DNA from: a virus
Strand: one strand, 5' to 3'
IMG/VR virus record: IMGVR_UViG_3300042923_001810
Location: 1-45,460 of that record
Length of the DNA stretch: 45,460 nt
In this document: in pieces, positions 1 to 45,460 of the stretch
Numbering within the stretch: the stretch's first letter is position 1
How the letters are laid out: every line of letters starts with the position of its first letter
The notes under the pieces: generated by a model
Database searches by the model: none
Told to the model about the DNA's origin: nothing
Seen by the model: the letters and a program-made list of their open reading frames with translations, nothing else
Position numbers and translations under genes: made by a program

Positions 1-1173
1 TTAATCAAATAAATCATTTAATTTTTCTGTTGCTATTACTTTTTGTTTAGGCATGACATGAGTGTATATATCCGCAGTAATTGATATATCGGAATGACCT
101 AATAATTCTGATACAGTCTTTAATGGAATATCTTTTTCAAATAGTTTAGTCGCAAACGTATGTCTTAAAGCATGAAATTTTTTATGTTCAATTCCTGCTT
201 TTATTAACAATGATTTGTAACTATTAAAAAGATTTTTGGCTCTTACTGGTTTACCATTTCCGGTTGCAAAAATAAATTTTTCATCAATATACGAGTTACC
301 TGCTTTAGCTTTTTCTTTATTTTGTTTCAGCTTTTGTTCTTCAAGTATTGGTATTAGCTTAGAGGGTATTGGTACGGTTCTTTGGCTTTTTTTAGTTTTA
401 GGAGCCTGCAAAATTATCTCATGCCTACTAGTGTCGTCGGCTTCAATTATTTTTACACGTTTAATAGTTTTTTCAACTCTCAACTCTGAATAATCTTTTG
501 CAATATTTGACCATTTTAGTGCCAGGAGCTCCCCTTGTCTTAATCCAGTGCCAAGAGCCATTAGAACAATAGGTTTTAAATTACTACCCTCCATTACTTC
601 TCTTAGCTTTTTAATCTCATCATTTGTAAAAATTTGAACCTCGGTATCTTCATCAAAGTTTTTTTCATTTTCTCCTGGTATAATTATTTTTTTACCTGCG
701 CAAGGATTTTTCAAAAGATATCCCTCATCAACGGCATAATTTAAAAAGCTTTTTAGTAGCTTATTTAAACTTTTTATAGAATTGCTACTCTTCCCATTTT
801 TGAAAAGCTCATTATAAAATCTTTGCAATTGTAATGACTTTAAATCGCTAATTTTTGCCCCATATATTTCACTGTTTAGAAGGTAGTTCCTATAAATGCC
901 TTCATATTTTTCAAAGCTTGTAGGTTTTACTTTTACTTTTACAACTTCGAATAGCCAAGATTTCATTAATCTACCTAGTGTAGCCTCCTTAAAGTTTATG
1001 TTCAAGCCGTTTTTTAATCCATCTAAATACTCATCTTTTTTATTCTCAGCATCTTTTTTACTCTTGCCATAGAATTCTTTTCTAATAAGCTTTCCGGCAC
1101 TATCTCTGCCTACGGAAGCTGTAACCCTGTAATAGTCAATTCCATTCTTTGAATAATTAGTTTTTACTGCCAT
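1..1173 (-). CDS. int: Tyrosine-family phage integrase
   Basis: Site-specific recombinase that would integrate and excise the prophage. The 390-residue protein has the usual order: an N-terminal arm-binding domain (about 1-60), a SAM-like core-binding domain (about 65-165) and a C-terminal catalytic domain. The catalytic set is visible: R212 in GTGLRQGE, H334 and R337 in HALRH, H360 in LGHS and the nucleophile Y370 in ADIYTHV. Length is normal for Tn916/phage-type integrases. It is the outermost gene on the left and is read leftward, so attL should lie just outside the window. A dyad and a possible promoter lie immediately upstream (1203-1227). Confidence 0.97.
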   Translation of the reverse strand: MAVKTNYSKNGIDYYRVTASVGRDSAGKLIRKEFYGKSKKDAENKKDEYLDGLKNGLNINFKEATLGRLMKSWLFEVVKVKVKPTSFEKYEGIYRNYLLNSEIYGAKISDLKSLQLQRFYNELFKNGKSSNSIKSLNKLLKSFLNYAVDEGYLLKNPCAGKKIIIPGENEKNFDEDTEVQIFTNDEIKKLREVMEGSNLKPIVLMALGTGLRQGELLALKWSNIAKDYSELRVEKTIKRVKIIEADDTSRHEIILQAPKTKKSQRTVPIPSKLIPILEEQKLKQNKEKAKAGNSYIDEKFIFATGNGKPVRAKNLFNSYKSLLIKAGIEHKKFHALRHTFATKLFEKDIPLKTVSELLGHSDISITADIYTHVMPKQKVIATEKLNDLFD

Positions 1174-1202
1174 TTATTATCACCTACTTATGTAAAATTT
1201 TA

Positions 1203-1227
1203 GACAGATATAAAATACATCTGTCAA
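1203..1227 (-). promoter_or_regulatory. Dyad and possible promoter of integrase
   Basis: GACAGAT (1203-1209) and ATCTGTC (1219-1225) form a perfect 7-bp inverted repeat. Read on the minus strand, TTGACA (1222-1227) could be a -35 box with TAAAAT 19 bases further on. The dyad would then occupy the spacer and the edge of the -35, as an operator would. The long spacer makes the promoter uncertain. Confidence 0.4.
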
Positions 1228-1240
1228 CTTCGTTAAGGTA

Positions 1241-1699
1241 TTAAAACATTTTTAAAACCCCGAGAGGTTCAAAATATACTATATAATTATCTAGCTCATA
1301 ATATAATCCATGCTTTTCTTTATAATGCTTGATAGTTTCTTCTAAAAATTCTTCTGTTACACCTAAGTACTCTGCTAATTCAAAATTATTTCTAGTTCCA
1401 GCATTAAAAGCATTTATTATACCTGTTATTCCTACAAGCTTTTCATAAGCCCAATTACGTGCTTTCTTTTCCTGTTTAAGGTTTCTTATATCTTCTAGAT
1501 TAGTTATGTTTCCTAAACTGGTGTAATGGTGTCCTATTTCTTCAGCAAGCACACAACAGCGCTCAGCTTCAGTTTCTATTTTAGTATCTATTGCTATAGT
1601 ACTATCAGCATACAAGCCTTTTAGATTACCACTAAACCGCATATGAATGACTTCTACACCTTTAGCTTGTATCTCGTTCTCTAGACTTTCGTATTGCAT
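1241..1699 (-). CDS. ImmA/IrrE-like metallopeptidase
   Basis: 152-residue protein of the phage ImmA type. In ICEBs1 and related elements ImmA cleaves the CI-like repressor to trigger induction. The active-site region reads LAEEIGHHYT at residues 51-60. The first histidine of the usual HExxH is replaced by glutamate (E53-E54-I-G-H57), a form I recall from many clostridial phage homologues, so activity cannot be assumed. The gene lies just downstream of the repressor (28-bp gap) in the same direction, the usual ImmR-ImmA pairing. Start ATG at 1699, preceded by AGGGGGACG on the minus strand. Confidence 0.85.
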   Translation of the reverse strand: MQYESLENEIQAKGVEVIHMRFSGNLKGLYADSTIAIDTKIETEAERCCVLAEEIGHHYTSLGNITNLEDIRNLKQEKKARNWAYEKLVGITGIINAFNAGTRNNFELAEYLGVTEEFLEETIKHYKEKHGLYYELDNYIVYFEPLGVLKMF

Positions 1700-1726
1700 T
1701 AATCGTCCCCCTATATCCCCTGGTGC

Positions 1727-2050
1727 CTATTTCTTCTTTTTAGATATTACGTATTTAATGAAGTTTTCTATATCTTCTTTATCATCTTCTGTAAATTCTT
1801 CTCCTTCAAAGTGAGCTGCTAGTGTTTCTAGTTGATTTGGCTTCTTTTCTTCTTCCCAGCCCATTAGATATGCAGGTGTAGTCTTTAATATTTCAGCTAG
1901 CTTCTCTATAGTCTCTAATTTTAAGTTCTTTATTTCTCCACTTTCATATCTCTGAACTGTAGCTTTAGAAACACCTATATGATCACCAACTTCTTGAAGC
2001 GTTAATCCTAAACCATCTCTTCTGCTTTTGATCTTTTCGCTAATTCCCAT
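1727..2050 (-). CDS. CI-like lysogeny repressor, XRE HTH
   Basis: 107-residue DNA-binding protein. Residues about 1-63 form an XRE/Cro-CI helix-turn-helix (LTLQEVGDHIGVSKATVQRYESG), followed by a short acidic C-terminus ending in KKKK. It lacks the long LexA-like peptidase domain of lambda CI, which fits inactivation by the neighbouring ImmA-like protein rather than by RecA. The minus-strand ribosome site AGGGGGC lies just before the ATG at 2050. It diverges from the Cro-like gene, the classic genetic switch arrangement. Confidence 0.9.
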   Translation of the reverse strand: MGISEKIKSRRDGLGLTLQEVGDHIGVSKATVQRYESGEIKNLKLETIEKLAEILKTTPAYLMGWEEEKKPNQLETLAAHFEGEEFTEDDKEDIENFIKYVISKKKK

Positions 2051-2081
2051 TTGAAAAGCCCCCTAAACTCATATTACCTAT

Positions 2082-2109
2082 ATTATAACATTTTTTACTT
2101 AATACGCAA
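2082..2109 (-). promoter_or_regulatory. Repressor promoter (PRM-like)
   Basis: On the minus strand TTGCGT (complement of 2104-2109) and TATAAT (complement of 2082-2087) are separated by 16 bases and point at the repressor gene. The -35 overlaps an ACGCAAC half-site that resembles the operator half-sites described at 2136-2199, suggesting autoregulation. Confidence 0.65.
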
Positions 2110-2135
2110 CAAAATAATATCAAAACAAGAAAAAA

Positions 2136-2199
2136 GTTTCGTGAAACGTGTTGACAAAGAAAAAATCGGATGATATTATTGAGTTACGGTTTACGTAAC
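2136..2199 (+). promoter_or_regulatory. Early promoter and operators of the lysis-lysogeny switch
   Basis: TTGACA (2151-2156) and TATTAT (2174-2179) with a 17-base spacer form a near-consensus sigma-A promoter reading toward the Cro-like gene. It is flanked by two dyads: GTTTCGTGAAAC at 2136-2147 just before the -35, and GTTACG-N5-CGTAAC at 2183-2199 just after the -10. Both share the half-site GTTNCG. They are the expected binding sites for the repressor and the Cro-like protein; binding is inferred. Confidence 0.75.
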
Positions 2200-2220
2200 A
2201 AACAAAGGAGGGGGGATAAC

Positions 2221-2445
2221 ATGGTAAACATAAATATGTTACGAGCACAGATGGCACTTCATGGATATACGATTGAAAAACTTGCTAAGGAAATTGGTGT
2301 ATCACCTAAAACACTGTCCACTAAGCTAAATAATTCTCCGGAAAAATTTACACAAAAAGAAATGGAGGAATTAGTTAGAACTTTAAAAATTGAAAATCCA
2401 ACAAATATTTTTTTTGCAACAAAGTTACGCGAAACGCAACAATAA
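2221..2445 (+). CDS. Cro-like HTH regulator
   Basis: 74-residue XRE-type helix-turn-helix protein (IEKLAKEIGVSPKTLSTKLN, about residues 19-38). It is the first gene of the rightward early transcript and so is the probable Cro-type antagonist of the CI-like repressor. An open frame extends upstream to 2170, but ATG 2221 is chosen because AAAGGAGGGGGG lies just ahead of it and the longer version would start inside the promoter. The last codons contain a third operator-like dyad (2424-2435). Confidence 0.82.
   Translation: MVNINMLRAQMALHGYTIEKLAKEIGVSPKTLSTKLNNSPEKFTQKEMEELVRTLKIENPTNIFFATKLRETQQ
2424..2435 (+). promoter_or_regulatory. Third operator-like dyad
   Basis: GTTACGCGAAAC at the 3' end of the Cro-like gene matches the dyad at 2136-2147 in 10 of 12 positions and is followed by another half-site-like GCAAC. 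Spacing of about 290 bases from the promoter suggests looping or control of the following excisionase-like gene. Inferred from sequence likeness only. Confidence 0.5.
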
Positions 2446-2476
2446 GAAAATAAATTAATAGAAAGGAGAAAAGCAA

Positions 2477-2728
2477 ATGAATATTACAGCAGAACAGGTA
2501 AGAGACATTATTAAAGAAGCTCTACAAGAAAATAAGCCAGAAGAGCCAAAATTAACTTTAACAATAGACGAAGCTGCTAAGTTATCAGGGATTGGAAGAA
2601 ACAAGATGATAGAGCTTACATATAAACCAGACTTTCCAGCATTTAAGGTAGGCTCTAAAACTCTAATAAATAAAGATAGGTTCATAGCTTGGTTAAATGA
2701 AATAACTGTGCAAAGACAAACGATATGA
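2477..2728 (+). CDS. Excisionase-like winged HTH protein
   Basis: 83-residue protein. A short N-terminal helix (about 1-25) is followed by a MerR/excisionase-type winged helix: LTIDEAAKLSGIGRNKMIELTYK, then FPAFKVGSKTLINKDRFIAWL. This is the pattern of phage and Tn916-type Xis and of DNA-binding domains that set recombination directionality. It has a strong ribosome site (AAAGGAG) before ATG 2477 and follows the Cro-like gene closely. It is the likely directionality partner of the integrase, though it could be a plain transcription factor. Confidence 0.75.
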   Translation: MNITAEQVRDIIKEALQENKPEEPKLTLTIDEAAKLSGIGRNKMIELTYKPDFPAFKVGSKTLINKDRFIAWLNEITVQRQTI

Positions 2729-2834
2729 GTTAATGAGGATATAAAGTGGAGAACTTAAAAATTACTTAAACCCTAAAAACCTAAACACTTCATCATCATT
2801 CCATTCTAACCACTTCTTAAGCAAATATACATAT

Positions 2835-2878
2835 CTAAAAAATCTTTAGTGCCGCAATGGCGTAGTTTAATTTTTAGG
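2835..2878. other. Hairpin in the 187-base leader before the next small gene
   Basis: CTAAAAAAT near 2835 can pair with ATTTTTAG near 2878, and inside it GCC-GCAAT-GGC forms a second short stem. On the minus strand the element ends in a T-rich run. It could be a leader structure of the 2916 gene or an early-transcript attenuator. No known riboswitch core was recognised. Confidence 0.35.
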
Positions 2879-2915
2879 ATTAGAGAACACACTATCAACA
2901 AAAGGAGTGAGCTCT

Positions 2916-3068
2916 ATGGAAAAGCGTAAGGAAATAGTTAATGGTAAGAACAGAATGATTATAACTATCAGTGCTTCAGGAGTTGATAAGGTTAAAGATG
3001 CAGTTAAGTATATCATGGGTCCAGGCTACGAGTACATAGATGATAAAAAGGATAATAAAGCAAAGTAA
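2916..3068 (+). CDS. Small phage protein, function unknown
   Basis: 50-residue basic protein (MEKRKEIVNGKNRMIITIS then a helix and a lysine-rich tail). AAAGGAG lies 9 bases ahead of ATG 2916 and its stop overlaps the ribosome site of the antirepressor gene, so it looks truly translated and coupled. The predicted shape is a beta strand, a helix (VDKVKDAVKYIM) and a charged tail. I do not recognise a family. Confidence 0.65.
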   Translation: MEKRKEIVNGKNRMIITISASGVDKVKDAVKYIMGPGYEYIDDKKDNKAK

Positions 3069-3081
3069 GGAGGAAAAAGAA

Positions 3082-3840
3082 TTGAATAATTTGCAAATTA
3101 TAGACCAAAGAGAGTTATTAGGAAAAGATTTTAAAGTTTATGGCACATTTGAAAGTCCGTTGTTTTTAGCAAAAGATGTAGCAGATTGGATTGAGCATAG
3201 TAATTCAACTGAAATGCTAAGAGGCATAGACGATACTGAAAAGCTGAACTCAACAATCCTTAGTTCAGGTCAAAACCGAGAAGTTACAATGATTACTGAA
3301 GATGGATTGTACGAAGTGTTAATGCAGAGCAGAAAGCCTATAGCTAAAGAATTTAAAAAGAAGATAAAAGGGATTCTTAAGGACATAAGAAAGCATGGTA
3401 TGTATGCCAAAGATGAATTGTTGGACAACCCTGACTTACTACTAGATGTTATAAGTAAATATAAAAAGGAAAGAGAAGAGAGGAAGCTGCTTCAAGACCA
3501 GATGGAAAAGGATAGACCTAGAGTAATTTTTGCTGAAGCTCTTGAAATATCTGATAACAGTATTCTAGTTGGAGATTTAGCAAAGATACTAAGACAGAAT
3601 AACATACAGATAGGTCAAAATAGGATGTTTGAAGATTTAAGGAAGGATGGATATTTAATCAGTAGAAAAAGTGAGAGCTATAATATGCCGACACAAAAGT
3701 CCATGGATATGGGACTGTTTGAAATTAAGGTTAGAACAATCAATAATCCTGATGGCAGCGTAAGAACAACCAAGACACCTAAAGTTACAGCAAAAGGGCA
3801 AATCTACTTTGTTAATAGATACAAGAAGGAGGCAGTTTAA
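3082..3840 (+). CDS. Phage antirepressor (Bro-N plus KilA-C/ANT domains)
   Basis: 252-residue antirepressor that in related phages counteracts the lysogeny repressor. The N-terminal Bro-N domain (about 1-100) carries the typical FLAKDVADWIEHSN and ITEDGLYEVLMQSRKPIAKEFKKKI segments. The C-terminal ANT domain (about 145-250) has SILVGDLAKILRQN and a final GQIYFVNRY. The start is TTG 3082, because AAGGAGG at 3067-3073 sits 8 bases before it. The open frame from ATG 3040 would overlap the preceding gene and lacks a ribosome site. Confidence 0.93.
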   Translation: MNNLQIIDQRELLGKDFKVYGTFESPLFLAKDVADWIEHSNSTEMLRGIDDTEKLNSTILSSGQNREVTMITEDGLYEVLMQSRKPIAKEFKKKIKGILKDIRKHGMYAKDELLDNPDLLLDVISKYKKEREERKLLQDQMEKDRPRVIFAEALEISDNSILVGDLAKILRQNNIQIGQNRMFEDLRKDGYLISRKSESYNMPTQKSMDMGLFEIKVRTINNPDGSVRTTKTPKVTAKGQIYFVNRYKKEAV

Positions 3841-3843
3841 ACG

Positions 3844-3963
3844 ATGGACAAGCTTAAAGAAGAACTATATCAGCATATAGAACTTTATGGTTTACAGGAT
3901 CCAAGAACAGTAGCTAAGAGCCAGGAGTTAGATGTAGAAATAGTCAAAGTTATGATGAATTAA
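3844..3963 (+). CDS. Spo0E-like aspartyl-phosphate phosphatase
   Basis: 39-residue protein of the Spo0E family. Family members remove phosphate from Spo0A~P and thereby hold back sporulation. The two-helix hairpin is clear: LKEELYQHIELYG, then the signature S26-Q-E-L-D30 (the SQELD motif that contacts the response regulator), then VEIVKVMMN. Length is slightly below the usual 45-85. ATG 3844 follows the antirepressor stop by 3 bases, with GGAGGCAG inside the antirepressor end as ribosome site. Family assignment rests on the SQELD motif and helix spacing. A role in blocking sporulation of the lysogen is inference. Confidence 0.78.
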   Translation: MDKLKEELYQHIELYGLQDPRTVAKSQELDVEIVKVMMN

Positions 3964-3977
3964 TGGGAGAGAGAAGC

Positions 3978-4130
3978 TTGAAACGCGGCAAAAAGCTAAC
4001 ACCGGAAGAAGAGAGGTTTTTGAGTAGGCAAGGATTAAATCCTAATAACTTTCTGTTTACAAGAAAGATGGCTGATTTCTACGAGTTTTACAAAATTGAT
4101 ACTGCAAAGCTAATAACAATAAGGAGATAG
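3978..4130 (+). CDS. DUF6906-like small protein
   Basis: 50-residue protein starting at TTG 3978 with GGGAGAGAG upstream. The sequence pattern KRGKKLTPEEERFLSRQGLN then NNFLFTRKM resembles the small phage and host family that I recall as DUF6906 (basic start, LT..E..FL...GLNP.N.L). Function of that family is unknown. It sits in the early operon between the Spo0E-like gene and another small gene with short gaps. Confidence 0.65.
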   Translation: MKRGKKLTPEEERFLSRQGLNPNNFLFTRKMADFYEFYKIDTAKLITIRR

Positions 4131-4140
4131 GAGGGTAAGT

Positions 4141-4251
4141 ATGCCTATACAATATCTAAACTTATATAAATTTTGCTGTATAGCAATGGGAGTTGAGGGA
4201 AGCTTTGAAGGACTTAATAAGTTTTACAGAAAGCATAAAGGAAAGCTTTAA
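4141..4251 (+). CDS. Very small ORF of unknown function
   Basis: 36 codons from ATG 4141, preceded by TAGGAGGG with good spacing, so initiation here is likely. The product (MPIQYLNLYKFCCIAMG, then a basic C-terminus) has no recognisable domain. Its second half overlaps another open frame (4205-4372) that looks more protein-like. This ORF may therefore be a short translated leader, or the two frames may be one gene broken by a frameshift. Confidence 0.4.
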   Translation: MPIQYLNLYKFCCIAMGVEGSFEGLNKFYRKHKGKL

Positions 4252-4372
4252 TTTAGACGGTACAGAGATATATGGAGAAGATGGACAAACTATTGCGGAC
4301 GTAGCAGAGCTAGGCACAATAGAAATTTTGGAAATTTTAGATATAAAAAAAGAGTTGCCTAAGCAACCATAA
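4205..4372 (+). CDS. Small acidic protein, possibly translationally coupled
   Basis: Open frame to a stop at 4370-4372, with possible TTG starts at 4193 or 4205 (GAGGGA lies a few bases before 4205). The product (helix DLISFTESIKESFNL, then DGTEIYGEDGQTIADVAELG and an acidic helix) has amphipathic, compositionally normal coding character. It overlaps the preceding ORF in another frame. The weak initiation site keeps confidence low. Confidence 0.4.
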   Translation: MKDLISFTESIKESFNLDGTEIYGEDGQTIADVAELGTIEILEILDIKKELPKQP

Positions 4373-4413
4373 ATAAAAATTCGTAATTCAATTGTATATT
4401 AGGAGGATGGAAA

Positions 4414-6360
4414 ATGTCAAAGAATATTATTTTAAAGAGTTTAAAGCTTAAGAACTTCAAAGGCGTAAAAGCCTTAACAATAGATTTTTCAAAGATTACT
4501 AACATCTTTGGAGAGAACGCAACAGGAAAGACAACATTATTCGATGCTGCGACATGGATGCTATTTGATAAAGATAGCCAAGATAGGACCACATTTGAAA
4601 TTAAGACCCTAGATATCAATAACAATGTGCTCCACGGATTAGATCATGAGGTCACTGGTGTATTAAGTGTAGATGGTAGAGATATAACTCTTACTAAGAC
4701 TTATAAAGAGAAGTGGACTAAGAAACGCGGTGAAGCCGAGAGAGAGCTAACAGGACATGAAACACTTTATTACATAGACGAGGTACCTGTTAAAAAGTCG
4801 GAGTACCAAGAGAAGATAAACAGCATTATAAATGAGCAGCTCTTCAAGCTAATAAGCAATCCTTTATACTTCAGTGTAAATATGAAGTGGCAGGATAGAA
4901 GAAAAGCACTGTTAGATATTATCGGAGATATAACTGCAGAAAGGGTTATAGGCTATAAAGGCAATTTAAGAGCCATAGAAGCACTTTTGGTAGATAAGGA
5001 TATAGATACATTCAAGAAGTCTTTAGCAGCTAGGAGAAAGAAGCTGAATGATGATATTAAATCAATTCCTTATAGGATAGATGAGCTTAATAATTCTATA
5101 AAGGAAATAGATTTTGAAGCTTTAGAGCTCCAGAAGACAAGTATAGTTTCAGAAATTAGGTCAGTGGAAGATAAGATCCTTGATAGTTCTAAGGTAAATG
5201 AAGAACTTCTGAATGAAAAGAGCAACCTCTATGAAATAAAATCCAAGCTTAGAAATATTGAGTTTATAGCTAAAGAGGAAGCTCAGAAGCCTCTTCATGA
5301 ATTGAAAGTCAAACTTTATGAGCTAAATAATCAGGTCTCAAACTGCAAGATTAATATAAGAACCTTAGAAAACAAAATTGCTGATGATGAAAAGTTAGTA
5401 ACTCTTTTAGAAAATGAACTGCAAACTTTAAGAGAAGAGTACGGAAAGCTTAGTGAAGAAGAGTTAGAGATTCCAGAGGAAAGCTTCATATGTCCAACAT
5501 GTAATAGACCATTGGAGGAGCATGACGTAGAGTCTCAAAAACTTACTATGCAAGAGAACTTTAACCTTAATAAAGCTAAGAGACTTACTAACATTAACAA
5601 TCAAGGCAAGGTTAAGAAAGATAAGCTTCAGTCACATAAGAATGAAGTTATTCGAGCAACTAGGCAGCTTGAAGCGGATAGAGCATACCTTAAGTCATTC
5701 GAAGCTGGTATTGAGGATAATAACAATAAAATTAACAACTTTACCTCATCATTAAATTTTGAAGCAAATCAAGAGTATCAAGATACCCTAAAACAAGTTC
5801 AAGAGTTAGAGGCAAAGCTCCAGCAACCTTCAGGAACTATTGATCAAGTAATTGACTTAAAGGTAAAAAAGAGAAACCTAGAGCACGAGCTAGAGGACAC
5901 CAATAGGCAATTAAATTATAAAGATATGAATGTAAACACTAAGGCAAGAATCGCACAGCTCCTGGATGAAGAAAAGAAATTAGCTCAACAAATTGCAGAG
6001 CTAGAAGGTCAAGAGTTCCTCTGTGAAGAGTTTATAAAGACAAAGGTTGAACTCTTAGAAAGTGGTATAAATTCAAAGTTTAAATATGTGTCTTTCAAAT
6101 TGTTTGATACTCAGGTAAACGGTGGCTTAGTTGAAACATGTGAGGCTCTTATAAACGGAGTACCTTTCAGCAATGCCAATACAGCTTCACAGATTAATGC
6201 AGGGCTAGATATAATATCAGCTTTATCAGAGTATTACGGTGTACAAGCTCCTATCTTCATAGACAATAGGGAGTCGATTAATCAAATATTAGAAACTGGC
6301 AGCCAGGTAATTAACTTAATAGTTAGCAAAGATAAAACTTTAAGAGTGGAGGAAATATAA
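4414..6360 (+). CDS. SbcC/Rad50-like AAA ATPase
   Basis: 648-residue SMC-like ATPase. Walker A is GENATGKT at 33-40, followed by long coiled-coil arms (about 200-345 and 375-540). A Rad50-type zinc hook CPTC at 360-363 lies at the turn, and a C-terminal ATPase half ends in APIFIDNRESIN, where a Walker B acidic residue pair is partly altered (IDN). Such proteins hold DNA ends and in phages accompany RecT-type annealing recombination. The gene is directly abutted to recT (0-base gap) and preceded by AGGAGG. No separate SbcD-like nuclease was seen nearby. Confidence 0.88.
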   Translation: MSKNIILKSLKLKNFKGVKALTIDFSKITNIFGENATGKTTLFDAATWMLFDKDSQDRTTFEIKTLDINNNVLHGLDHEVTGVLSVDGRDITLTKTYKEKWTKKRGEAERELTGHETLYYIDEVPVKKSEYQEKINSIINEQLFKLISNPLYFSVNMKWQDRRKALLDIIGDITAERVIGYKGNLRAIEALLVDKDIDTFKKSLAARRKKLNDDIKSIPYRIDELNNSIKEIDFEALELQKTSIVSEIRSVEDKILDSSKVNEELLNEKSNLYEIKSKLRNIEFIAKEEAQKPLHELKVKLYELNNQVSNCKINIRTLENKIADDEKLVTLLENELQTLREEYGKLSEEELEIPEESFICPTCNRPLEEHDVESQKLTMQENFNLNKAKRLTNINNQGKVKKDKLQSHKNEVIRATRQLEADRAYLKSFEAGIEDNNNKINNFTSSLNFEANQEYQDTLKQVQELEAKLQQPSGTIDQVIDLKVKKRNLEHELEDTNRQLNYKDMNVNTKARIAQLLDEEKKLAQQIAELEGQEFLCEEFIKTKVELLESGINSKFKYVSFKLFDTQVNGGLVETCEALINGVPFSNANTASQINAGLDIISALSEYYGVQAPIFIDNRESINQILETGSQVINLIVSKDKTLRVEEI

Positions 6361-7263
6361 ATGAGTGAAAATAAAGCAGTAGCAACAACCCAACAGGAGA
6401 GAAATATAACAGATGGTGTACTTTCAAGAGTTCAACAATTAAGTGCTAAAGGTGATTTAGTTATTCCTAAAAATTATAGTGCTGAAAATGCTCTTAAATC
6501 AGCATGGTTAATCCTTCAAGGTGTACAAGATAAAAACTCTAAGCCAGCCTTAGAAGTATGCACTAAGGACAGCATAGCCAATACTTTAATGGATATGGTT
6601 GTACAAGGCCTAAATCCAGTAAAGAAGCAATGCTATTTCGTAGTATACGGCACTAAATTAACTCTAATGAGAAGTTACATGGGTACCGCTGCAGTAACCA
6701 AGAGATTAAAGGGTATTAAGGAAGTTTACGCCAACATAATCTATGAAAATGATGACTTTGAGTTTGAGTTGGACTTGGAAACAGGACTTAAGAAGATAAC
6801 TAAACATAAACAGTGTTTTGAGAATATAGACCTAGCTAAGATAAAGGGCGCTTATGCAGTTGTAGTTAAAGATGATGGTAAAAATTATATTGAAGTAATG
6901 AATTTCAATCAAATAAAAATGGCGTGGAGTAAATCAAAAACAGGTGGACAAGTTCATAAGGATTTTGCTGAAGAGATGGCTAAGAAGTCAGTTATAAATA
7001 GAGCTTGTAAGATGGTTATTAATACTTCCGATGATTCAGATTTGCTGCTTGAAACATTTGATAGAACAGATGATGAAAAAACTTATGAGGAAAGAGACTT
7101 AGTTAACAACGTGGAATATGAAGTTAAGGAAGAGATTAAGGAAAAAGCAAACTCCAAGGTTGTGGACATAGAAGCTCCTGCAGGTAAGGTAATTGATGTT
7201 GAGACAACTCCTGTTATTAACCCTAAGGCTCAGCAGACAACTGTAGGAGGTCCTGACTTTTAA
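6361..7263 (+). CDS. recT: RecT single-strand annealing protein
   Basis: 300-residue RecT-family recombinase. It would coat single-stranded DNA and anneal homologous strands during phage recombination. Family features include the N-terminal ALKSAWLILQGVQD region, SIANTLMDMVVQGLNPVKKQCYFVVYG and the central LMRSYMGTAAVTKR. The C-terminal FAEEMAKKSVINRACKMVIN segment is followed by a variable acidic tail that may recruit partners. It lies between the SbcC-like ATPase and a metallohydrolase; its stop overlaps the next ATG by one base (TAATG). Confidence 0.93.
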   Translation: MSENKAVATTQQERNITDGVLSRVQQLSAKGDLVIPKNYSAENALKSAWLILQGVQDKNSKPALEVCTKDSIANTLMDMVVQGLNPVKKQCYFVVYGTKLTLMRSYMGTAAVTKRLKGIKEVYANIIYENDDFEFELDLETGLKKITKHKQCFENIDLAKIKGAYAVVVKDDGKNYIEVMNFNQIKMAWSKSKTGGQVHKDFAEEMAKKSVINRACKMVINTSDDSDLLLETFDRTDDEKTYEERDLVNNVEYEVKEEIKEKANSKVVDIEAPAGKVIDVETTPVINPKAQQTTVGGPDF

Positions 7264-7976
7264 TGTTACTTAAAGTATTAGGGAGTGGTAGCAGCGGAAA
7301 CTGCTACCTACTCCAAGGAGAAAAAGAAACCTTAATGCTTGAGTGTGGACTCCCCTATAAAACTATTTTGAAAGGGTTGGATTTTAATCTTAGTAATGTT
7401 ATAGGATGCCTAATCACTCATGAGCATAAGGACCATAGTAAAGCTGTAGATGAGCTAACTAGTTATGGCATTACAGCGTATGCAAGCATGTCTACTTTTG
7501 ATACTTTAGGGATAAGAGGTCATAGGATAAAAGCTATATTTGCAGAGAAAGTATTTAAATTAGGGGAATACATAATACTTCCGCTTGAGGCACAGCATGA
7601 TGCAGCTGAACCACTAAGTTTTTTAATTCAACATAAAGAGTTTGGGAAGCTTCTCTTCATTACAGATTCTTACTACTGTAAATACAAATTTAATGAGTTA
7701 GATCATATTCTCATTGAGTGCAACTACAGTATGGAAATTTTAAAGGGAAAAGACCTTCCTAAGAGCTTGAAGAGTAGAATAATTAAATCGCATTTTGAAC
7801 TAGAAAATGTGAAAGAGTTTTTAAAGTCTAATGATTTAAGCCAGGTTAAAGATATTACTCTTATACATCTATCAGATAGCAATAGTAATGCAGCACAATT
7901 TAAAGAAGAAATAGAAAAGCTAACTGGAAAGCCAGTTTATATAGCTGATAAGGGCTTAGAACTGGAATTTATATAA
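7263..7976 (+). CDS. Metallo-beta-lactamase-fold hydrolase, YycJ-like
   Basis: 237-residue hydrolase. The N-terminal strand GSGSSGNCYLL and the metal motif H53-E-H55-K-D57-H58 (ITHEHKDH) define the metallo-beta-lactamase fold. Later ligands are likely in AQHDAAEPLSF and LIHLSDSN. This subfamily resembles YycJ/WalJ and the nuclease-like hydrolases commonly encoded right after recT in Firmicute phages, where a DNA-processing role is usually suggested. Translation is coupled to recT through a one-base overlap. Confidence 0.88.
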   Translation: MLLKVLGSGSSGNCYLLQGEKETLMLECGLPYKTILKGLDFNLSNVIGCLITHEHKDHSKAVDELTSYGITAYASMSTFDTLGIRGHRIKAIFAEKVFKLGEYIILPLEAQHDAAEPLSFLIQHKEFGKLLFITDSYYCKYKFNELDHILIECNYSMEILKGKDLPKSLKSRIIKSHFELENVKEFLKSNDLSQVKDITLIHLSDSNSNAAQFKEEIEKLTGKPVYIADKGLELEFI

Positions 7977-7986
7977 GAAGGAAGCC

Positions 7987-8406
7987 ATGAGAGAACATAA
8001 ATTTAAAGTTTGGGACAAGACACATGAGGAGTGGCTAGAAATTGGAGGAGATTATTTTTTAACTTATTCTGACGGCAAGCTAGTAGTAATCCAAGGTGAT
8101 GAGCATTGGGCTGCAGAGCTAGAGGATATTGAAATAGTTGAGTACACAGGGTTTAAAGATAAAAATTGTAACGAAGCTTACGAGGGCAGTTTAATACCAT
8201 ACAACTTTAATAACAAAAAAATTGGCGTTGTTAAGTATGGAGAATACAAAAATATTTGTGATGACCAACACGCTTCTCATGTAGGTTTTTATGTAGAATG
8301 GCAGGATGAAGAATTAAGAAGTATGCTCAGAAAGGACTTAGGATTCTGGTTAAAAGTATCAAGTGTTGTCGGTCATATATATGAAAATCCAGAGCTACTA
8401 GAATAA
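7987..8406 (+). CDS. YopX-family protein
   Basis: 139-residue protein of the phage YopX family, named after an SPbeta protein of unknown function. Family marks are the start KFKVWDKTHEEWLE, the central EYTGFKDKNCNEAYEGSLI and the end VVGHIYENPELLE. The fold is mostly beta with a C-terminal motif. It has AAGGAAG before ATG 7987 and sits in the recombination-replication operon, where such genes commonly occur. Confidence 0.88.
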   Translation: MREHKFKVWDKTHEEWLEIGGDYFLTYSDGKLVVIQGDEHWAAELEDIEIVEYTGFKDKNCNEAYEGSLIPYNFNNKKIGVVKYGEYKNICDDQHASHVGFYVEWQDEELRSMLRKDLGFWLKVSSVVGHIYENPELLE

Positions 8407-8433
8407 CATGGAAGCCTTAAAGGAAGTGAGCGA

Positions 8434-9357
8434 ATGGCAAGACCTAAAAGAGAGGGGTTAGACTATTTTCCCTTAGATGTAAATGCAGGTATAGATGATG
8501 AAATAGAACTTGTAGAAGCTGAGTATGGATTAGAGGGTTTTGCTATTTTTATAAAGCTTCTTCAGAAAATCTATAAAACTAATTACTACATTATGTGGAC
8601 AGAAAAGGAGAAATTACAGTTTTCTAAGAGGGTTAATGTTGACATTAATCGAGTTAATGTAATCATAATGTCCTGTTTAAAGTGGGGTTTATTTAATAAA
8701 AGCCTATATGATACATATAAAATACTTACTTCAAAGGGCATTCAGAAGAGATTTTTGCTTGCGATAGACAGAAGAACATCATATGAATTTTACAGAGAAT
8801 ACCTGCTTTTAAGTGAAAATGAGGTTAATGCTTACAAAAACCTCATTATTGTAAACATAACTGCCGATAATGCAGACATTAATCTCCAAATAGAAAGAGA
8901 AAGAGAAAGTAAAGAGAAAGTAAAGGAAAGTAAAGGAGAAGATATTAAAGCACAAGAAAATGCAGATGCCGTCTCTGCAAAAGAAAAAGTTTATGTTAAA
9001 GTGCTTGAATACTTTTCTAAAAAATCTGGAGTACCGACCTTCAGGCTAAAACCTAAAGATATTCAAGTTGCGGAGGAATTGGGTGTTAGTATTCCTTTAC
9101 GCATAATAATTTCTGGTATTGATGAAGCTTTCAATAGACATAAACCTAAACATGATGAAGACAAGATAAGAAGTTTAAGTTATTGCAAACCTGTTATTTT
9201 GGATATTTGGGAACTTGAAAAAAGCACGAATGGAGGGACAGCAAATGGATCAGCTCCAAGGGATATTAAGCAGAATAGGAGCAAATATAAAGTCAAAATC
9301 GATACAGACACCCCAGACCTCTCAAGAGTCGATACCTCAGAGTTTGGAGAATTATAA
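8434..9357 (+). CDS. DnaD-like replication initiator (Lin1244/Lin1753-type N-terminus)
   Basis: 307-residue protein. The N-terminal about 110 residues (GLDYFPLDVNAGIDDEIELV, then WGLFNKSLYDTYKILTSKGIQ) match the Lin1244/Lin1753-like winged-helix domain found in phage initiators. A charged linker rich in E and K (150-180) leads to a DnaD-like C-terminal part. It would bind the phage origin and hand over to the loader encoded next. Its 3' end overlaps the loader gene by 113 bases in another frame. Confidence 0.85.
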   Translation: MARPKREGLDYFPLDVNAGIDDEIELVEAEYGLEGFAIFIKLLQKIYKTNYYIMWTEKEKLQFSKRVNVDINRVNVIIMSCLKWGLFNKSLYDTYKILTSKGIQKRFLLAIDRRTSYEFYREYLLLSENEVNAYKNLIIVNITADNADINLQIERERESKEKVKESKGEDIKAQENADAVSAKEKVYVKVLEYFSKKSGVPTFRLKPKDIQVAEELGVSIPLRIIISGIDEAFNRHKPKHDEDKIRSLSYCKPVILDIWELEKSTNGGTANGSAPRDIKQNRSKYKVKIDTDTPDLSRVDTSEFGEL

Positions 9358-10048
9358 ATGTGCTAAGTGTAGAGATTTAGGTTTTATACCAATAAAACAA
9401 GAAAATGCTCAAGATGTAATTATAGAATGTGAATGTCATAAGAAAGACAAGCTACTAAGAATGTGGGAGAAATCCGGTATCAAACTTGAAAATCAGAATT
9501 TATCCTTTGAAAATTATAAACCTATTACTCCTATGGCCAAGCATATGAAAGCTAAAGCTATTCAGTATTTTACGGAATTTGACAATATAAAAGGAAGTAG
9601 ACATAATTCCATTGCTTTTCTTGGACAAGTAGGCAGCGGCAAAACTCATTTAACGGTATCTATAGCAGGGAGATTAATTAATAAAGGTGTAGAGGTTAGA
9701 TACTTTCAGTTTAGAGAAATGATAACCTACCTAAAGCAGAATATCATGGATGAGGAAGCGTACCAAAGAGAAGTTACAAGGTATAAAACAACACCTGTGC
9801 TACTCATAGATGACTTATTCAAGAAGCAAAAAGATAAAGGCACTGTTACTGATTCTGATGTAAAAATAATGTTTGAGATAGTTAATTACCGATATGTAAA
9901 CTATTTGCCTATTATTGTTAGCTCAGAGTTATCAGTTGATGAAATTTTAGACATAGATGAAGGTTTAGGAAGCAGAGTAGTTCAGATGTGCAAGCAGCAT
10001 TTAGTTCAAGTAGAGGGCATGGAAAATAATTACAGATTGAAGGAATAG
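9245..10048 (+). CDS. DnaC-like helicase loader ATPase
   Basis: 267-residue AAA+ loader. A cysteine cluster CAKCRDLGF...ECECHKK near residues 38-65 is a probable zinc site, as in DnaI/DnaC-type loaders. Walker A GQVGSGKT is at 127-134 and Walker B LLIDDLF about 50-60 residues later. The start ATG 9245 has GGAGGG 7 bases upstream; the longer open frame from 9215 has no such site. It is expected to load the host replicative helicase at the phage origin with the DnaD-like protein. Confidence 0.9.
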   Translation: MDQLQGILSRIGANIKSKSIQTPQTSQESIPQSLENYKCAKCRDLGFIPIKQENAQDVIIECECHKKDKLLRMWEKSGIKLENQNLSFENYKPITPMAKHMKAKAIQYFTEFDNIKGSRHNSIAFLGQVGSGKTHLTVSIAGRLINKGVEVRYFQFREMITYLKQNIMDEEAYQREVTRYKTTPVLLIDDLFKKQKDKGTVTDSDVKIMFEIVNYRYVNYLPIIVSSELSVDEILDIDEGLGSRVVQMCKQHLVQVEGMENNYRLKE

Positions 10049-10057
10049 GTGAGATAT

Positions 10058-10243
10058 ATGAGTAAAGCGAATGAAGTTTGCAGTAAGTACTACAAGGATA
10101 AATGCCATGTATGTCCGTTAAGAACCGAGTGTTGTAAGAGAATTGGACCAGGCAGAGAAAAGCTTGACTCATGGCTAGCAGAAGTAGAAGAAGTTGCAGA
10201 AGAGATAATGAGTAGTACACGAACTGAGAAAAGGTCGACGTAA
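10058..10243 (+). CDS. Small cysteine-rich protein
   Basis: 61-residue protein with a cluster CSKYYKDKCHVCPLRTECC (residues about 6-24) that could bind zinc or an iron-sulfur cluster, followed by an acidic helix. ATG 10058 is preferred over GTG 10049 because AGGTGAG lies just before it. Last gene of the replication operon. Similar CPLR-type mini proteins occur in clostridial phages without known function. Confidence 0.65.
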   Translation: MSKANEVCSKYYKDKCHVCPLRTECCKRIGPGREKLDSWLAEVEEVAEEIMSSTRTEKRST

Positions 10244-10634
10244 CTATTGAAATTAAAAGTACAAACAATGGTCTTTGAAAATTGAATAATACGGTATACA
10301 AAAGTAGAAGCATTTTTAACATCATGGGAAATCTATTGCATAGTATGAAGAATACTTCACAAATTAGGGCATTATTGTAGAACATAACGTACTTAATGTC
10401 TTTTTCCTGCAACTTGCATAAAGTAGCGATTACTGATTAAAATACTTCAGTTCTACATAACTCCGGAAGTAAGGCTTAGAGAATGCAGTTTATATTTTAT
10501 CTTTTTAGATTAAAGTACTAACCTATGTTTCGGGTAGCTCTTATATATAGCAAGAACATAATTGAACATTGATGAATAATATATTATGAAAACTGTCTGT
10601 TAATTTAAGTAAGTCCAAATATAGGAGGTATAAA
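10244..10634. other. 391-base gap before the ferritin-like gene
   Basis: No convincing gene on either strand. It contains the left arm of a perfect 15-bp inverted repeat (10283-10297) whose partner lies at 11391-11405. A TTGAAC...TATATT-like AT-rich stretch near 10552-10580 may hold the promoter of the ferritin-like gene, but no good consensus was found. Base composition is like the surroundings. Confidence 0.5.
10283..10297 (+). repeat. Left arm of 15-bp inverted repeat around the ferritin-like gene
   Basis: TGAATAATACGGTAT here is the exact reverse complement of ATACCGTATTATTCA at 11391-11405. The two arms bracket the single ferritin-like gene about 1.1 kb apart. Confidence 0.8.
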
Positions 10635-11147
10635 ATGAGTTACACTAATCCATATGGACAGCCACAAGGAATTGCGAGACTTGATACAAATAAATTAAGG
10701 GAGATATTAATAGCTGAAATTGATGCGATAAACGGTTATGCTGACCATATTGCAAATTCAAACATGGAAGACATTAATGCAGCTTGGAAAAGTATCATGG
10801 GAGATGAAAAAAAGCACTATGGCATGATTCTTTCATTACTTCGCAAATATGACACAGCACAATATCAAGCATATAAAGATCATATTGGTGATAAATTAGG
10901 CCCTAAGTCAACTATGCAAACATATACACCAAACTATGATAAACAGATAATCTTAAATAATGTAAGAGAAGACATAAAAGGCGAACTTGAAGCTGTTATC
11001 CTATATGAACAGCAGCTAGTTAGTATCCCCTATAATGATGTCAGGTATGCATTGTATTCAATAATTAATGAAGAAAAGGGGCACGCTGAGCATTTAACAC
11101 AGCTATTACTAAAATATGATACAGATAAATACAATGGTCTTGAATAA
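10635..11147 (+). CDS. Ferritin-like diiron protein (rubrerythrin/spore-coat type), duplicated half
   Basis: 170-residue four-helix protein built from two similar halves. Half one has E28-x-D-A-I-x-x-Y35 and E58-K-K-H61. Half two has E117-x-E-A-V-x-x-Y124 and E147-K-G-H150. Each half ends in LL.KYDT.xY. These E...ExxH pairs are the carboxylate-histidine ligands of ferritin-like/rubrerythrin diiron sites. The short tyrosine/proline/glutamine-rich start (TNPYGQPQG) recalls spore or coat-associated members. It has its own leader and terminator and interrupts the phage operon, so it is a moron. Peroxide or oxygen protection of the lysogen or spore is inference. Confidence 0.85.
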   Translation: MSYTNPYGQPQGIARLDTNKLREILIAEIDAINGYADHIANSNMEDINAAWKSIMGDEKKHYGMILSLLRKYDTAQYQAYKDHIGDKLGPKSTMQTYTPNYDKQIILNNVREDIKGELEAVILYEQQLVSIPYNDVRYALYSIINEEKGHAEHLTQLLLKYDTDKYNGLE

Positions 11148-11311
11148 AAAATATTGAATTATTACCATTTTTTCGTTAACTTGCCGGTGATATATTTTTA
11201 TAATTTGATAAATTGCTCAAAGCGTTGATATTTGGGGTTTTTATTTAGAGAACTTGGCGGAAATAGCACCAATGACGAGTCATGAAAATAATTTAATGCT
11301 TATATTACTTA

Positions 11312-11346
11312 AAGAATGTAACAAACCCATGTTATGTCGCATTCTT
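11312..11346 (+). terminator. Stem-loop downstream of ferritin-like gene
   Basis: AAGAATG-TAACA pairs with TGTTA-(5-base bulge)-CATTCTT around a 6-base loop, followed by an AT-rich run without a clean T tract. It could be a weak terminator or an RNA-stabilising hairpin. Confidence 0.45.
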
Positions 11347-11387
11347 CTTATTATTTATTATAATTATTAAAAATCGAATAATCTATT

Positions 11388-11428
11388 AAAATACCGTATT
11401 ATTCAGGAGTGAGTATTGCGGTATTTTT
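11388..11428 (+). terminator. Probable intrinsic terminator of the ferritin-like gene
   Basis: AAAATACCGTA (11388-11398) pairs with TTGCGGTATTTT (to 11427) as an 11-bp stem including one G-T pair, ending in a T run. The 5' strand of the stem overlaps the right arm of the 15-bp inverted repeat. Confidence 0.65.
11391..11405 (-). repeat. Right arm of 15-bp inverted repeat
   Basis: ATACCGTATTATTCA, exact reverse complement of 10283-10297. It lies within the 5' side of the terminator hairpin. Confidence 0.8.
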
Positions 11429-11515
11429 AAGTCGTAATTCAAATATAGGACGTCGCAAGGGTACAGTTTCACCTATCTATTATCAAATAATAATCAAATG
11501 AAAGAAGATGATTAA

Positions 11516-11641
11516 ATGAATTTTAGTGATTTATCAGCTCGTGAGAAGGCTGCTGTAACACATAGAGATATTCAAAAAAGGAAAGAGGTTAAAGCTAGGG
11601 GAGCCAAACAAGCAGAAGATCATCTCTTTGAAAATACATAA
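11516..11641 (+). CDS. Small basic protein upstream of rusA
   Basis: 41-residue helical, charged protein (FSDLSAREKAAVTHRDIQKR, then KAxxxKQAEDHLF). A modest AAAGAAGATG ribosome site precedes ATG 11516. It is followed after about 45 bases by rusA. No family recognised. The composition and the conserved-looking helix support a real gene. Confidence 0.5.
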   Translation: MNFSDLSAREKAAVTHRDIQKRKEVKARGAKQAEDHLFENT

Positions 11642-11685
11642 AGAATACAGAAAGCTAAAAGAGGTATAAAAAGGAGTAAGCCAGC

Positions 11686-12081
11686 ATGGTAAAGATAATT
11701 GTTCCAGGAGATCCAGTGGCTAAAGGTAGACCGAGAGTTGGTAAATGGGGGACTTACACTCCAACCAAAACCGTTAACTATGAAACCTTAGTTAAAGAGC
11801 TGTTTATTATTAGTGGACAAGGTAAGGAAGATGGTGAGCTAGAAGCAGTAATTGATGCATATTTCCCTATATTAAAATCAACAAGTAAGAAAAATGCCAA
11901 GTTAATGCTTGAAGGCATAATTAGGCATACTAAAAAGCCTGATGCTGATAATATCGGGAAGATATGTTTAGATGCACTCAATAAGCTAGCTTTCGATGAT
12001 GATAGCCAAATAGTAGATTTAAGAGTTAGAAAATTCTACTCAGATAATCCAAGAGTAGAAATAAAAATAAGCCAATTATAA
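11686..12081 (+). CDS. rusA: RusA-family Holliday junction resolvase
   Basis: 131-residue endonuclease that cuts Holliday junctions. Family features are the start IIVPGDPVAKGRPRVGKWGTYTP, the acidic catalytic block KKPDADNIGKICLDALN (about 83-100) and the following DDSQI. These supply the metal-binding aspartates. Length is typical. AAGGAGTAAG lies before ATG 11686. It would resolve recombination and replication junctions before packaging, working with the RecT block. Confidence 0.93.
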   Translation: MVKIIVPGDPVAKGRPRVGKWGTYTPTKTVNYETLVKELFIISGQGKEDGELEAVIDAYFPILKSTSKKNAKLMLEGIIRHTKKPDADNIGKICLDALNKLAFDDDSQIVDLRVRKFYSDNPRVEIKISQL

Positions 12082-12101
12082 AGGTGGAGGGAGAATTTAT
12101 A

Positions 12102-12497
12102 ATGTTTGTTGAAAATAAATTACAGCGTGAAGTTTTAGAAATGGAATTAACAAGTCCTATATTTGATGAAATGAGAGAACAACTAGATGCAGCAATTAAG
12201 GATTGTATAACTAGAGTTTATAATAAAGAATTTGAAAGCGGAGAAGTTACTTTAAAGCTTAGTATCGAATTACCAGAGACTTATAAGATATTACCCAAAG
12301 AAGGTAAATATGGAGAAATGTCTAGTGAAAAATATTACTATAGAAAGCCAAGATTCAAGCATAATACAACAACTAGTCTTAAGAAGCAGTTCAAAACGGA
12401 TGGTGTTTATACGGACGATAGAGAAGTGCAGCTTGACGATGATGTATTTATAGCTAAGAAAATAGATGATAGACAAATTAGTTTGTTTGATAAATAA
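12102..12497 (+). CDS. Conserved-looking phage protein, function unknown
   Basis: 131-residue protein. ATG 12102 is preferred because GGTGGAGGGAG sits about 9 bases before it; the open frame reaches back to 12084. It has a helix (FDEMREQLDAAIKDCITRV), then a beta segment GEVTLKLSIELPE and a C-terminal acidic tail ending ISLFDK. The layout recalls small phage proteins often annotated as replication-terminator-like, but the match is too loose to name. Confidence 0.6.
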   Translation: MFVENKLQREVLEMELTSPIFDEMREQLDAAIKDCITRVYNKEFESGEVTLKLSIELPETYKILPKEGKYGEMSSEKYYYRKPRFKHNTTTSLKKQFKTDGVYTDDREVQLDDDVFIAKKIDDRQISLFDK

Positions 12498-12551
12498 AAT
12501 AACTTCGCAGTTTGGATTTGTTGTCCAAGCTTTGGGGAATAAGGTGATTTA

Positions 12552-13403
12552 ATGAGAAGGCAAAATAAGAACCTTCAAGAGTTAATTCCTGGCCAGCTAA
12601 CGCTTTGGGATATAGAAATTACACAAAAGGCTGAAATAATCACAGAAAAGCCTAGTTTGTACACAGAAACGGTGGATAAATTACCAAATAATGAGGTTTC
12701 GTACACAGAATTATCACCTAAAGGTATAAGCCCAGAAACTGAGAAACCTATAAACCTTCTAGAATTAACGTTTGGGCAGCAAGATTTCTTATATAAAAAT
12801 AACATATATGAAAATGAGAATTTAAACAGAGTAATAAAGTATTGTGGTGGTGGTTTAGCAATGGAGCTGCAGTATGAAGATTCCTATAAAACTATTTATG
12901 TTAATACGCAGGGCAAGGAAGAATTCACTTCAGGGTGCAAGATACCTGTGTTGCCAATGGACAAGATACTGTATTATAAATCAGCTCTTACAGAGCTCAA
13001 CAGTACACAGGAAGCAAAGCTAAAGGATCTACTAGAGAAGTTACCTGAAGCTAAAGTTATAAGGCGAAAGGCTGATAATAACATCCTAATAGAGTTTAAG
13101 GACAAAGTGATTAGCATTAATTCTATCGGTTGGGTTTTAGAGTTCCAAGGCTGCAAAGCAGTTTATGAAGAAGATGAAGTAGAAAGACATGATCTAGTGA
13201 AGGAAGTAAATATTGAGGATATTCAGAAGAGTATAAAGCTTGGAGATATCATAGAGGCTCAGCATGGCCAAAGAAAAATTAAAGGTGAAATTGTTAGGGT
13301 GTATGGTCCTGGCAATGTAACCTTAAATATTGTCTTTGACAATGGTTCAAAGCATACTGCAGTACATAGAAGCAGAGTAACAAAATTAATTAAATGTGCT
13401 TAG
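12552..13403 (+). CDS. Hypothetical protein with C-terminal SH3/KOW-like segment
   Basis: 283 residues, not recognised. The N-terminus (LIPGQLTLWDIE) resembles PCNA/clamp-type or proline-rich partner motifs. The middle has a beta-rich repeat-like pair, GGGLAMELQYEDSYKTIYVNTQ and KADNNILIEFKDKVISI. The last about 55 residues (KLGDIIEAQHGQRKIKGEIVRVYG...SRVTKLIK) have the look of a small beta-barrel (SH3/KOW-like). ATG 12552 follows AAGGTGATTTA. It ends at the ribosome site of the next gene. Confidence 0.6.
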   Translation: MRRQNKNLQELIPGQLTLWDIEITQKAEIITEKPSLYTETVDKLPNNEVSYTELSPKGISPETEKPINLLELTFGQQDFLYKNNIYENENLNRVIKYCGGGLAMELQYEDSYKTIYVNTQGKEEFTSGCKIPVLPMDKILYYKSALTELNSTQEAKLKDLLEKLPEAKVIRRKADNNILIEFKDKVISINSIGWVLEFQGCKAVYEEDEVERHDLVKEVNIEDIQKSIKLGDIIEAQHGQRKIKGEIVRVYGPGNVTLNIVFDNGSKHTAVHRSRVTKLIKCA

Positions 13404-13413
13404 GAGGAATGAC

Positions 13414-13593
13414 ATGAAAGTAATGATAGTAAAATGCACAAACCCAAGTGCCTGGTGGAATAAATCAAAATATATAGGAGCTCAATATGAGGTAATAAGA
13501 GAACTTGATGAAGATTATTTAGTTAAGGTCAAAGATAAAAAGAGAGAAGGAAATCATGTTTTAAAAGCTGATTGTGCGGTTATTGAAAAGTAA
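13414..13593 (+). CDS. Small SH3-like phage protein
   Basis: 59-residue protein (KVMIVKCTNPSAWWNKSKYIG, then beta strands) starting at ATG 13414 behind TAGGAGG. The pattern of a short barrel with WWN and G-x-x-Y-E-V is common in uncharacterised phage early proteins. Translation is probably coupled to the preceding gene, whose stop lies inside its ribosome site. Confidence 0.65.
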   Translation: MKVMIVKCTNPSAWWNKSKYIGAQYEVIRELDEDYLVKVKDKKREGNHVLKADCAVIEK

Positions 13594-13603
13594 TTTTAAA
13601 AAG

Positions 13604-13683
13604 CCAACAAAAGTTTGTTCATTATTTAATTTCACTAGACTAGGGGGTAAAGCTGTCATCGCGATATAACAAACTTTTGTTGG
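13604..13683. repeat. Perfect 16-bp inverted repeat with 48-base centre
   Basis: CCAACAAAAGTTTGTT (13604-13619) is exactly complementary to 13668-13683. Each arm also contains its own dyad AACAAA-NN-TTTGTT. Read on the plus strand the second arm runs into GGAGGT with no start codon in reach. Read on the minus strand the hairpin is followed by CTTTTT, so it could terminate a leftward RNA. It lies in a 189-base gap between genes. Confidence 0.7.
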
Positions 13684-13782
13684 AGGTAAATATATAAGCC
13701 TATCCTATTCCACTATCATTATATAATTTAAACCCAAACATTGTTACACAATTAATGTAGATAAATCAAAGGAGTTGATTAA

Positions 13783-14382
13783 GTGAAACAAATGTGGCAG
13801 CCAGTGCAGGTACTGCAAATTAAAGAGAATGGCAATCAAACATTATTAGCGGTTGCCACTACTCTTTCTAAAGATGAAATTGTTAAATACTCCAGCAATA
13901 AAGGGCTATTTGCAGTAATTAAGTTTTGGGATTCTCGAAGGATAACAGAGGAGCAAAGAAAAATGATATTTGCCACCTGCAAGGACATAGCAGATTATGT
14001 TGGGGATCCAAGAGAGCTAGTCAGATATGACATGATTTCGGCATATGCAGATGAAACAGGTATTGAGTTCTTTAGCCTGAGTGATTGTAGCTTAGAAGCT
14101 GCGAGAGGATTAATAAATTACATTATGGATTATGTTATGGAACGTGACATTCCACTTACTGGACAAGGTGTAGATAGAACAGATGATATAAACAGGTATT
14201 TGTATATGACCATTAAACATTCCAAGTGCTGTGTCTGTGGTAAGCAAGGAGTTGTTTATAATCTCAACAATGGAGACAAGTTTTCTCTTTGCAATACGCA
14301 TCATAACGAAGCTAAGTTAAAGGGATTACAGGATTTTAAAAAGCTATATAAGGTTTATGGAATCAAGGTTAACGAGGACTAA
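13783..14382 (+). CDS. HNHc-type putative nuclease (degenerate HNH)
   Basis: 199-residue protein of the family described as putative HNHc nuclease in phages. Family traits are the central YVGDPRELVRYDMISAYADETG, then FFSLSDCSLEAARGLINYIMDYV, and a C-terminal zinc motif CCVCGK...LCNTHHNEAKLKG. The usual first HNH histidines after CxxCG are missing here (VVYNLNNG), so nuclease activity is doubtful while the zinc fold may remain. GTG 13783 has AAAGGAGTTG upstream. Confidence 0.8.
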   Translation: MKQMWQPVQVLQIKENGNQTLLAVATTLSKDEIVKYSSNKGLFAVIKFWDSRRITEEQRKMIFATCKDIADYVGDPRELVRYDMISAYADETGIEFFSLSDCSLEAARGLINYIMDYVMERDIPLTGQGVDRTDDINRYLYMTIKHSKCCVCGKQGVVYNLNNGDKFSLCNTHHNEAKLKGLQDFKKLYKVYGIKVNED

Positions 14383-14516
14383 AGGTCCTTTGTCATACGC
14401 TTATAAAGTATATAGCTTATTAATAAAATAATAAGTAAAAAAAGTACAACTATAGAAAGTTCAATTAAACGTTTATAGTCAGAGCTATCTATTTTATTAA
14501 AAATGTTAGAAAACAT
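14379..14516 (-). CDS. Possible single-helix membrane peptide, antisense to the operon
   Basis: 45-codon minus-strand frame in a gap between plus-strand genes. The product has a charged start, then one strongly hydrophobic segment (LSIVVLFLLIILLISYIL, residues 20-37) and a basic end (YKRMTKDL). This layout is seen in type I toxins such as the Fst/TxpA class and in small phage membrane peptides. No good ribosome site was found before ATG 14516, so it may be a chance frame. Confidence 0.3.
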   Translation of the reverse strand: MFSNIFNKIDSSDYKRLIELSIVVLFLLIILLISYILYKRMTKDL

Positions 14517-14621
14517 GATTATCAACTCAAGCGAGTTATTTAAATAGTATGCTCTAAAATCAATGATTTATAACAGGCTATAGGTTATTTAAGTATATGA
14601 AATTTTGAAGGGGTGCTATAG

Positions 14622-14927
14622 ATGAAAGATTTATTAAGAGGAGTAGAAATACTCACTGCAATAGAGTTAGAAAGAGCAAATGAAGAGTATGGAGATAAGT
14701 TCAATTCAATGCATGAAGGCTATGCGGTAATCATGGAGGAAGTCCAAGAGGCTAAAGAAGAATTAGATAGAGCAGAACAAAAACTTAAGTTGCTTTGGGG
14801 AGCTATCAGAAGAGATGAATATCCAGCGGAAGCAATACAGATGTTACATCACTATGCAAAACTGGTGGCTTGTGAGGCTATACAAGTAGCAGCCATGGGC
14901 ACCAAGTTTATGAATAGCTTTAAATAA
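14622..14927 (+). CDS. MazG-like all-alpha NTP pyrophosphohydrolase
   Basis: 101-residue all-helical protein. The EExxE-type motif MEEVQEAKEELDRAE (about residues 37-51) is the metal-binding signature of MazG/dUTPase-like phage proteins. A later helix (MLHHYAKLVACEAIQVAAM) fits the second half of the fold. It may clean up the nucleotide pool during infection. AAGGGGTG precedes ATG 14622. Short length suits a dimeric single-domain member. Confidence 0.65.
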   Translation: MKDLLRGVEILTAIELERANEEYGDKFNSMHEGYAVIMEEVQEAKEELDRAEQKLKLLWGAIRRDEYPAEAIQMLHHYAKLVACEAIQVAAMGTKFMNSFK

Positions 14928-14957
14928 ACCTAAGAGGTATGGGGAGGTACAAGATAT

Positions 14958-15200
14958 ATGAGGGAAGCAATATTATGGGTAACGGCAGCAACTGCTCTAA
15001 TAATAGCATTTCATGAGGGTAAGAAGAAGAGAGAAGCTGAAAGACAGTTAAAAATTAAGAAGTATAGATGTAAATATAATGAGCAAATGGGTTGCCATGG
15101 GATGTGTTGCAACTTCTGTGACATAAGAAAAGAGTGCCAAAAGCTTTGTGGAGCTAACCATAAGTGCTGCGGTGGATTAGTAGAGGAGGAACAATCATGA
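14958..15200 (+). CDS. Membrane-anchored cysteine-rich protein
   Basis: 80 residues: one N-terminal hydrophobic segment (AILWVTAATALIIAF), a basic stretch, then a cluster of about ten cysteines (YRCKYNEQMGCHGMCCNFC...CGANHKCCGG) that could bind zinc or an Fe-S centre. ATG 14958 follows GGGGAGG. Its stop overlaps the start of the next gene (ATGA). Function unknown. Confidence 0.6.
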   Translation: MREAILWVTAATALIIAFHEGKKKREAERQLKIKKYRCKYNEQMGCHGMCCNFCDIRKECQKLCGANHKCCGGLVEEEQS

Positions 15201-15388
15201 AATATAAAATTGATGATGAAGTAGAATTTATTAGATATGAAAACATGGTTCATACAGGAAGGATAGTTTCAGTAAAAGGAATAGGGTTCAAAAAATATAG
15301 GATTATATTTCTAAATGGATTTCTTAGGGGATGCGAATGGATAAAAGAAAAGAATATTATCAGAATCGCAAAAGGGGGACAAGCATGA
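15197..15388 (+). CDS. Small beta-barrel-like protein
   Basis: 63 residues (MKYKIDDEVEFIRYENMVHTG then RIVSVKG) with the spacing of a small SH3-like barrel. ATG 15197 with GAGGAGG just upstream is preferred over the longer frame from 15164. It overlaps both neighbours by four bases, indicating coupled translation. No family named. Confidence 0.6.
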   Translation: MKYKIDDEVEFIRYENMVHTGRIVSVKGIGFKKYRIIFLNGFLRGCEWIKEKNIIRIAKGGQA

Positions 15389-15897
15389 AAGCTCAGATAA
15401 ACATAGAGGAAACTATAAATAAGGCTGCTAAGGAGAGTGCAAGACAAGCTATTAAAGAATATGATAAAGAGAAGAAACAAGAGCAAAGGAAGAATGTGTT
15501 TCATAATACAAGGTTATTACTTAAGCATTATAATGATTTAAGGCAGCATGTTGAAAATGCTATAGATGATGTTAGGCAATTAGAAACCGACTTGATAGAT
15601 CTTGGTGATATTGAAAGGGACGAGTTATATATACTTTCTATAAAGAGAAGTAAAAGTAAAACTTTAATCATGATAGCACATATAGATATGGCCATGGAAA
15701 TATTAAAGCAAAAGCAGATTAAGTTATGTTCGCTTGAAAAAAGTGATGCACTTAGAATGTTTTACATAGAAAAAATGACATATGAAGAGATATCTGAAAA
15801 ACTTAATTGTGGTGTTAATACATCAAGGCGTTGGGTTAATGAGATGCTAATTGAACTATCTATATTATTATTTGGAATAGAAGGTATAAAAATATAG
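15385..15897 (+). CDS. ArpU/RinA-like late-gene transcription activator
   Basis: 170-residue regulator. A charged, coiled N-terminal half is followed by a sigma-region-4-like helix-turn-helix at about 125-160: MFYIEKMTYEEISEKLNCGVNTSRRWVNEML. This is the architecture of ArpU/RinA-type proteins, which switch on packaging and structural genes of Gram-positive phages. ATG 15385 has AGGGGGAC upstream and overlaps the previous stop. It is the last gene of the middle operon, as expected for the late activator. Confidence 0.8.
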   Translation: MKAQINIEETINKAAKESARQAIKEYDKEKKQEQRKNVFHNTRLLLKHYNDLRQHVENAIDDVRQLETDLIDLGDIERDELYILSIKRSKSKTLIMIAHIDMAMEILKQKQIKLCSLEKSDALRMFYIEKMTYEEISEKLNCGVNTSRRWVNEMLIELSILLFGIEGIKI

Positions 15898-15925
15898 AAA
15901 AAAATTAGAAATTATTGTTATTCAC

Positions 15926-15953
15926 TTGACTAATTTTCAACATATGCTAAAAT
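15926..15953 (+). promoter_or_regulatory. Promoter of the two-gene XRE-ImmA cassette
   Basis: TTGACT (15926-15931) and TAAAAT (15948-15953) with 16 bases between form a good sigma-A promoter just upstream of the 15993 gene, so the cassette can be expressed separately from the phage operon, including in the lysogen. Confidence 0.65.
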
Positions 15954-15992
15954 ATATATATAAAATATTAATATGGTAAAGAGGTGTTGAGA

Positions 15993-16748
15993 ATGGGTCA
16001 AAGGTGTATTCCAGATGAGGTTCTATCTGTTAGAGATATCAAATTATTTATTAAAGGTATCAAAGATGCAGATAAACAGTATAAGCAGTATTGTAAGGAT
16101 AGAAATCTAGCAACAGAGAATGGGAGAGATAAGACTATATGGGATAATATATTTACAAACGTAAGAGATGATTTTAGCAGGGAGCCTTTTCAGAATTACA
16201 CTATTGCGAGAGGTAGACTATGGGAGTTTGTAGCTGTATATAGAACCGATATAAAAATATTATATATTATAATGAAAGAAGATAGGTTTAAAGAAATAAA
16301 AGGCGATAAAAAAAGTGCTTATCACTATAGCAGAATACTTAACTCGAAAAACAATCATTTTCAAGATGTAAAGTGCGAGCAAACTACGTTATTTGAACAA
16401 GATGTGGATAGCCCGACAGCAGAATATATCTCAGATGACTTGGAGAGAATGATAGGTAGCATTAAAGATGAGGTTGTAGGATGTGTAAATATTCTTTTTA
16501 AGGTAAATGATCAGGGCGTAAGCAAAATAACTGGAAATATAGCTACATATGAACTAGACATAATTAAAACTTATAATTGGAGTAAATACATAGAAGCTAG
16601 CATAGATGATATTGCTGACACCAGCAATGATGACATGAAGAATCAACCTGAAATTAAGCTAACTCTAAAATCAAGTAAACAAAAATCAAGTGCAAATAGT
16701 ATAGTAGATGAGAAGAAAGAAAAACAAAAGAAGAAGGAAGAAAATTAA
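15993..16748 (+). CDS. DUF5986-like protein, partner of XRE-ImmA gene
   Basis: 251 residues. The N-terminal half has helices (VRDIKLFIKGIKDADKQYKQYC) and an aromatic region PFQNYTIARGRLWEFVAVY. The middle resembles a sensor-like domain ending in ATYELDIIKTYNWSKYIE, and the tail is lysine-rich and disordered. The look and the pairing with a downstream XRE-ImmA gene recall a family I remember as DUF5986, but this is not certain. ATG 15993 follows AAAGAGGTG. It shares a promoter with the next gene 32 bases downstream. Confidence 0.5.
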   Translation: MGQRCIPDEVLSVRDIKLFIKGIKDADKQYKQYCKDRNLATENGRDKTIWDNIFTNVRDDFSREPFQNYTIARGRLWEFVAVYRTDIKILYIIMKEDRFKEIKGDKKSAYHYSRILNSKNNHFQDVKCEQTTLFEQDVDSPTAEYISDDLERMIGSIKDEVVGCVNILFKVNDQGVSKITGNIATYELDIIKTYNWSKYIEASIDDIADTSNDDMKNQPEIKLTLKSSKQKSSANSIVDEKKEKQKKKEEN

Positions 16749-16773
16749 AAATTGGTCCATTTAGGAGGTTAAC

Positions 16774-16791
16774 ATGAAAAATGTTAAGTAA
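16774..16791 (+). promoter_or_regulatory. Five-codon mini-ORF overlapping the XRE-ImmA start
   Basis: AGGAGG (16763-16768) is ideally spaced for ATG 16774, which opens a five-codon frame (MKNVK) ending at TAA 16791. The real gene start at ATG 16781 lies within it in another frame at 12 bases from the ribosome site. This may throttle or couple translation of the metallopeptidase. Confidence 0.45.
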
Positions 16792-17974
16792 TAATAAAAA
16801 AGAGGCGATTGATGAGCTACACAAAGATCAAAAATTTAATATGGCAAGGCTTAAGGCAGCAAGAAAGTATAGAGGAAAAACTATTACCGATTTAGCCGAT
16901 GATATAGAAGTGTCAAAACAAGCTATATCTCAGTTTGAAAACGGGTTAGCAGTCCCGCAGTTTGAAACATTGATGAAAATAACAAGTAAACTTGGTTTTC
17001 CTAGAGAGTACTTTTTTGAGGAAGATGATTTAGAAATAGTATTAGGAAATACATATTTTAGAGCATCAAGTAAGATGACAAAAAAAGAAGAAAGTGCACA
17101 GAAGGAAAGAACAAAGATAGTAGGTAAGTTGTATCATTTTTTAAATGATTATATTGAGTTTCCTCAGTTAAATCTTCCAAAGTTTAATAAGGAATTATCT
17201 ATAGAAGAAATAGCTATGCAGCTTAGAGAATATTGGGGGTTAGGTGAAGATCCTATAACAGATATGATATATATACTTGAGAAAAATGGAATAGTGGTCA
17301 CATCGATGCCTACGAATAGTGAAAACATCGATGCTTTTACTCAGCAGCAAAACATTAATGGAGAAAAACGTTTTGTTGTAGTGTTGGGAAATGATAGAGG
17401 ATCAGCAACAAGAAGGCAATTTAGTGCTGCGCATGAACTAGGACACTTAGTTCTTCATGATGGGTTTATAGATTTAGAAGATTTGTCAAAAGAAGAGATA
17501 AGAAATATGGAAAATGAAGCACATGCTTTTGCGGCAGCATTTCTCTTACCTAGGAGTACGTTCACAAAAGATGTGGTCTTATATCCAACTGATTTAAACT
17601 ATTATAAACAACTTAAGAAGAAATGGAGAACTTCTATCTCAGCTATGTTGGTAAGAGCAAATCATTTAGAAATTTTATCATATACCTCCTATCAAGCTTT
17701 AATGAAGAAAATGAGTAGGCTAGGATGGAGGACTGAAGAGCCTTTGGATAATACTTTAATAATGAGTAAACCTACTGTATTAAAAAGGGCTGTGGATATC
17801 CTGTTAGATAACGATATTTTGGATGAGAGACAAATAATTAAAGAATTAGCAAACATGAAGCTTTCTTTACCAAGGGAAGAGGTTGAAATATTATTGAGCT
17901 TAGATGAAGGAAGATTAGAACCTAAAGAAATTGATATGAAGGTAATTGAAATGCCTGTGAGAAAAGCGTGGTAA
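16781..17974 (+). CDS. XRE regulator fused to ImmA/IrrE metallopeptidase
   Basis: 397 residues. The N-terminal XRE helix-turn-helix is at about 20-80 (ITDLADDIEVSKQAISQFENG). The C-terminal ImmA/IrrE peptidase carries an intact zinc site H218-E-L-G-H222 and a third ligand in E246-AHAFAAAFLLP. This fused type regulates stress or acts in toxin-antitoxin-like modules; IrrE homologues cleave repressors. Unlike the ImmA at 1241, its active site is complete. It forms a cassette with the gene before it, under its own promoter. Confidence 0.88.
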   Translation: MLSNNKKEAIDELHKDQKFNMARLKAARKYRGKTITDLADDIEVSKQAISQFENGLAVPQFETLMKITSKLGFPREYFFEEDDLEIVLGNTYFRASSKMTKKEESAQKERTKIVGKLYHFLNDYIEFPQLNLPKFNKELSIEEIAMQLREYWGLGEDPITDMIYILEKNGIVVTSMPTNSENIDAFTQQQNINGEKRFVVVLGNDRGSATRRQFSAAHELGHLVLHDGFIDLEDLSKEEIRNMENEAHAFAAAFLLPRSTFTKDVVLYPTDLNYYKQLKKKWRTSISAMLVRANHLEILSYTSYQALMKKMSRLGWRTEEPLDNTLIMSKPTVLKRAVDILLDNDILDERQIIKELANMKLSLPREEVEILLSLDEGRLEPKEIDMKVIEMPVRKAW

Positions 17975-18036
17975 AAAGATGGTATTTTAATAGTAATTGT
18001 AAGGGTTTAAAATGATAGTATGAATAAATAGGTTGA

Positions 18037-18068
18037 TTGCCGACAGGGACTACAACGCTGTGTGGCAA
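18037..18068 (+). other. Stem-loop preceding terminator, possible small RNA
   Basis: TTGCC pairs with GGCAA and, after small bulges, ACAG pairs with CTGT around a loop near 18047-18057. The structure is followed 5 bases later by a strong terminator. Together they look like a short untranslated RNA. No known family core recognised. Confidence 0.4.
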
Positions 18069-18073
18069 CAGTT

Positions 18074-18100
18074 AAGCACTCTAGCAATAGGGTGCTTTTA
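18074..18100 (+). terminator. Intrinsic terminator with GCAA loop
   Basis: AAGCACTCTA pairs with TAGGGTGCTT (10 bp with one G-T) closed by a GCAA tetraloop, then TTTATT. Probably ends the XRE-ImmA cassette transcript. Confidence 0.75.
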
Positions 18101-18202
18101 TTCAACAGAATATTCATATAGTATATATTGTTAGCTAATAATCTATATTATATAATACGAATATGGAACTCCCAAACCCTAATTAATAACCCCCTTCAGA
18201 TT

Positions 18203-18238
18203 GCAGTTGGTTCCCTCCCAGGTATAGCTGCTTTTTTA
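18203..18238 (+). terminator. Hairpin with T7 run
   Basis: GCAGTT (18203-18208) pairs with AGCTGC (18226-18231), followed directly by seven T. The loop is large (17 bases), so strength is uncertain. Confidence 0.5.
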
Positions 18239-18262
18239 TGTTCATATTTATAATAGTATTTG

Positions 18263-18292
18263 GGTACCTTCTAGCTAGGTGCCTTTTATTTT
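18263..18292 (+). terminator. Hairpin with T-rich tail
   Basis: GGTACCT pairs with AGGTGCC (7 bp with one G-T) around TCTAGCT, followed by TTTTATTTT. Confidence 0.6.
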
Positions 18293-18432
18293 GAAAAGGA
18301 ATTGTAATAAAGAATCAGTTTTAAAAGAAAGAAGAGTATATCATATTCCTTGTAGAAGATTGCTTTATAGTTTGCAATACAAAGAAAGTTTTTCAAGATG
18401 GTCATTCACATGTTCGATATTCAAAGTGATAT

Positions 18433-18457
18433 GGAGCTTATAGAGGGGCTCTTTTTT
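18433..18457 (+). terminator. Hairpin with T6 run
   Basis: GAGCTT pairs with GGGCTC (two G-T pairs), then six T. Similar in style to the neighbouring terminators. Confidence 0.5.
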
Positions 18458-18592
18458 ATATAATTTAAATTAATAAAGATGAAAAGGAATTTTAATTCTG
18501 ATATCGAATATTTTAATTAGCGAAGGTAATAATCATCTTATTAATAGCGGAGAAATAAGATTAATAATTATCTGACAGAAAAGAGGATAGAC

Positions 18593-18718
18593 ATGAGAAA
18601 ATTAGTATGTACAGTGTGTGGTGCTATATGGTATACATCAAATATATCTGATGATCAAATTTGTTGTAACTGCAATGGAATACTAGAAGAAGTTAATGAT
18701 AGTCCAGAAAATGATTAA
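18593..18718 (+). CDS. Zinc-ribbon microprotein
   Basis: 41-residue protein with two knuckles, CTVCG (residues 6-10) and CCNCN (24-28), typical of a rubredoxin-like or zinc-ribbon fold, then an acidic tail. AAGAGGAT precedes ATG 18593 and a strong terminator follows 23 bases after the stop, so it looks like a complete one-gene unit. The partner is unknown. Confidence 0.7.
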   Translation: MRKLVCTVCGAIWYTSNISDDQICCNCNGILEEVNDSPEND

Positions 18719-18740
18719 ATTTGCAGTGACTACAGACAAG

Positions 18741-18767
18741 AAAGAGCTCAACTTGAGCTCTTTTTTT
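18741..18767 (+). terminator. Strong intrinsic terminator after zinc-ribbon gene
   Basis: AAAGAGCTCA pairs with TGAGCTCTTT (10 perfect pairs, 3-base loop) and runs into seven T. Confidence 0.85.
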
Positions 18768-18841
18768 CATAGTTCTAACTAGAATCGATTAGGGCTGGTG
18801 AGATGCATTGCAAACGGCAACTAATAAGTATGTGGTATAGT

Positions 18842-18867
18842 AAGCACCTAGAAAAAAGTGTTTTTTT
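18842..18867 (+). terminator. Weak hairpin with T7 run before the methylase
   Basis: AAGCAC can pair with GTGTTT around CTAGAAAAAA, followed by T7. It shares the GCACCTAG start with the terminators at 18074 and 18263, suggesting related cargo ends. Confidence 0.4.
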
Positions 18868-18879
18868 ATTTTAATTTTA

Positions 18880-18918
18880 TTGATGTGATGGGCGGTGTGA
18901 CCTTTTAACCCACATCAA
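18880..18918 (+). promoter_or_regulatory. 8-bp inverted repeat ahead of the methylase gene
   Basis: TTGATGTG (18880-18887) is complementary to CACATCAA (18911-18918), with an inner GGG/CCC pair able to extend it. It lies immediately before the AAGGAAG ribosome site of the methylase, so it may act as operator or as an RNA stem that controls translation. Confidence 0.5.
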
Positions 18919-18937
18919 AATTAAGGAAGTGATAAAT

Positions 18938-19693
18938 ATGTTGAATCCTCCAATCCCAAGAATGGGAGGCAAGTCAAAATTAAGAAAAACAATAATTGAA
19001 ATGATACCTGACCATATGTGCTATGTGGAATTATTCTTTGGTGCAGGTTGGGTGTACTTTGGCAAAGAGCTTTCCAAGATAGAAGTAATAAATGACATTG
19101 ATAAAGAACTTATCAATTTGTTTAGAATGATTAAATATCATGCGCCAGAGATAGAAAGAATGTTGGAATATGAATTTTCAGGAAGAGATATCTTTGAAGA
19201 TTACAAAAATTATAGCCTTGCTAATCTTACTGAAATAAATAGAGCTGTGCGATTTCTATATTTGATATCTCAAAGCTTTGCAGGTAAAGGGAAAGATTAT
19301 GGATATGGAACTACATCAAGACCTAAACCTCAGGTGTTCTATAAAAATGTTCTAAATGATATTAAAGATAGGCTTAGAAATACTTATGTTGAGAATTTGA
19401 GCTTTGAAAAGATAATTGATAAATATGATAGAGAGCATAGCTTTTTCTTTGCAGACCCTCCTTACTTTGGACTTACTGGATATGGAAACGAGTTTGGAGA
19501 AAAAGAACATCTCTTATTAAGAGATAAGTTGACTAATATCAAAGGAAAATTTTTATTAACTATAAATGACCATGAGAAAGTAAGAGAGTGGTATAAAGAT
19601 TTTAATTTTACAGAAGTAGAGGTTGGATACTCTGTAAGTAAAGAAAAGAAAGCAAGAGGAAAGTATAAGGAGTTGGTTATTACTAATTACTAA
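18938..19693 (+). CDS. Dam-type (D12 class) adenine-N6 DNA methyltransferase
   Basis: 251 residues. Motif I region PRMGGKSKLRKTI and VELFFGAGWVYFG, NDID at about 52-55, and the catalytic motif IV D173-P-P-Y176 mark an alpha-type N6-adenine methyltransferase of the D12/MethyltransfD12 family. ATG 18938 is preferred over GTG 18929 because AAGGAAG lies 8 bases before it. No restriction partner is seen, so it is an orphan that may protect phage DNA or mark it. The hairpin just upstream may control it. Confidence 0.92.
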   Translation: MLNPPIPRMGGKSKLRKTIIEMIPDHMCYVELFFGAGWVYFGKELSKIEVINDIDKELINLFRMIKYHAPEIERMLEYEFSGRDIFEDYKNYSLANLTEINRAVRFLYLISQSFAGKGKDYGYGTTSRPKPQVFYKNVLNDIKDRLRNTYVENLSFEKIIDKYDREHSFFFADPPYFGLTGYGNEFGEKEHLLLRDKLTNIKGKFLLTINDHEKVREWYKDFNFTEVEVGYSVSKEKKARGKYKELVITNY

Positions 19694-19894
19694 ATTAATT
19701 AGAAACATGTGAGTACTATGTGCCGATGAATAAGATAAATAATAATCATTGTAAATATTATAATAGAAACTATAAAAGACTATAAAATAGTAATAAAACC
19801 TCCATAAAAAGAAGTATACAAGATATTATTCTTCGACAATAGCAGGAAACCCCTTTTTTGTATAGAATTTATTATATGGAGAGAGGGTGAAAAA

Positions 19895-20425
19895 ATGCAA
19901 GAGATTACAAACTTAATTATAAAAGCTATAGAAAAAAAGAATTTACGATTATTACTGACGTCTATAATTTTTATTATTTCATTTATTGCACCAGGATTCC
20001 TTTTTATTTTTTTTTATAAGCGAGTTTTATTTTTAAAATTAGATATAATAAAGCTATTATTTTTAGTTATAATAATAAACTTGATTGCTGCAATACCCAT
20101 GTACTTCATAAAATGGGTAAATGAAATGCTCAAACTATTTTTTTCAGATAGCATGGATGACAAACATATTAATGTAAGTGTTTATGAATCCGGCGAACAG
20201 AAATCTTATATTAAAGCATTGTTTCATACTGAAATGAATTTAGTTTTAATATGTATACATATTCTTATATGCCATATATTTAGAATATATACCAATGTTG
20301 AAGTAAACGTAGTTTTATTTTATATACTTATAAATTTATTAGATATAATTAATTTTATTAAAAATATAGCTAATATCAATAAGGTTGAAAAAATAAAAAA
20401 AACTAAGAAGGATGTTAATATATAA
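19895..20425 (+). CDS. Four-helix membrane protein, moron
   Basis: 176 residues with about four membrane segments: LLLTSIIFIISFIAPGFLF, LLFLVIIINLIAAIPMYF, LVLICIHILICHIF and VVLFYILINLLDIINF. A soluble loop of about 35 residues (SDSMDDKHINVSVYESGEQK) lies after helix two. GAGAGAGGGTG precedes ATG 19895 and a terminator follows 5 bases after the stop, so it is a single-gene unit between methylase and late operon. Superinfection exclusion is a possible role. No family recognised. Confidence 0.65.
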   Translation: MQEITNLIIKAIEKKNLRLLLTSIIFIISFIAPGFLFIFFYKRVLFLKLDIIKLLFLVIIINLIAAIPMYFIKWVNEMLKLFFSDSMDDKHINVSVYESGEQKSYIKALFHTEMNLVLICIHILICHIFRIYTNVEVNVVLFYILINLLDIINFIKNIANINKVEKIKKTKKDVNI

Positions 20426-20430
20426 TTATT

Positions 20431-20454
20431 GAGCTCTTAACAGGGCTCTTTTTT
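20431..20454 (+). terminator. Terminator of the membrane-protein moron
   Basis: GAGCTC pairs with GGGCTC (one G-T) around TTAACA, then T6. It is immediately followed by the minus-strand terminator of the RNA at 20463-20656, giving tail-to-tail ends. Confidence 0.8.
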
Positions 20455-20462
20455 CATATGCA

Positions 20463-20487
20463 AAATAAAAAGGCTACCGAAGTAGCC
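20463..20487 (-). terminator. UUCG-loop terminator of the minus-strand RNA
   Basis: On the minus strand six perfect pairs close a TTCG tetraloop and are followed by T5-A-T4. The extra-stable tetraloop and T tract make the direction of transcription clear. Confidence 0.85.
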
Positions 20488-20656
20488 AAATTCCGTTGAA
20501 GTGAAACCATGATATATTTAATTGTTTTGTTTAATAGTCGTTTTAAGCTCTCGGATTTCCATCCGAGGGACACATCATAATTAATGTATAAATATAATTA
20601 TGACTATTGTCCGCCTAGGCAGCTTAAAGCGAAACATCATGGTTTTCATCTCCCAT
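20463..20656 (-). ncRNA. Structured small RNA, antisense to the late operon
   Basis: Read on the minus strand, the segment ends in GGCTAC-TTCG-GTAGCC-TTTTTATTTT (20463-20487), a textbook terminator. TATAAT (complement of 20662-20667) lies at the other end as a possible -10. Between them the strand folds with perfect stems (plus coordinates): 20504-20513 with 20636-20645 (10 bp), 20542-20549 with 20621-20628 (8 bp), 20550-20556 with 20561-20567 (7 bp), 20568-20572 with 20608-20612 (5 bp) and 20576-20583 with 20595-20602 (8 bp). The middle stems abut without unpaired bases. 20533-20539 can pair with 20602-20608, making a pseudoknot. No ORF. I do not recognise a named RNA family. Confidence 0.75.
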
Positions 20657-20746
20657 ATTCAATTATAGTTAATATAGTATATACAATTAAAAAATAAATA
20701 TGTACATAAGATTTAGTAACTTAATTAGTGAAGGTGAGGTAATAGT

Positions 20747-20908
20747 ATGTCAATAGATGTAAAGGACCTTATGAGGGATATAAAAGAAAATCACAGGAAA
20801 CTGGACAGGTGCAGTAAGCATGACTTCTCAATAGATGCAACACCAGATAAAAAGTTTAGCAAGATGTATAAGGTGCTAACTCTGAGGAGAAGTAGAGGTC
20901 TCAACTAA
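20747..20908 (+). CDS. Small phage protein upstream of HNH
   Basis: 53 residues, basic, with a helix (VKDLMRDIKENHRKLDRC) followed by SKHDF and a C-terminus YKVLTLRRSRGLN. GAAGGTGAGG lies before ATG 20747. Small proteins of this kind often stand just before the packaging genes in clostridial phages; a cysteine-histidine pair (RCSKHDF) could be half of a metal site. No family named. Confidence 0.6.
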   Translation: MSIDVKDLMRDIKENHRKLDRCSKHDFSIDATPDKKFSKMYKVLTLRRSRGLN

Positions 20909-20933
20909 GTAGTGGTATGAGAAAGGATAGAGC

Positions 20934-21212
20934 ATGGCAAGACATCCTGAGATATATCAAACATCTGAGTGGAAGAAGTCAAGACGATTTGTAATGATTA
21001 GGTCGAATGGATTATGTGAAAGGTGCATGAAGAAAGGGAAGATTAAACCAGGTAAGATAGTTCATCATAAGAAATGGTTAACTGATGAAAACAAAACTAA
21101 TTGGAACATTGCATATGATCCAGATAACCTTGAATACATCTGTAATGATTGTCATGAGGAAGAACATGATAGAAGTATAGGACTGCAGAAGTTTTTAACC
21201 CCCCCGGGGTAA
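20934..21212 (+). CDS. HNH endonuclease of the packaging module
   Basis: 92-residue HNH nuclease. It has a zinc knuckle CERCMKKG, the motif IVHHKKWL, the central N in DPDNLEYICNDCHEEEH, and the ends of the ββα-metal fold. In HK97-like phages with this order the HNH protein works with the terminase and portal in cutting DNA at cos. ATG 20934 follows GAAAGGA. Its last codons and the following GC-rich stretch lie where cos is expected. Confidence 0.93.
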   Translation: MARHPEIYQTSEWKKSRRFVMIRSNGLCERCMKKGKIKPGKIVHHKKWLTDENKTNWNIAYDPDNLEYICNDCHEEEHDRSIGLQKFLTPPG

Positions 21213-21300
21213 TGAAAAATAACCTAGCCCACGGACACCGTGTGTCCAAGAGAACATATCACTCGAGGCTCGCGCGTATAGGGGGGTGTGGTGTAAAGGT
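21186..21300. other. Probable cos region
   Basis: Between the HNH end and TerS lies an unusually GC-rich island in AT-rich DNA: CCCCCCCGGGG at the end of the HNH gene, a perfect dyad GGACAC-CGT-GTGTCC (21233-21247), then CTCGAGGCTCGCGCG and a G6 run. Its position between HNH and small terminase matches cos of HK97-like phages. The cut site cannot be read from sequence. Confidence 0.5.
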
Positions 21301-21311
21301 GGTGATTTTAA

Positions 21312-21686
21312 ATGAGTAAAAAAGAATTAACAATAGAACAAAGGATCAAGAAAGAAGTTGCCAGACTTAAAAGATTATATAAAGATATGGAAGTTGACAC
21401 TATGAATAAGGTTAGTTCACTCATTGAGAATGCTGCCTTTATGACTGTTACTCTGAAAGATTTACAAGAGACTATAAATAAAGATGGTACTGTCTCAAAA
21501 TATCAAAATGGCGAAAATCAATGGGGGACAAAGAAATCCCCTGAGGTTGAGATATATAATTCAATGATTAAAAACCATATGGGAATTATGAAACAGTTAA
21601 CTGACCTAATGCCAGCAATCCCGAAACCAGAACCTAAAAAGGAAGACCCATTATTTAATATAATAAATCGTGGCAAAAATGGCTAA
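21312..21686 (+). CDS. terS: Small terminase subunit (P27-like)
   Basis: 124-residue protein. Helical N-terminus (IEQRIKKEVARLKRLYKDM), a central oligomerisation-like region (VSSLIENAAFMTVTLKDLQETI) and a C-terminal segment SPEVEIYNSMIKNHMGIMKQLTDLMP that is typical of P27-family small terminases. It would recognise cos and start packaging. AAAGGTGGTG precedes ATG 21312, and its end overlaps the large subunit start. Confidence 0.88.
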   Translation: MSKKELTIEQRIKKEVARLKRLYKDMEVDTMNKVSSLIENAAFMTVTLKDLQETINKDGTVSKYQNGENQWGTKKSPEVEIYNSMIKNHMGIMKQLTDLMPAIPKPEPKKEDPLFNIINRGKNG

Positions 21687-23412
21687 AGTAAAAATTGAAA
21701 TTCCACAGTATATAAAAGACTGGCATGACTATATAGAGGCTAAACCAAAGAGCCATGGTAAAGATATTAAAAAATTAAAGAAATTAATAGAAAAACTTCT
21801 CAAAAGTAAAATAGTATTTTATGATAATACGGATGTTGAAGCTTTTATTGATTTTTGTAAATTAGTAAAGCATAGAGAAGGTAGATGGGCCGGGCAACCT
21901 CTTGAATTATCTATAGAGCAAAAATATATTGCAGCTTGTGTTTTTGGATTTAAAATATATGATAGTGAATTAAATATGGTTGTAAGATATTTCAAGGAAA
22001 TGGTTCTGTTTGTTGCCAGAAAGTGGGGTAAGTCAACATTTGTATCTGCGATAGCTGATTTCATGCTGATTTGCGATAGGGAACCAGCAGCTCAAGTATG
22101 GTGCTTAGCCACACAAAAGCAACAGGCCAGCATAGTTTATGAAGCAGCTAAGAATTTTGCATTGGGTAGTGAAGCTTTAAGGCCTCACGTTAAAACTAGG
22201 AGAGATAAAGACAACTCAGAAATGCTTCTATTTCCTGCAGGGAATAGCTACATGAAAGCAGGAAGTAAAAATAGTAATTCCCAAGACGGCTTAAACCCGC
22301 ATTGTGTTGTAATAGATGAAATGCATGCGATTAAAGATAGAAATACTTATGATGTATTTTCCTCAGCCATGGGTGCCAGGACACAGCCTTTAATATTTAT
22401 CATAAGCACCTTTGGTTTTAATCGAGAGGGAATATTTGACAGTGTCTTTGAAAGATGCCAAGCTGTTTTAGATGGTAAAAGCGAAGAAAGACTTTTCCCT
22501 ATAATATTCAGAATAGATGATAATGATAAGCCCGAAGATAGAAGTTGCTGGATAAAAGCAAATCCAGGACTCATTGAAGCAAGACCAACTATGAGTTATC
22601 TTGAGGGTGAATATCTAAAAGCTTTAAAGGATCCTGCGCAATTACCATCTTTCTTGGCAAAACATTTGAACAGAGCAAGTTCTATGAGTGTTGTTTACTT
22701 CAATTTACAGGAAGTAGATAAATGCGCAATAGATATGACTTTAGATATGATACTAGATAAGTATGCTGCAGGTGGCGTAGACTTAGCTGAAACTACTGAT
22801 TTATGTTGTGCTTCAGTGCTTATACCTATCAAGGGAAAGTTATATTTATTCCAGAAATACTTCATAGCAAGTCAAAGAATTGAGCAAAATTCAAAAGCTG
22901 ATAAAATGGCATATGAAAGCTTCTGTAATACCAATGCTATGGATCCACTTAATAATGAACTCCTTAAAATATGTGATGGCAGTATGGTTAAGAAGAGTGA
23001 TGTAACACAATGGTATATTGAATTGGCTGAAAAGTATCAAGTTACATTTTGGAAAATAGGATATGACCGTTGGCATGGCGGGGATTGGGTTGACGACATG
23101 GAAATGAACGGTTTTCCTAAGGAAGATAATGATGGAAGAGGAGTAACGTTCCCTGTAGCTATGGGAGCAAAGACACTATCAGTACCTATGAAGGAAACAC
23201 GGTCACTCTTTGAAGATGAAATAATTCAATTTAGTAGGCACAATGGTTTATTTAGGTGGTGTACAACCAACACTGCAGCGAAGATAGATGTTAACACGAA
23301 TATACAACCTGATAAAGCAAAATCAAAGGCACGTATTGATGGATATGTGTCTTTTTTATGTGCCTATATTGCATATCAGAAAGTACAGGATCTGTTTGAA
23401 GAATATCAGTAA
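21679..23412 (+). CDS. terL: Large terminase subunit (Terminase_1 type)
   Basis: 577-residue packaging motor. Walker A appears as ARKWGKST at about 113-120 and Walker B as CVVIDEMHA at about 210-220. C-terminal nuclease acidic residues lie in GGVDLAETTD and GYDRWHGGDWVDDME. The 8-base overlap with terS (ATGGCTAA) suggests coupled translation; there is no separate ribosome site. GTG 21670 is an alternative start. It cuts and pumps phage DNA into the procapsid. Confidence 0.95.
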   Translation: MAKVKIEIPQYIKDWHDYIEAKPKSHGKDIKKLKKLIEKLLKSKIVFYDNTDVEAFIDFCKLVKHREGRWAGQPLELSIEQKYIAACVFGFKIYDSELNMVVRYFKEMVLFVARKWGKSTFVSAIADFMLICDREPAAQVWCLATQKQQASIVYEAAKNFALGSEALRPHVKTRRDKDNSEMLLFPAGNSYMKAGSKNSNSQDGLNPHCVVIDEMHAIKDRNTYDVFSSAMGARTQPLIFIISTFGFNREGIFDSVFERCQAVLDGKSEERLFPIIFRIDDNDKPEDRSCWIKANPGLIEARPTMSYLEGEYLKALKDPAQLPSFLAKHLNRASSMSVVYFNLQEVDKCAIDMTLDMILDKYAAGGVDLAETTDLCCASVLIPIKGKLYLFQKYFIASQRIEQNSKADKMAYESFCNTNAMDPLNNELLKICDGSMVKKSDVTQWYIELAEKYQVTFWKIGYDRWHGGDWVDDMEMNGFPKEDNDGRGVTFPVAMGAKTLSVPMKETRSLFEDEIIQFSRHNGLFRWCTTNTAAKIDVNTNIQPDKAKSKARIDGYVSFLCAYIAYQKVQDLFEEYQ

Positions 23413-23420
23413 TTTGAAAG

Positions 23421-24629
23421 GTGGTGAGAAACATAGGACTATTCAATAGTGTAAAAAACTTTTTTAAAGATGATAAACTCACAGCAACTAAACTTGTTAA
23501 TCTTCTAAATCAAGGATATTCTATACTGCAAATAAATAGGCAGATATACGATATCCCGGAGATTAGGACAGCTATTAACTTTGTTGCTGAAAAGATAGGA
23601 AGCGTGCCTTTTTATCACATTAGGGCAGATACTGAAGGCAATATGACAATGGTAAATGATAGCTTTCAGTACGTATTGACAGTTAGAACAAATAAGTATC
23701 AAGGACCACAAGTATTTTGGACTCAGATGATAACTAATTATCTTGTTAGTAACAATGCATTTGCTATGCCGGAATGGAATGATAATGGAACCCTAGCTGC
23801 CTTGTATGTACTTCCATTTACACAGTTTCAATTCTATCAGGATGATAATGGGAGATTGATAATAACCTTTAATGGAAATTCGGATTACTCATTTTATTAT
23901 GATGATATTATCCATCTACAGAGGTTTCCAACTAATAAGGGAGGTGCGCCTAAACAAGCCACTGGGAACTATACTACCATAGTAAATACAATGCAGAATC
24001 AAGCCGTTAAAGATAGTGAAACAAGCGGCAGAGTAGCTGCATTACTGCAAGTAAAATCTCAACTAAAAGGACCAGATTTGCTTAAAAAACTTAATGAGTT
24101 TAAAGATTTATTCTTAACAGCTGAAAACACTACAGGCTTTGGCATGATAGGAGCTGAATATGATGTTCATAACCTTGATTTAAAGATGACTCCACTGAAT
24201 ACACAGTTATTAACAGATATAACTAAGCAGCTATACAATTACTTTGGACCATCTTATGAAATTATAAATGGTACAGCTGGAGAGCTAGAAAATGAGCAGT
24301 TTGTTGATAATAAATTGAAACCAATTATTTATCAAATTCAAGAAGAGCTAACCTATAAGCTTTTCTCTTTCAAGGAAATAGCTTTTTATAATAAAATACA
24401 AGCCGAAACTGTGGATTTAGAAATAAGCACATTGGCAGCTAAGACCGCTTTTTATAAAGAAATGGTGTATGGAACTATCATGAGTAGAAATGAAATAAGG
24501 CGTAGGTTAGGAATGCCAAAAGGACCAGCTGAACTTGATAAATTCCTTGGTAATAAGAATTTCCAAACACTAGAGCCAGGGGTTTATAAAGTAGGCGAAG
24601 CACTAAATAACCCAGATGATGGGAAGTAA
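23421..24629 (+). CDS. HK97-family portal protein
   Basis: 402-residue portal, the DNA gate at the capsid vertex. Typical marks are the N-terminal GLFNSVKNFF, IPEIRTAINFVAEKIGSVPF, the middle FPTNKGG and the C-terminal GTIMSRNEIRRRLGMPKGP. The start is uncertain. GTG 23421 and 23424 overlap the ribosome site GGTGGTGAG, and the residue before GLF, where homologues begin with MGLF, is an ATA codon (23433). A rare ATA start is possible. Confidence 0.93.
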   Translation: MVRNIGLFNSVKNFFKDDKLTATKLVNLLNQGYSILQINRQIYDIPEIRTAINFVAEKIGSVPFYHIRADTEGNMTMVNDSFQYVLTVRTNKYQGPQVFWTQMITNYLVSNNAFAMPEWNDNGTLAALYVLPFTQFQFYQDDNGRLIITFNGNSDYSFYYDDIIHLQRFPTNKGGAPKQATGNYTTIVNTMQNQAVKDSETSGRVAALLQVKSQLKGPDLLKKLNEFKDLFLTAENTTGFGMIGAEYDVHNLDLKMTPLNTQLLTDITKQLYNYFGPSYEIINGTAGELENEQFVDNKLKPIIYQIQEELTYKLFSFKEIAFYNKIQAETVDLEISTLAAKTAFYKEMVYGTIMSRNEIRRRLGMPKGPAELDKFLGNKNFQTLEPGVYKVGEALNNPDDGK

Positions 24630-24643
24630 AGGAGGATAATAAC

Positions 24644-25294
24644 TTGGAAAATAAAGATAAGAGATCTCCATTAACTGCTCAAAGTAAAAGAAAAATGAAT
24701 TTTGAAAATGAAAAATCAAAGTTTAGAGCAGCAACTGAAGAAGTAAATGGACAGCAAGTTAGAATATTAAAAGGTTACCCAATATTATTCGGGGTCTATG
24801 GAAAGCCGTACCTCGGCAGTAAATGGGTAGAAAGAATAGACAAAAGTTCGGTAGCGACAGTAGACTTCTCTAAACTAGTTTTATTGCTTGACCATAATAC
24901 AAATTGGGTTCTAGCAAGAGCAGGTAAAAATATGGAGGTTACTATTGATGATGTCGGAGTGTTTATAAAAGTAACATTAGGCAATACATGGCTTGATGAT
25001 TACGTATATGACAGAGTTAACTCTGAAATAATCGATGGAATGTCATTTTGGTTTGATAATCAATCCATGATTGCATCAGATTGGGAAAATAAAATCGATG
25101 TGGTAACAAAGATAAATGCAATATATGAAGTGAGCATAGTTGTGTTTCCAGCTTATGAGGAAACTGTTGTTATTACAGTAGATGGTACTGACCATGCACC
25201 AACTCCTGAATCTAATCCAGTACCAGATACAGTTGGAGATGAGAGCGAAGAACTAAAAAAACAAGCCTTAATTAGTTTAATAGAATTATTGTAG
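24644..25294 (+). CDS. HK97-type prohead protease
   Basis: 216-residue serine protease of the U35 (HK97 gp4) family. It processes the delta domain of the capsid protein during maturation. The likely catalytic histidine is in LLLDHNTNWVLAR and the serine in IDGMSFWF, with ISTVVFPAY-like EVSIVVFPAYEET after it. The start is TTG 24644, 9 bases behind GGAGGAT. Normal length. Directly upstream of the capsid gene, as expected. Confidence 0.9.
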   Translation: MENKDKRSPLTAQSKRKMNFENEKSKFRAATEEVNGQQVRILKGYPILFGVYGKPYLGSKWVERIDKSSVATVDFSKLVLLLDHNTNWVLARAGKNMEVTIDDVGVFIKVTLGNTWLDDYVYDRVNSEIIDGMSFWFDNQSMIASDWENKIDVVTKINAIYEVSIVVFPAYEETVVITVDGTDHAPTPESNPVPDTVGDESEELKKQALISLIELL

Positions 25295-25306
25295 GAGGAA
25301 TGTAAA

Positions 25307-26527
25307 ATGAAATTAAGCCAAAAAGAAATAGCTGAATTAAAAAGAGAGCAAACAGAGCTTGAAGCAAAGAGGTCTGAGCTAAAAGAAAAATGTAAGAATC
25401 ATAGGACTATGTCTACAGAAGACCTAAATGGTGCAGCTGAAAATTTAAGGACAGTATCTACTAGATTAGATGAAATTGGTGAGCAACTAAAAGATTCAGT
25501 AGTTGAAAAAAGAGGAGGGCTAGGCATGTTAAAAGACATAAAAGGAAATGAAATTAATCAAGAAAACTTCAGGTCCAGTTCAAGATATAGAGACGCATTT
25601 TACAGAAGCTATCTAAATGGAAAAGTCAGTGAAGAGGATTCTGAAGTATTAAGTTTTGGTAAGAGATCTATAACTGATATGAATGGTGGTAGCGTAACTA
25701 GTGGAGCTGACTATCTTGTTCCACAAACTACACTAGACAAAGTGTATTCAATAACACAGCAATATGGCAGATTGTATGCTGCAATAACTAAGTTTGGATT
25801 TACTGGTGATGTAACTTTACCTATAGGAACAACTGGTGCACCAACTGAAGAATCAGATGGTACAGTCGAATTAAACTTCTCATTTACTGAGGTAAAGATT
25901 TCTCAGCAAGCTGTAGTTGCAACTATTACTGTTAAAAACTTATTGTTAAAAAACAGTATCCCTGCATTTGAGCAATATTTAGCAATGGAAATAGGGAAAT
26001 ATATAGGATTACTTTGTGAAAACTATGTATTAAATGGTTCAACAGAGACTTCTTCTTTCCAAGGTATAATATCTGCAATAAAATCAGGTACTTCTGAAGC
26101 GAAGGCTTATTCTACAATGGATTGGGGGCAACTTACAGATATACAAGCTGAGGTAGAGAGCCCATACGGTGATAATGCATCTTGGGTTATGAAACGTAGT
26201 ACTTTCTTTAAGAAATTTAAGCGTATGACAGATGCTGCAGGTATGCCATTATGTACTACAGCACCAATAACAGCTTCATGGCAGTCAGGATATTTTATTG
26301 ATGGACAACCAGTAATATTTACTTCCCAAATGCCAGACGTTAATTCGGTACTTTATGGAGATTTATCAACTTTTATTGCTAATGAATCAGAATCCTTTGT
26401 TATTGAAGCTAATGCTTCTCAGAAATTCTCCTCTGATGAAACAGTATGGAGAGGTAAGCTTTATAGCGGTGGAAAGCCGCTATTTGCAAAGACTTCATTC
26501 AGTTACTGGAGTTATTCAGCAACATAA
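25307..26527 (+). CDS. Major capsid protein, HK97 fold
   Basis: 406 residues. An N-terminal coiled-coil delta domain (about 1-80, rich in E and K) serves as scaffold and is removed by the protease. The mature shell part starts near GGSVTSGADYLVPQTTLDKV (about 128-147), with FTFTEV-like beta strands, and ends in FAKTSFSYW. Family length and gene order portal-protease-capsid are typical. GGAGGAAT precedes ATG 25307. Confidence 0.95.
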   Translation: MKLSQKEIAELKREQTELEAKRSELKEKCKNHRTMSTEDLNGAAENLRTVSTRLDEIGEQLKDSVVEKRGGLGMLKDIKGNEINQENFRSSSRYRDAFYRSYLNGKVSEEDSEVLSFGKRSITDMNGGSVTSGADYLVPQTTLDKVYSITQQYGRLYAAITKFGFTGDVTLPIGTTGAPTEESDGTVELNFSFTEVKISQQAVVATITVKNLLLKNSIPAFEQYLAMEIGKYIGLLCENYVLNGSTETSSFQGIISAIKSGTSEAKAYSTMDWGQLTDIQAEVESPYGDNASWVMKRSTFFKKFKRMTDAAGMPLCTTAPITASWQSGYFIDGQPVIFTSQMPDVNSVLYGDLSTFIANESESFVIEANASQKFSSDETVWRGKLYSGGKPLFAKTSFSYWSYSAT

Positions 26528-26547
26528 TAAGATGGAGGGTGATTTAA

Positions 26548-26739
26548 TTGGCTAGAAAAAAGCAGACACCAGAAGCTGTTGAAATAAAACAAGCTGATGG
26601 TGTTGTTTTTATGAAAGTAACAAGGCCGCTCACAACTCAAGAGCATGAAGAGTTGTCAAAGAAACTAAGATATGAATCAGAGAATACAGGGCTTGAAATA
26701 GTCCTGATTCCATTCTCTGTGGAGGTAACTGAGGGGTGA
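26548..26739 (+). CDS. Small protein after capsid gene
   Basis: 63 residues (DGVVFMKVTRPLTTQEHEELSKKLRYESENTGLEIVLIPF), a beta-alpha-beta pattern. TTG 26548 follows GGAGGGTGA. Similar short proteins stand between capsid and head-tail connector in many clostridial phages. The role is unknown, perhaps capsid decoration or head completion. Confidence 0.7.
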   Translation: MARKKQTPEAVEIKQADGVVFMKVTRPLTTQEHEELSKKLRYESENTGLEIVLIPFSVEVTEG

Positions 26740-26743
26740 AAAC

Positions 26744-27046
26744 ATGATATTGACCTCACAAGATGCAGTTGATGTTTTAGGATATAGCGAGGTGGCTGAG
26801 TTGCCGCCTCGTGTCTCAAGTATTCTACTTCCTGCAATAGATGGCTTTATAGAAGAAGCTGCAGGACTTGATTATGGTACTATTACAAGTTCTTATAAAA
26901 AGATTGATCCGACAGCAAAATTACTCGCCTCAATGCTACTTGTAAATTGGTTTGAAAATCCATCCATGATGGGTAAGACCAACGAGCTGCCTTATGGAAT
27001 AACAAGTCTATTAACTCAACTTCAGGCTAAAGCATTACCAGGTTAG
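26744..27046 (+). CDS. Head-tail connector (gp6-like)
   Basis: 100-residue connector of the gp6/gp15-like family. The N-terminal helix SQDAVDVLGYSE, the region ILLPAIDGFIEEAAGLDYG and the LLASMLLVNWFENPSMMG segment fit the family. It would attach under the portal. ATG 26744 follows GAGGGGTGA; short gap to the next gene. Confidence 0.85.
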   Translation: MILTSQDAVDVLGYSEVAELPPRVSSILLPAIDGFIEEAAGLDYGTITSSYKKIDPTAKLLASMLLVNWFENPSMMGKTNELPYGITSLLTQLQAKALPG

Positions 27047-27058
27047 TGGGGTGAGATT

Positions 27059-27376
27059 ATGAATCCAGGAGAGTTAAGACATAGAATAACTATTCAAAAA
27101 CTAGTAAATACGCAAGATACTTTTGGTCAACCTGTAGAGCAGTGGTCTGATGTGGTAACTGTATGGGCTAGTGTTAATCCTATTGTGGGCAAGGAATTTT
27201 TTGCCGCTGAAACTGTGAATAGTGAAGTTTCTCATAAAATAAGGATTAGATATAAACAAAACATAACTCCTGACATGAGAATTAAATTTAAAGATAGATA
27301 TTTCAGTATTCAAAGCGTTATAGATTACCAGGAGCGCAACATAGAATTACAACTTATGTGCAAGGAGCTGGTATAG
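27059..27376 (+). CDS. Head closure / head-tail joining protein
   Basis: 105-residue protein of the SPP1 gp16-like head-closure family. Marks are the start NPGELRHRITIQKLV and DTFGQPVEQWSDVVTVWASVNPIVGKEFF, then the C-terminal RYFSIQSVIDYQERNIELQLMCKE. It plugs the portal after packaging. Its stop overlaps the GTG of the next gene by one base. Confidence 0.9.
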   Translation: MNPGELRHRITIQKLVNTQDTFGQPVEQWSDVVTVWASVNPIVGKEFFAAETVNSEVSHKIRIRYKQNITPDMRIKFKDRYFSIQSVIDYQERNIELQLMCKELV

Positions 27377-27816
27377 TGCCTACACATAAAATTGAAGGCA
27401 TGAAAGAACTTGAACGTATGATAAAGAGAGCTGGTGAACTTCCGCAAAGATGTGTTACTTTAGCTGCGAAAAAAGGGGCAAATATACCTAAGAAGATAGC
27501 GAGAAAAGGTGGCTGGATTGACAAAACTGGAAGCCTAAGACGTGGAATAGTTTTAAAAGGTGAACGTTCCAAAGTTAAAGGTAAGAAAGTATACCAGGTA
27601 ACCATGGATGCAAAGATGAATGATACATTTGTTAAGAAATCCAAAGCTGGTATTAGATATTATTATCCAGCAAGCCAGGAATATGGCTTTAGAACTAAAA
27701 ATGGTGGATACATTCCAGGTTTTCACTTTATGAGGAATGCGATGGTAAACAACTATAGTAAAATTGAAAATGAAATTGTAGATGTCTTATCAAAAGAGAT
27801 AGACAAATTGAAGTAG
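27376..27816 (+). CDS. HK97 gp10-like tail completion protein
   Basis: 146 residues. The N-terminal HKIEGMKELERMIKRAGELP and a C-terminal PASQEYGFRTKNGGYIPGFHFMRNAM with R-rich beta strands are typical of HK97-gp10-like neck/tail completion proteins. GTG 27376 is preferred because AAGGAG lies 9 bases upstream; the frame reaches back to 27358. It joins head and tail. Confidence 0.88.
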   Translation: MPTHKIEGMKELERMIKRAGELPQRCVTLAAKKGANIPKKIARKGGWIDKTGSLRRGIVLKGERSKVKGKKVYQVTMDAKMNDTFVKKSKAGIRYYYPASQEYGFRTKNGGYIPGFHFMRNAMVNNYSKIENEIVDVLSKEIDKLK

Positions 27817-27825
27817 GTGGCAATT

Positions 27826-28209
27826 ATGACCTTTGGTGAAGCTCTAAGAGCTGAGTTAATAAACGTAGTAGAGTTAAACAATAAGGTATTCCCTTTAGTA
27901 GCACCTAAAGATACAAAAGCTCCATACTTAGTTTATAGACGTGGTGTAACTGAGTATGACAAAACATTAGGCGGCATATCAAGGCTTAAAACTAATGGAA
28001 TTTATGAATTGGTTTTAATAGCAGATAACTATTCAGATATCGAGCGCATGAGTGGAAGTGCTGTTGATAAATTAGTCAGTTTTTTAGGTAGAGAAGTAGG
28101 TGATTCAGATATTAAAGTTAGAAACATAACTGTAAAAGTTATCGGTGACTCATATGAGCCTGAAATAGAAAAATACAGGTGTGATTTAGAAATCAAAGTA
28201 AATTACTAA
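27826..28209 (+). CDS. Tail terminator-like protein (DUF3168 type)
   Basis: 127 residues. The pattern MTFGEALRAELINVVEL, KAPYLVYRRG and YELVLIADNYSDIERM followed by the end YRCDLEIKVNY matches the DUF3168/tail-terminator class that caps the tail tube. ATG 27826 with AGGTGG just upstream is preferred to GTG 27817. Confidence 0.85.
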   Translation: MTFGEALRAELINVVELNNKVFPLVAPKDTKAPYLVYRRGVTEYDKTLGGISRLKTNGIYELVLIADNYSDIERMSGSAVDKLVSFLGREVGDSDIKVRNITVKVIGDSYEPEIEKYRCDLEIKVNY

Positions 28210-28223
28210 GGAGGTATTAGTCA

Positions 28224-28928
28224 ATGTTTCAATCTATAGGTACAAAATTAAAAATTGGAGCAAATAGTATCACAGAGCTTACAAGCATAGGTGGTCTTGA
28301 TTTAACTGCTGATACAATAGAATCTACAACACTTGATAGTGATGGGTTTAGAACATTTATACAAGGCCTTAAAGATGCAGGAGAAGTAAGCGCAAGTGGT
28401 TTCTTCAATCCAGGTGATACAAACGGACAAAAAGCAATGCTAGATGCTTTCAATAATGGAACTTTGCTTAACTATACAATATTATTCCCTGCAGCTCTAG
28501 GTGCTTCATGGGATTTTCAAGGAATAGTTACAGGATTTAAGACAGGAGCAGAGCTTGAGGATGGCATAAGCTTTGAAGCAACTATTAAAGTAAGTGGTAA
28601 GCCATCACTAGGCTTAACTCCTTCAGGTGGACTTACTGCATTAGCACTTACTGGTGCTGGTGGAGCGTTAACACCAGCGTTTAATAATGGTACATACTCC
28701 TATGCATTCAGTGGATTAACTGCAACATCTGTAACAGTTACAGCAACTGCAGCAAATCATAGCTTAGCATTATATGTTGATGGAGTATTTAATCAGAATT
28801 TAACAAGTGGCAGTGCTTCAGCAGCCATAGCAATGCTAGCAATAGGCTCTAAGATGCTCACTATATTAGCAAATGAAAGTGGAAAAACGCAGAAAATTTA
28901 TGAAGTGGTTGTGGCAAAAACAGCCTGA
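28224..28928 (+). CDS. Major tail tube protein with C-terminal Ig-like domain
   Basis: 234 residues. The first about 130 residues form the tail tube fold (IGTKLKIGANSITELTSIGG...FNPGDTNGQKAMLDAFNNGT). The last about 100 begin LTPSGGLTALALTGAGGALTPAFNNGTYSY and resemble the cadherin-like beta-sandwich domain (PF12733 type), displayed on the tail surface. Such domains are thought to aid weak adhesion to cells or glycans. AAGGAGGT precedes ATG 28224. Confidence 0.9.
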   Translation: MFQSIGTKLKIGANSITELTSIGGLDLTADTIESTTLDSDGFRTFIQGLKDAGEVSASGFFNPGDTNGQKAMLDAFNNGTLLNYTILFPAALGASWDFQGIVTGFKTGAELEDGISFEATIKVSGKPSLGLTPSGGLTALALTGAGGALTPAFNNGTYSYAFSGLTATSVTVTATAANHSLALYVDGVFNQNLTSGSASAAIAMLAIGSKMLTILANESGKTQKIYEVVVAKTA

Positions 28929-28953
28929 TAGCTAGGGGTTTCCCTCTGGCTAT
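28928..28953 (+). terminator. Attenuator-like hairpin after the tail tube gene
   Basis: ATAGCTAGGGG pairs with CCTCTGGCTAT (11 bp with two G-T) around TTTC, then TTATTTTAT. It probably reduces transcription beyond the highly expressed tube gene rather than stopping it, because the chaperone and tape measure follow in the same operon. Confidence 0.6.
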
Positions 28954-28979
28954 TTATTTTATAGTTTGGGGGTGAAATC

Positions 28980-29063
28980 GTGTCTATAGCAGTACAAATA
29001 ACGCTAATAATTTGTTCCACATTAATAATCTTATGTTTACTTGGAAGTAGAAAAAATAAATGA
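28980..29063 (+). CDS. 27-residue membrane microprotein
   Basis: Single hydrophobic helix (AVQITLIICSTLIILCLLG, residues 4-22) and a basic tail SRKNK. GTG 28980 has GGGGGTGA ahead of it with proper spacing, and 15 bases later the chaperone gene starts. Its place between tail tube and chaperone is unusual. It might be a translational coupling leader or a small membrane protein. Confidence 0.5.
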   Translation: MSIAVQITLIICSTLIILCLLGSRKNK

Positions 29064-29078
29064 TATGGAGGAATACAT

Positions 29079-29426
29079 ATGCCAGATAAAAATGATGTTG
29101 TAATGATAGAGCTTGATAGACCAAGAATGCTGTGGTTTGGACATAAAGCATTAAAGAAGCTTGGAGCATTAACAGGGAAATCATTGGATCAGATGGATTT
29201 TGAAAACTTTGACTCTGAACAAATAGAAAAAATACTTTATTGTGGACTGATAACAGATGCCAAAGCACATAACGAAGTTCTAAAACTTGAAGATATGGAA
29301 GATTTATTGGACATGGTACCTTTTAATGAACTTATAGAAAAGATGGGTAAAGCATTTAATGCTTCCTTTGGGATTAAAGGTGGATCAAAAAACTTTCAAG
29401 GGATTGCAGACAACAATCAGAGTTAA
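29079..29426 (+). CDS. Tail assembly chaperone gpG
   Basis: 115-residue helical chaperone that covers the tape measure during tail assembly. Segments RMLWFGHKALKKLGALTGKSLDQMDFENF and LEDMEDLLDMVPFNELIEKMGKAFNASFG fit gpG-type proteins. ATG 29079 follows TATGGAGG. Near its end it carries the slippery site described at 29387-29393. Confidence 0.88.
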   Translation: MPDKNDVVMIELDRPRMLWFGHKALKKLGALTGKSLDQMDFENFDSEQIEKILYCGLITDAKAHNEVLKLEDMEDLLDMVPFNELIEKMGKAFNASFGIKGGSKNFQGIADNNQS

Positions 29427-29749
29427 AGCCTGACGAATGGGATTGGGAAGAATCCCTAAAGACTGCAATCCATCTTGGAATAAGCATAAATGACTATGAT
29501 GATATAACTCCATATCAATTAACTTTATATGCTGAAGTCTATAATGAGCAAAAGAAAGAAGAAATAGAGCTTCAAAAACAACTCACTTATTTAGGGGCCT
29601 TATGGACCAGCAGACTTGTATGGCAGAAAAGACCACAGTCATATGAGCAGCTTACTAAGCAAAATAGTGATAAAAAGAAAATGACTCCAGAAGAAATACT
29701 TGCAGAAGTTATGAAGATAAATGCTGAACTCGGAGGAACAACATATTAA
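29079..29749 (+). CDS. Tail assembly chaperone gpGT, made by -1 frameshift
   Basis: After the slippery A AAA AAC (29387-29393) the -1 frame is open from 29393 to the stop at 29747-29749, giving a 223-residue fusion. The added part (ELKPDEWDWEESLKTAIHLG, then ITPYQLTLYAEVYN and a helical LTYLGALWTSRLVW) is a typical T domain with tryptophans that bind the tape measure. Frameshift chaperones are conserved in long-tailed phages. The frame and site are seen; efficiency is unknown. Confidence 0.9.
29387..29393 (+). promoter_or_regulatory. Programmed -1 ribosomal frameshift site
   Basis: A AAA AAC in phase with the gpG frame (codons TCA AAA AAC), the classic X XXY YYZ heptamer, placed 11 codons before the gpG stop. 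Confidence 0.9.
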
Positions 29750-29764
29750 GAAGGGAGGTATATT

Positions 29765-32113
29765 ATGTCGATTGTAAAAAATTTAATGGTCAGGGCAGGA
29801 GCAGATTTCTCAGCAATGAAAAAAGAGATGGAAAATGCTAAGAAAACAATACAGAACTTTAAAAACTCCTTTTCCAGCATAATGGGAGGTCTAAAAACTG
29901 CCTTGATTGGTCTTGCTATAGGTAAGACAATTAAAGACTCAGTGCAAAGTGCCATGGAAGTTGAATCAGCCTTAAACCAGATAAAACGAATCATGGGCGA
30001 AAGTAGCAATCAATTCTTAAAGTGGGCGAATGATACAGCAATAGCCTTTGGAATGTCTAAAGGTGAAGCTACTAAATATGGTGCTGTTTATGGAAATTTA
30101 TTAAGTTCCTTCACTAAATCCACTGGCGAAACAATGAAGTACACTGAGGAACTTTTAAAATCTGCAGCAATAGTAGCAAGTGGAACAGGAAGATCCATGC
30201 AAGATGTTTTGGATAGAATTAGAAGTGGTATTCTAGGAAACACAGAAAGTATAGAGGACCTTTCAATAAATGTGAACGTGGCAATGCTTGAGAGCACAGA
30301 GGCATTTAAAAAATTTGCTAATAATAAATCATGGAATCAATTAAGTTTCCAAACTCAGCAGCAGATCAGAGTAATGGCTATATTAGAGCAAGCCAGCAAG
30401 AAGTATGGAGACTCCTTAAATCAAAATACAGCTTCAGCACAAGCTCAATTTGTAGCTCAGCTTAAAAATCTACAATTAAGCTTAGGGCAGGCATTCCTGC
30501 CAATTTATAATGCCATACTGCCAGCATTAACAGCTTTGGCTGCTAGTTTAGCTAATATTATGGGTGCTATTGCTCAGTTTAGTCAAGCACTCTTTGGAAA
30601 TGCAGCTTCCAAGCAAGCAGCACAAGTTAAAACTACAGCTCAGCAAGCAGGTGCAGTAAGTGGTCTTGGTGATGCCTATAAGAAAGCTGGCAAAGAAGCC
30701 AAAGGAGCACTAGCAGGATTTGATGAAATAAACTCACTTGCAGATAAATCAGGTGGCAGCGATGATGCATCTTCACTTGATGGAGCTGCATCTATGCCTG
30801 TTGGAAATATGCCTATGAACTTTGATACTAATGCACCAGAGGTTAGTGCAAAAATACAAGAAATGGCTAACACAGTTAAAGCAGTCTTTGCAGAAATGGC
30901 AGCAGTTATATCAGAAAATAAAAATGTGGTCGTAAGTGCATTAGCTGGTATATTAGCAGGTTTTGCATCTTACCAAATAATAAGCAATTGGAGTGATATA
31001 GTATTAGTTTTAGATAAAGCATTCAAAGCACTATCGGTAACTATGTCAGGATTTTCAATGCCTATCCTTGCTATGTCAGCATTAATAGCTTTATTGGTAG
31101 GTAATATAGTTTATTTGTGGAGGACTAACGAAGAGTTTAGAAACTCTGTTATTGAAGTGTGGACTCAAATAAAAACTTTTGTAACTACTATAGTTAATGA
31201 TATGTGGTCAATCGTCAAGGAAATCTGGGATAAGTATGGACAAACATTAATTGAAAACATTGCTGGATTTATGAAATCTATTCAAAACATAATACAAGCA
31301 GCCTGGGAGAGCTTTATAAAACCTATAATTACTAATGCATTAAATATGCTTTCGACATTATGGACTGAGCATCTAAGTGGATTAGTTTCCATGATAGGCG
31401 AGTTTATAATGAAGCTAGTTAATTTTGCTTTAGAAATCTGGAATGGTTTTATTGCTCCTGTAGTTGGATATTTGATTGAAACTTTTGGACCTGTATTTGC
31501 TGATGTATTCAATTCTGCTATTAATACAATTGGTATGCTTATAAGTATTGCTGCAGATGTAGCAAAAGGATTGTTTAAATCTCTTGGTGGCATTTTAGAC
31601 TTTCTTTCAGGAACTTTCTCTGGAAATTGGGCTAAGGCATGGAATGGAGTTAGAGATATATTTAAAGGTGTCTTTGACAGCTTATATGCCATAGTAAAAG
31701 TACCTTTAAATTCTATTATTGATGCAATAAACACAGTAATAAGTGGATTGAACAAAATACATTTTGATTTGCCTGATTGGCTGCCTGGTAACTTAGGAGG
31801 TAAGAGCTTTGGTATAACCATAGGCAAAATCCCAAAGCTTGCTAAAGGTGGAATAACAAATGGTGAAATGACTGCTATTGTAGGCGATAATCCAGGAGGA
31901 AAAGAAGTTATATCACCACTTGATGATTTAATGGACATGATAGGCACTTCGGTTGGAAATGCAATGATGGCTGCAAATCAGTTTAATTCTAATAATAATC
32001 AAGATATCAATCTAAACCTAAATATTGATGGTACAACCTTTGCAAGAGCAACTTACTCATATAATCAAAGGGAATCAAGCAGAGTTGGAAATGCAATGAT
32101 AATTACAACATAG
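29765..32113 (+). CDS. Tape measure protein
   Basis: 782 residues. The N-terminus (MVRAGADFSAMKKEMENAKKTIQNFKNSFSS) and MQDVLDRIRSGILGNTESIEDL belong to the tape measure family. Long alanine-rich helical stretches and several hydrophobic segments (VSALAGILAGFASYQII, MPILAMSALIALLVGNIVYLW) follow, and the end GIPKLAKGG-like IPKLAKGGITN...GGKEVISPLDDLMD is conserved. It sets tail length; by the common rule of about 1.5 angstrom per residue the tail would be near 115 nm. GGGAGG precedes ATG 29765. Confidence 0.95.
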   Translation: MSIVKNLMVRAGADFSAMKKEMENAKKTIQNFKNSFSSIMGGLKTALIGLAIGKTIKDSVQSAMEVESALNQIKRIMGESSNQFLKWANDTAIAFGMSKGEATKYGAVYGNLLSSFTKSTGETMKYTEELLKSAAIVASGTGRSMQDVLDRIRSGILGNTESIEDLSINVNVAMLESTEAFKKFANNKSWNQLSFQTQQQIRVMAILEQASKKYGDSLNQNTASAQAQFVAQLKNLQLSLGQAFLPIYNAILPALTALAASLANIMGAIAQFSQALFGNAASKQAAQVKTTAQQAGAVSGLGDAYKKAGKEAKGALAGFDEINSLADKSGGSDDASSLDGAASMPVGNMPMNFDTNAPEVSAKIQEMANTVKAVFAEMAAVISENKNVVVSALAGILAGFASYQIISNWSDIVLVLDKAFKALSVTMSGFSMPILAMSALIALLVGNIVYLWRTNEEFRNSVIEVWTQIKTFVTTIVNDMWSIVKEIWDKYGQTLIENIAGFMKSIQNIIQAAWESFIKPIITNALNMLSTLWTEHLSGLVSMIGEFIMKLVNFALEIWNGFIAPVVGYLIETFGPVFADVFNSAINTIGMLISIAADVAKGLFKSLGGILDFLSGTFSGNWAKAWNGVRDIFKGVFDSLYAIVKVPLNSIIDAINTVISGLNKIHFDLPDWLPGNLGGKSFGITIGKIPKLAKGGITNGEMTAIVGDNPGGKEVISPLDDLMDMIGTSVGNAMMAANQFNSNNNQDINLNLNIDGTTFARATYSYNQRESSRVGNAMIITT

Positions 32114-32125
32114 GAGGTGTAGCAA

Positions 32126-32476
32126 TTGTCAATAATTAAAACTAATGGTGTAGCAATTCCTACACCTTCAGATTATGTCCCAGGAATAATGGATATTTCA
32201 AAGGCAGAAAGAAATGCCAATGGAACTATGATTATTGAACGTATAGCAACGAAGAGAAAGCTTGAATTAAGTTGGAAGGTACTAACTCAAGAAGAAATGA
32301 GTTTAATTCTAAATTCAGTTTCGCCTGTATTTTTTCCTGTGGAATATATAGATCCCCAGGAAGGTGGATTAAAAACAGGAACATTTTATGCTGGAGATAG
32401 AAATTGCCCTGCACTTCGATTTGTAGAAGGTAAACTCCAATATAAAGATTTTAAAGTAAACATTATTGAAAGGTAG
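32126..32476 (+). CDS. Phage tail protein after tape measure (DUF6711-like)
   Basis: 116 residues, mostly beta: IIKTNGVAIPTPSDYVPGIMDISKAERNANGTMII, ELSWKVLTQEEMSLIL and RFVEGKLQYKDFKVNIIER. The pattern and place (between tape measure and baseplate) match small tail-tip proteins of clostridial phages that I recall as DUF6711. The start is TTG 32126 behind AGGAGGTG. Confidence 0.75.
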   Translation: MSIIKTNGVAIPTPSDYVPGIMDISKAERNANGTMIIERIATKRKLELSWKVLTQEEMSLILNSVSPVFFPVEYIDPQEGGLKTGTFYAGDRNCPALRFVEGKLQYKDFKVNIIER

Positions 32477-32484
32477 GTGCTTAT

Positions 32485-34071
32485 ATGTATCCAGTAAGTG
32501 AAGAATACAAGAATGCAGTATATGCACCTGTACGAACTGTAAAAGCCAGATTAACCTTTGATATAAGCGATATTACTGCAGCAGGTGATGTTAATAGTAT
32601 AATTACAGCAGAGGAAGCTTCTATAAGCAATAAGCAGCAACTAATTAATAAGAAGAGAGAGCAAAGCTACAATCTAGCAACATTTGAGCCTAACCGGTTT
32701 AAACTAGATGGTAGCTTTTCCTTTCCAGATGACACTTTACAAAATAATAAGGAACTAGGCTTTTGCAGCAATATTCTATGTGATGAAAATGGATACTTTA
32801 ATCCATATCAAATATTAAATTTTAACTTTAATTCTAGTCATTCTTCAATGGGCCTTACACTAACTTTTGATGTACCAAATAATGAATATGCAACAGATTT
32901 TAATATTACTGCTTATGACGGTGACAATTTAGTTGTAGCCTCAGTTGATATTACAGGAAATATATTAGTGCAGTGTACACCAATTGGTCAGTTATACCAA
33001 TATAGACGCATAGAAGTAACTATAAAGAAGTGGTGCAAAGGCAATAGAAGATGCAGAATAGCCGAAATCGACTTTGGTGTTGTTAGAGTATACCAGGATA
33101 ATAATTTAATTAAAATGTCACTTATAGAGCAATTAGACCTTACAACAAGCACTATGCCTAGTGCAGAATTTAAATTCACTGTAAATAATTCTAACCGAGA
33201 ATTTAATATATTAAATCCTCAAGGCTTTTATAAATTCTTGCAGCAAAGGCAGCAGATTAAAGCTGAACTAGGTGTTGAGATAACCAGTGCCTTCACAGAA
33301 TATATTCAATTAGGCGATTTCTTATTATGGGATTGGACAAGTGACGAAGGATCATTAACAGCTTCATTTACTGCCAGGACCAACCTGGATTTAATGAGTA
33401 GTCATGACTATGAAAATTTAGTTGAAAAGATTGATTATAGCCTTTATCTAATGGCAGTTGATGTATTCAACATATGTGGAATAACAAACTATGAAATAGA
33501 TGCAGCTCTTCAAGGTATAACTACAAATGCATTAATGGAAAAGACAAACTGTAAAGATGTACTTCAGATGATAGCAATAGCAGGATGCTGCAATATCTTT
33601 GTTTCTAGAGAAAATAAAATAATCATAAAGACAAGTCCATTAGACATTAATACTTCACTAGATACTATTGATTTAGAGAATGCCTATTCAGAGCCACAAA
33701 TTGCCCTTGATAGGATAGTTAAATCAGTTGAGGTAACTTATTTCACTAACTTAGATATTAAAGCCACTGTAAGTATAAGTAATGAAGGAGTAACTATAGG
33801 TGATGTTCCTAAGCTTGAAACTAACACTCTTATTAATACCGAAGCTCATGCAATAAATATTGCTAACTGGATATTAGCTCAAAAGAACTATAGAGCTATA
33901 TACAAATCAAAATGGAGAGGTAATCCAGCTCATGAGTTAAATGATACTATCACAATAGAAGATGGTTATGGTCAAAATAAAAATGCCATCATAACAAAAA
34001 ATGATATTACCTATCAGGGTTACTTAAGTGCAAATACTGAAGCTAGGGGAGTGATCAATATTGTCGATTAG
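32485..34071 (+). CDS. Baseplate / tail hub protein with carbohydrate-binding-like part
   Basis: 528 residues. The N-terminal about 170 residues include FSFPDDTLQNNKELGFCSN and SSMGLTLTFDVPNNEYATDFNITAYDGDNLVV, the look of a galactose-binding-like beta sandwich. The rest (LTTSTMPSAEFKFTVNNSN, RQQIKAELGVEI, LGDFLLWDW, then NALMEKTNCKDVLQMIAIAG) resembles hub or tail-associated proteins. It probably forms the tail tip. ATG 32485 follows AGGTAGGTG. The next gene starts inside its end. Confidence 0.75.
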   Translation: MYPVSEEYKNAVYAPVRTVKARLTFDISDITAAGDVNSIITAEEASISNKQQLINKKREQSYNLATFEPNRFKLDGSFSFPDDTLQNNKELGFCSNILCDENGYFNPYQILNFNFNSSHSSMGLTLTFDVPNNEYATDFNITAYDGDNLVVASVDITGNILVQCTPIGQLYQYRRIEVTIKKWCKGNRRCRIAEIDFGVVRVYQDNNLIKMSLIEQLDLTTSTMPSAEFKFTVNNSNREFNILNPQGFYKFLQQRQQIKAELGVEITSAFTEYIQLGDFLLWDWTSDEGSLTASFTARTNLDLMSSHDYENLVEKIDYSLYLMAVDVFNICGITNYEIDAALQGITTNALMEKTNCKDVLQMIAIAGCCNIFVSRENKIIIKTSPLDINTSLDTIDLENAYSEPQIALDRIVKSVEVTYFTNLDIKATVSISNEGVTIGDVPKLETNTLINTEAHAINIANWILAQKNYRAIYKSKWRGNPAHELNDTITIEDGYGQNKNAIITKNDITYQGYLSANTEARGVINIVD

Positions 34072-34237
34072 TATTTTAAAGCCTTCTATAGACAGTGTTA
34101 CAATCACTCCTAATCCAGTAACTATAAATACATCATATCTTATTGCAATTAGTGTTTCAGAGGTTGAAGTGATACTAGAGTCTATCTTAATTTATTGTGG
34201 AGCATTTTATTGTGGAGAAGATGGAGACTTAAGTTAG
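34061..34237 (+). CDS. Small tail-tip protein with SVTITPNPV motif
   Basis: 58 residues from TTG 34061, which has TAGGGGAG about 9 bases upstream, overlapping the hub gene by 11 bases. The stretch SVTITPNPVTINTSYLIAISV closely resembles SITITPNPVDAGATMVIAVSV at the end of the next gene product. It then has IYCGAFYCGEDGDLS. It is probably a small baseplate piece or a detached module. Function unknown. Confidence 0.65.
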   Translation: MSISILKPSIDSVTITPNPVTINTSYLIAISVSEVEVILESILIYCGAFYCGEDGDLS

Positions 34238-34252
34238 AAAGGAGGATAAAAA

Positions 34253-35176
34253 ATGGCTATAAATACAGTTAGAGTATTGGTTAATGGTACCTGGCAAACA
34301 TTAACCTTTAATGGCACAACTGGAAAATATGAAAAAACTATAACTGCCCCAAATACCACTAGCTATAATGTTAATGCTGGACATTATTACCCTGTTACAG
34401 CTGAAGCTACTAATACTGCAGGCACAATAAAAACAGTAAATGACTCAGATGCTACATTAGGAAATAGTTTAAAGCTTACAGTTAAAGAGAAAGTAAAGCC
34501 AACAATTACAGTTACTTCTCCAGGAGCAGCAGCTTATGTTATAAATTCTAGACAACCTATAGTATTCCAAATAAGAGATGAAGCAGGCGGATCAGGAATA
34601 AATATTGCTTCATTATCGTTAAAAATAGATGGTGGAACAGCAATTACAAATGGATCTCCAGGCATGGTTTGTACTGTTGTAACTAATGGCTATGATTGCA
34701 CATATACACCACCTTCAGCATTAACTGATGGTGTTCATACAGTAACTATAGATGTTAGTGACTTTGATGCAAATACAGCTGTTCAAGCAAGCAGAACTTA
34801 CACAGTGGACACTGTACCACCAATTTTGAATGTAACAAATCCATCTAATAATTTTATAACTAATGTAGCAGCTATGGTTGTACAAGGCACAACAAATGAT
34901 GCTACCTCATCTCCTGTTACTGTTGCAATTAAATTAAATAATGTTGATCAAGGTGCTGTAACAGTTACCAGTGGTAATTTCTCTAAAGCATTGACCTTAG
35001 CAGAGGGAGCAAACACCATAGTAATTACAACTACAGATGCAGCAGGAAAAGTTACTACTGTAACTATAACAGGCACTTTAGATACAAGCGTTCCAAATAT
35101 AAGCTCTATAACAATTACACCTAATCCAGTTGATGCTGGTGCAACTATGGTAATAGCAGTATCGGTGACAGGATAA
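34253..35176 (+). CDS. Tail protein with bacterial Ig-like domains
   Basis: 307 residues, almost wholly beta. Two or three Ig-like units are seen: about 75-185 (KPTITVTSPGAAAYVINSRQ...RTYTVDTVPP) and about 186-280 (VTNPSNNFITNVAAMVVQGTTND...DAAGKVTTVTITG, glucodextranase-B-like). A short end SITITPNPV follows. Such tail proteins bind surface glycans or pili. AAAGGAGG precedes ATG 34253; its stop overlaps the next start (TAATG). Confidence 0.82.
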   Translation: MAINTVRVLVNGTWQTLTFNGTTGKYEKTITAPNTTSYNVNAGHYYPVTAEATNTAGTIKTVNDSDATLGNSLKLTVKEKVKPTITVTSPGAAAYVINSRQPIVFQIRDEAGGSGINIASLSLKIDGGTAITNGSPGMVCTVVTNGYDCTYTPPSALTDGVHTVTIDVSDFDANTAVQASRTYTVDTVPPILNVTNPSNNFITNVAAMVVQGTTNDATSSPVTVAIKLNNVDQGAVTVTSGNFSKALTLAEGANTIVITTTDAAGKVTTVTITGTLDTSVPNISSITITPNPVDAGATMVIAVSVTG

Positions 35177-35802
35177 TGAATGAACAACTATCAATTAATC
35201 TAACCTCGGATATATCTTATGTTTATGGACTTGTTAATGGAGCTGAAGCAACCTTCACTTTAACAGGTCCTGGAATATGGTCTGCAACTGTGCCTAAATC
35301 CACTGATGGAAGATATGTAATAGCTATAACAGCCTATAATAATCTAGGAACTCCAACGAATTATAATACAACAATTTATAGGTTAGATGATATAATAACG
35401 CCTAAAAGAAATTGGACAGCAGATGATTATTATAATGATGATGACTTAAATAGAGTTGAAGCTAATACTCAATATATTGCTGAATATCTAAAAGATATGG
35501 ATTATCTTATGCCTAAATTAACTATTAAAACAGATAGAGACATGAGAAGCATAGATTTTATAAGTAGTATTAATAGAGTAGAAAACAACTTAGATGAAGT
35601 AAAAAATAATTTTATCACACCAATAGGATGGCAGAATAAAAAAATATGGAGCTTAGGAAAAGGCTTTGATTTTACTGATGCAAATAGGCTAGAGAATAAC
35701 CTATATCTGCTATATTCTTTGGCTAAGATTGCTAAAGAAAATATTATATACAGTGGTACTTTTAATTGTGGTACCGATTGGGAAGGAGGCCTATATGGGT
35801 AG
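35176..35802 (+). CDS. Tail protein with repeated NR(V/L)E helical motif
   Basis: 208 residues. A beta N-terminus (ISYVYGLVNGAEATFTLTGPGIWSATVP) is followed by a helical part with three repeats: DDLNRVEANTQYIAEYL, SSINRVENNLDEVKNNF and TDANRLENNLYLLYSLA. The phrase RNWTADDYYNDDDLNRVE is typical of clostridial phage baseplate or fibre-attachment proteins. It is translationally coupled on both sides (1-base and 8-base overlaps). Confidence 0.75.
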   Translation: MNEQLSINLTSDISYVYGLVNGAEATFTLTGPGIWSATVPKSTDGRYVIAITAYNNLGTPTNYNTTIYRLDDIITPKRNWTADDYYNDDDLNRVEANTQYIAEYLKDMDYLMPKLTIKTDRDMRSIDFISSINRVENNLDEVKNNFITPIGWQNKKIWSLGKGFDFTDANRLENNLYLLYSLAKIAKENIIYSGTFNCGTDWEGGLYG

Positions 35803-36202
35803 AGTATGGGTAGATAGAATTGTTGAAACTCCAAGAACTTTTAATATGCAAAATAATCCAAATGGAACTGTCACATTAGTACCATCTCCAGGAGCTGTTA
35901 TTCAAGAAGGAACTCCAGTTAATGCAGCAAATTTAAATGGTATAGAAACTGATCTTACTAATTTAGCAAAGTTTTATACTAAAAAATTTGATACTGATGA
36001 TAATGGCATAGATACCAGGGTTGAAAAGTATAGGCTTAATGGAACACTACTTGAAAAGTCTGTCTTGAGTGGAGGAACCTCACCTAATTATACTACAAGA
36101 ACAATAACTTTCTATGCTGCAGATGGAGCTACTGTTGACGGTATACCTTTAGTATTAACTCAAATTTATGTTAATGAGCAATGGAAAGGAGAGCAACCAT
36201 AA
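35795..36202 (+). CDS. Tail fibre-associated protein
   Basis: 135 residues (GRVWVDRIVETPRTFNMQNNPNGTVTLVPSPGAVIQEGTPVNAANLN), a conserved opening in Firmicute phage tail proteins that ends with a helix and a small beta domain. ATG 35795 is chosen because GGAAGGAGG lies just upstream; the longer frame starts inside the previous gene. It probably links fibre to baseplate. Confidence 0.78.
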   Translation: MGRVWVDRIVETPRTFNMQNNPNGTVTLVPSPGAVIQEGTPVNAANLNGIETDLTNLAKFYTKKFDTDDNGIDTRVEKYRLNGTLLEKSVLSGGTSPNYTTRTITFYAADGATVDGIPLVLTQIYVNEQWKGEQP

Positions 36203-37593
36203 TGATAGATATAAGAGAACATGGAATAGGTGGTGGCTCTTTCATTGGATATAGAAATATAAAAGTTATAGCAGCCACTTCAGCACCTGTTGCAACTAAG
36301 TATGGTGATGTATGGATAAAAACAGCAAATACAATTAATAAGATAATGTTTCAAGAAACTGAGCCTGTTATTAAAACTTTAGGAGATATATGGATTAATA
36401 TAGGCAATATAGTGTCTAAATTCAATATTAAAAGTGCTATGAAGTTTATAGGTAGAAGTGAAACAGAGCTTGATGTAATCCTTAATTCAGCTGAGATTAT
36501 TTCACAAATACCTACTGCTCCAAATGTGGAATTTTGGAAATCTACTGTAATGTCAATGTACTCTGTACTAGGGGCAGTTAGATATTGGAATGGTACTAAG
36601 TGGATATTTCTTGTTTCATATTATTGGAATGGAAGTGCATGGATCAATTTTTCACAAGATAATTGGTACAGTTATGTTGCTACTGGAGATTATAAAATAT
36701 ATAAAATATCTCCAACAGGTGAAGTTACTGTATTTTATACTACTGCATTAAGCAGTGCTATAAAAAGTGTAGCTACTGATATTAATGGAAATGTGTATGC
36801 CACAGTCAACACTTCTCTTATAAAATTTAATCCATTGGGAGAAATTCAATGGACTTACACTATGCCCTCAGCAGGTACAGGTGTTGCTGTTGATAAAGAT
36901 GGTAATGTATATGCTTCTCAAGGGTATCAAGTTACTAAAGTTAATTCCTCAGGTGTATTTCAATGGAATCACACACTAGGTACTTCTACTAGATTTGCAA
37001 AATCTGTTGCTGTAGACAAAAATGGAACTGTCTATGGTGGTGATGATATGGGTCAGACTTATTCTATAACCCCTGCAGGTGTTCGTAATTGGAATGCAAG
37101 TGCAAAACAATCAACAATAAGTTCTTCAATAGCAAGTATAGTTACAGACGCTAATGTTAACATTTTCTCGCATGATATGAATGATGGTGAAATTTATAAA
37201 TACACAGAAGCAGGTGTTAAAGCTTTATTCTATGACCTTGCATTAGGTACTACTTATAATACTGTGCATGGTAAAATTGCTATTGATAAGGCAGGGAATG
37301 TATACTCTGCTCCATCAGCAGGTACTTTTATAAAGAAAATATCACCAGCAGGTACTTTACTTTGGTCATTCAATACTGATGCAACATCTACAACAACAGG
37401 TAAAATACCAATATCTATATCTGTTGATAAAGATGGGTATGTTTATACTGGAAATTGGGCAGATGGAACATTTACAAAAGTAACATCAGATGGTGTTCTT
37501 TTATGGTCAAGAAAGCTTGGAGCGACATCTATACCTATTTATGATATAGCTGTAGACCCAGGAAAATACGGTGAAAATCCGATAATGTGGTAG
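36202..37593 (+). CDS. Beta-propeller tail fibre / receptor-binding protein
   Basis: 463 residues. The N-terminal about 150 residues attach to the tail and include VRYWNGTKWIF...YYWNGSAWINFS. The rest is a string of about seven blades of the NHL/SBBP-PQQ type: repeats of V-A-(V/T)-D-K-D-G-N-V-Y followed by G-x-x-x-W-x, such as TGVAVDKDGNVYASQGYQVTKVNSSG. Such propellers bind sugars or proteins, so this is the best receptor-binding candidate. The start is ATG 36202 with GGAGAG upstream (TAATG overlap). Confidence 0.82.
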   Translation: MIDIREHGIGGGSFIGYRNIKVIAATSAPVATKYGDVWIKTANTINKIMFQETEPVIKTLGDIWINIGNIVSKFNIKSAMKFIGRSETELDVILNSAEIISQIPTAPNVEFWKSTVMSMYSVLGAVRYWNGTKWIFLVSYYWNGSAWINFSQDNWYSYVATGDYKIYKISPTGEVTVFYTTALSSAIKSVATDINGNVYATVNTSLIKFNPLGEIQWTYTMPSAGTGVAVDKDGNVYASQGYQVTKVNSSGVFQWNHTLGTSTRFAKSVAVDKNGTVYGGDDMGQTYSITPAGVRNWNASAKQSTISSSIASIVTDANVNIFSHDMNDGEIYKYTEAGVKALFYDLALGTTYNTVHGKIAIDKAGNVYSAPSAGTFIKKISPAGTLLWSFNTDATSTTTGKIPISISVDKDGYVYTGNWADGTFTKVTSDGVLLWSRKLGATSIPIYDIAVDPGKYGENPIMW

Positions 37594-37610
37594 GCGAGAG
37601 GAGATATAAT

Positions 37611-37925
37611 ATGAGTAAATTTGTAGGTTATTTTATCAAAGTTAGTGAGGGGAAATATATTCCCCAATTAGTTAGTGAAAACCCAAATACTCTTTCAGAG
37701 GATGAGTTACAAATGGGCTTTGTAACTGATAGTTTTCCAGTGATTGAGGAAACAGCTGGTAACGCTGCAATACTGTACTGCAATCCCGATACAAAGGACG
37801 TATGGTATGAATATGTAGAAGTTCCAAAAACACCAGAGCAACTGAATGCAATAGAATTAGAAAACTTAGCAACTTACAGCTTAGACCTAGATTTTAGGCT
37901 AAGTAAATTAGAATTAGGATTATAG
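37611..37925 (+). CDS. Small tail fibre accessory protein
   Basis: 104 residues (KFVGYFIKVSEGKYIPQLVSENPNTLSEDELQMGFV, then a helix ending LDFRLSKLELGL). ATG 37611 follows GAGAGGAGAT. Comparable proteins follow the fibre gene in clostridial phages, perhaps as chaperone or tip component. No stronger claim possible. Confidence 0.65.
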   Translation: MSKFVGYFIKVSEGKYIPQLVSENPNTLSEDELQMGFVTDSFPVIEETAGNAAILYCNPDTKDVWYEYVEVPKTPEQLNAIELENLATYSLDLDFRLSKLELGL

Positions 37926-37938
37926 GAGGAATGTAAAA

Positions 37939-38082
37939 ATGACATATTCATATTGTAAAAAGGTAATAGCAAATAATACTTATGGAACTAAAGAAGAAAT
38001 GATGGAAAAACTGGATGTATTTCTGCTTAATAACAGAATTTTAGAAGCACAATACACTGAGTTAGTAGGATTATTAGGGTAA
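37939..38082 (+). CDS. XkdX-like small protein
   Basis: 47 residues (YCKKVIANNTYGTKEEMMEKLDVFLLNNRILEAQYTELVGLL). The pattern helix-turn-helix ending in a rule-like R-I-x-x-x-(Q/E)-Y-x-E-L resembles the XkdX family found right after fibre genes. TAGGAGG precedes ATG 37939. It is the last gene of the tail operon before a terminator. Confidence 0.7.
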   Translation: MTYSYCKKVIANNTYGTKEEMMEKLDVFLLNNRILEAQYTELVGLLG

Positions 38083-38145
38083 GACTGACTAGACTTTGAA
38101 GTTACAATAAAACGATAAAACACAATTATATTAAGGCAAAATGAT

Positions 38146-38170
38146 AAGTCTGAATAAGGCTTTTTTATTT
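38146..38170 (+). terminator. Terminator of the tail operon
   Basis: AAGTCT pairs with AGGCTT (one G-T) around GAATA, then TTTTATTTT. A larger stem AGGCAAAAT (38134-38142) with ATTTTGCCT (38167-38175) encloses it and could work in both directions. Confidence 0.7.
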
Positions 38171-38199
38171 TGCCTAATTCTATATGAAAGCGTGATAAT

Positions 38200-38352
38200 A
38201 TGGTAATGGTAGTAGATGTGAAAAGAATATATCCAGGCGTAGATATAATAGAATACCAAGGACTAAGCTCAGATCCAAAGCCGAATGATTGCTCAGCTAG
38301 AAGTACATTCGATGAACTAGAGACAATGAAAGTCAATCAACTTGGGGAATAA
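38200..38352 (+). CDS. Small protein with IYPG motif
   Basis: 50 residues (VKRIYPGVDIIEYQGLSSDPKPND...TFDELETMKVNQLGE). The opening resembles XkdW-type phage proteins that carry IYPGI/D. The ribosome site (AAAGCGTG) is weak and it follows a terminator, so it may be a remnant. ATG 38200 chosen as the only start in frame near the site. Confidence 0.45.
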   Translation: MVMVVDVKRIYPGVDIIEYQGLSSDPKPNDCSARSTFDELETMKVNQLGE

Positions 38353-38380
38353 TTGAATGATATTGTATAGCAAGAAAAAT

Positions 38381-38409
38381 TTGACTTTTATTATTATTAT
38401 ATTTATACT
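38381..38409 (+). promoter_or_regulatory. Promoter of the riboswitch-controlled gene
   Basis: TTGACT (38381-38386) and TATACT (38404-38409) with exactly 17 bases between give a strong sigma-A promoter directly before the c-di-GMP riboswitch, separate from the late operon. Confidence 0.8.
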
Positions 38410-38435
38410 AAAAAATAGTAGATATAGAATGTCTT

Positions 38436-38516
38436 CGATAATAGCAAACTTATCTAAAGGTAAGGACGCAAAGCTATGGGCCTAAAGCTGATGCTATGGT
38501 AGCCAAGTTGCCGAAA
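38436..38516 (+). promoter_or_regulatory. Cyclic di-GMP class I riboswitch (GEMM-I)
   Basis: The aptamer core is clearly readable: AGCAAACTTATCTAAAGGTA, followed by GGACGCAAAGC, then TATGGGCCTAAAG and ATGGTAGCC-AAGTTGCCG. These match the conserved GEMM-I parts: GCAAAC, the P2 stem with its tetraloop-like cap, GGACGCAAAGC, GGxCxAAAG as the receptor, and GCCxxGTTGCC. The ligand is c-di-GMP, the bacterial signal for surface life. Sequence family knowledge; binding is inferred. It controls the secreted stalk-domain gene 125 bases downstream. Confidence 0.93.
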
Positions 38517-38525
38517 AGTACATAG

Positions 38526-38569
38526 AAAATCTGTATAGTATTTAATAAGCTCGGAATACAGTTTTGTGT
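38526..38569 (+). terminator. Possible riboswitch expression platform
   Basis: AAAATCTGTAT can pair with ATACAGTTTT (10 pairs and one bulge), with a T-rich end, so the ligand could switch a terminator. An alternative local pair TACA/TGTA involving 38518-38535 would compete. Whether c-di-GMP turns the gene on or off cannot be read here. Confidence 0.5.
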
Positions 38570-38640
38570 TATACTCCATAAAATTAATAAATTGAGGCAA
38601 TATATATCTACCAATGATATTTATTAAGGGAGTGGTTTAA

Positions 38641-39294
38641 TTGAAAAAAACACTAAAAACAGGAGCAGTTGCATTAAGTCTTTTATTAGGAACTGGTATC
38701 TTCGCTCAAACTAATGTGTATGCGAAAGAAACACCGGGTAAAGTACATGATACGAAAGTTAAGGTGGTACAAACTTCTGATGAAGACAAAAATCCATTAG
38801 GAAAAGCTTTATCATTGGGATTATTAAAACATAGTAATGATACAAAATTAACTTTACCACCAGTGATTAAACTGGGAGGTATTTTGATACCTGTAAATGC
38901 TATTACAAAATCATTTGAAGCAGATTTGGTTTGGGATAGTGAAAATAAAGTAGTTACAATAACTAAAGGGGATGTAACAATAGTTATTAACTTGGAAAGT
39001 AAGGTAGCTACAGTAAATGGAACAGAAGTGGTATTGCAAGATGACAGCATATCTAATAATGGAACACTTGTACTATTGACATTTATAGCTCAAAATCTTG
39101 GTATAGATTTAGCTATAACCGACGAAGAACAAATTATTGATGAAGCACAAGTAATTGATGGTACTCAAACATCAGATAGCGAAACTGGTACACAGGAAAA
39201 TACATCAACAACCAGTGCTGATGTACAAGCTCTAACCAGTACAGATGTACAAGCACCAATCGATAATGCAGTTGTAACGGATACTCAGAATTAA
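38641..39294 (+). CDS. Secreted stalk-domain protein (copper amine oxidase N-like)
   Basis: 217 residues. A signal peptide (MKKTLKTGAVALSLLLGTG with VYA before KE, cleavage near 29) is followed by a copper-amine-oxidase N-terminal-like stalk domain at about 75-160 (PPVIKLGGILIPVNAITKSFEADLVWDSENKVVTI, then TVNGTEVVLQDDSISNNGTLVLLTFIAQ). A threonine- and glutamine-rich tail lacks LPXTG. Such domains are common on clostridial surface proteins. The start is TTG 38641 with GGGAGTGG. Control by c-di-GMP suggests a role in attachment or biofilm; this gene is a lysogenic conversion candidate. Confidence 0.85.
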   Translation: MKKTLKTGAVALSLLLGTGIFAQTNVYAKETPGKVHDTKVKVVQTSDEDKNPLGKALSLGLLKHSNDTKLTLPPVIKLGGILIPVNAITKSFEADLVWDSENKVVTITKGDVTIVINLESKVATVNGTEVVLQDDSISNNGTLVLLTFIAQNLGIDLAITDEEQIIDEAQVIDGTQTSDSETGTQENTSTTSADVQALTSTDVQAPIDNAVVTDTQN

Positions 39295-39347
39295 TAATGA
39301 ATTATATGTAGTTCTAATTATTTTAGATATTATATAAAGAACATTTT

Positions 39348-39377
39348 AAAAGTACACCTAAAAAAGGTGTACTTTTT
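39348..39377 (+). terminator. Terminator of the stalk-domain gene
   Basis: AAAAGTACACCT pairs with AGGTGTACTTTT (12 perfect pairs), followed by TATTTT. Works in both directions. Confidence 0.85.
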
Positions 39378-39413
39378 ATTTTCAACTTTACGCAATATAA
39401 GTTAAGTAGTCGC

Positions 39414-39444
39414 AAGAGAGTAGGAAATCTACTCTCTTTTATTT
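39414..39444 (+). terminator. Second hairpin, before the holin gene
   Basis: AAGAGAGTAG pairs with CTACTCTCTT around GAAAT, then TTATTTT. Together with the preceding terminator it insulates the lysis genes, or serves as an attenuator of the holin. Confidence 0.75.
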
Positions 39445-39470
39445 TCAATAAAAATTAAGGAGTGTAAATT

Positions 39471-39875
39471 ATGAAAAAAGAAACTATTAACAGCATAGCA
39501 GCATTGATTGGGACATGGTTCACTTATGTTATGGGAGCATGGGATACAGCTCTAGGAGTATTAATTTTGTTTATGGTTTTAGATTATATTACAGGCTTCC
39601 TCGGCGGTGTAGTTAATAAGACTTTAAGTTCTTCAGTAGGATTCAAAGGATTGCTTAAAAAGTTTACTATTCTAGTAGTGCTTATTGTTGCTGTATCTTT
39701 AGATAGGTTACTTAACTCAGGCTCCTGGGTGTTCCGTACACTGGTATGTTATTTTTATATAGCCAATGAGGGTATTAGTTTAATGGAAAATGCAGCAAAA
39801 CTAGGACTTCCTATTCCAGATAAGTTGATTACTGTATTAGCACAACTTAAGGATAAAAGTAATCTTGCAGATTAG
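39471..39875 (+). CDS. Phage holin (holin_4/TcdE-like)
   Basis: 134 residues with three to four membrane segments: about 25-44 (ALGVLILFMVLDYITGFLGG), about 63-80 (FTILVVLIVAVSLDRLL) and about 83-102 (WVFRTLVCYFYIANEGISL). The DYITG and FYIANEGIS(L/I)xEN motifs are typical of the toxin-secretion/phage-lysis holin family that includes TcdE. It would make membrane holes for the endolysin encoded next. TTAAGGAGTG precedes ATG 39471. Confidence 0.93.
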   Translation: MKKETINSIAALIGTWFTYVMGAWDTALGVLILFMVLDYITGFLGGVVNKTLSSSVGFKGLLKKFTILVVLIVAVSLDRLLNSGSWVFRTLVCYFYIANEGISLMENAAKLGLPIPDKLITVLAQLKDKSNLAD

Positions 39876-39917
39876 CAAAAATCAAATTGTAGAATAAATT
39901 AAAGCGGGGTGTATATT

Positions 39918-40682
39918 GTGATTAAATGGAAATGGTGTCTCGAAGATGAGGCCACGGGCAAGCTATTAACTGGTTGGCAGCAAGTCGGGGAGAGCTGGTA
40001 TTATTTAAACCTGAATGGAACTATGGCTACTGGATGGTTAAATGATGATGGCCAATGGTATTACCTTGATACTAGCGGAATCATGAAAGTAGGTTGGGTA
40101 CAGGATAATAATAAGTGGTACTATTTAGGCTCAGACGGAGCAATGTATGCAAATTGTACTTCTAATATAGAAGGAAAAGCATATAGCTTTGGTGCAGATG
40201 GTGCCTTATTAGAAAATTCTAGCTTAGTTTCAGATAAGTTAGTTGATTTTGTAAAGAAATATGAGGGCTTTCGTGCAACTGCCTATAATGATGCAGTAGG
40301 AGTAAAAACAATAGGTTACGGTACTACCAATAAAGATTATGTAGCACTAGGCACAATAACAGAGGCACAGGCAACTCAGTTTTTAAAGGAAGAGATTAAT
40401 GCTATGGCTAGACAAATCAAAACAAGCCTTGATAAGAAAGGTGTTGTTTTAACTCAGAACCAATTTGATGCTCTATGCTCTTTTGCATATAACTGTGGAG
40501 TAGCGGCTATACTTGGAAGCACACTTTACAACAGAATTGTAAGCGGTATTAGAGACAGTAGCCTCAAAGATAACTTCACAGCATGGTCCAAGGCTGGAGG
40601 AAAGACATTGCAGGGGTTGCTAAACAGAAGAGTAGAGGAATATGAAATATTCGCTAATGCAGACTATATTAGAAATTTATAG
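39918..40682 (+). CDS. Endolysin: cell-wall-binding repeats plus GH24 lysozyme
   Basis: 254 residues. The N-terminal about 95 residues hold three to four choline-binding-type repeats (GWQQVGESWYYLNLNGTMATG, GQWYYLDTSGIMKVG, NKWYYLGSDGAMYAN). The C-terminal part is a T4-type lysozyme with the catalytic triad spacing E116-N8-D125-N5-T131 seen in KYEGFRATAYNDAVGVKTIGYG. Binding domain first and catalytic domain last is the reverse of most clostridial endolysins. GTG 39918 is chosen because GCGGGGTG lies about 8 bases before it. It follows the holin. Confidence 0.92.
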   Translation: MIKWKWCLEDEATGKLLTGWQQVGESWYYLNLNGTMATGWLNDDGQWYYLDTSGIMKVGWVQDNNKWYYLGSDGAMYANCTSNIEGKAYSFGADGALLENSSLVSDKLVDFVKKYEGFRATAYNDAVGVKTIGYGTTNKDYVALGTITEAQATQFLKEEINAMARQIKTSLDKKGVVLTQNQFDALCSFAYNCGVAAILGSTLYNRIVSGIRDSSLKDNFTAWSKAGGKTLQGLLNRRVEEYEIFANADYIRNL

Positions 40683-40711
40683 TTGAAAATGATGAGTGTC
40701 ACCAATAGTAG

Positions 40712-40746
40712 AAGCCTAGAGGTAAAATTCTCTAGGCTTATTTTTG
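40712..40746 (+). terminator. Terminator of the lysis genes
   Basis: AAGCCTAGAG pairs with CTCTAGGCTT (10 perfect pairs) and runs into ATTTTTG. End of the phage late operon. Confidence 0.85.
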
Positions 40747-40880
40747 TACTATTAAATTACTTACCAACAACTATAAAGATTTTATAATATATAACGATAA
40801 TGTTATTAATTGGGGAGAGATATAAATTAGTTTGCTGCAAAATAACTAAAATTTGATTATGACTTAGGAGGTTACTTGCT

Positions 40881-42353
40881 GTGGATTGTATAAAAAAGAA
40901 AAAAGTGATGTATATATTATGCATGTTTGAAGCTTGGATAAACTATTACCATAAGCAAAAAAAAATACATTACGTTGCAATGGTGAACTTAATTTTTATA
41001 CTAGCAATAAATACCATAATAAGTTCAACAATTTACATCGTAATTGTACTTTTTAGCAGTGGTAAGCTTTTTTTAAACTTTTTTACTATTTTTATTCTCT
41101 TCTTATTTATACTAATGGCAATAACATTTCAAAACTTGCTTGACGACAAATTTAATATAGCATCAAAAATTAAACTTTTAATTCTGTCCTTAGTTAGGGA
41201 TATTAGTATCAAAGGTGTTTTTTATAACTTAACTTTTTACATATTAAGTTGGATAGGTTTAGTCTATATATTATCATATATAACTGATAATTATATTAAA
41301 GTTACTGGGCTAGAAGTTGTTAATGAGAATGTTTTTATTAGCTATATTTTCCTTGCCTCACTGCTTATTATGTTTATAATATATACTTATGGTATTAACG
41401 ATTCATATAAAAAAAATAAAAGAAAGCTAATGTTATATGGATTGTCAACTATTATAGTCTCAGTAAGTACATTAAATTCTATAGAGTCAATGTACAAGGA
41501 TAAAATTGGTTATACAAATGTGTTTACTTTTCAATTTTTTGTATTGTTATTTGCTCTAATCTTGTCTGTTGATAGAGTCGCTTCCAATATTACGACGCTA
41601 ATAAATGAATTTAGTAAGAAATATTGTGCAGATTTTGATAGCAATTTTTGTGATTGCTTAGCATCAAAAATCACATTTGATTTATTTTTCAGTGGGATTA
41701 AGAAATTGATTATATTATTTTTCATAAGAATTAAAAATGGTTATAGTATCTTCTATAGTTATTTTTCGCAGTTTAAGAAACTTAGCATTACTAAAAAATT
41801 ACTTGTATTAGCATATATCTTTATATTTGCGCCAGCACTTATGTATTCTTTCTTTAAGTTTTTTAGTAAATATGATTATTTAACCAACCAAGTAAATATA
41901 GATAAACTAATAAATAGCACTATTTATAGTATTGACAGGATAAGTGGATATAGTTTTTCAAAGATTACTTTAATGTTGTTTAAGTTATTAGGTATAATAT
42001 TAATAATCTTAATTGTATTGTCTGCAATAATAGCATCTATAATATGTATTAAGAGGTCGATTTCTAGAATAAAATACTTAATTACAACATCTGTAAAAGT
42101 TAAGAATATAAATTTTGAAGAGATTTATAGAATGTCTATGAGAATTTTTATTAGTGTATATGCTTTGAATCTATCACTTGTTACTGTTTTTGCTTTTCTT
42201 TTCGCGTCTCGTATGAAGATTGTTGGAACTATAGTTGAAATTGTTTTTATAATGGATTTATTTATTTTATTATTATCTATATTGTTTAAAATAGTTGACA
42301 AAGCTTTAAAAAGAATAGAAGTCTATAAAAAATCTTTACCAAGCTCTGAATGA
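40881..42353 (+). CDS. Large multi-helix membrane protein, accessory
   Basis: 490 residues with about ten hydrophobic segments, for example LIFILAINTIISSTIYIVIVLF, FLNFFTIFILFLFILMAITF, ISYIFLASLLIMFIIYTYG, FFVLLFALILSV, LLVLAYIFIFAPALMYSFF and LLGIILIILIVLSAIIASIICI. The N-terminus is charged and the loop near 260-300 is basic. No transporter or enzyme motif was recognised. GTG 40881 follows TAGGAGG by 9 bases. It forms its own unit between the lysis terminator and a terminator at 42513. AT-rich even for this genome. It is a prophage accessory gene, possibly defence or exclusion. Confidence 0.65.
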   Translation: MDCIKKKKVMYILCMFEAWINYYHKQKKIHYVAMVNLIFILAINTIISSTIYIVIVLFSSGKLFLNFFTIFILFLFILMAITFQNLLDDKFNIASKIKLLILSLVRDISIKGVFYNLTFYILSWIGLVYILSYITDNYIKVTGLEVVNENVFISYIFLASLLIMFIIYTYGINDSYKKNKRKLMLYGLSTIIVSVSTLNSIESMYKDKIGYTNVFTFQFFVLLFALILSVDRVASNITTLINEFSKKYCADFDSNFCDCLASKITFDLFFSGIKKLIILFFIRIKNGYSIFYSYFSQFKKLSITKKLLVLAYIFIFAPALMYSFFKFFSKYDYLTNQVNIDKLINSTIYSIDRISGYSFSKITLMLFKLLGIILIILIVLSAIIASIICIKRSISRIKYLITTSVKVKNINFEEIYRMSMRIFISVYALNLSLVTVFAFLFASRMKIVGTIVEIVFIMDLFILLLSILFKIVDKALKRIEVYKKSLPSSE

Positions 42354-42512
42354 CATATTTTTAGAGCCTGGTATATAGAAGAGTAATTTGAAATTATTTA
42401 GCTTAAAATATGACTACTAAAGTAAATTGGATACTTCTTCAAATAAATAACTGGATATAACTTTTGACGGTTTATTAATAGGGAAGCATTTAGAGAATAT
42501 AAATCAAGAACA

Positions 42513-42548
42513 AGCTTAGAGTGATAAATCCTTCTAGGCTTTTTTTAT
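42513..42548 (+). terminator. Terminator before the three-gene operon
   Basis: AAGCTTAGAG pairs with TTCTAGGCTT (9-10 pairs with G-T), followed by T7. It ends the membrane-protein unit. Confidence 0.75.
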
Positions 42549-42578
42549 TTTTAGGCAATATAAAAAAATAAAATATAT

Positions 42579-42607
42579 GTTTATTTTTCAAAAAACTAAT
42601 GTATAAT
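42579..42607 (+). promoter_or_regulatory. Possible promoter of the three-gene operon
   Basis: A perfect -10 TATAAT (42602-42607) stands 17 bases after GTTTAT, a poor -35, in a very AT-rich leader. The ribosome site AAAGGAGGG of the next gene is at 42627-42635. Confidence 0.45.
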
Positions 42608-42642
42608 TTATATATAAATACTAAATAAAGGAGGGAGTAGCA

Positions 42643-43158
42643 TTGACTAAAAACTTGTTCCTATATATTAATTGTCGTAAAGATAGTAGTATATGCTTTA
42701 AATACCATGATATATTCTGCTTTAGCAATAAGCTCATAGGTATAGACAAGAATATTTATAATAAACAGAATAGATATGCTTTTCAGAAGGAACTCAATGT
42801 TAAGCCTTACTTTGTTAGCCAAAATGTTTTTAAGGAAATATTATATTCTTTAGCACATGGAAAGATAGACATAAAAGTGTGCGATATTGATTTTATAGAT
42901 GATAGTGTTAAGTATGAGCTAGAATATGAAACTCTAGAAGATCTAATGTGGACTAGTAGAAATACAGATTTATATAAATATGTTTTACATATTTTAGAAC
43001 AATATGATACAGAAATAAAAAGCATGAAATTTATCTATGATAGTATGGAAATAGAACTAACAAATGAAGGTGTTTTAAATTTTAGTTCTACTGATGAAAT
43101 GCTACAAAGGTTAGTGGAAGATAAGAATATAAATAAACTTCTATTAGGAAGAATTTAA
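42643..43158 (+). CDS. Unrecognised soluble protein, gene 1 of accessory operon
   Basis: 171 residues, mixed alpha-beta, no membrane segment or catalytic motif seen. It opens with a beta strand (NLFLYINCRKDSSICFKYHDIFCFSN) and has a helical middle (DLYKYVLHILEQYDTEIKSMKFIYDSM). TTG 42643 lies behind AAAGGAGGG. It is followed 21 bases later by gene 2. The operon has its own terminators on both sides. Function unknown. Confidence 0.6.
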   Translation: MTKNLFLYINCRKDSSICFKYHDIFCFSNKLIGIDKNIYNKQNRYAFQKELNVKPYFVSQNVFKEILYSLAHGKIDIKVCDIDFIDDSVKYELEYETLEDLMWTSRNTDLYKYVLHILEQYDTEIKSMKFIYDSMEIELTNEGVLNFSSTDEMLQRLVEDKNINKLLLGRI

Positions 43159-43179
43159 TAAAGTAGTGGAGTAGAGCAA

Positions 43180-43893
43180 ATGAAAAAAAAGATAGATAAT
43201 CTAAAAGACAAGATTATAGAAGAAACTATAAAGGTTTCATTTATGACCCTTATTTATTTGTTCTATAACAAAAACCTCTATACACAAAAAGATTTTTTAA
43301 CTAAATTAAGAGATAGTTCAGCTATACTTATCCCCTATATAATTTATATTATTATAGTAAGTTTCAGTAGCTTCAAAACAAAACCTATAATAATTAATGT
43401 TAAAATGAGAAACTCAACTGTTGCAGATAAAGAGGAAACCATTATATATCATCATGGGAGCTCACGTGAAGATTCAAGAAAAGTGAAACTAACAATAAGT
43501 TTAAAGAATAAGTCAACACTATGGGCTTCTTTTGCATCATTTTTATTTAGAAAATGTAAATTTGAATTGGTGGTTTCATTTCAGCCACCAGGAGATGAAT
43601 TGTTATGTCAATCATGCATTTCTTCAGAAGATATTGAAGATAATAATACCTCATTCAATATAGATATAACCAGTCTTATTACTAGTAAACTTGATTACAA
43701 TGTACCATGTGTTAAAGATTATCCGTTTATTGTTAATGAAAATATGGACAATCCTCCGGTGCAAGATGGCAAGTATTTTATTAAGGCTAAGCTACACGTT
43801 AACGGTGAGAAGATAAGTTTCCTTCAGAGACGGTTTGTGGATGTAAATATAGATTTGGAAGAGGGATATTATTTAATTCAATTTATAAAATAA
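43180..43893 (+). CDS. Membrane-anchored protein with beta domain, gene 2 of accessory operon
   Basis: 237 residues. Two hydrophobic segments at about 20-35 (SFMTLIYLFYNKNLY) and 47-66 (SSAILIPYIIYIIIVSFSS) anchor it. The rest (about 75-237) is mainly beta, with paired strands (KVKLTISLKNKSTLW, KFELVVSFQPPGDELLCQSC, FIKAKLHVNGEKISFLQRRFVDVNI), like an immunoglobulin-like sandwich. It could pass a signal across or along the membrane. No family recognised. GTGGAGTAG precedes ATG 43180. Confidence 0.6.
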   Translation: MKKKIDNLKDKIIEETIKVSFMTLIYLFYNKNLYTQKDFLTKLRDSSAILIPYIIYIIIVSFSSFKTKPIIINVKMRNSTVADKEETIIYHHGSSREDSRKVKLTISLKNKSTLWASFASFLFRKCKFELVVSFQPPGDELLCQSCISSEDIEDNNTSFNIDITSLITSKLDYNVPCVKDYPFIVNENMDNPPVQDGKYFIKAKLHVNGEKISFLQRRFVDVNIDLEEGYYLIQFIK

Positions 43894-43910
43894 TATGGGG
43901 AGATGGGAGT

Positions 43911-44939
43911 TTGAGAAGTATTAATGTTTGTATTTGGAAGTTAGATAAAACTTTAGAAGAAATTATTCCGTTGATAAGAGAGGATTATTCTAAACCAATA
44001 CTAAGTCTTATGAATTGTTCTGTTCCGATTGAAGAAAAAGTATTATCATGCAAATGGCTAGCAAATGGAGAGGCTGAGTATATAATTCATACATCAGCAA
44101 TAAATAATACAAATATAAGATATTTAAGAGCTATTGCTCAAATTGAAACAAATTCAGTTCCTGAGGGATCTATGATTTTACCAGATGGTACACCATTACC
44201 TAAGGATTTGAGAGTAAATAACAATCTTAGTTTTGTATTGTTCATAGAATATATGGGCTCTACATATTCGATAGTTTGTGGACAAAAGGGTATGGAAGGC
44301 AAAATAAGAAGCAATCTTATGGAATCAAGGAAAAAAACACAATCAAGGTGGGGTGAAATAGCGGTTAGAGATATTCCTGGATACACTTTTGATAAAAGTT
44401 TTTATTATTGGTTACTAACAAATAAAGGGCAGACACTACAGTTACATGAAAGCAGTATACTTCTTGAGGATGTAAGAGGATTTAGGAGCGATACTGATAG
44501 AAGAGAAAATTCATATAGTGGGGAAGGTTCAAACATAGACAATGAGATTCCTTTAAAGTCTTTAGTTAGTATGGATGAAACGCTCGTAAGTTTAAAAATA
44601 AACATCAGGCATAATAACCGAGCCAACTACAGTTTTTATTTGGATTATGATGGCAGGCTCGGAGTTTTTAGAGGTGCATGCTGTGAAATTGCTACTCAAA
44701 ACCCACAACCTATGGAATTGGAACAAATATTCATTAATTTATATTTTATAATTATACCGTTTTTACTCAGTAAATTCAATCAGGCAAATCAAAGTGGATG
44801 GGAAGCTGTAGAGGCAAGTTTTAAAAAGAGATTATCTATAGATATTATTACTGAGCTAATGGGTCAAAATCAGGTTACTTTAGCAGAGTTAGAAACTGCA
44901 CTTTCAAATCTAGATAATAATGCTAATGAAACAGCGTAA
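43911..44939 (+). CDS. Unrecognised 342-residue protein, gene 3 of accessory operon
   Basis: 342 residues. It is rich in beta strands in the first 200 residues (NVCIWKLDKTLEEIIPLIRED, FVLFIEYMGSTYSIVCGQKG) and helical at the end (ELEQIFINLYFIIIPFLLSKFNQ..., ITELMGQNQVTLAELETAL). A conserved-looking K-x-x-x-SRWGEIAVRDIPGY patch lies at about 140-160. The start is TTG 43911 with GGGGAG upstream. It ends before a strong two-way terminator. No known domain. Its pairing with a membrane-anchored partner suggests a small multi-component system, possibly antiphage. Confidence 0.6.
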   Translation: MRSINVCIWKLDKTLEEIIPLIREDYSKPILSLMNCSVPIEEKVLSCKWLANGEAEYIIHTSAINNTNIRYLRAIAQIETNSVPEGSMILPDGTPLPKDLRVNNNLSFVLFIEYMGSTYSIVCGQKGMEGKIRSNLMESRKKTQSRWGEIAVRDIPGYTFDKSFYYWLLTNKGQTLQLHESSILLEDVRGFRSDTDRRENSYSGEGSNIDNEIPLKSLVSMDETLVSLKINIRHNNRANYSFYLDYDGRLGVFRGACCEIATQNPQPMELEQIFINLYFIIIPFLLSKFNQANQSGWEAVEASFKKRLSIDIITELMGQNQVTLAELETALSNLDNNANETA

Positions 44940-44962
44940 ATATTATAGTTATTTTAGCTAAT

Positions 44963-44998
44963 AAAAATCCCAAGTTAAATATAAGCCTTGGGATTTTT
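44963..44998. terminator. Bidirectional terminator
   Basis: AAAAATCCCAAG pairs with CTTGGGATTTTT (12 perfect pairs) around a 12-base loop, with A and T tracts on both sides. It ends the plus-strand accessory operon and the minus-strand genes from the right. Confidence 0.85.
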
Positions 44999-45074
44999 AT
45001 TTCAAGCACGCCGTCCCCAATATAACCGCTTCACCAGTTCCCTCATCGATAGCTCCAAGGGCCATAAGCTGCAC
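44997..45074 (-). pseudogene. C-terminal remnant in the same frame after a TAA stop
   Basis: Directly after the TAA (45075-45077) of the small gene upstream, the same frame continues for 25 codons (GTG CAG CTT ATG..., product MALGAIDEGTGEAVILGTACLK) to its own stop near 44997. The residues look like a genuine C-terminus, so the pair is probably one gene interrupted by a nonsense mutation, or a natural readthrough case. Confidence 0.5.
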
Positions 45075-45245
45075 TTATTCCTCAAAAGCTTCAGCCATTT
45101 CTTTAATAACACTTTTATCTTCTAAACTTATAGCCTCAACCTCAGCTAGCTTCTCTATTAAATACCTCACCTGTTTCCTATTCTCAGGACTAACTCTTAT
45201 ATGAGTTGTAATTGCAATTTCTAGTTTTTCTTCTATTATAAACAC
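45075..45245 (-). CDS. Small protein, possibly truncated by in-frame stop
   Basis: 56 residues from GTG 45245 (FIIEEKLEIAITTHIRVSPENRKQVRYLIEKLAEVEAI, then an acidic helix). It overlaps the upstream gene by 10 bases (coupled translation). The frame continues past its TAA for 25 further sense codons. No family recognised. These minus-strand genes may belong to the host just outside the prophage or to an exit cargo. Confidence 0.5.
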   Translation of the reverse strand: MFIIEEKLEIAITTHIRVSPENRKQVRYLIEKLAEVEAISLEDKSVIKEMAEAFEE

Positions 45246-45460
45246 CCAGCCTTTTTATCCTCAAATACTATAACGTTATTTGGAATCTCTTCATGTTCTT
45301 GATTAATAGCCTTAAAACACGTAGCAGCCGTAAGAACATTGCTATAATCCAAAAATGAAATCGCATTATTCTCAAGCATCAGCTGTGTTATCTCTTCTAT
45401 TATTACTATGTTGTTATCTGTTATGTTTAATTCAATGAGCATCTTAAATTTATCATTCAT
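45236..45460 (-). CDS. Small hypothetical protein at window edge
   Basis: 74 residues (NDKFKMLIELNITDNNIVIIEEITQLMLENNAISFLDYSNV, ending FEDKKAGCL), starting at an ATG that coincides with the window end, so the true start and ribosome site may lie outside. Helical with an amphipathic middle. Function unknown. It is coupled to the following small gene. Confidence 0.5.
   Translation of the reverse strand: MNDKFKMLIELNITDNNIVIIEEITQLMLENNAISFLDYSNVLTAATCFKAINQEHEEIPNNVIVFEDKKAGCL

Follow-up and report, generated by a model that had tools for sequence, protein, structure and literature searches.

To our knowledge, few stand-alone structured RNAs have been described in phages of Gram-positive bacteria, and most of these are without explanation. 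The packaging RNA of phi29-type phages (pRNA, RF00044) is branched, lies near the packaging genes, carries a self-complementary loop sequence and is similar in size to the RNA considered here. Some type I toxin mRNAs have a start region that long-range base pairing keeps shut. The phage-encoded small RNAs OOP, aQ, IsrK and others have been reviewed (PMC12197685). A strongly folded RNA bounded by a terminator in phage cargo space would be an inexpensive subject for tests of RNA-based functions in lysogeny or defence, and we describe a candidate for such an RNA, statistically strong and an orphan, of which a single copy is known.

Genomic setting

The window is an IMG/VR virus record, 45,460 bases long, from a temperate phage whose host group is Clostridia-type bacteria. 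An integrase gene (1-1173, minus strand) and genes for repressor-type HTH and ImmA/IrrE-like proteins lie at its left end, followed by a sigma-like regulator (15331-15897) and a cargo stretch, after which comes a short ORF at 20747. That ORF is the first of the late genes, with an HNH protein from 20934, the small terminase from 21312 and the large terminase from 21670; the phage has an ordinary two-subunit terminase with an HNH protein. The nearest large terminases come from genomes of Clostridium, other Clostridia and Paenibacillus, and from related IMG/VR contigs; one of these contigs (L011, metagenome 3300042922) encodes a large terminase that is 98% identical, and it ends short of the RNA region. 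Between the HNH and small terminase genes, a C-run, palindromes and a G-run at 21195-21290 form, judging by their sequence and position, a probable cos region.

The DNA preceding the segment under study (20463-20656) looks like a variable cargo region. It encodes a RmrT/RmrA pair recognized by PADLOC on the plus strand (15984-17974), where RmrT is DUF5986 and RmrA has an HTH plus an ImmA/IrrE protease domain, and which we take to belong with the system named RosmerTA, that is, a RosmerTA-like toxin-antitoxin or defence pair carried on the phage. A Dam-type methylase follows (18929-19693, its match just under the NCBIfam cut-off), and then an orphan membrane protein on the plus strand (19895-20425), convergent with the segment; relatives of this gene were sought as a possible partner of the RNA, and none was found. 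Two smaller elements occur in the same stretch. At 18046-18100 (+), a GGGACTACAA element stands immediately 5′ of an intrinsic terminator in a layout comparable to one in contig L004 at 1912; blastn found no match to it in phages, and it may represent a small, conserved element of leader or terminator type. At 18726 there is GTGACTACA plus a terminator. Further along the record, a c-di-GMP-I riboswitch (38433-38515, +, 78.8 bits) lies upstream of a gene for a copper-amine-oxidase-N-domain protein (38641-39294), and the two immediately precede the holin and choline-binding lysozyme genes; this cargo gene is apparently under c-di-GMP control.

Strength of the fold

The segment is intergenic: no ORF of at least 50 aa covers it, and the longest short ORF that touches it (39 aa) passes through its terminator. 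The minus strand of 20463-20656 folds with a free energy of −62.9 kcal/mol, compared to −35.0 ± 3.9 kcal/mol for shuffled sequences (z = −7.1, 0 of 200 shuffles). Without the terminator, the core of the minus strand folds at −47.6 kcal/mol compared to −22.8 ± 3.5 kcal/mol (z = −7.1), and the best of 3000 shuffles had a free energy of −40.7 kcal/mol. The original prediction of a segment that carries no gene and folds strongly on the minus strand is borne out by these values. When all 1812 windows of 190 nt in the record were ranked by a regression on GC content, a framing that is non-optimal for the segment, its minus strand ranked second and its plus strand fourth. Equally extreme folds after this correction occur at 30451-30640 (−), within a long late gene, and at 39201-39390 (−), where a hairpin resembling a terminator accompanies the 3′ end of the gene for the amine-oxidase-domain protein.

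Strand and boundaries of the predicted transcript

The plus strand of the segment is as strongly folded as the minus strand (−60.0 kcal/mol, z = −7.3), and the fold alone therefore carries no strand information; the wobble counts do not decide between the strands either. We favor the minus strand because of its terminator, the GNRA loop in helix P4 and a TATAAT box at 20667-20662. The intrinsic terminator (20472-20487) has the hairpin GGCUAC-UUCG-GUAGCC followed by UUUUUAUUU, with a cUUCGg loop and a U-run; it is a genuine terminator motif on the minus strand only, and chance alone would give 0.4 terminators in the 1.8-kb region scanned. The UUCG-capped terminator that had been predicted is present here, and the further claim that the RNA points away from the packaging operon is supported. 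The TATAAT is a perfect −10 box 6-7 nt before the predicted start. Its accompanying −35 element is poor (3/6), a promoter consensus scan did not list it, and the same hexamer occurs 53 times on the minus strand of this AT-rich window, which makes the box weak support when taken alone. The structured RNA is probably transcribed from the minus strand, with its predicted 5′ end near 20656 and its 3′ end near 20465.

These boundaries place the RNA apart from its neighbors. From about 20656 to 20465, it shares no bases with the late genes (starting with the ORF at 20747) or with the convergent gene (ending at 20425), whose own intrinsic terminator on the plus strand (20431-20448) separates the convergent transcript from the RNA. 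With two separate terminators, the units are kept apart, and the RNA is antisense to no gene. The claim of transcription against the late operon, taken in a functional sense, is not supported.

If the functional strand were instead the plus strand, the segment would be a cis-acting 5′ leader of the HNH-terminase operon, serving as an RNA-stability or attenuation element with its promoter near 20437-20466. The plus-strand fold (z = −7.3) is compatible with such a leader, as are the continuity of helix P2 on the plus strand, where G-U pairs replace the C/A of the minus strand, and a weak promoter-like site at 20437-20466. However, this site shares bases with the upstream terminator, and its score of 9/12 is one at which 11.7 sites are expected by chance in the scanned region. 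The structure is followed on the plus strand by no terminator or U-run, and relatives with the same operon are without any such leader. We consider a leader function unlikely.

Architecture of the predicted RNA

The minus-strand fold is closed by a 5′/3′ helix, P1, whose 5′ arm (20634-20653) pairs with its 3′ arm (20498-20515) and masks a GGAG and AUGs at the 5′ end of the RNA. Inside it, P2 pairs 20621-20632 with 20538-20549 (inverted repeat I2), P3 (20568-20612, inverted repeat I10) consists of GGACA/UGUCC and a 10-bp AU-rich upper stem, and P4 (20550-20567, inverted repeat I20) is the 7-bp hairpin CUCGGAU-GGAA-AUCCGAG with a GNRA tetraloop on this strand. A palindrome, GCCTAGGC (GCCUAGGC on the minus strand), occupies 20613-20620 either as a 2-bp mini-hairpin or unpaired. 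The original prediction counted four stems that abut with no unpaired bases. The elements do abut at these positions, including the relevant part of P2 (20542-20549 with 20621-20628), but the palindrome forms only 2 bp, and the arrangement is better described as three good helices and a marginal one. The palindrome could self-pair between molecules; the cofold energy of a dimer was uninformative.

A pseudoknot had also been suggested. The strand GACUAUU (20533-20539, inverted repeat I19) is indeed complementary to 20602-20608 over 7 bp, but this pairing competes with P3a/P3b and its significance is marginal. Counting that loop alone, shuffles of the linker give p = 0.004-0.009, but when every loop is considered, 17-23% of shuffles contain a match as long as the best one here (8 bp); because of the latter value (p = 0.17-0.23), we treat the pseudoknot as possible but unproven.

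Searches for families and homologues

The covariance search of Rfam 15 returned no family at the gathering score (best permissive E-value 0.74, all matches at the level of chance and far below gathering), nor did the phi29-type pRNA model match, in keeping with the earlier statement that no known family was recognized. With its improbable fold (0/200 and 0/3000 shuffles), the segment retains its description as an uncharacterized structured RNA.

No homologue was found by blastn in distant mode among annotated phages and plasmids, where the single match, 46 nt from a Fusobacterium phage, fell on the AT-rich upstream DNA and was rejected; by scanning viral and genome contigs for exact and gapped patterns, where the 20 + 6 hits had no covariance-model match; or by DNA searches of Clostridium genus and family genomes, the genus hits being short AT-rich pieces. 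A covariance model built from the single sequence (R1), which scores its own source at 126 bits, likewise found none in genus, order, class and other genome groups. Two weak full-length hits were discarded, one of 27.5 bits, which lay within a 993-aa ORF and in which many pairs were broken, and one of 21.4 bits, whose alignment was gapped and fell on AT-rich sequence. Altogether the searches covered IMG/VR, INPHARED, PLSDB and about a thousand genomes. They can miss diverged RNAs, and records nearly identical to the window, from its own source, may have been hidden from them; 'orphan' here means orphan in the data searched, with metagenomes outside that scope.

In relatives that share the packaging module, different genes occupy this place, and the intergenic region before the HNH gene contains no comparable fold. 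In two of them (L002 and L003, ~2860-2895), a tRNA T-arm-like hairpin, CTCGGTTCAAATCCGAG, lies just 5′ of the HNH gene. It resembles P4, but the flanking structure is not common to both, and we rejected it as a relative; ARAGORN found no tRNA in L002, and the hairpin is possibly a tRNA remnant.

We also weighed whether the inverted repeats act as DNA, for example by binding a protein or forming a cruciform where the packaging operon begins, or whether they are the remnant of a small inserted element. Both strands fold alike, the HNH and terminase genes are close, and the relatives carry no related sequence at this position, all of which would suit a DNA-level role. On the other side, a terminator with a U-run and a UUCG loop is a feature of a transcript, the 45,460-base record holds no second copy of the element, no target-site duplication was seen, and the region at about 21195-21290, with its C-run, appears from its sequence to be the better cos-like candidate. 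A role as DNA is decidedly unlikely.

A proposed trans-acting accessory RNA and its alternatives

The segment is intergenic and has its own terminator, as a stand-alone sRNA does. Taking this together with the fold (z = −7.1) and the −10 box at 20662-20667 (−), we propose, with a probability of about 0.5, that the segment (20465-20656, −) encodes an independent accessory sRNA unit of about 190 nt on the minus strand of a temperate Clostridia-type phage, and that the RNA acts in trans. The unit would be transcribed on its own, and its RNA would fold into a compact, multi-branched structure, closed by the long 5′/3′ helix and ended by its own intrinsic terminator. It would join the accessory (moron) elements that make up the variable cargo ahead of the packaging genes. 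Its product, a stable and structured small RNA, would most likely bind a protein or a host RNA during lysogeny, rather than pair with the late operon. Trans action is favored by elimination, because no transcript is overlapped by the RNA and its loops show no more than chance complementarity to phage starts: when the accessible loops were compared with the phage start regions as potential trans targets, the best duplexes were no better than those of shuffled seeds. A more specific version, in which the RNA founds a new compact, possibly pseudoknotted phage RNA family that binds a host protein and serves as defence or counter-defence cargo beside the RosmerTA-like pair and the Dam methylase, is a long shot.

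The masked start region raises the question of a small mRNA. A 22-codon ORF, MKTMMFRFKLPRRTIVIIIFIH (20581-20649, minus strand), has an internal start that yields 19 aa behind a GGGAG, so that the transcript could encode a basic, hydrophobic peptide of 19-22 aa whose GGGAG/AUG is shut by P1, in the manner of type I toxin mRNAs in their dormant state. The GGGAG lies 9 nt before AUGAUG, and P1 sequesters both the GGAG and the AUG, with an unpaired probability near 0; the 5′/3′ pairing that hides a start site in type I toxin mRNAs is found here by computation. Clostridial prophages commonly carry type I toxins, but these have 34-59 aa, a hydrophobic N-terminus and a charged C-terminus (PMC6563280), whereas the present peptide departs from both the typical size and the typical charge pattern, having a basic N-terminus and the pattern reversed. 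Moreover, a Shine-Dalgarno sequence plus ORF of this kind arises in 5.6% of shuffles, no antisense promoter was recognized in the promoter scan, and tblastn found no homologous peptide in phages. The ORF is probably fortuitous, and a toxin mRNA is highly improbable.

The main idea of the original prediction, that the RNA gates late expression in cis as a counter-transcript, draws on the position of the RNA at the operon entrance, its direction away from the operon and a predicted −10 box that shares a short region with any late promoter, but we find it barely credible, since the RNA, as its bounds are predicted, lacks the overlap with its target that defines a cis-antisense transcript (no ORF overlap, separate terminators), its loops are complementary to phage start regions at chance level only, and the late genes, starting at 20747, lie upstream of the RNA start, so that the anatomy does not show a gating counter-transcript. 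Interference between the divergent promoters of the RNA and the late genes may nonetheless occur. The other suggestions made originally, an anti-defence RNA or a ribozyme-like element, are neither favored nor disfavored by these results.

Comparison with known systems

The proposed trans-acting RNA resembles the phi29-type pRNA in its size, branching, closeness to packaging genes and self-complementary sequence, but differs in having no Rfam match, in accompanying an ordinary two-subunit terminase with an HNH protein, and in being missing from relatives with the same terminase. Long-range pairing is predicted to close its start region, a feature also found in certain type I toxin mRNAs. Its prophage location and its short, predicted transcript further recall the type I toxin-antitoxin mRNAs of clostridial prophages (PMC6563280), unlike which its peptide is too short and reversed in charge pattern, and no antisense partner is recognized. 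OOP and aQ are each antisense to a named phage gene, whereas the candidate overlaps none and has no Rfam relation to them; nevertheless, like OOP, aQ and IsrK, it would be a short RNA carried by a phage, located outside coding sequence and equipped with control signals of its own (PMC12197685). Finally, although it has about 190 nt rather than several hundred and no Rfam match, it shares with ROOL, GOLLD and other large ornate phage and prophage RNAs the character of a multi-branched orphan RNA located outside genes (PMC12286853).
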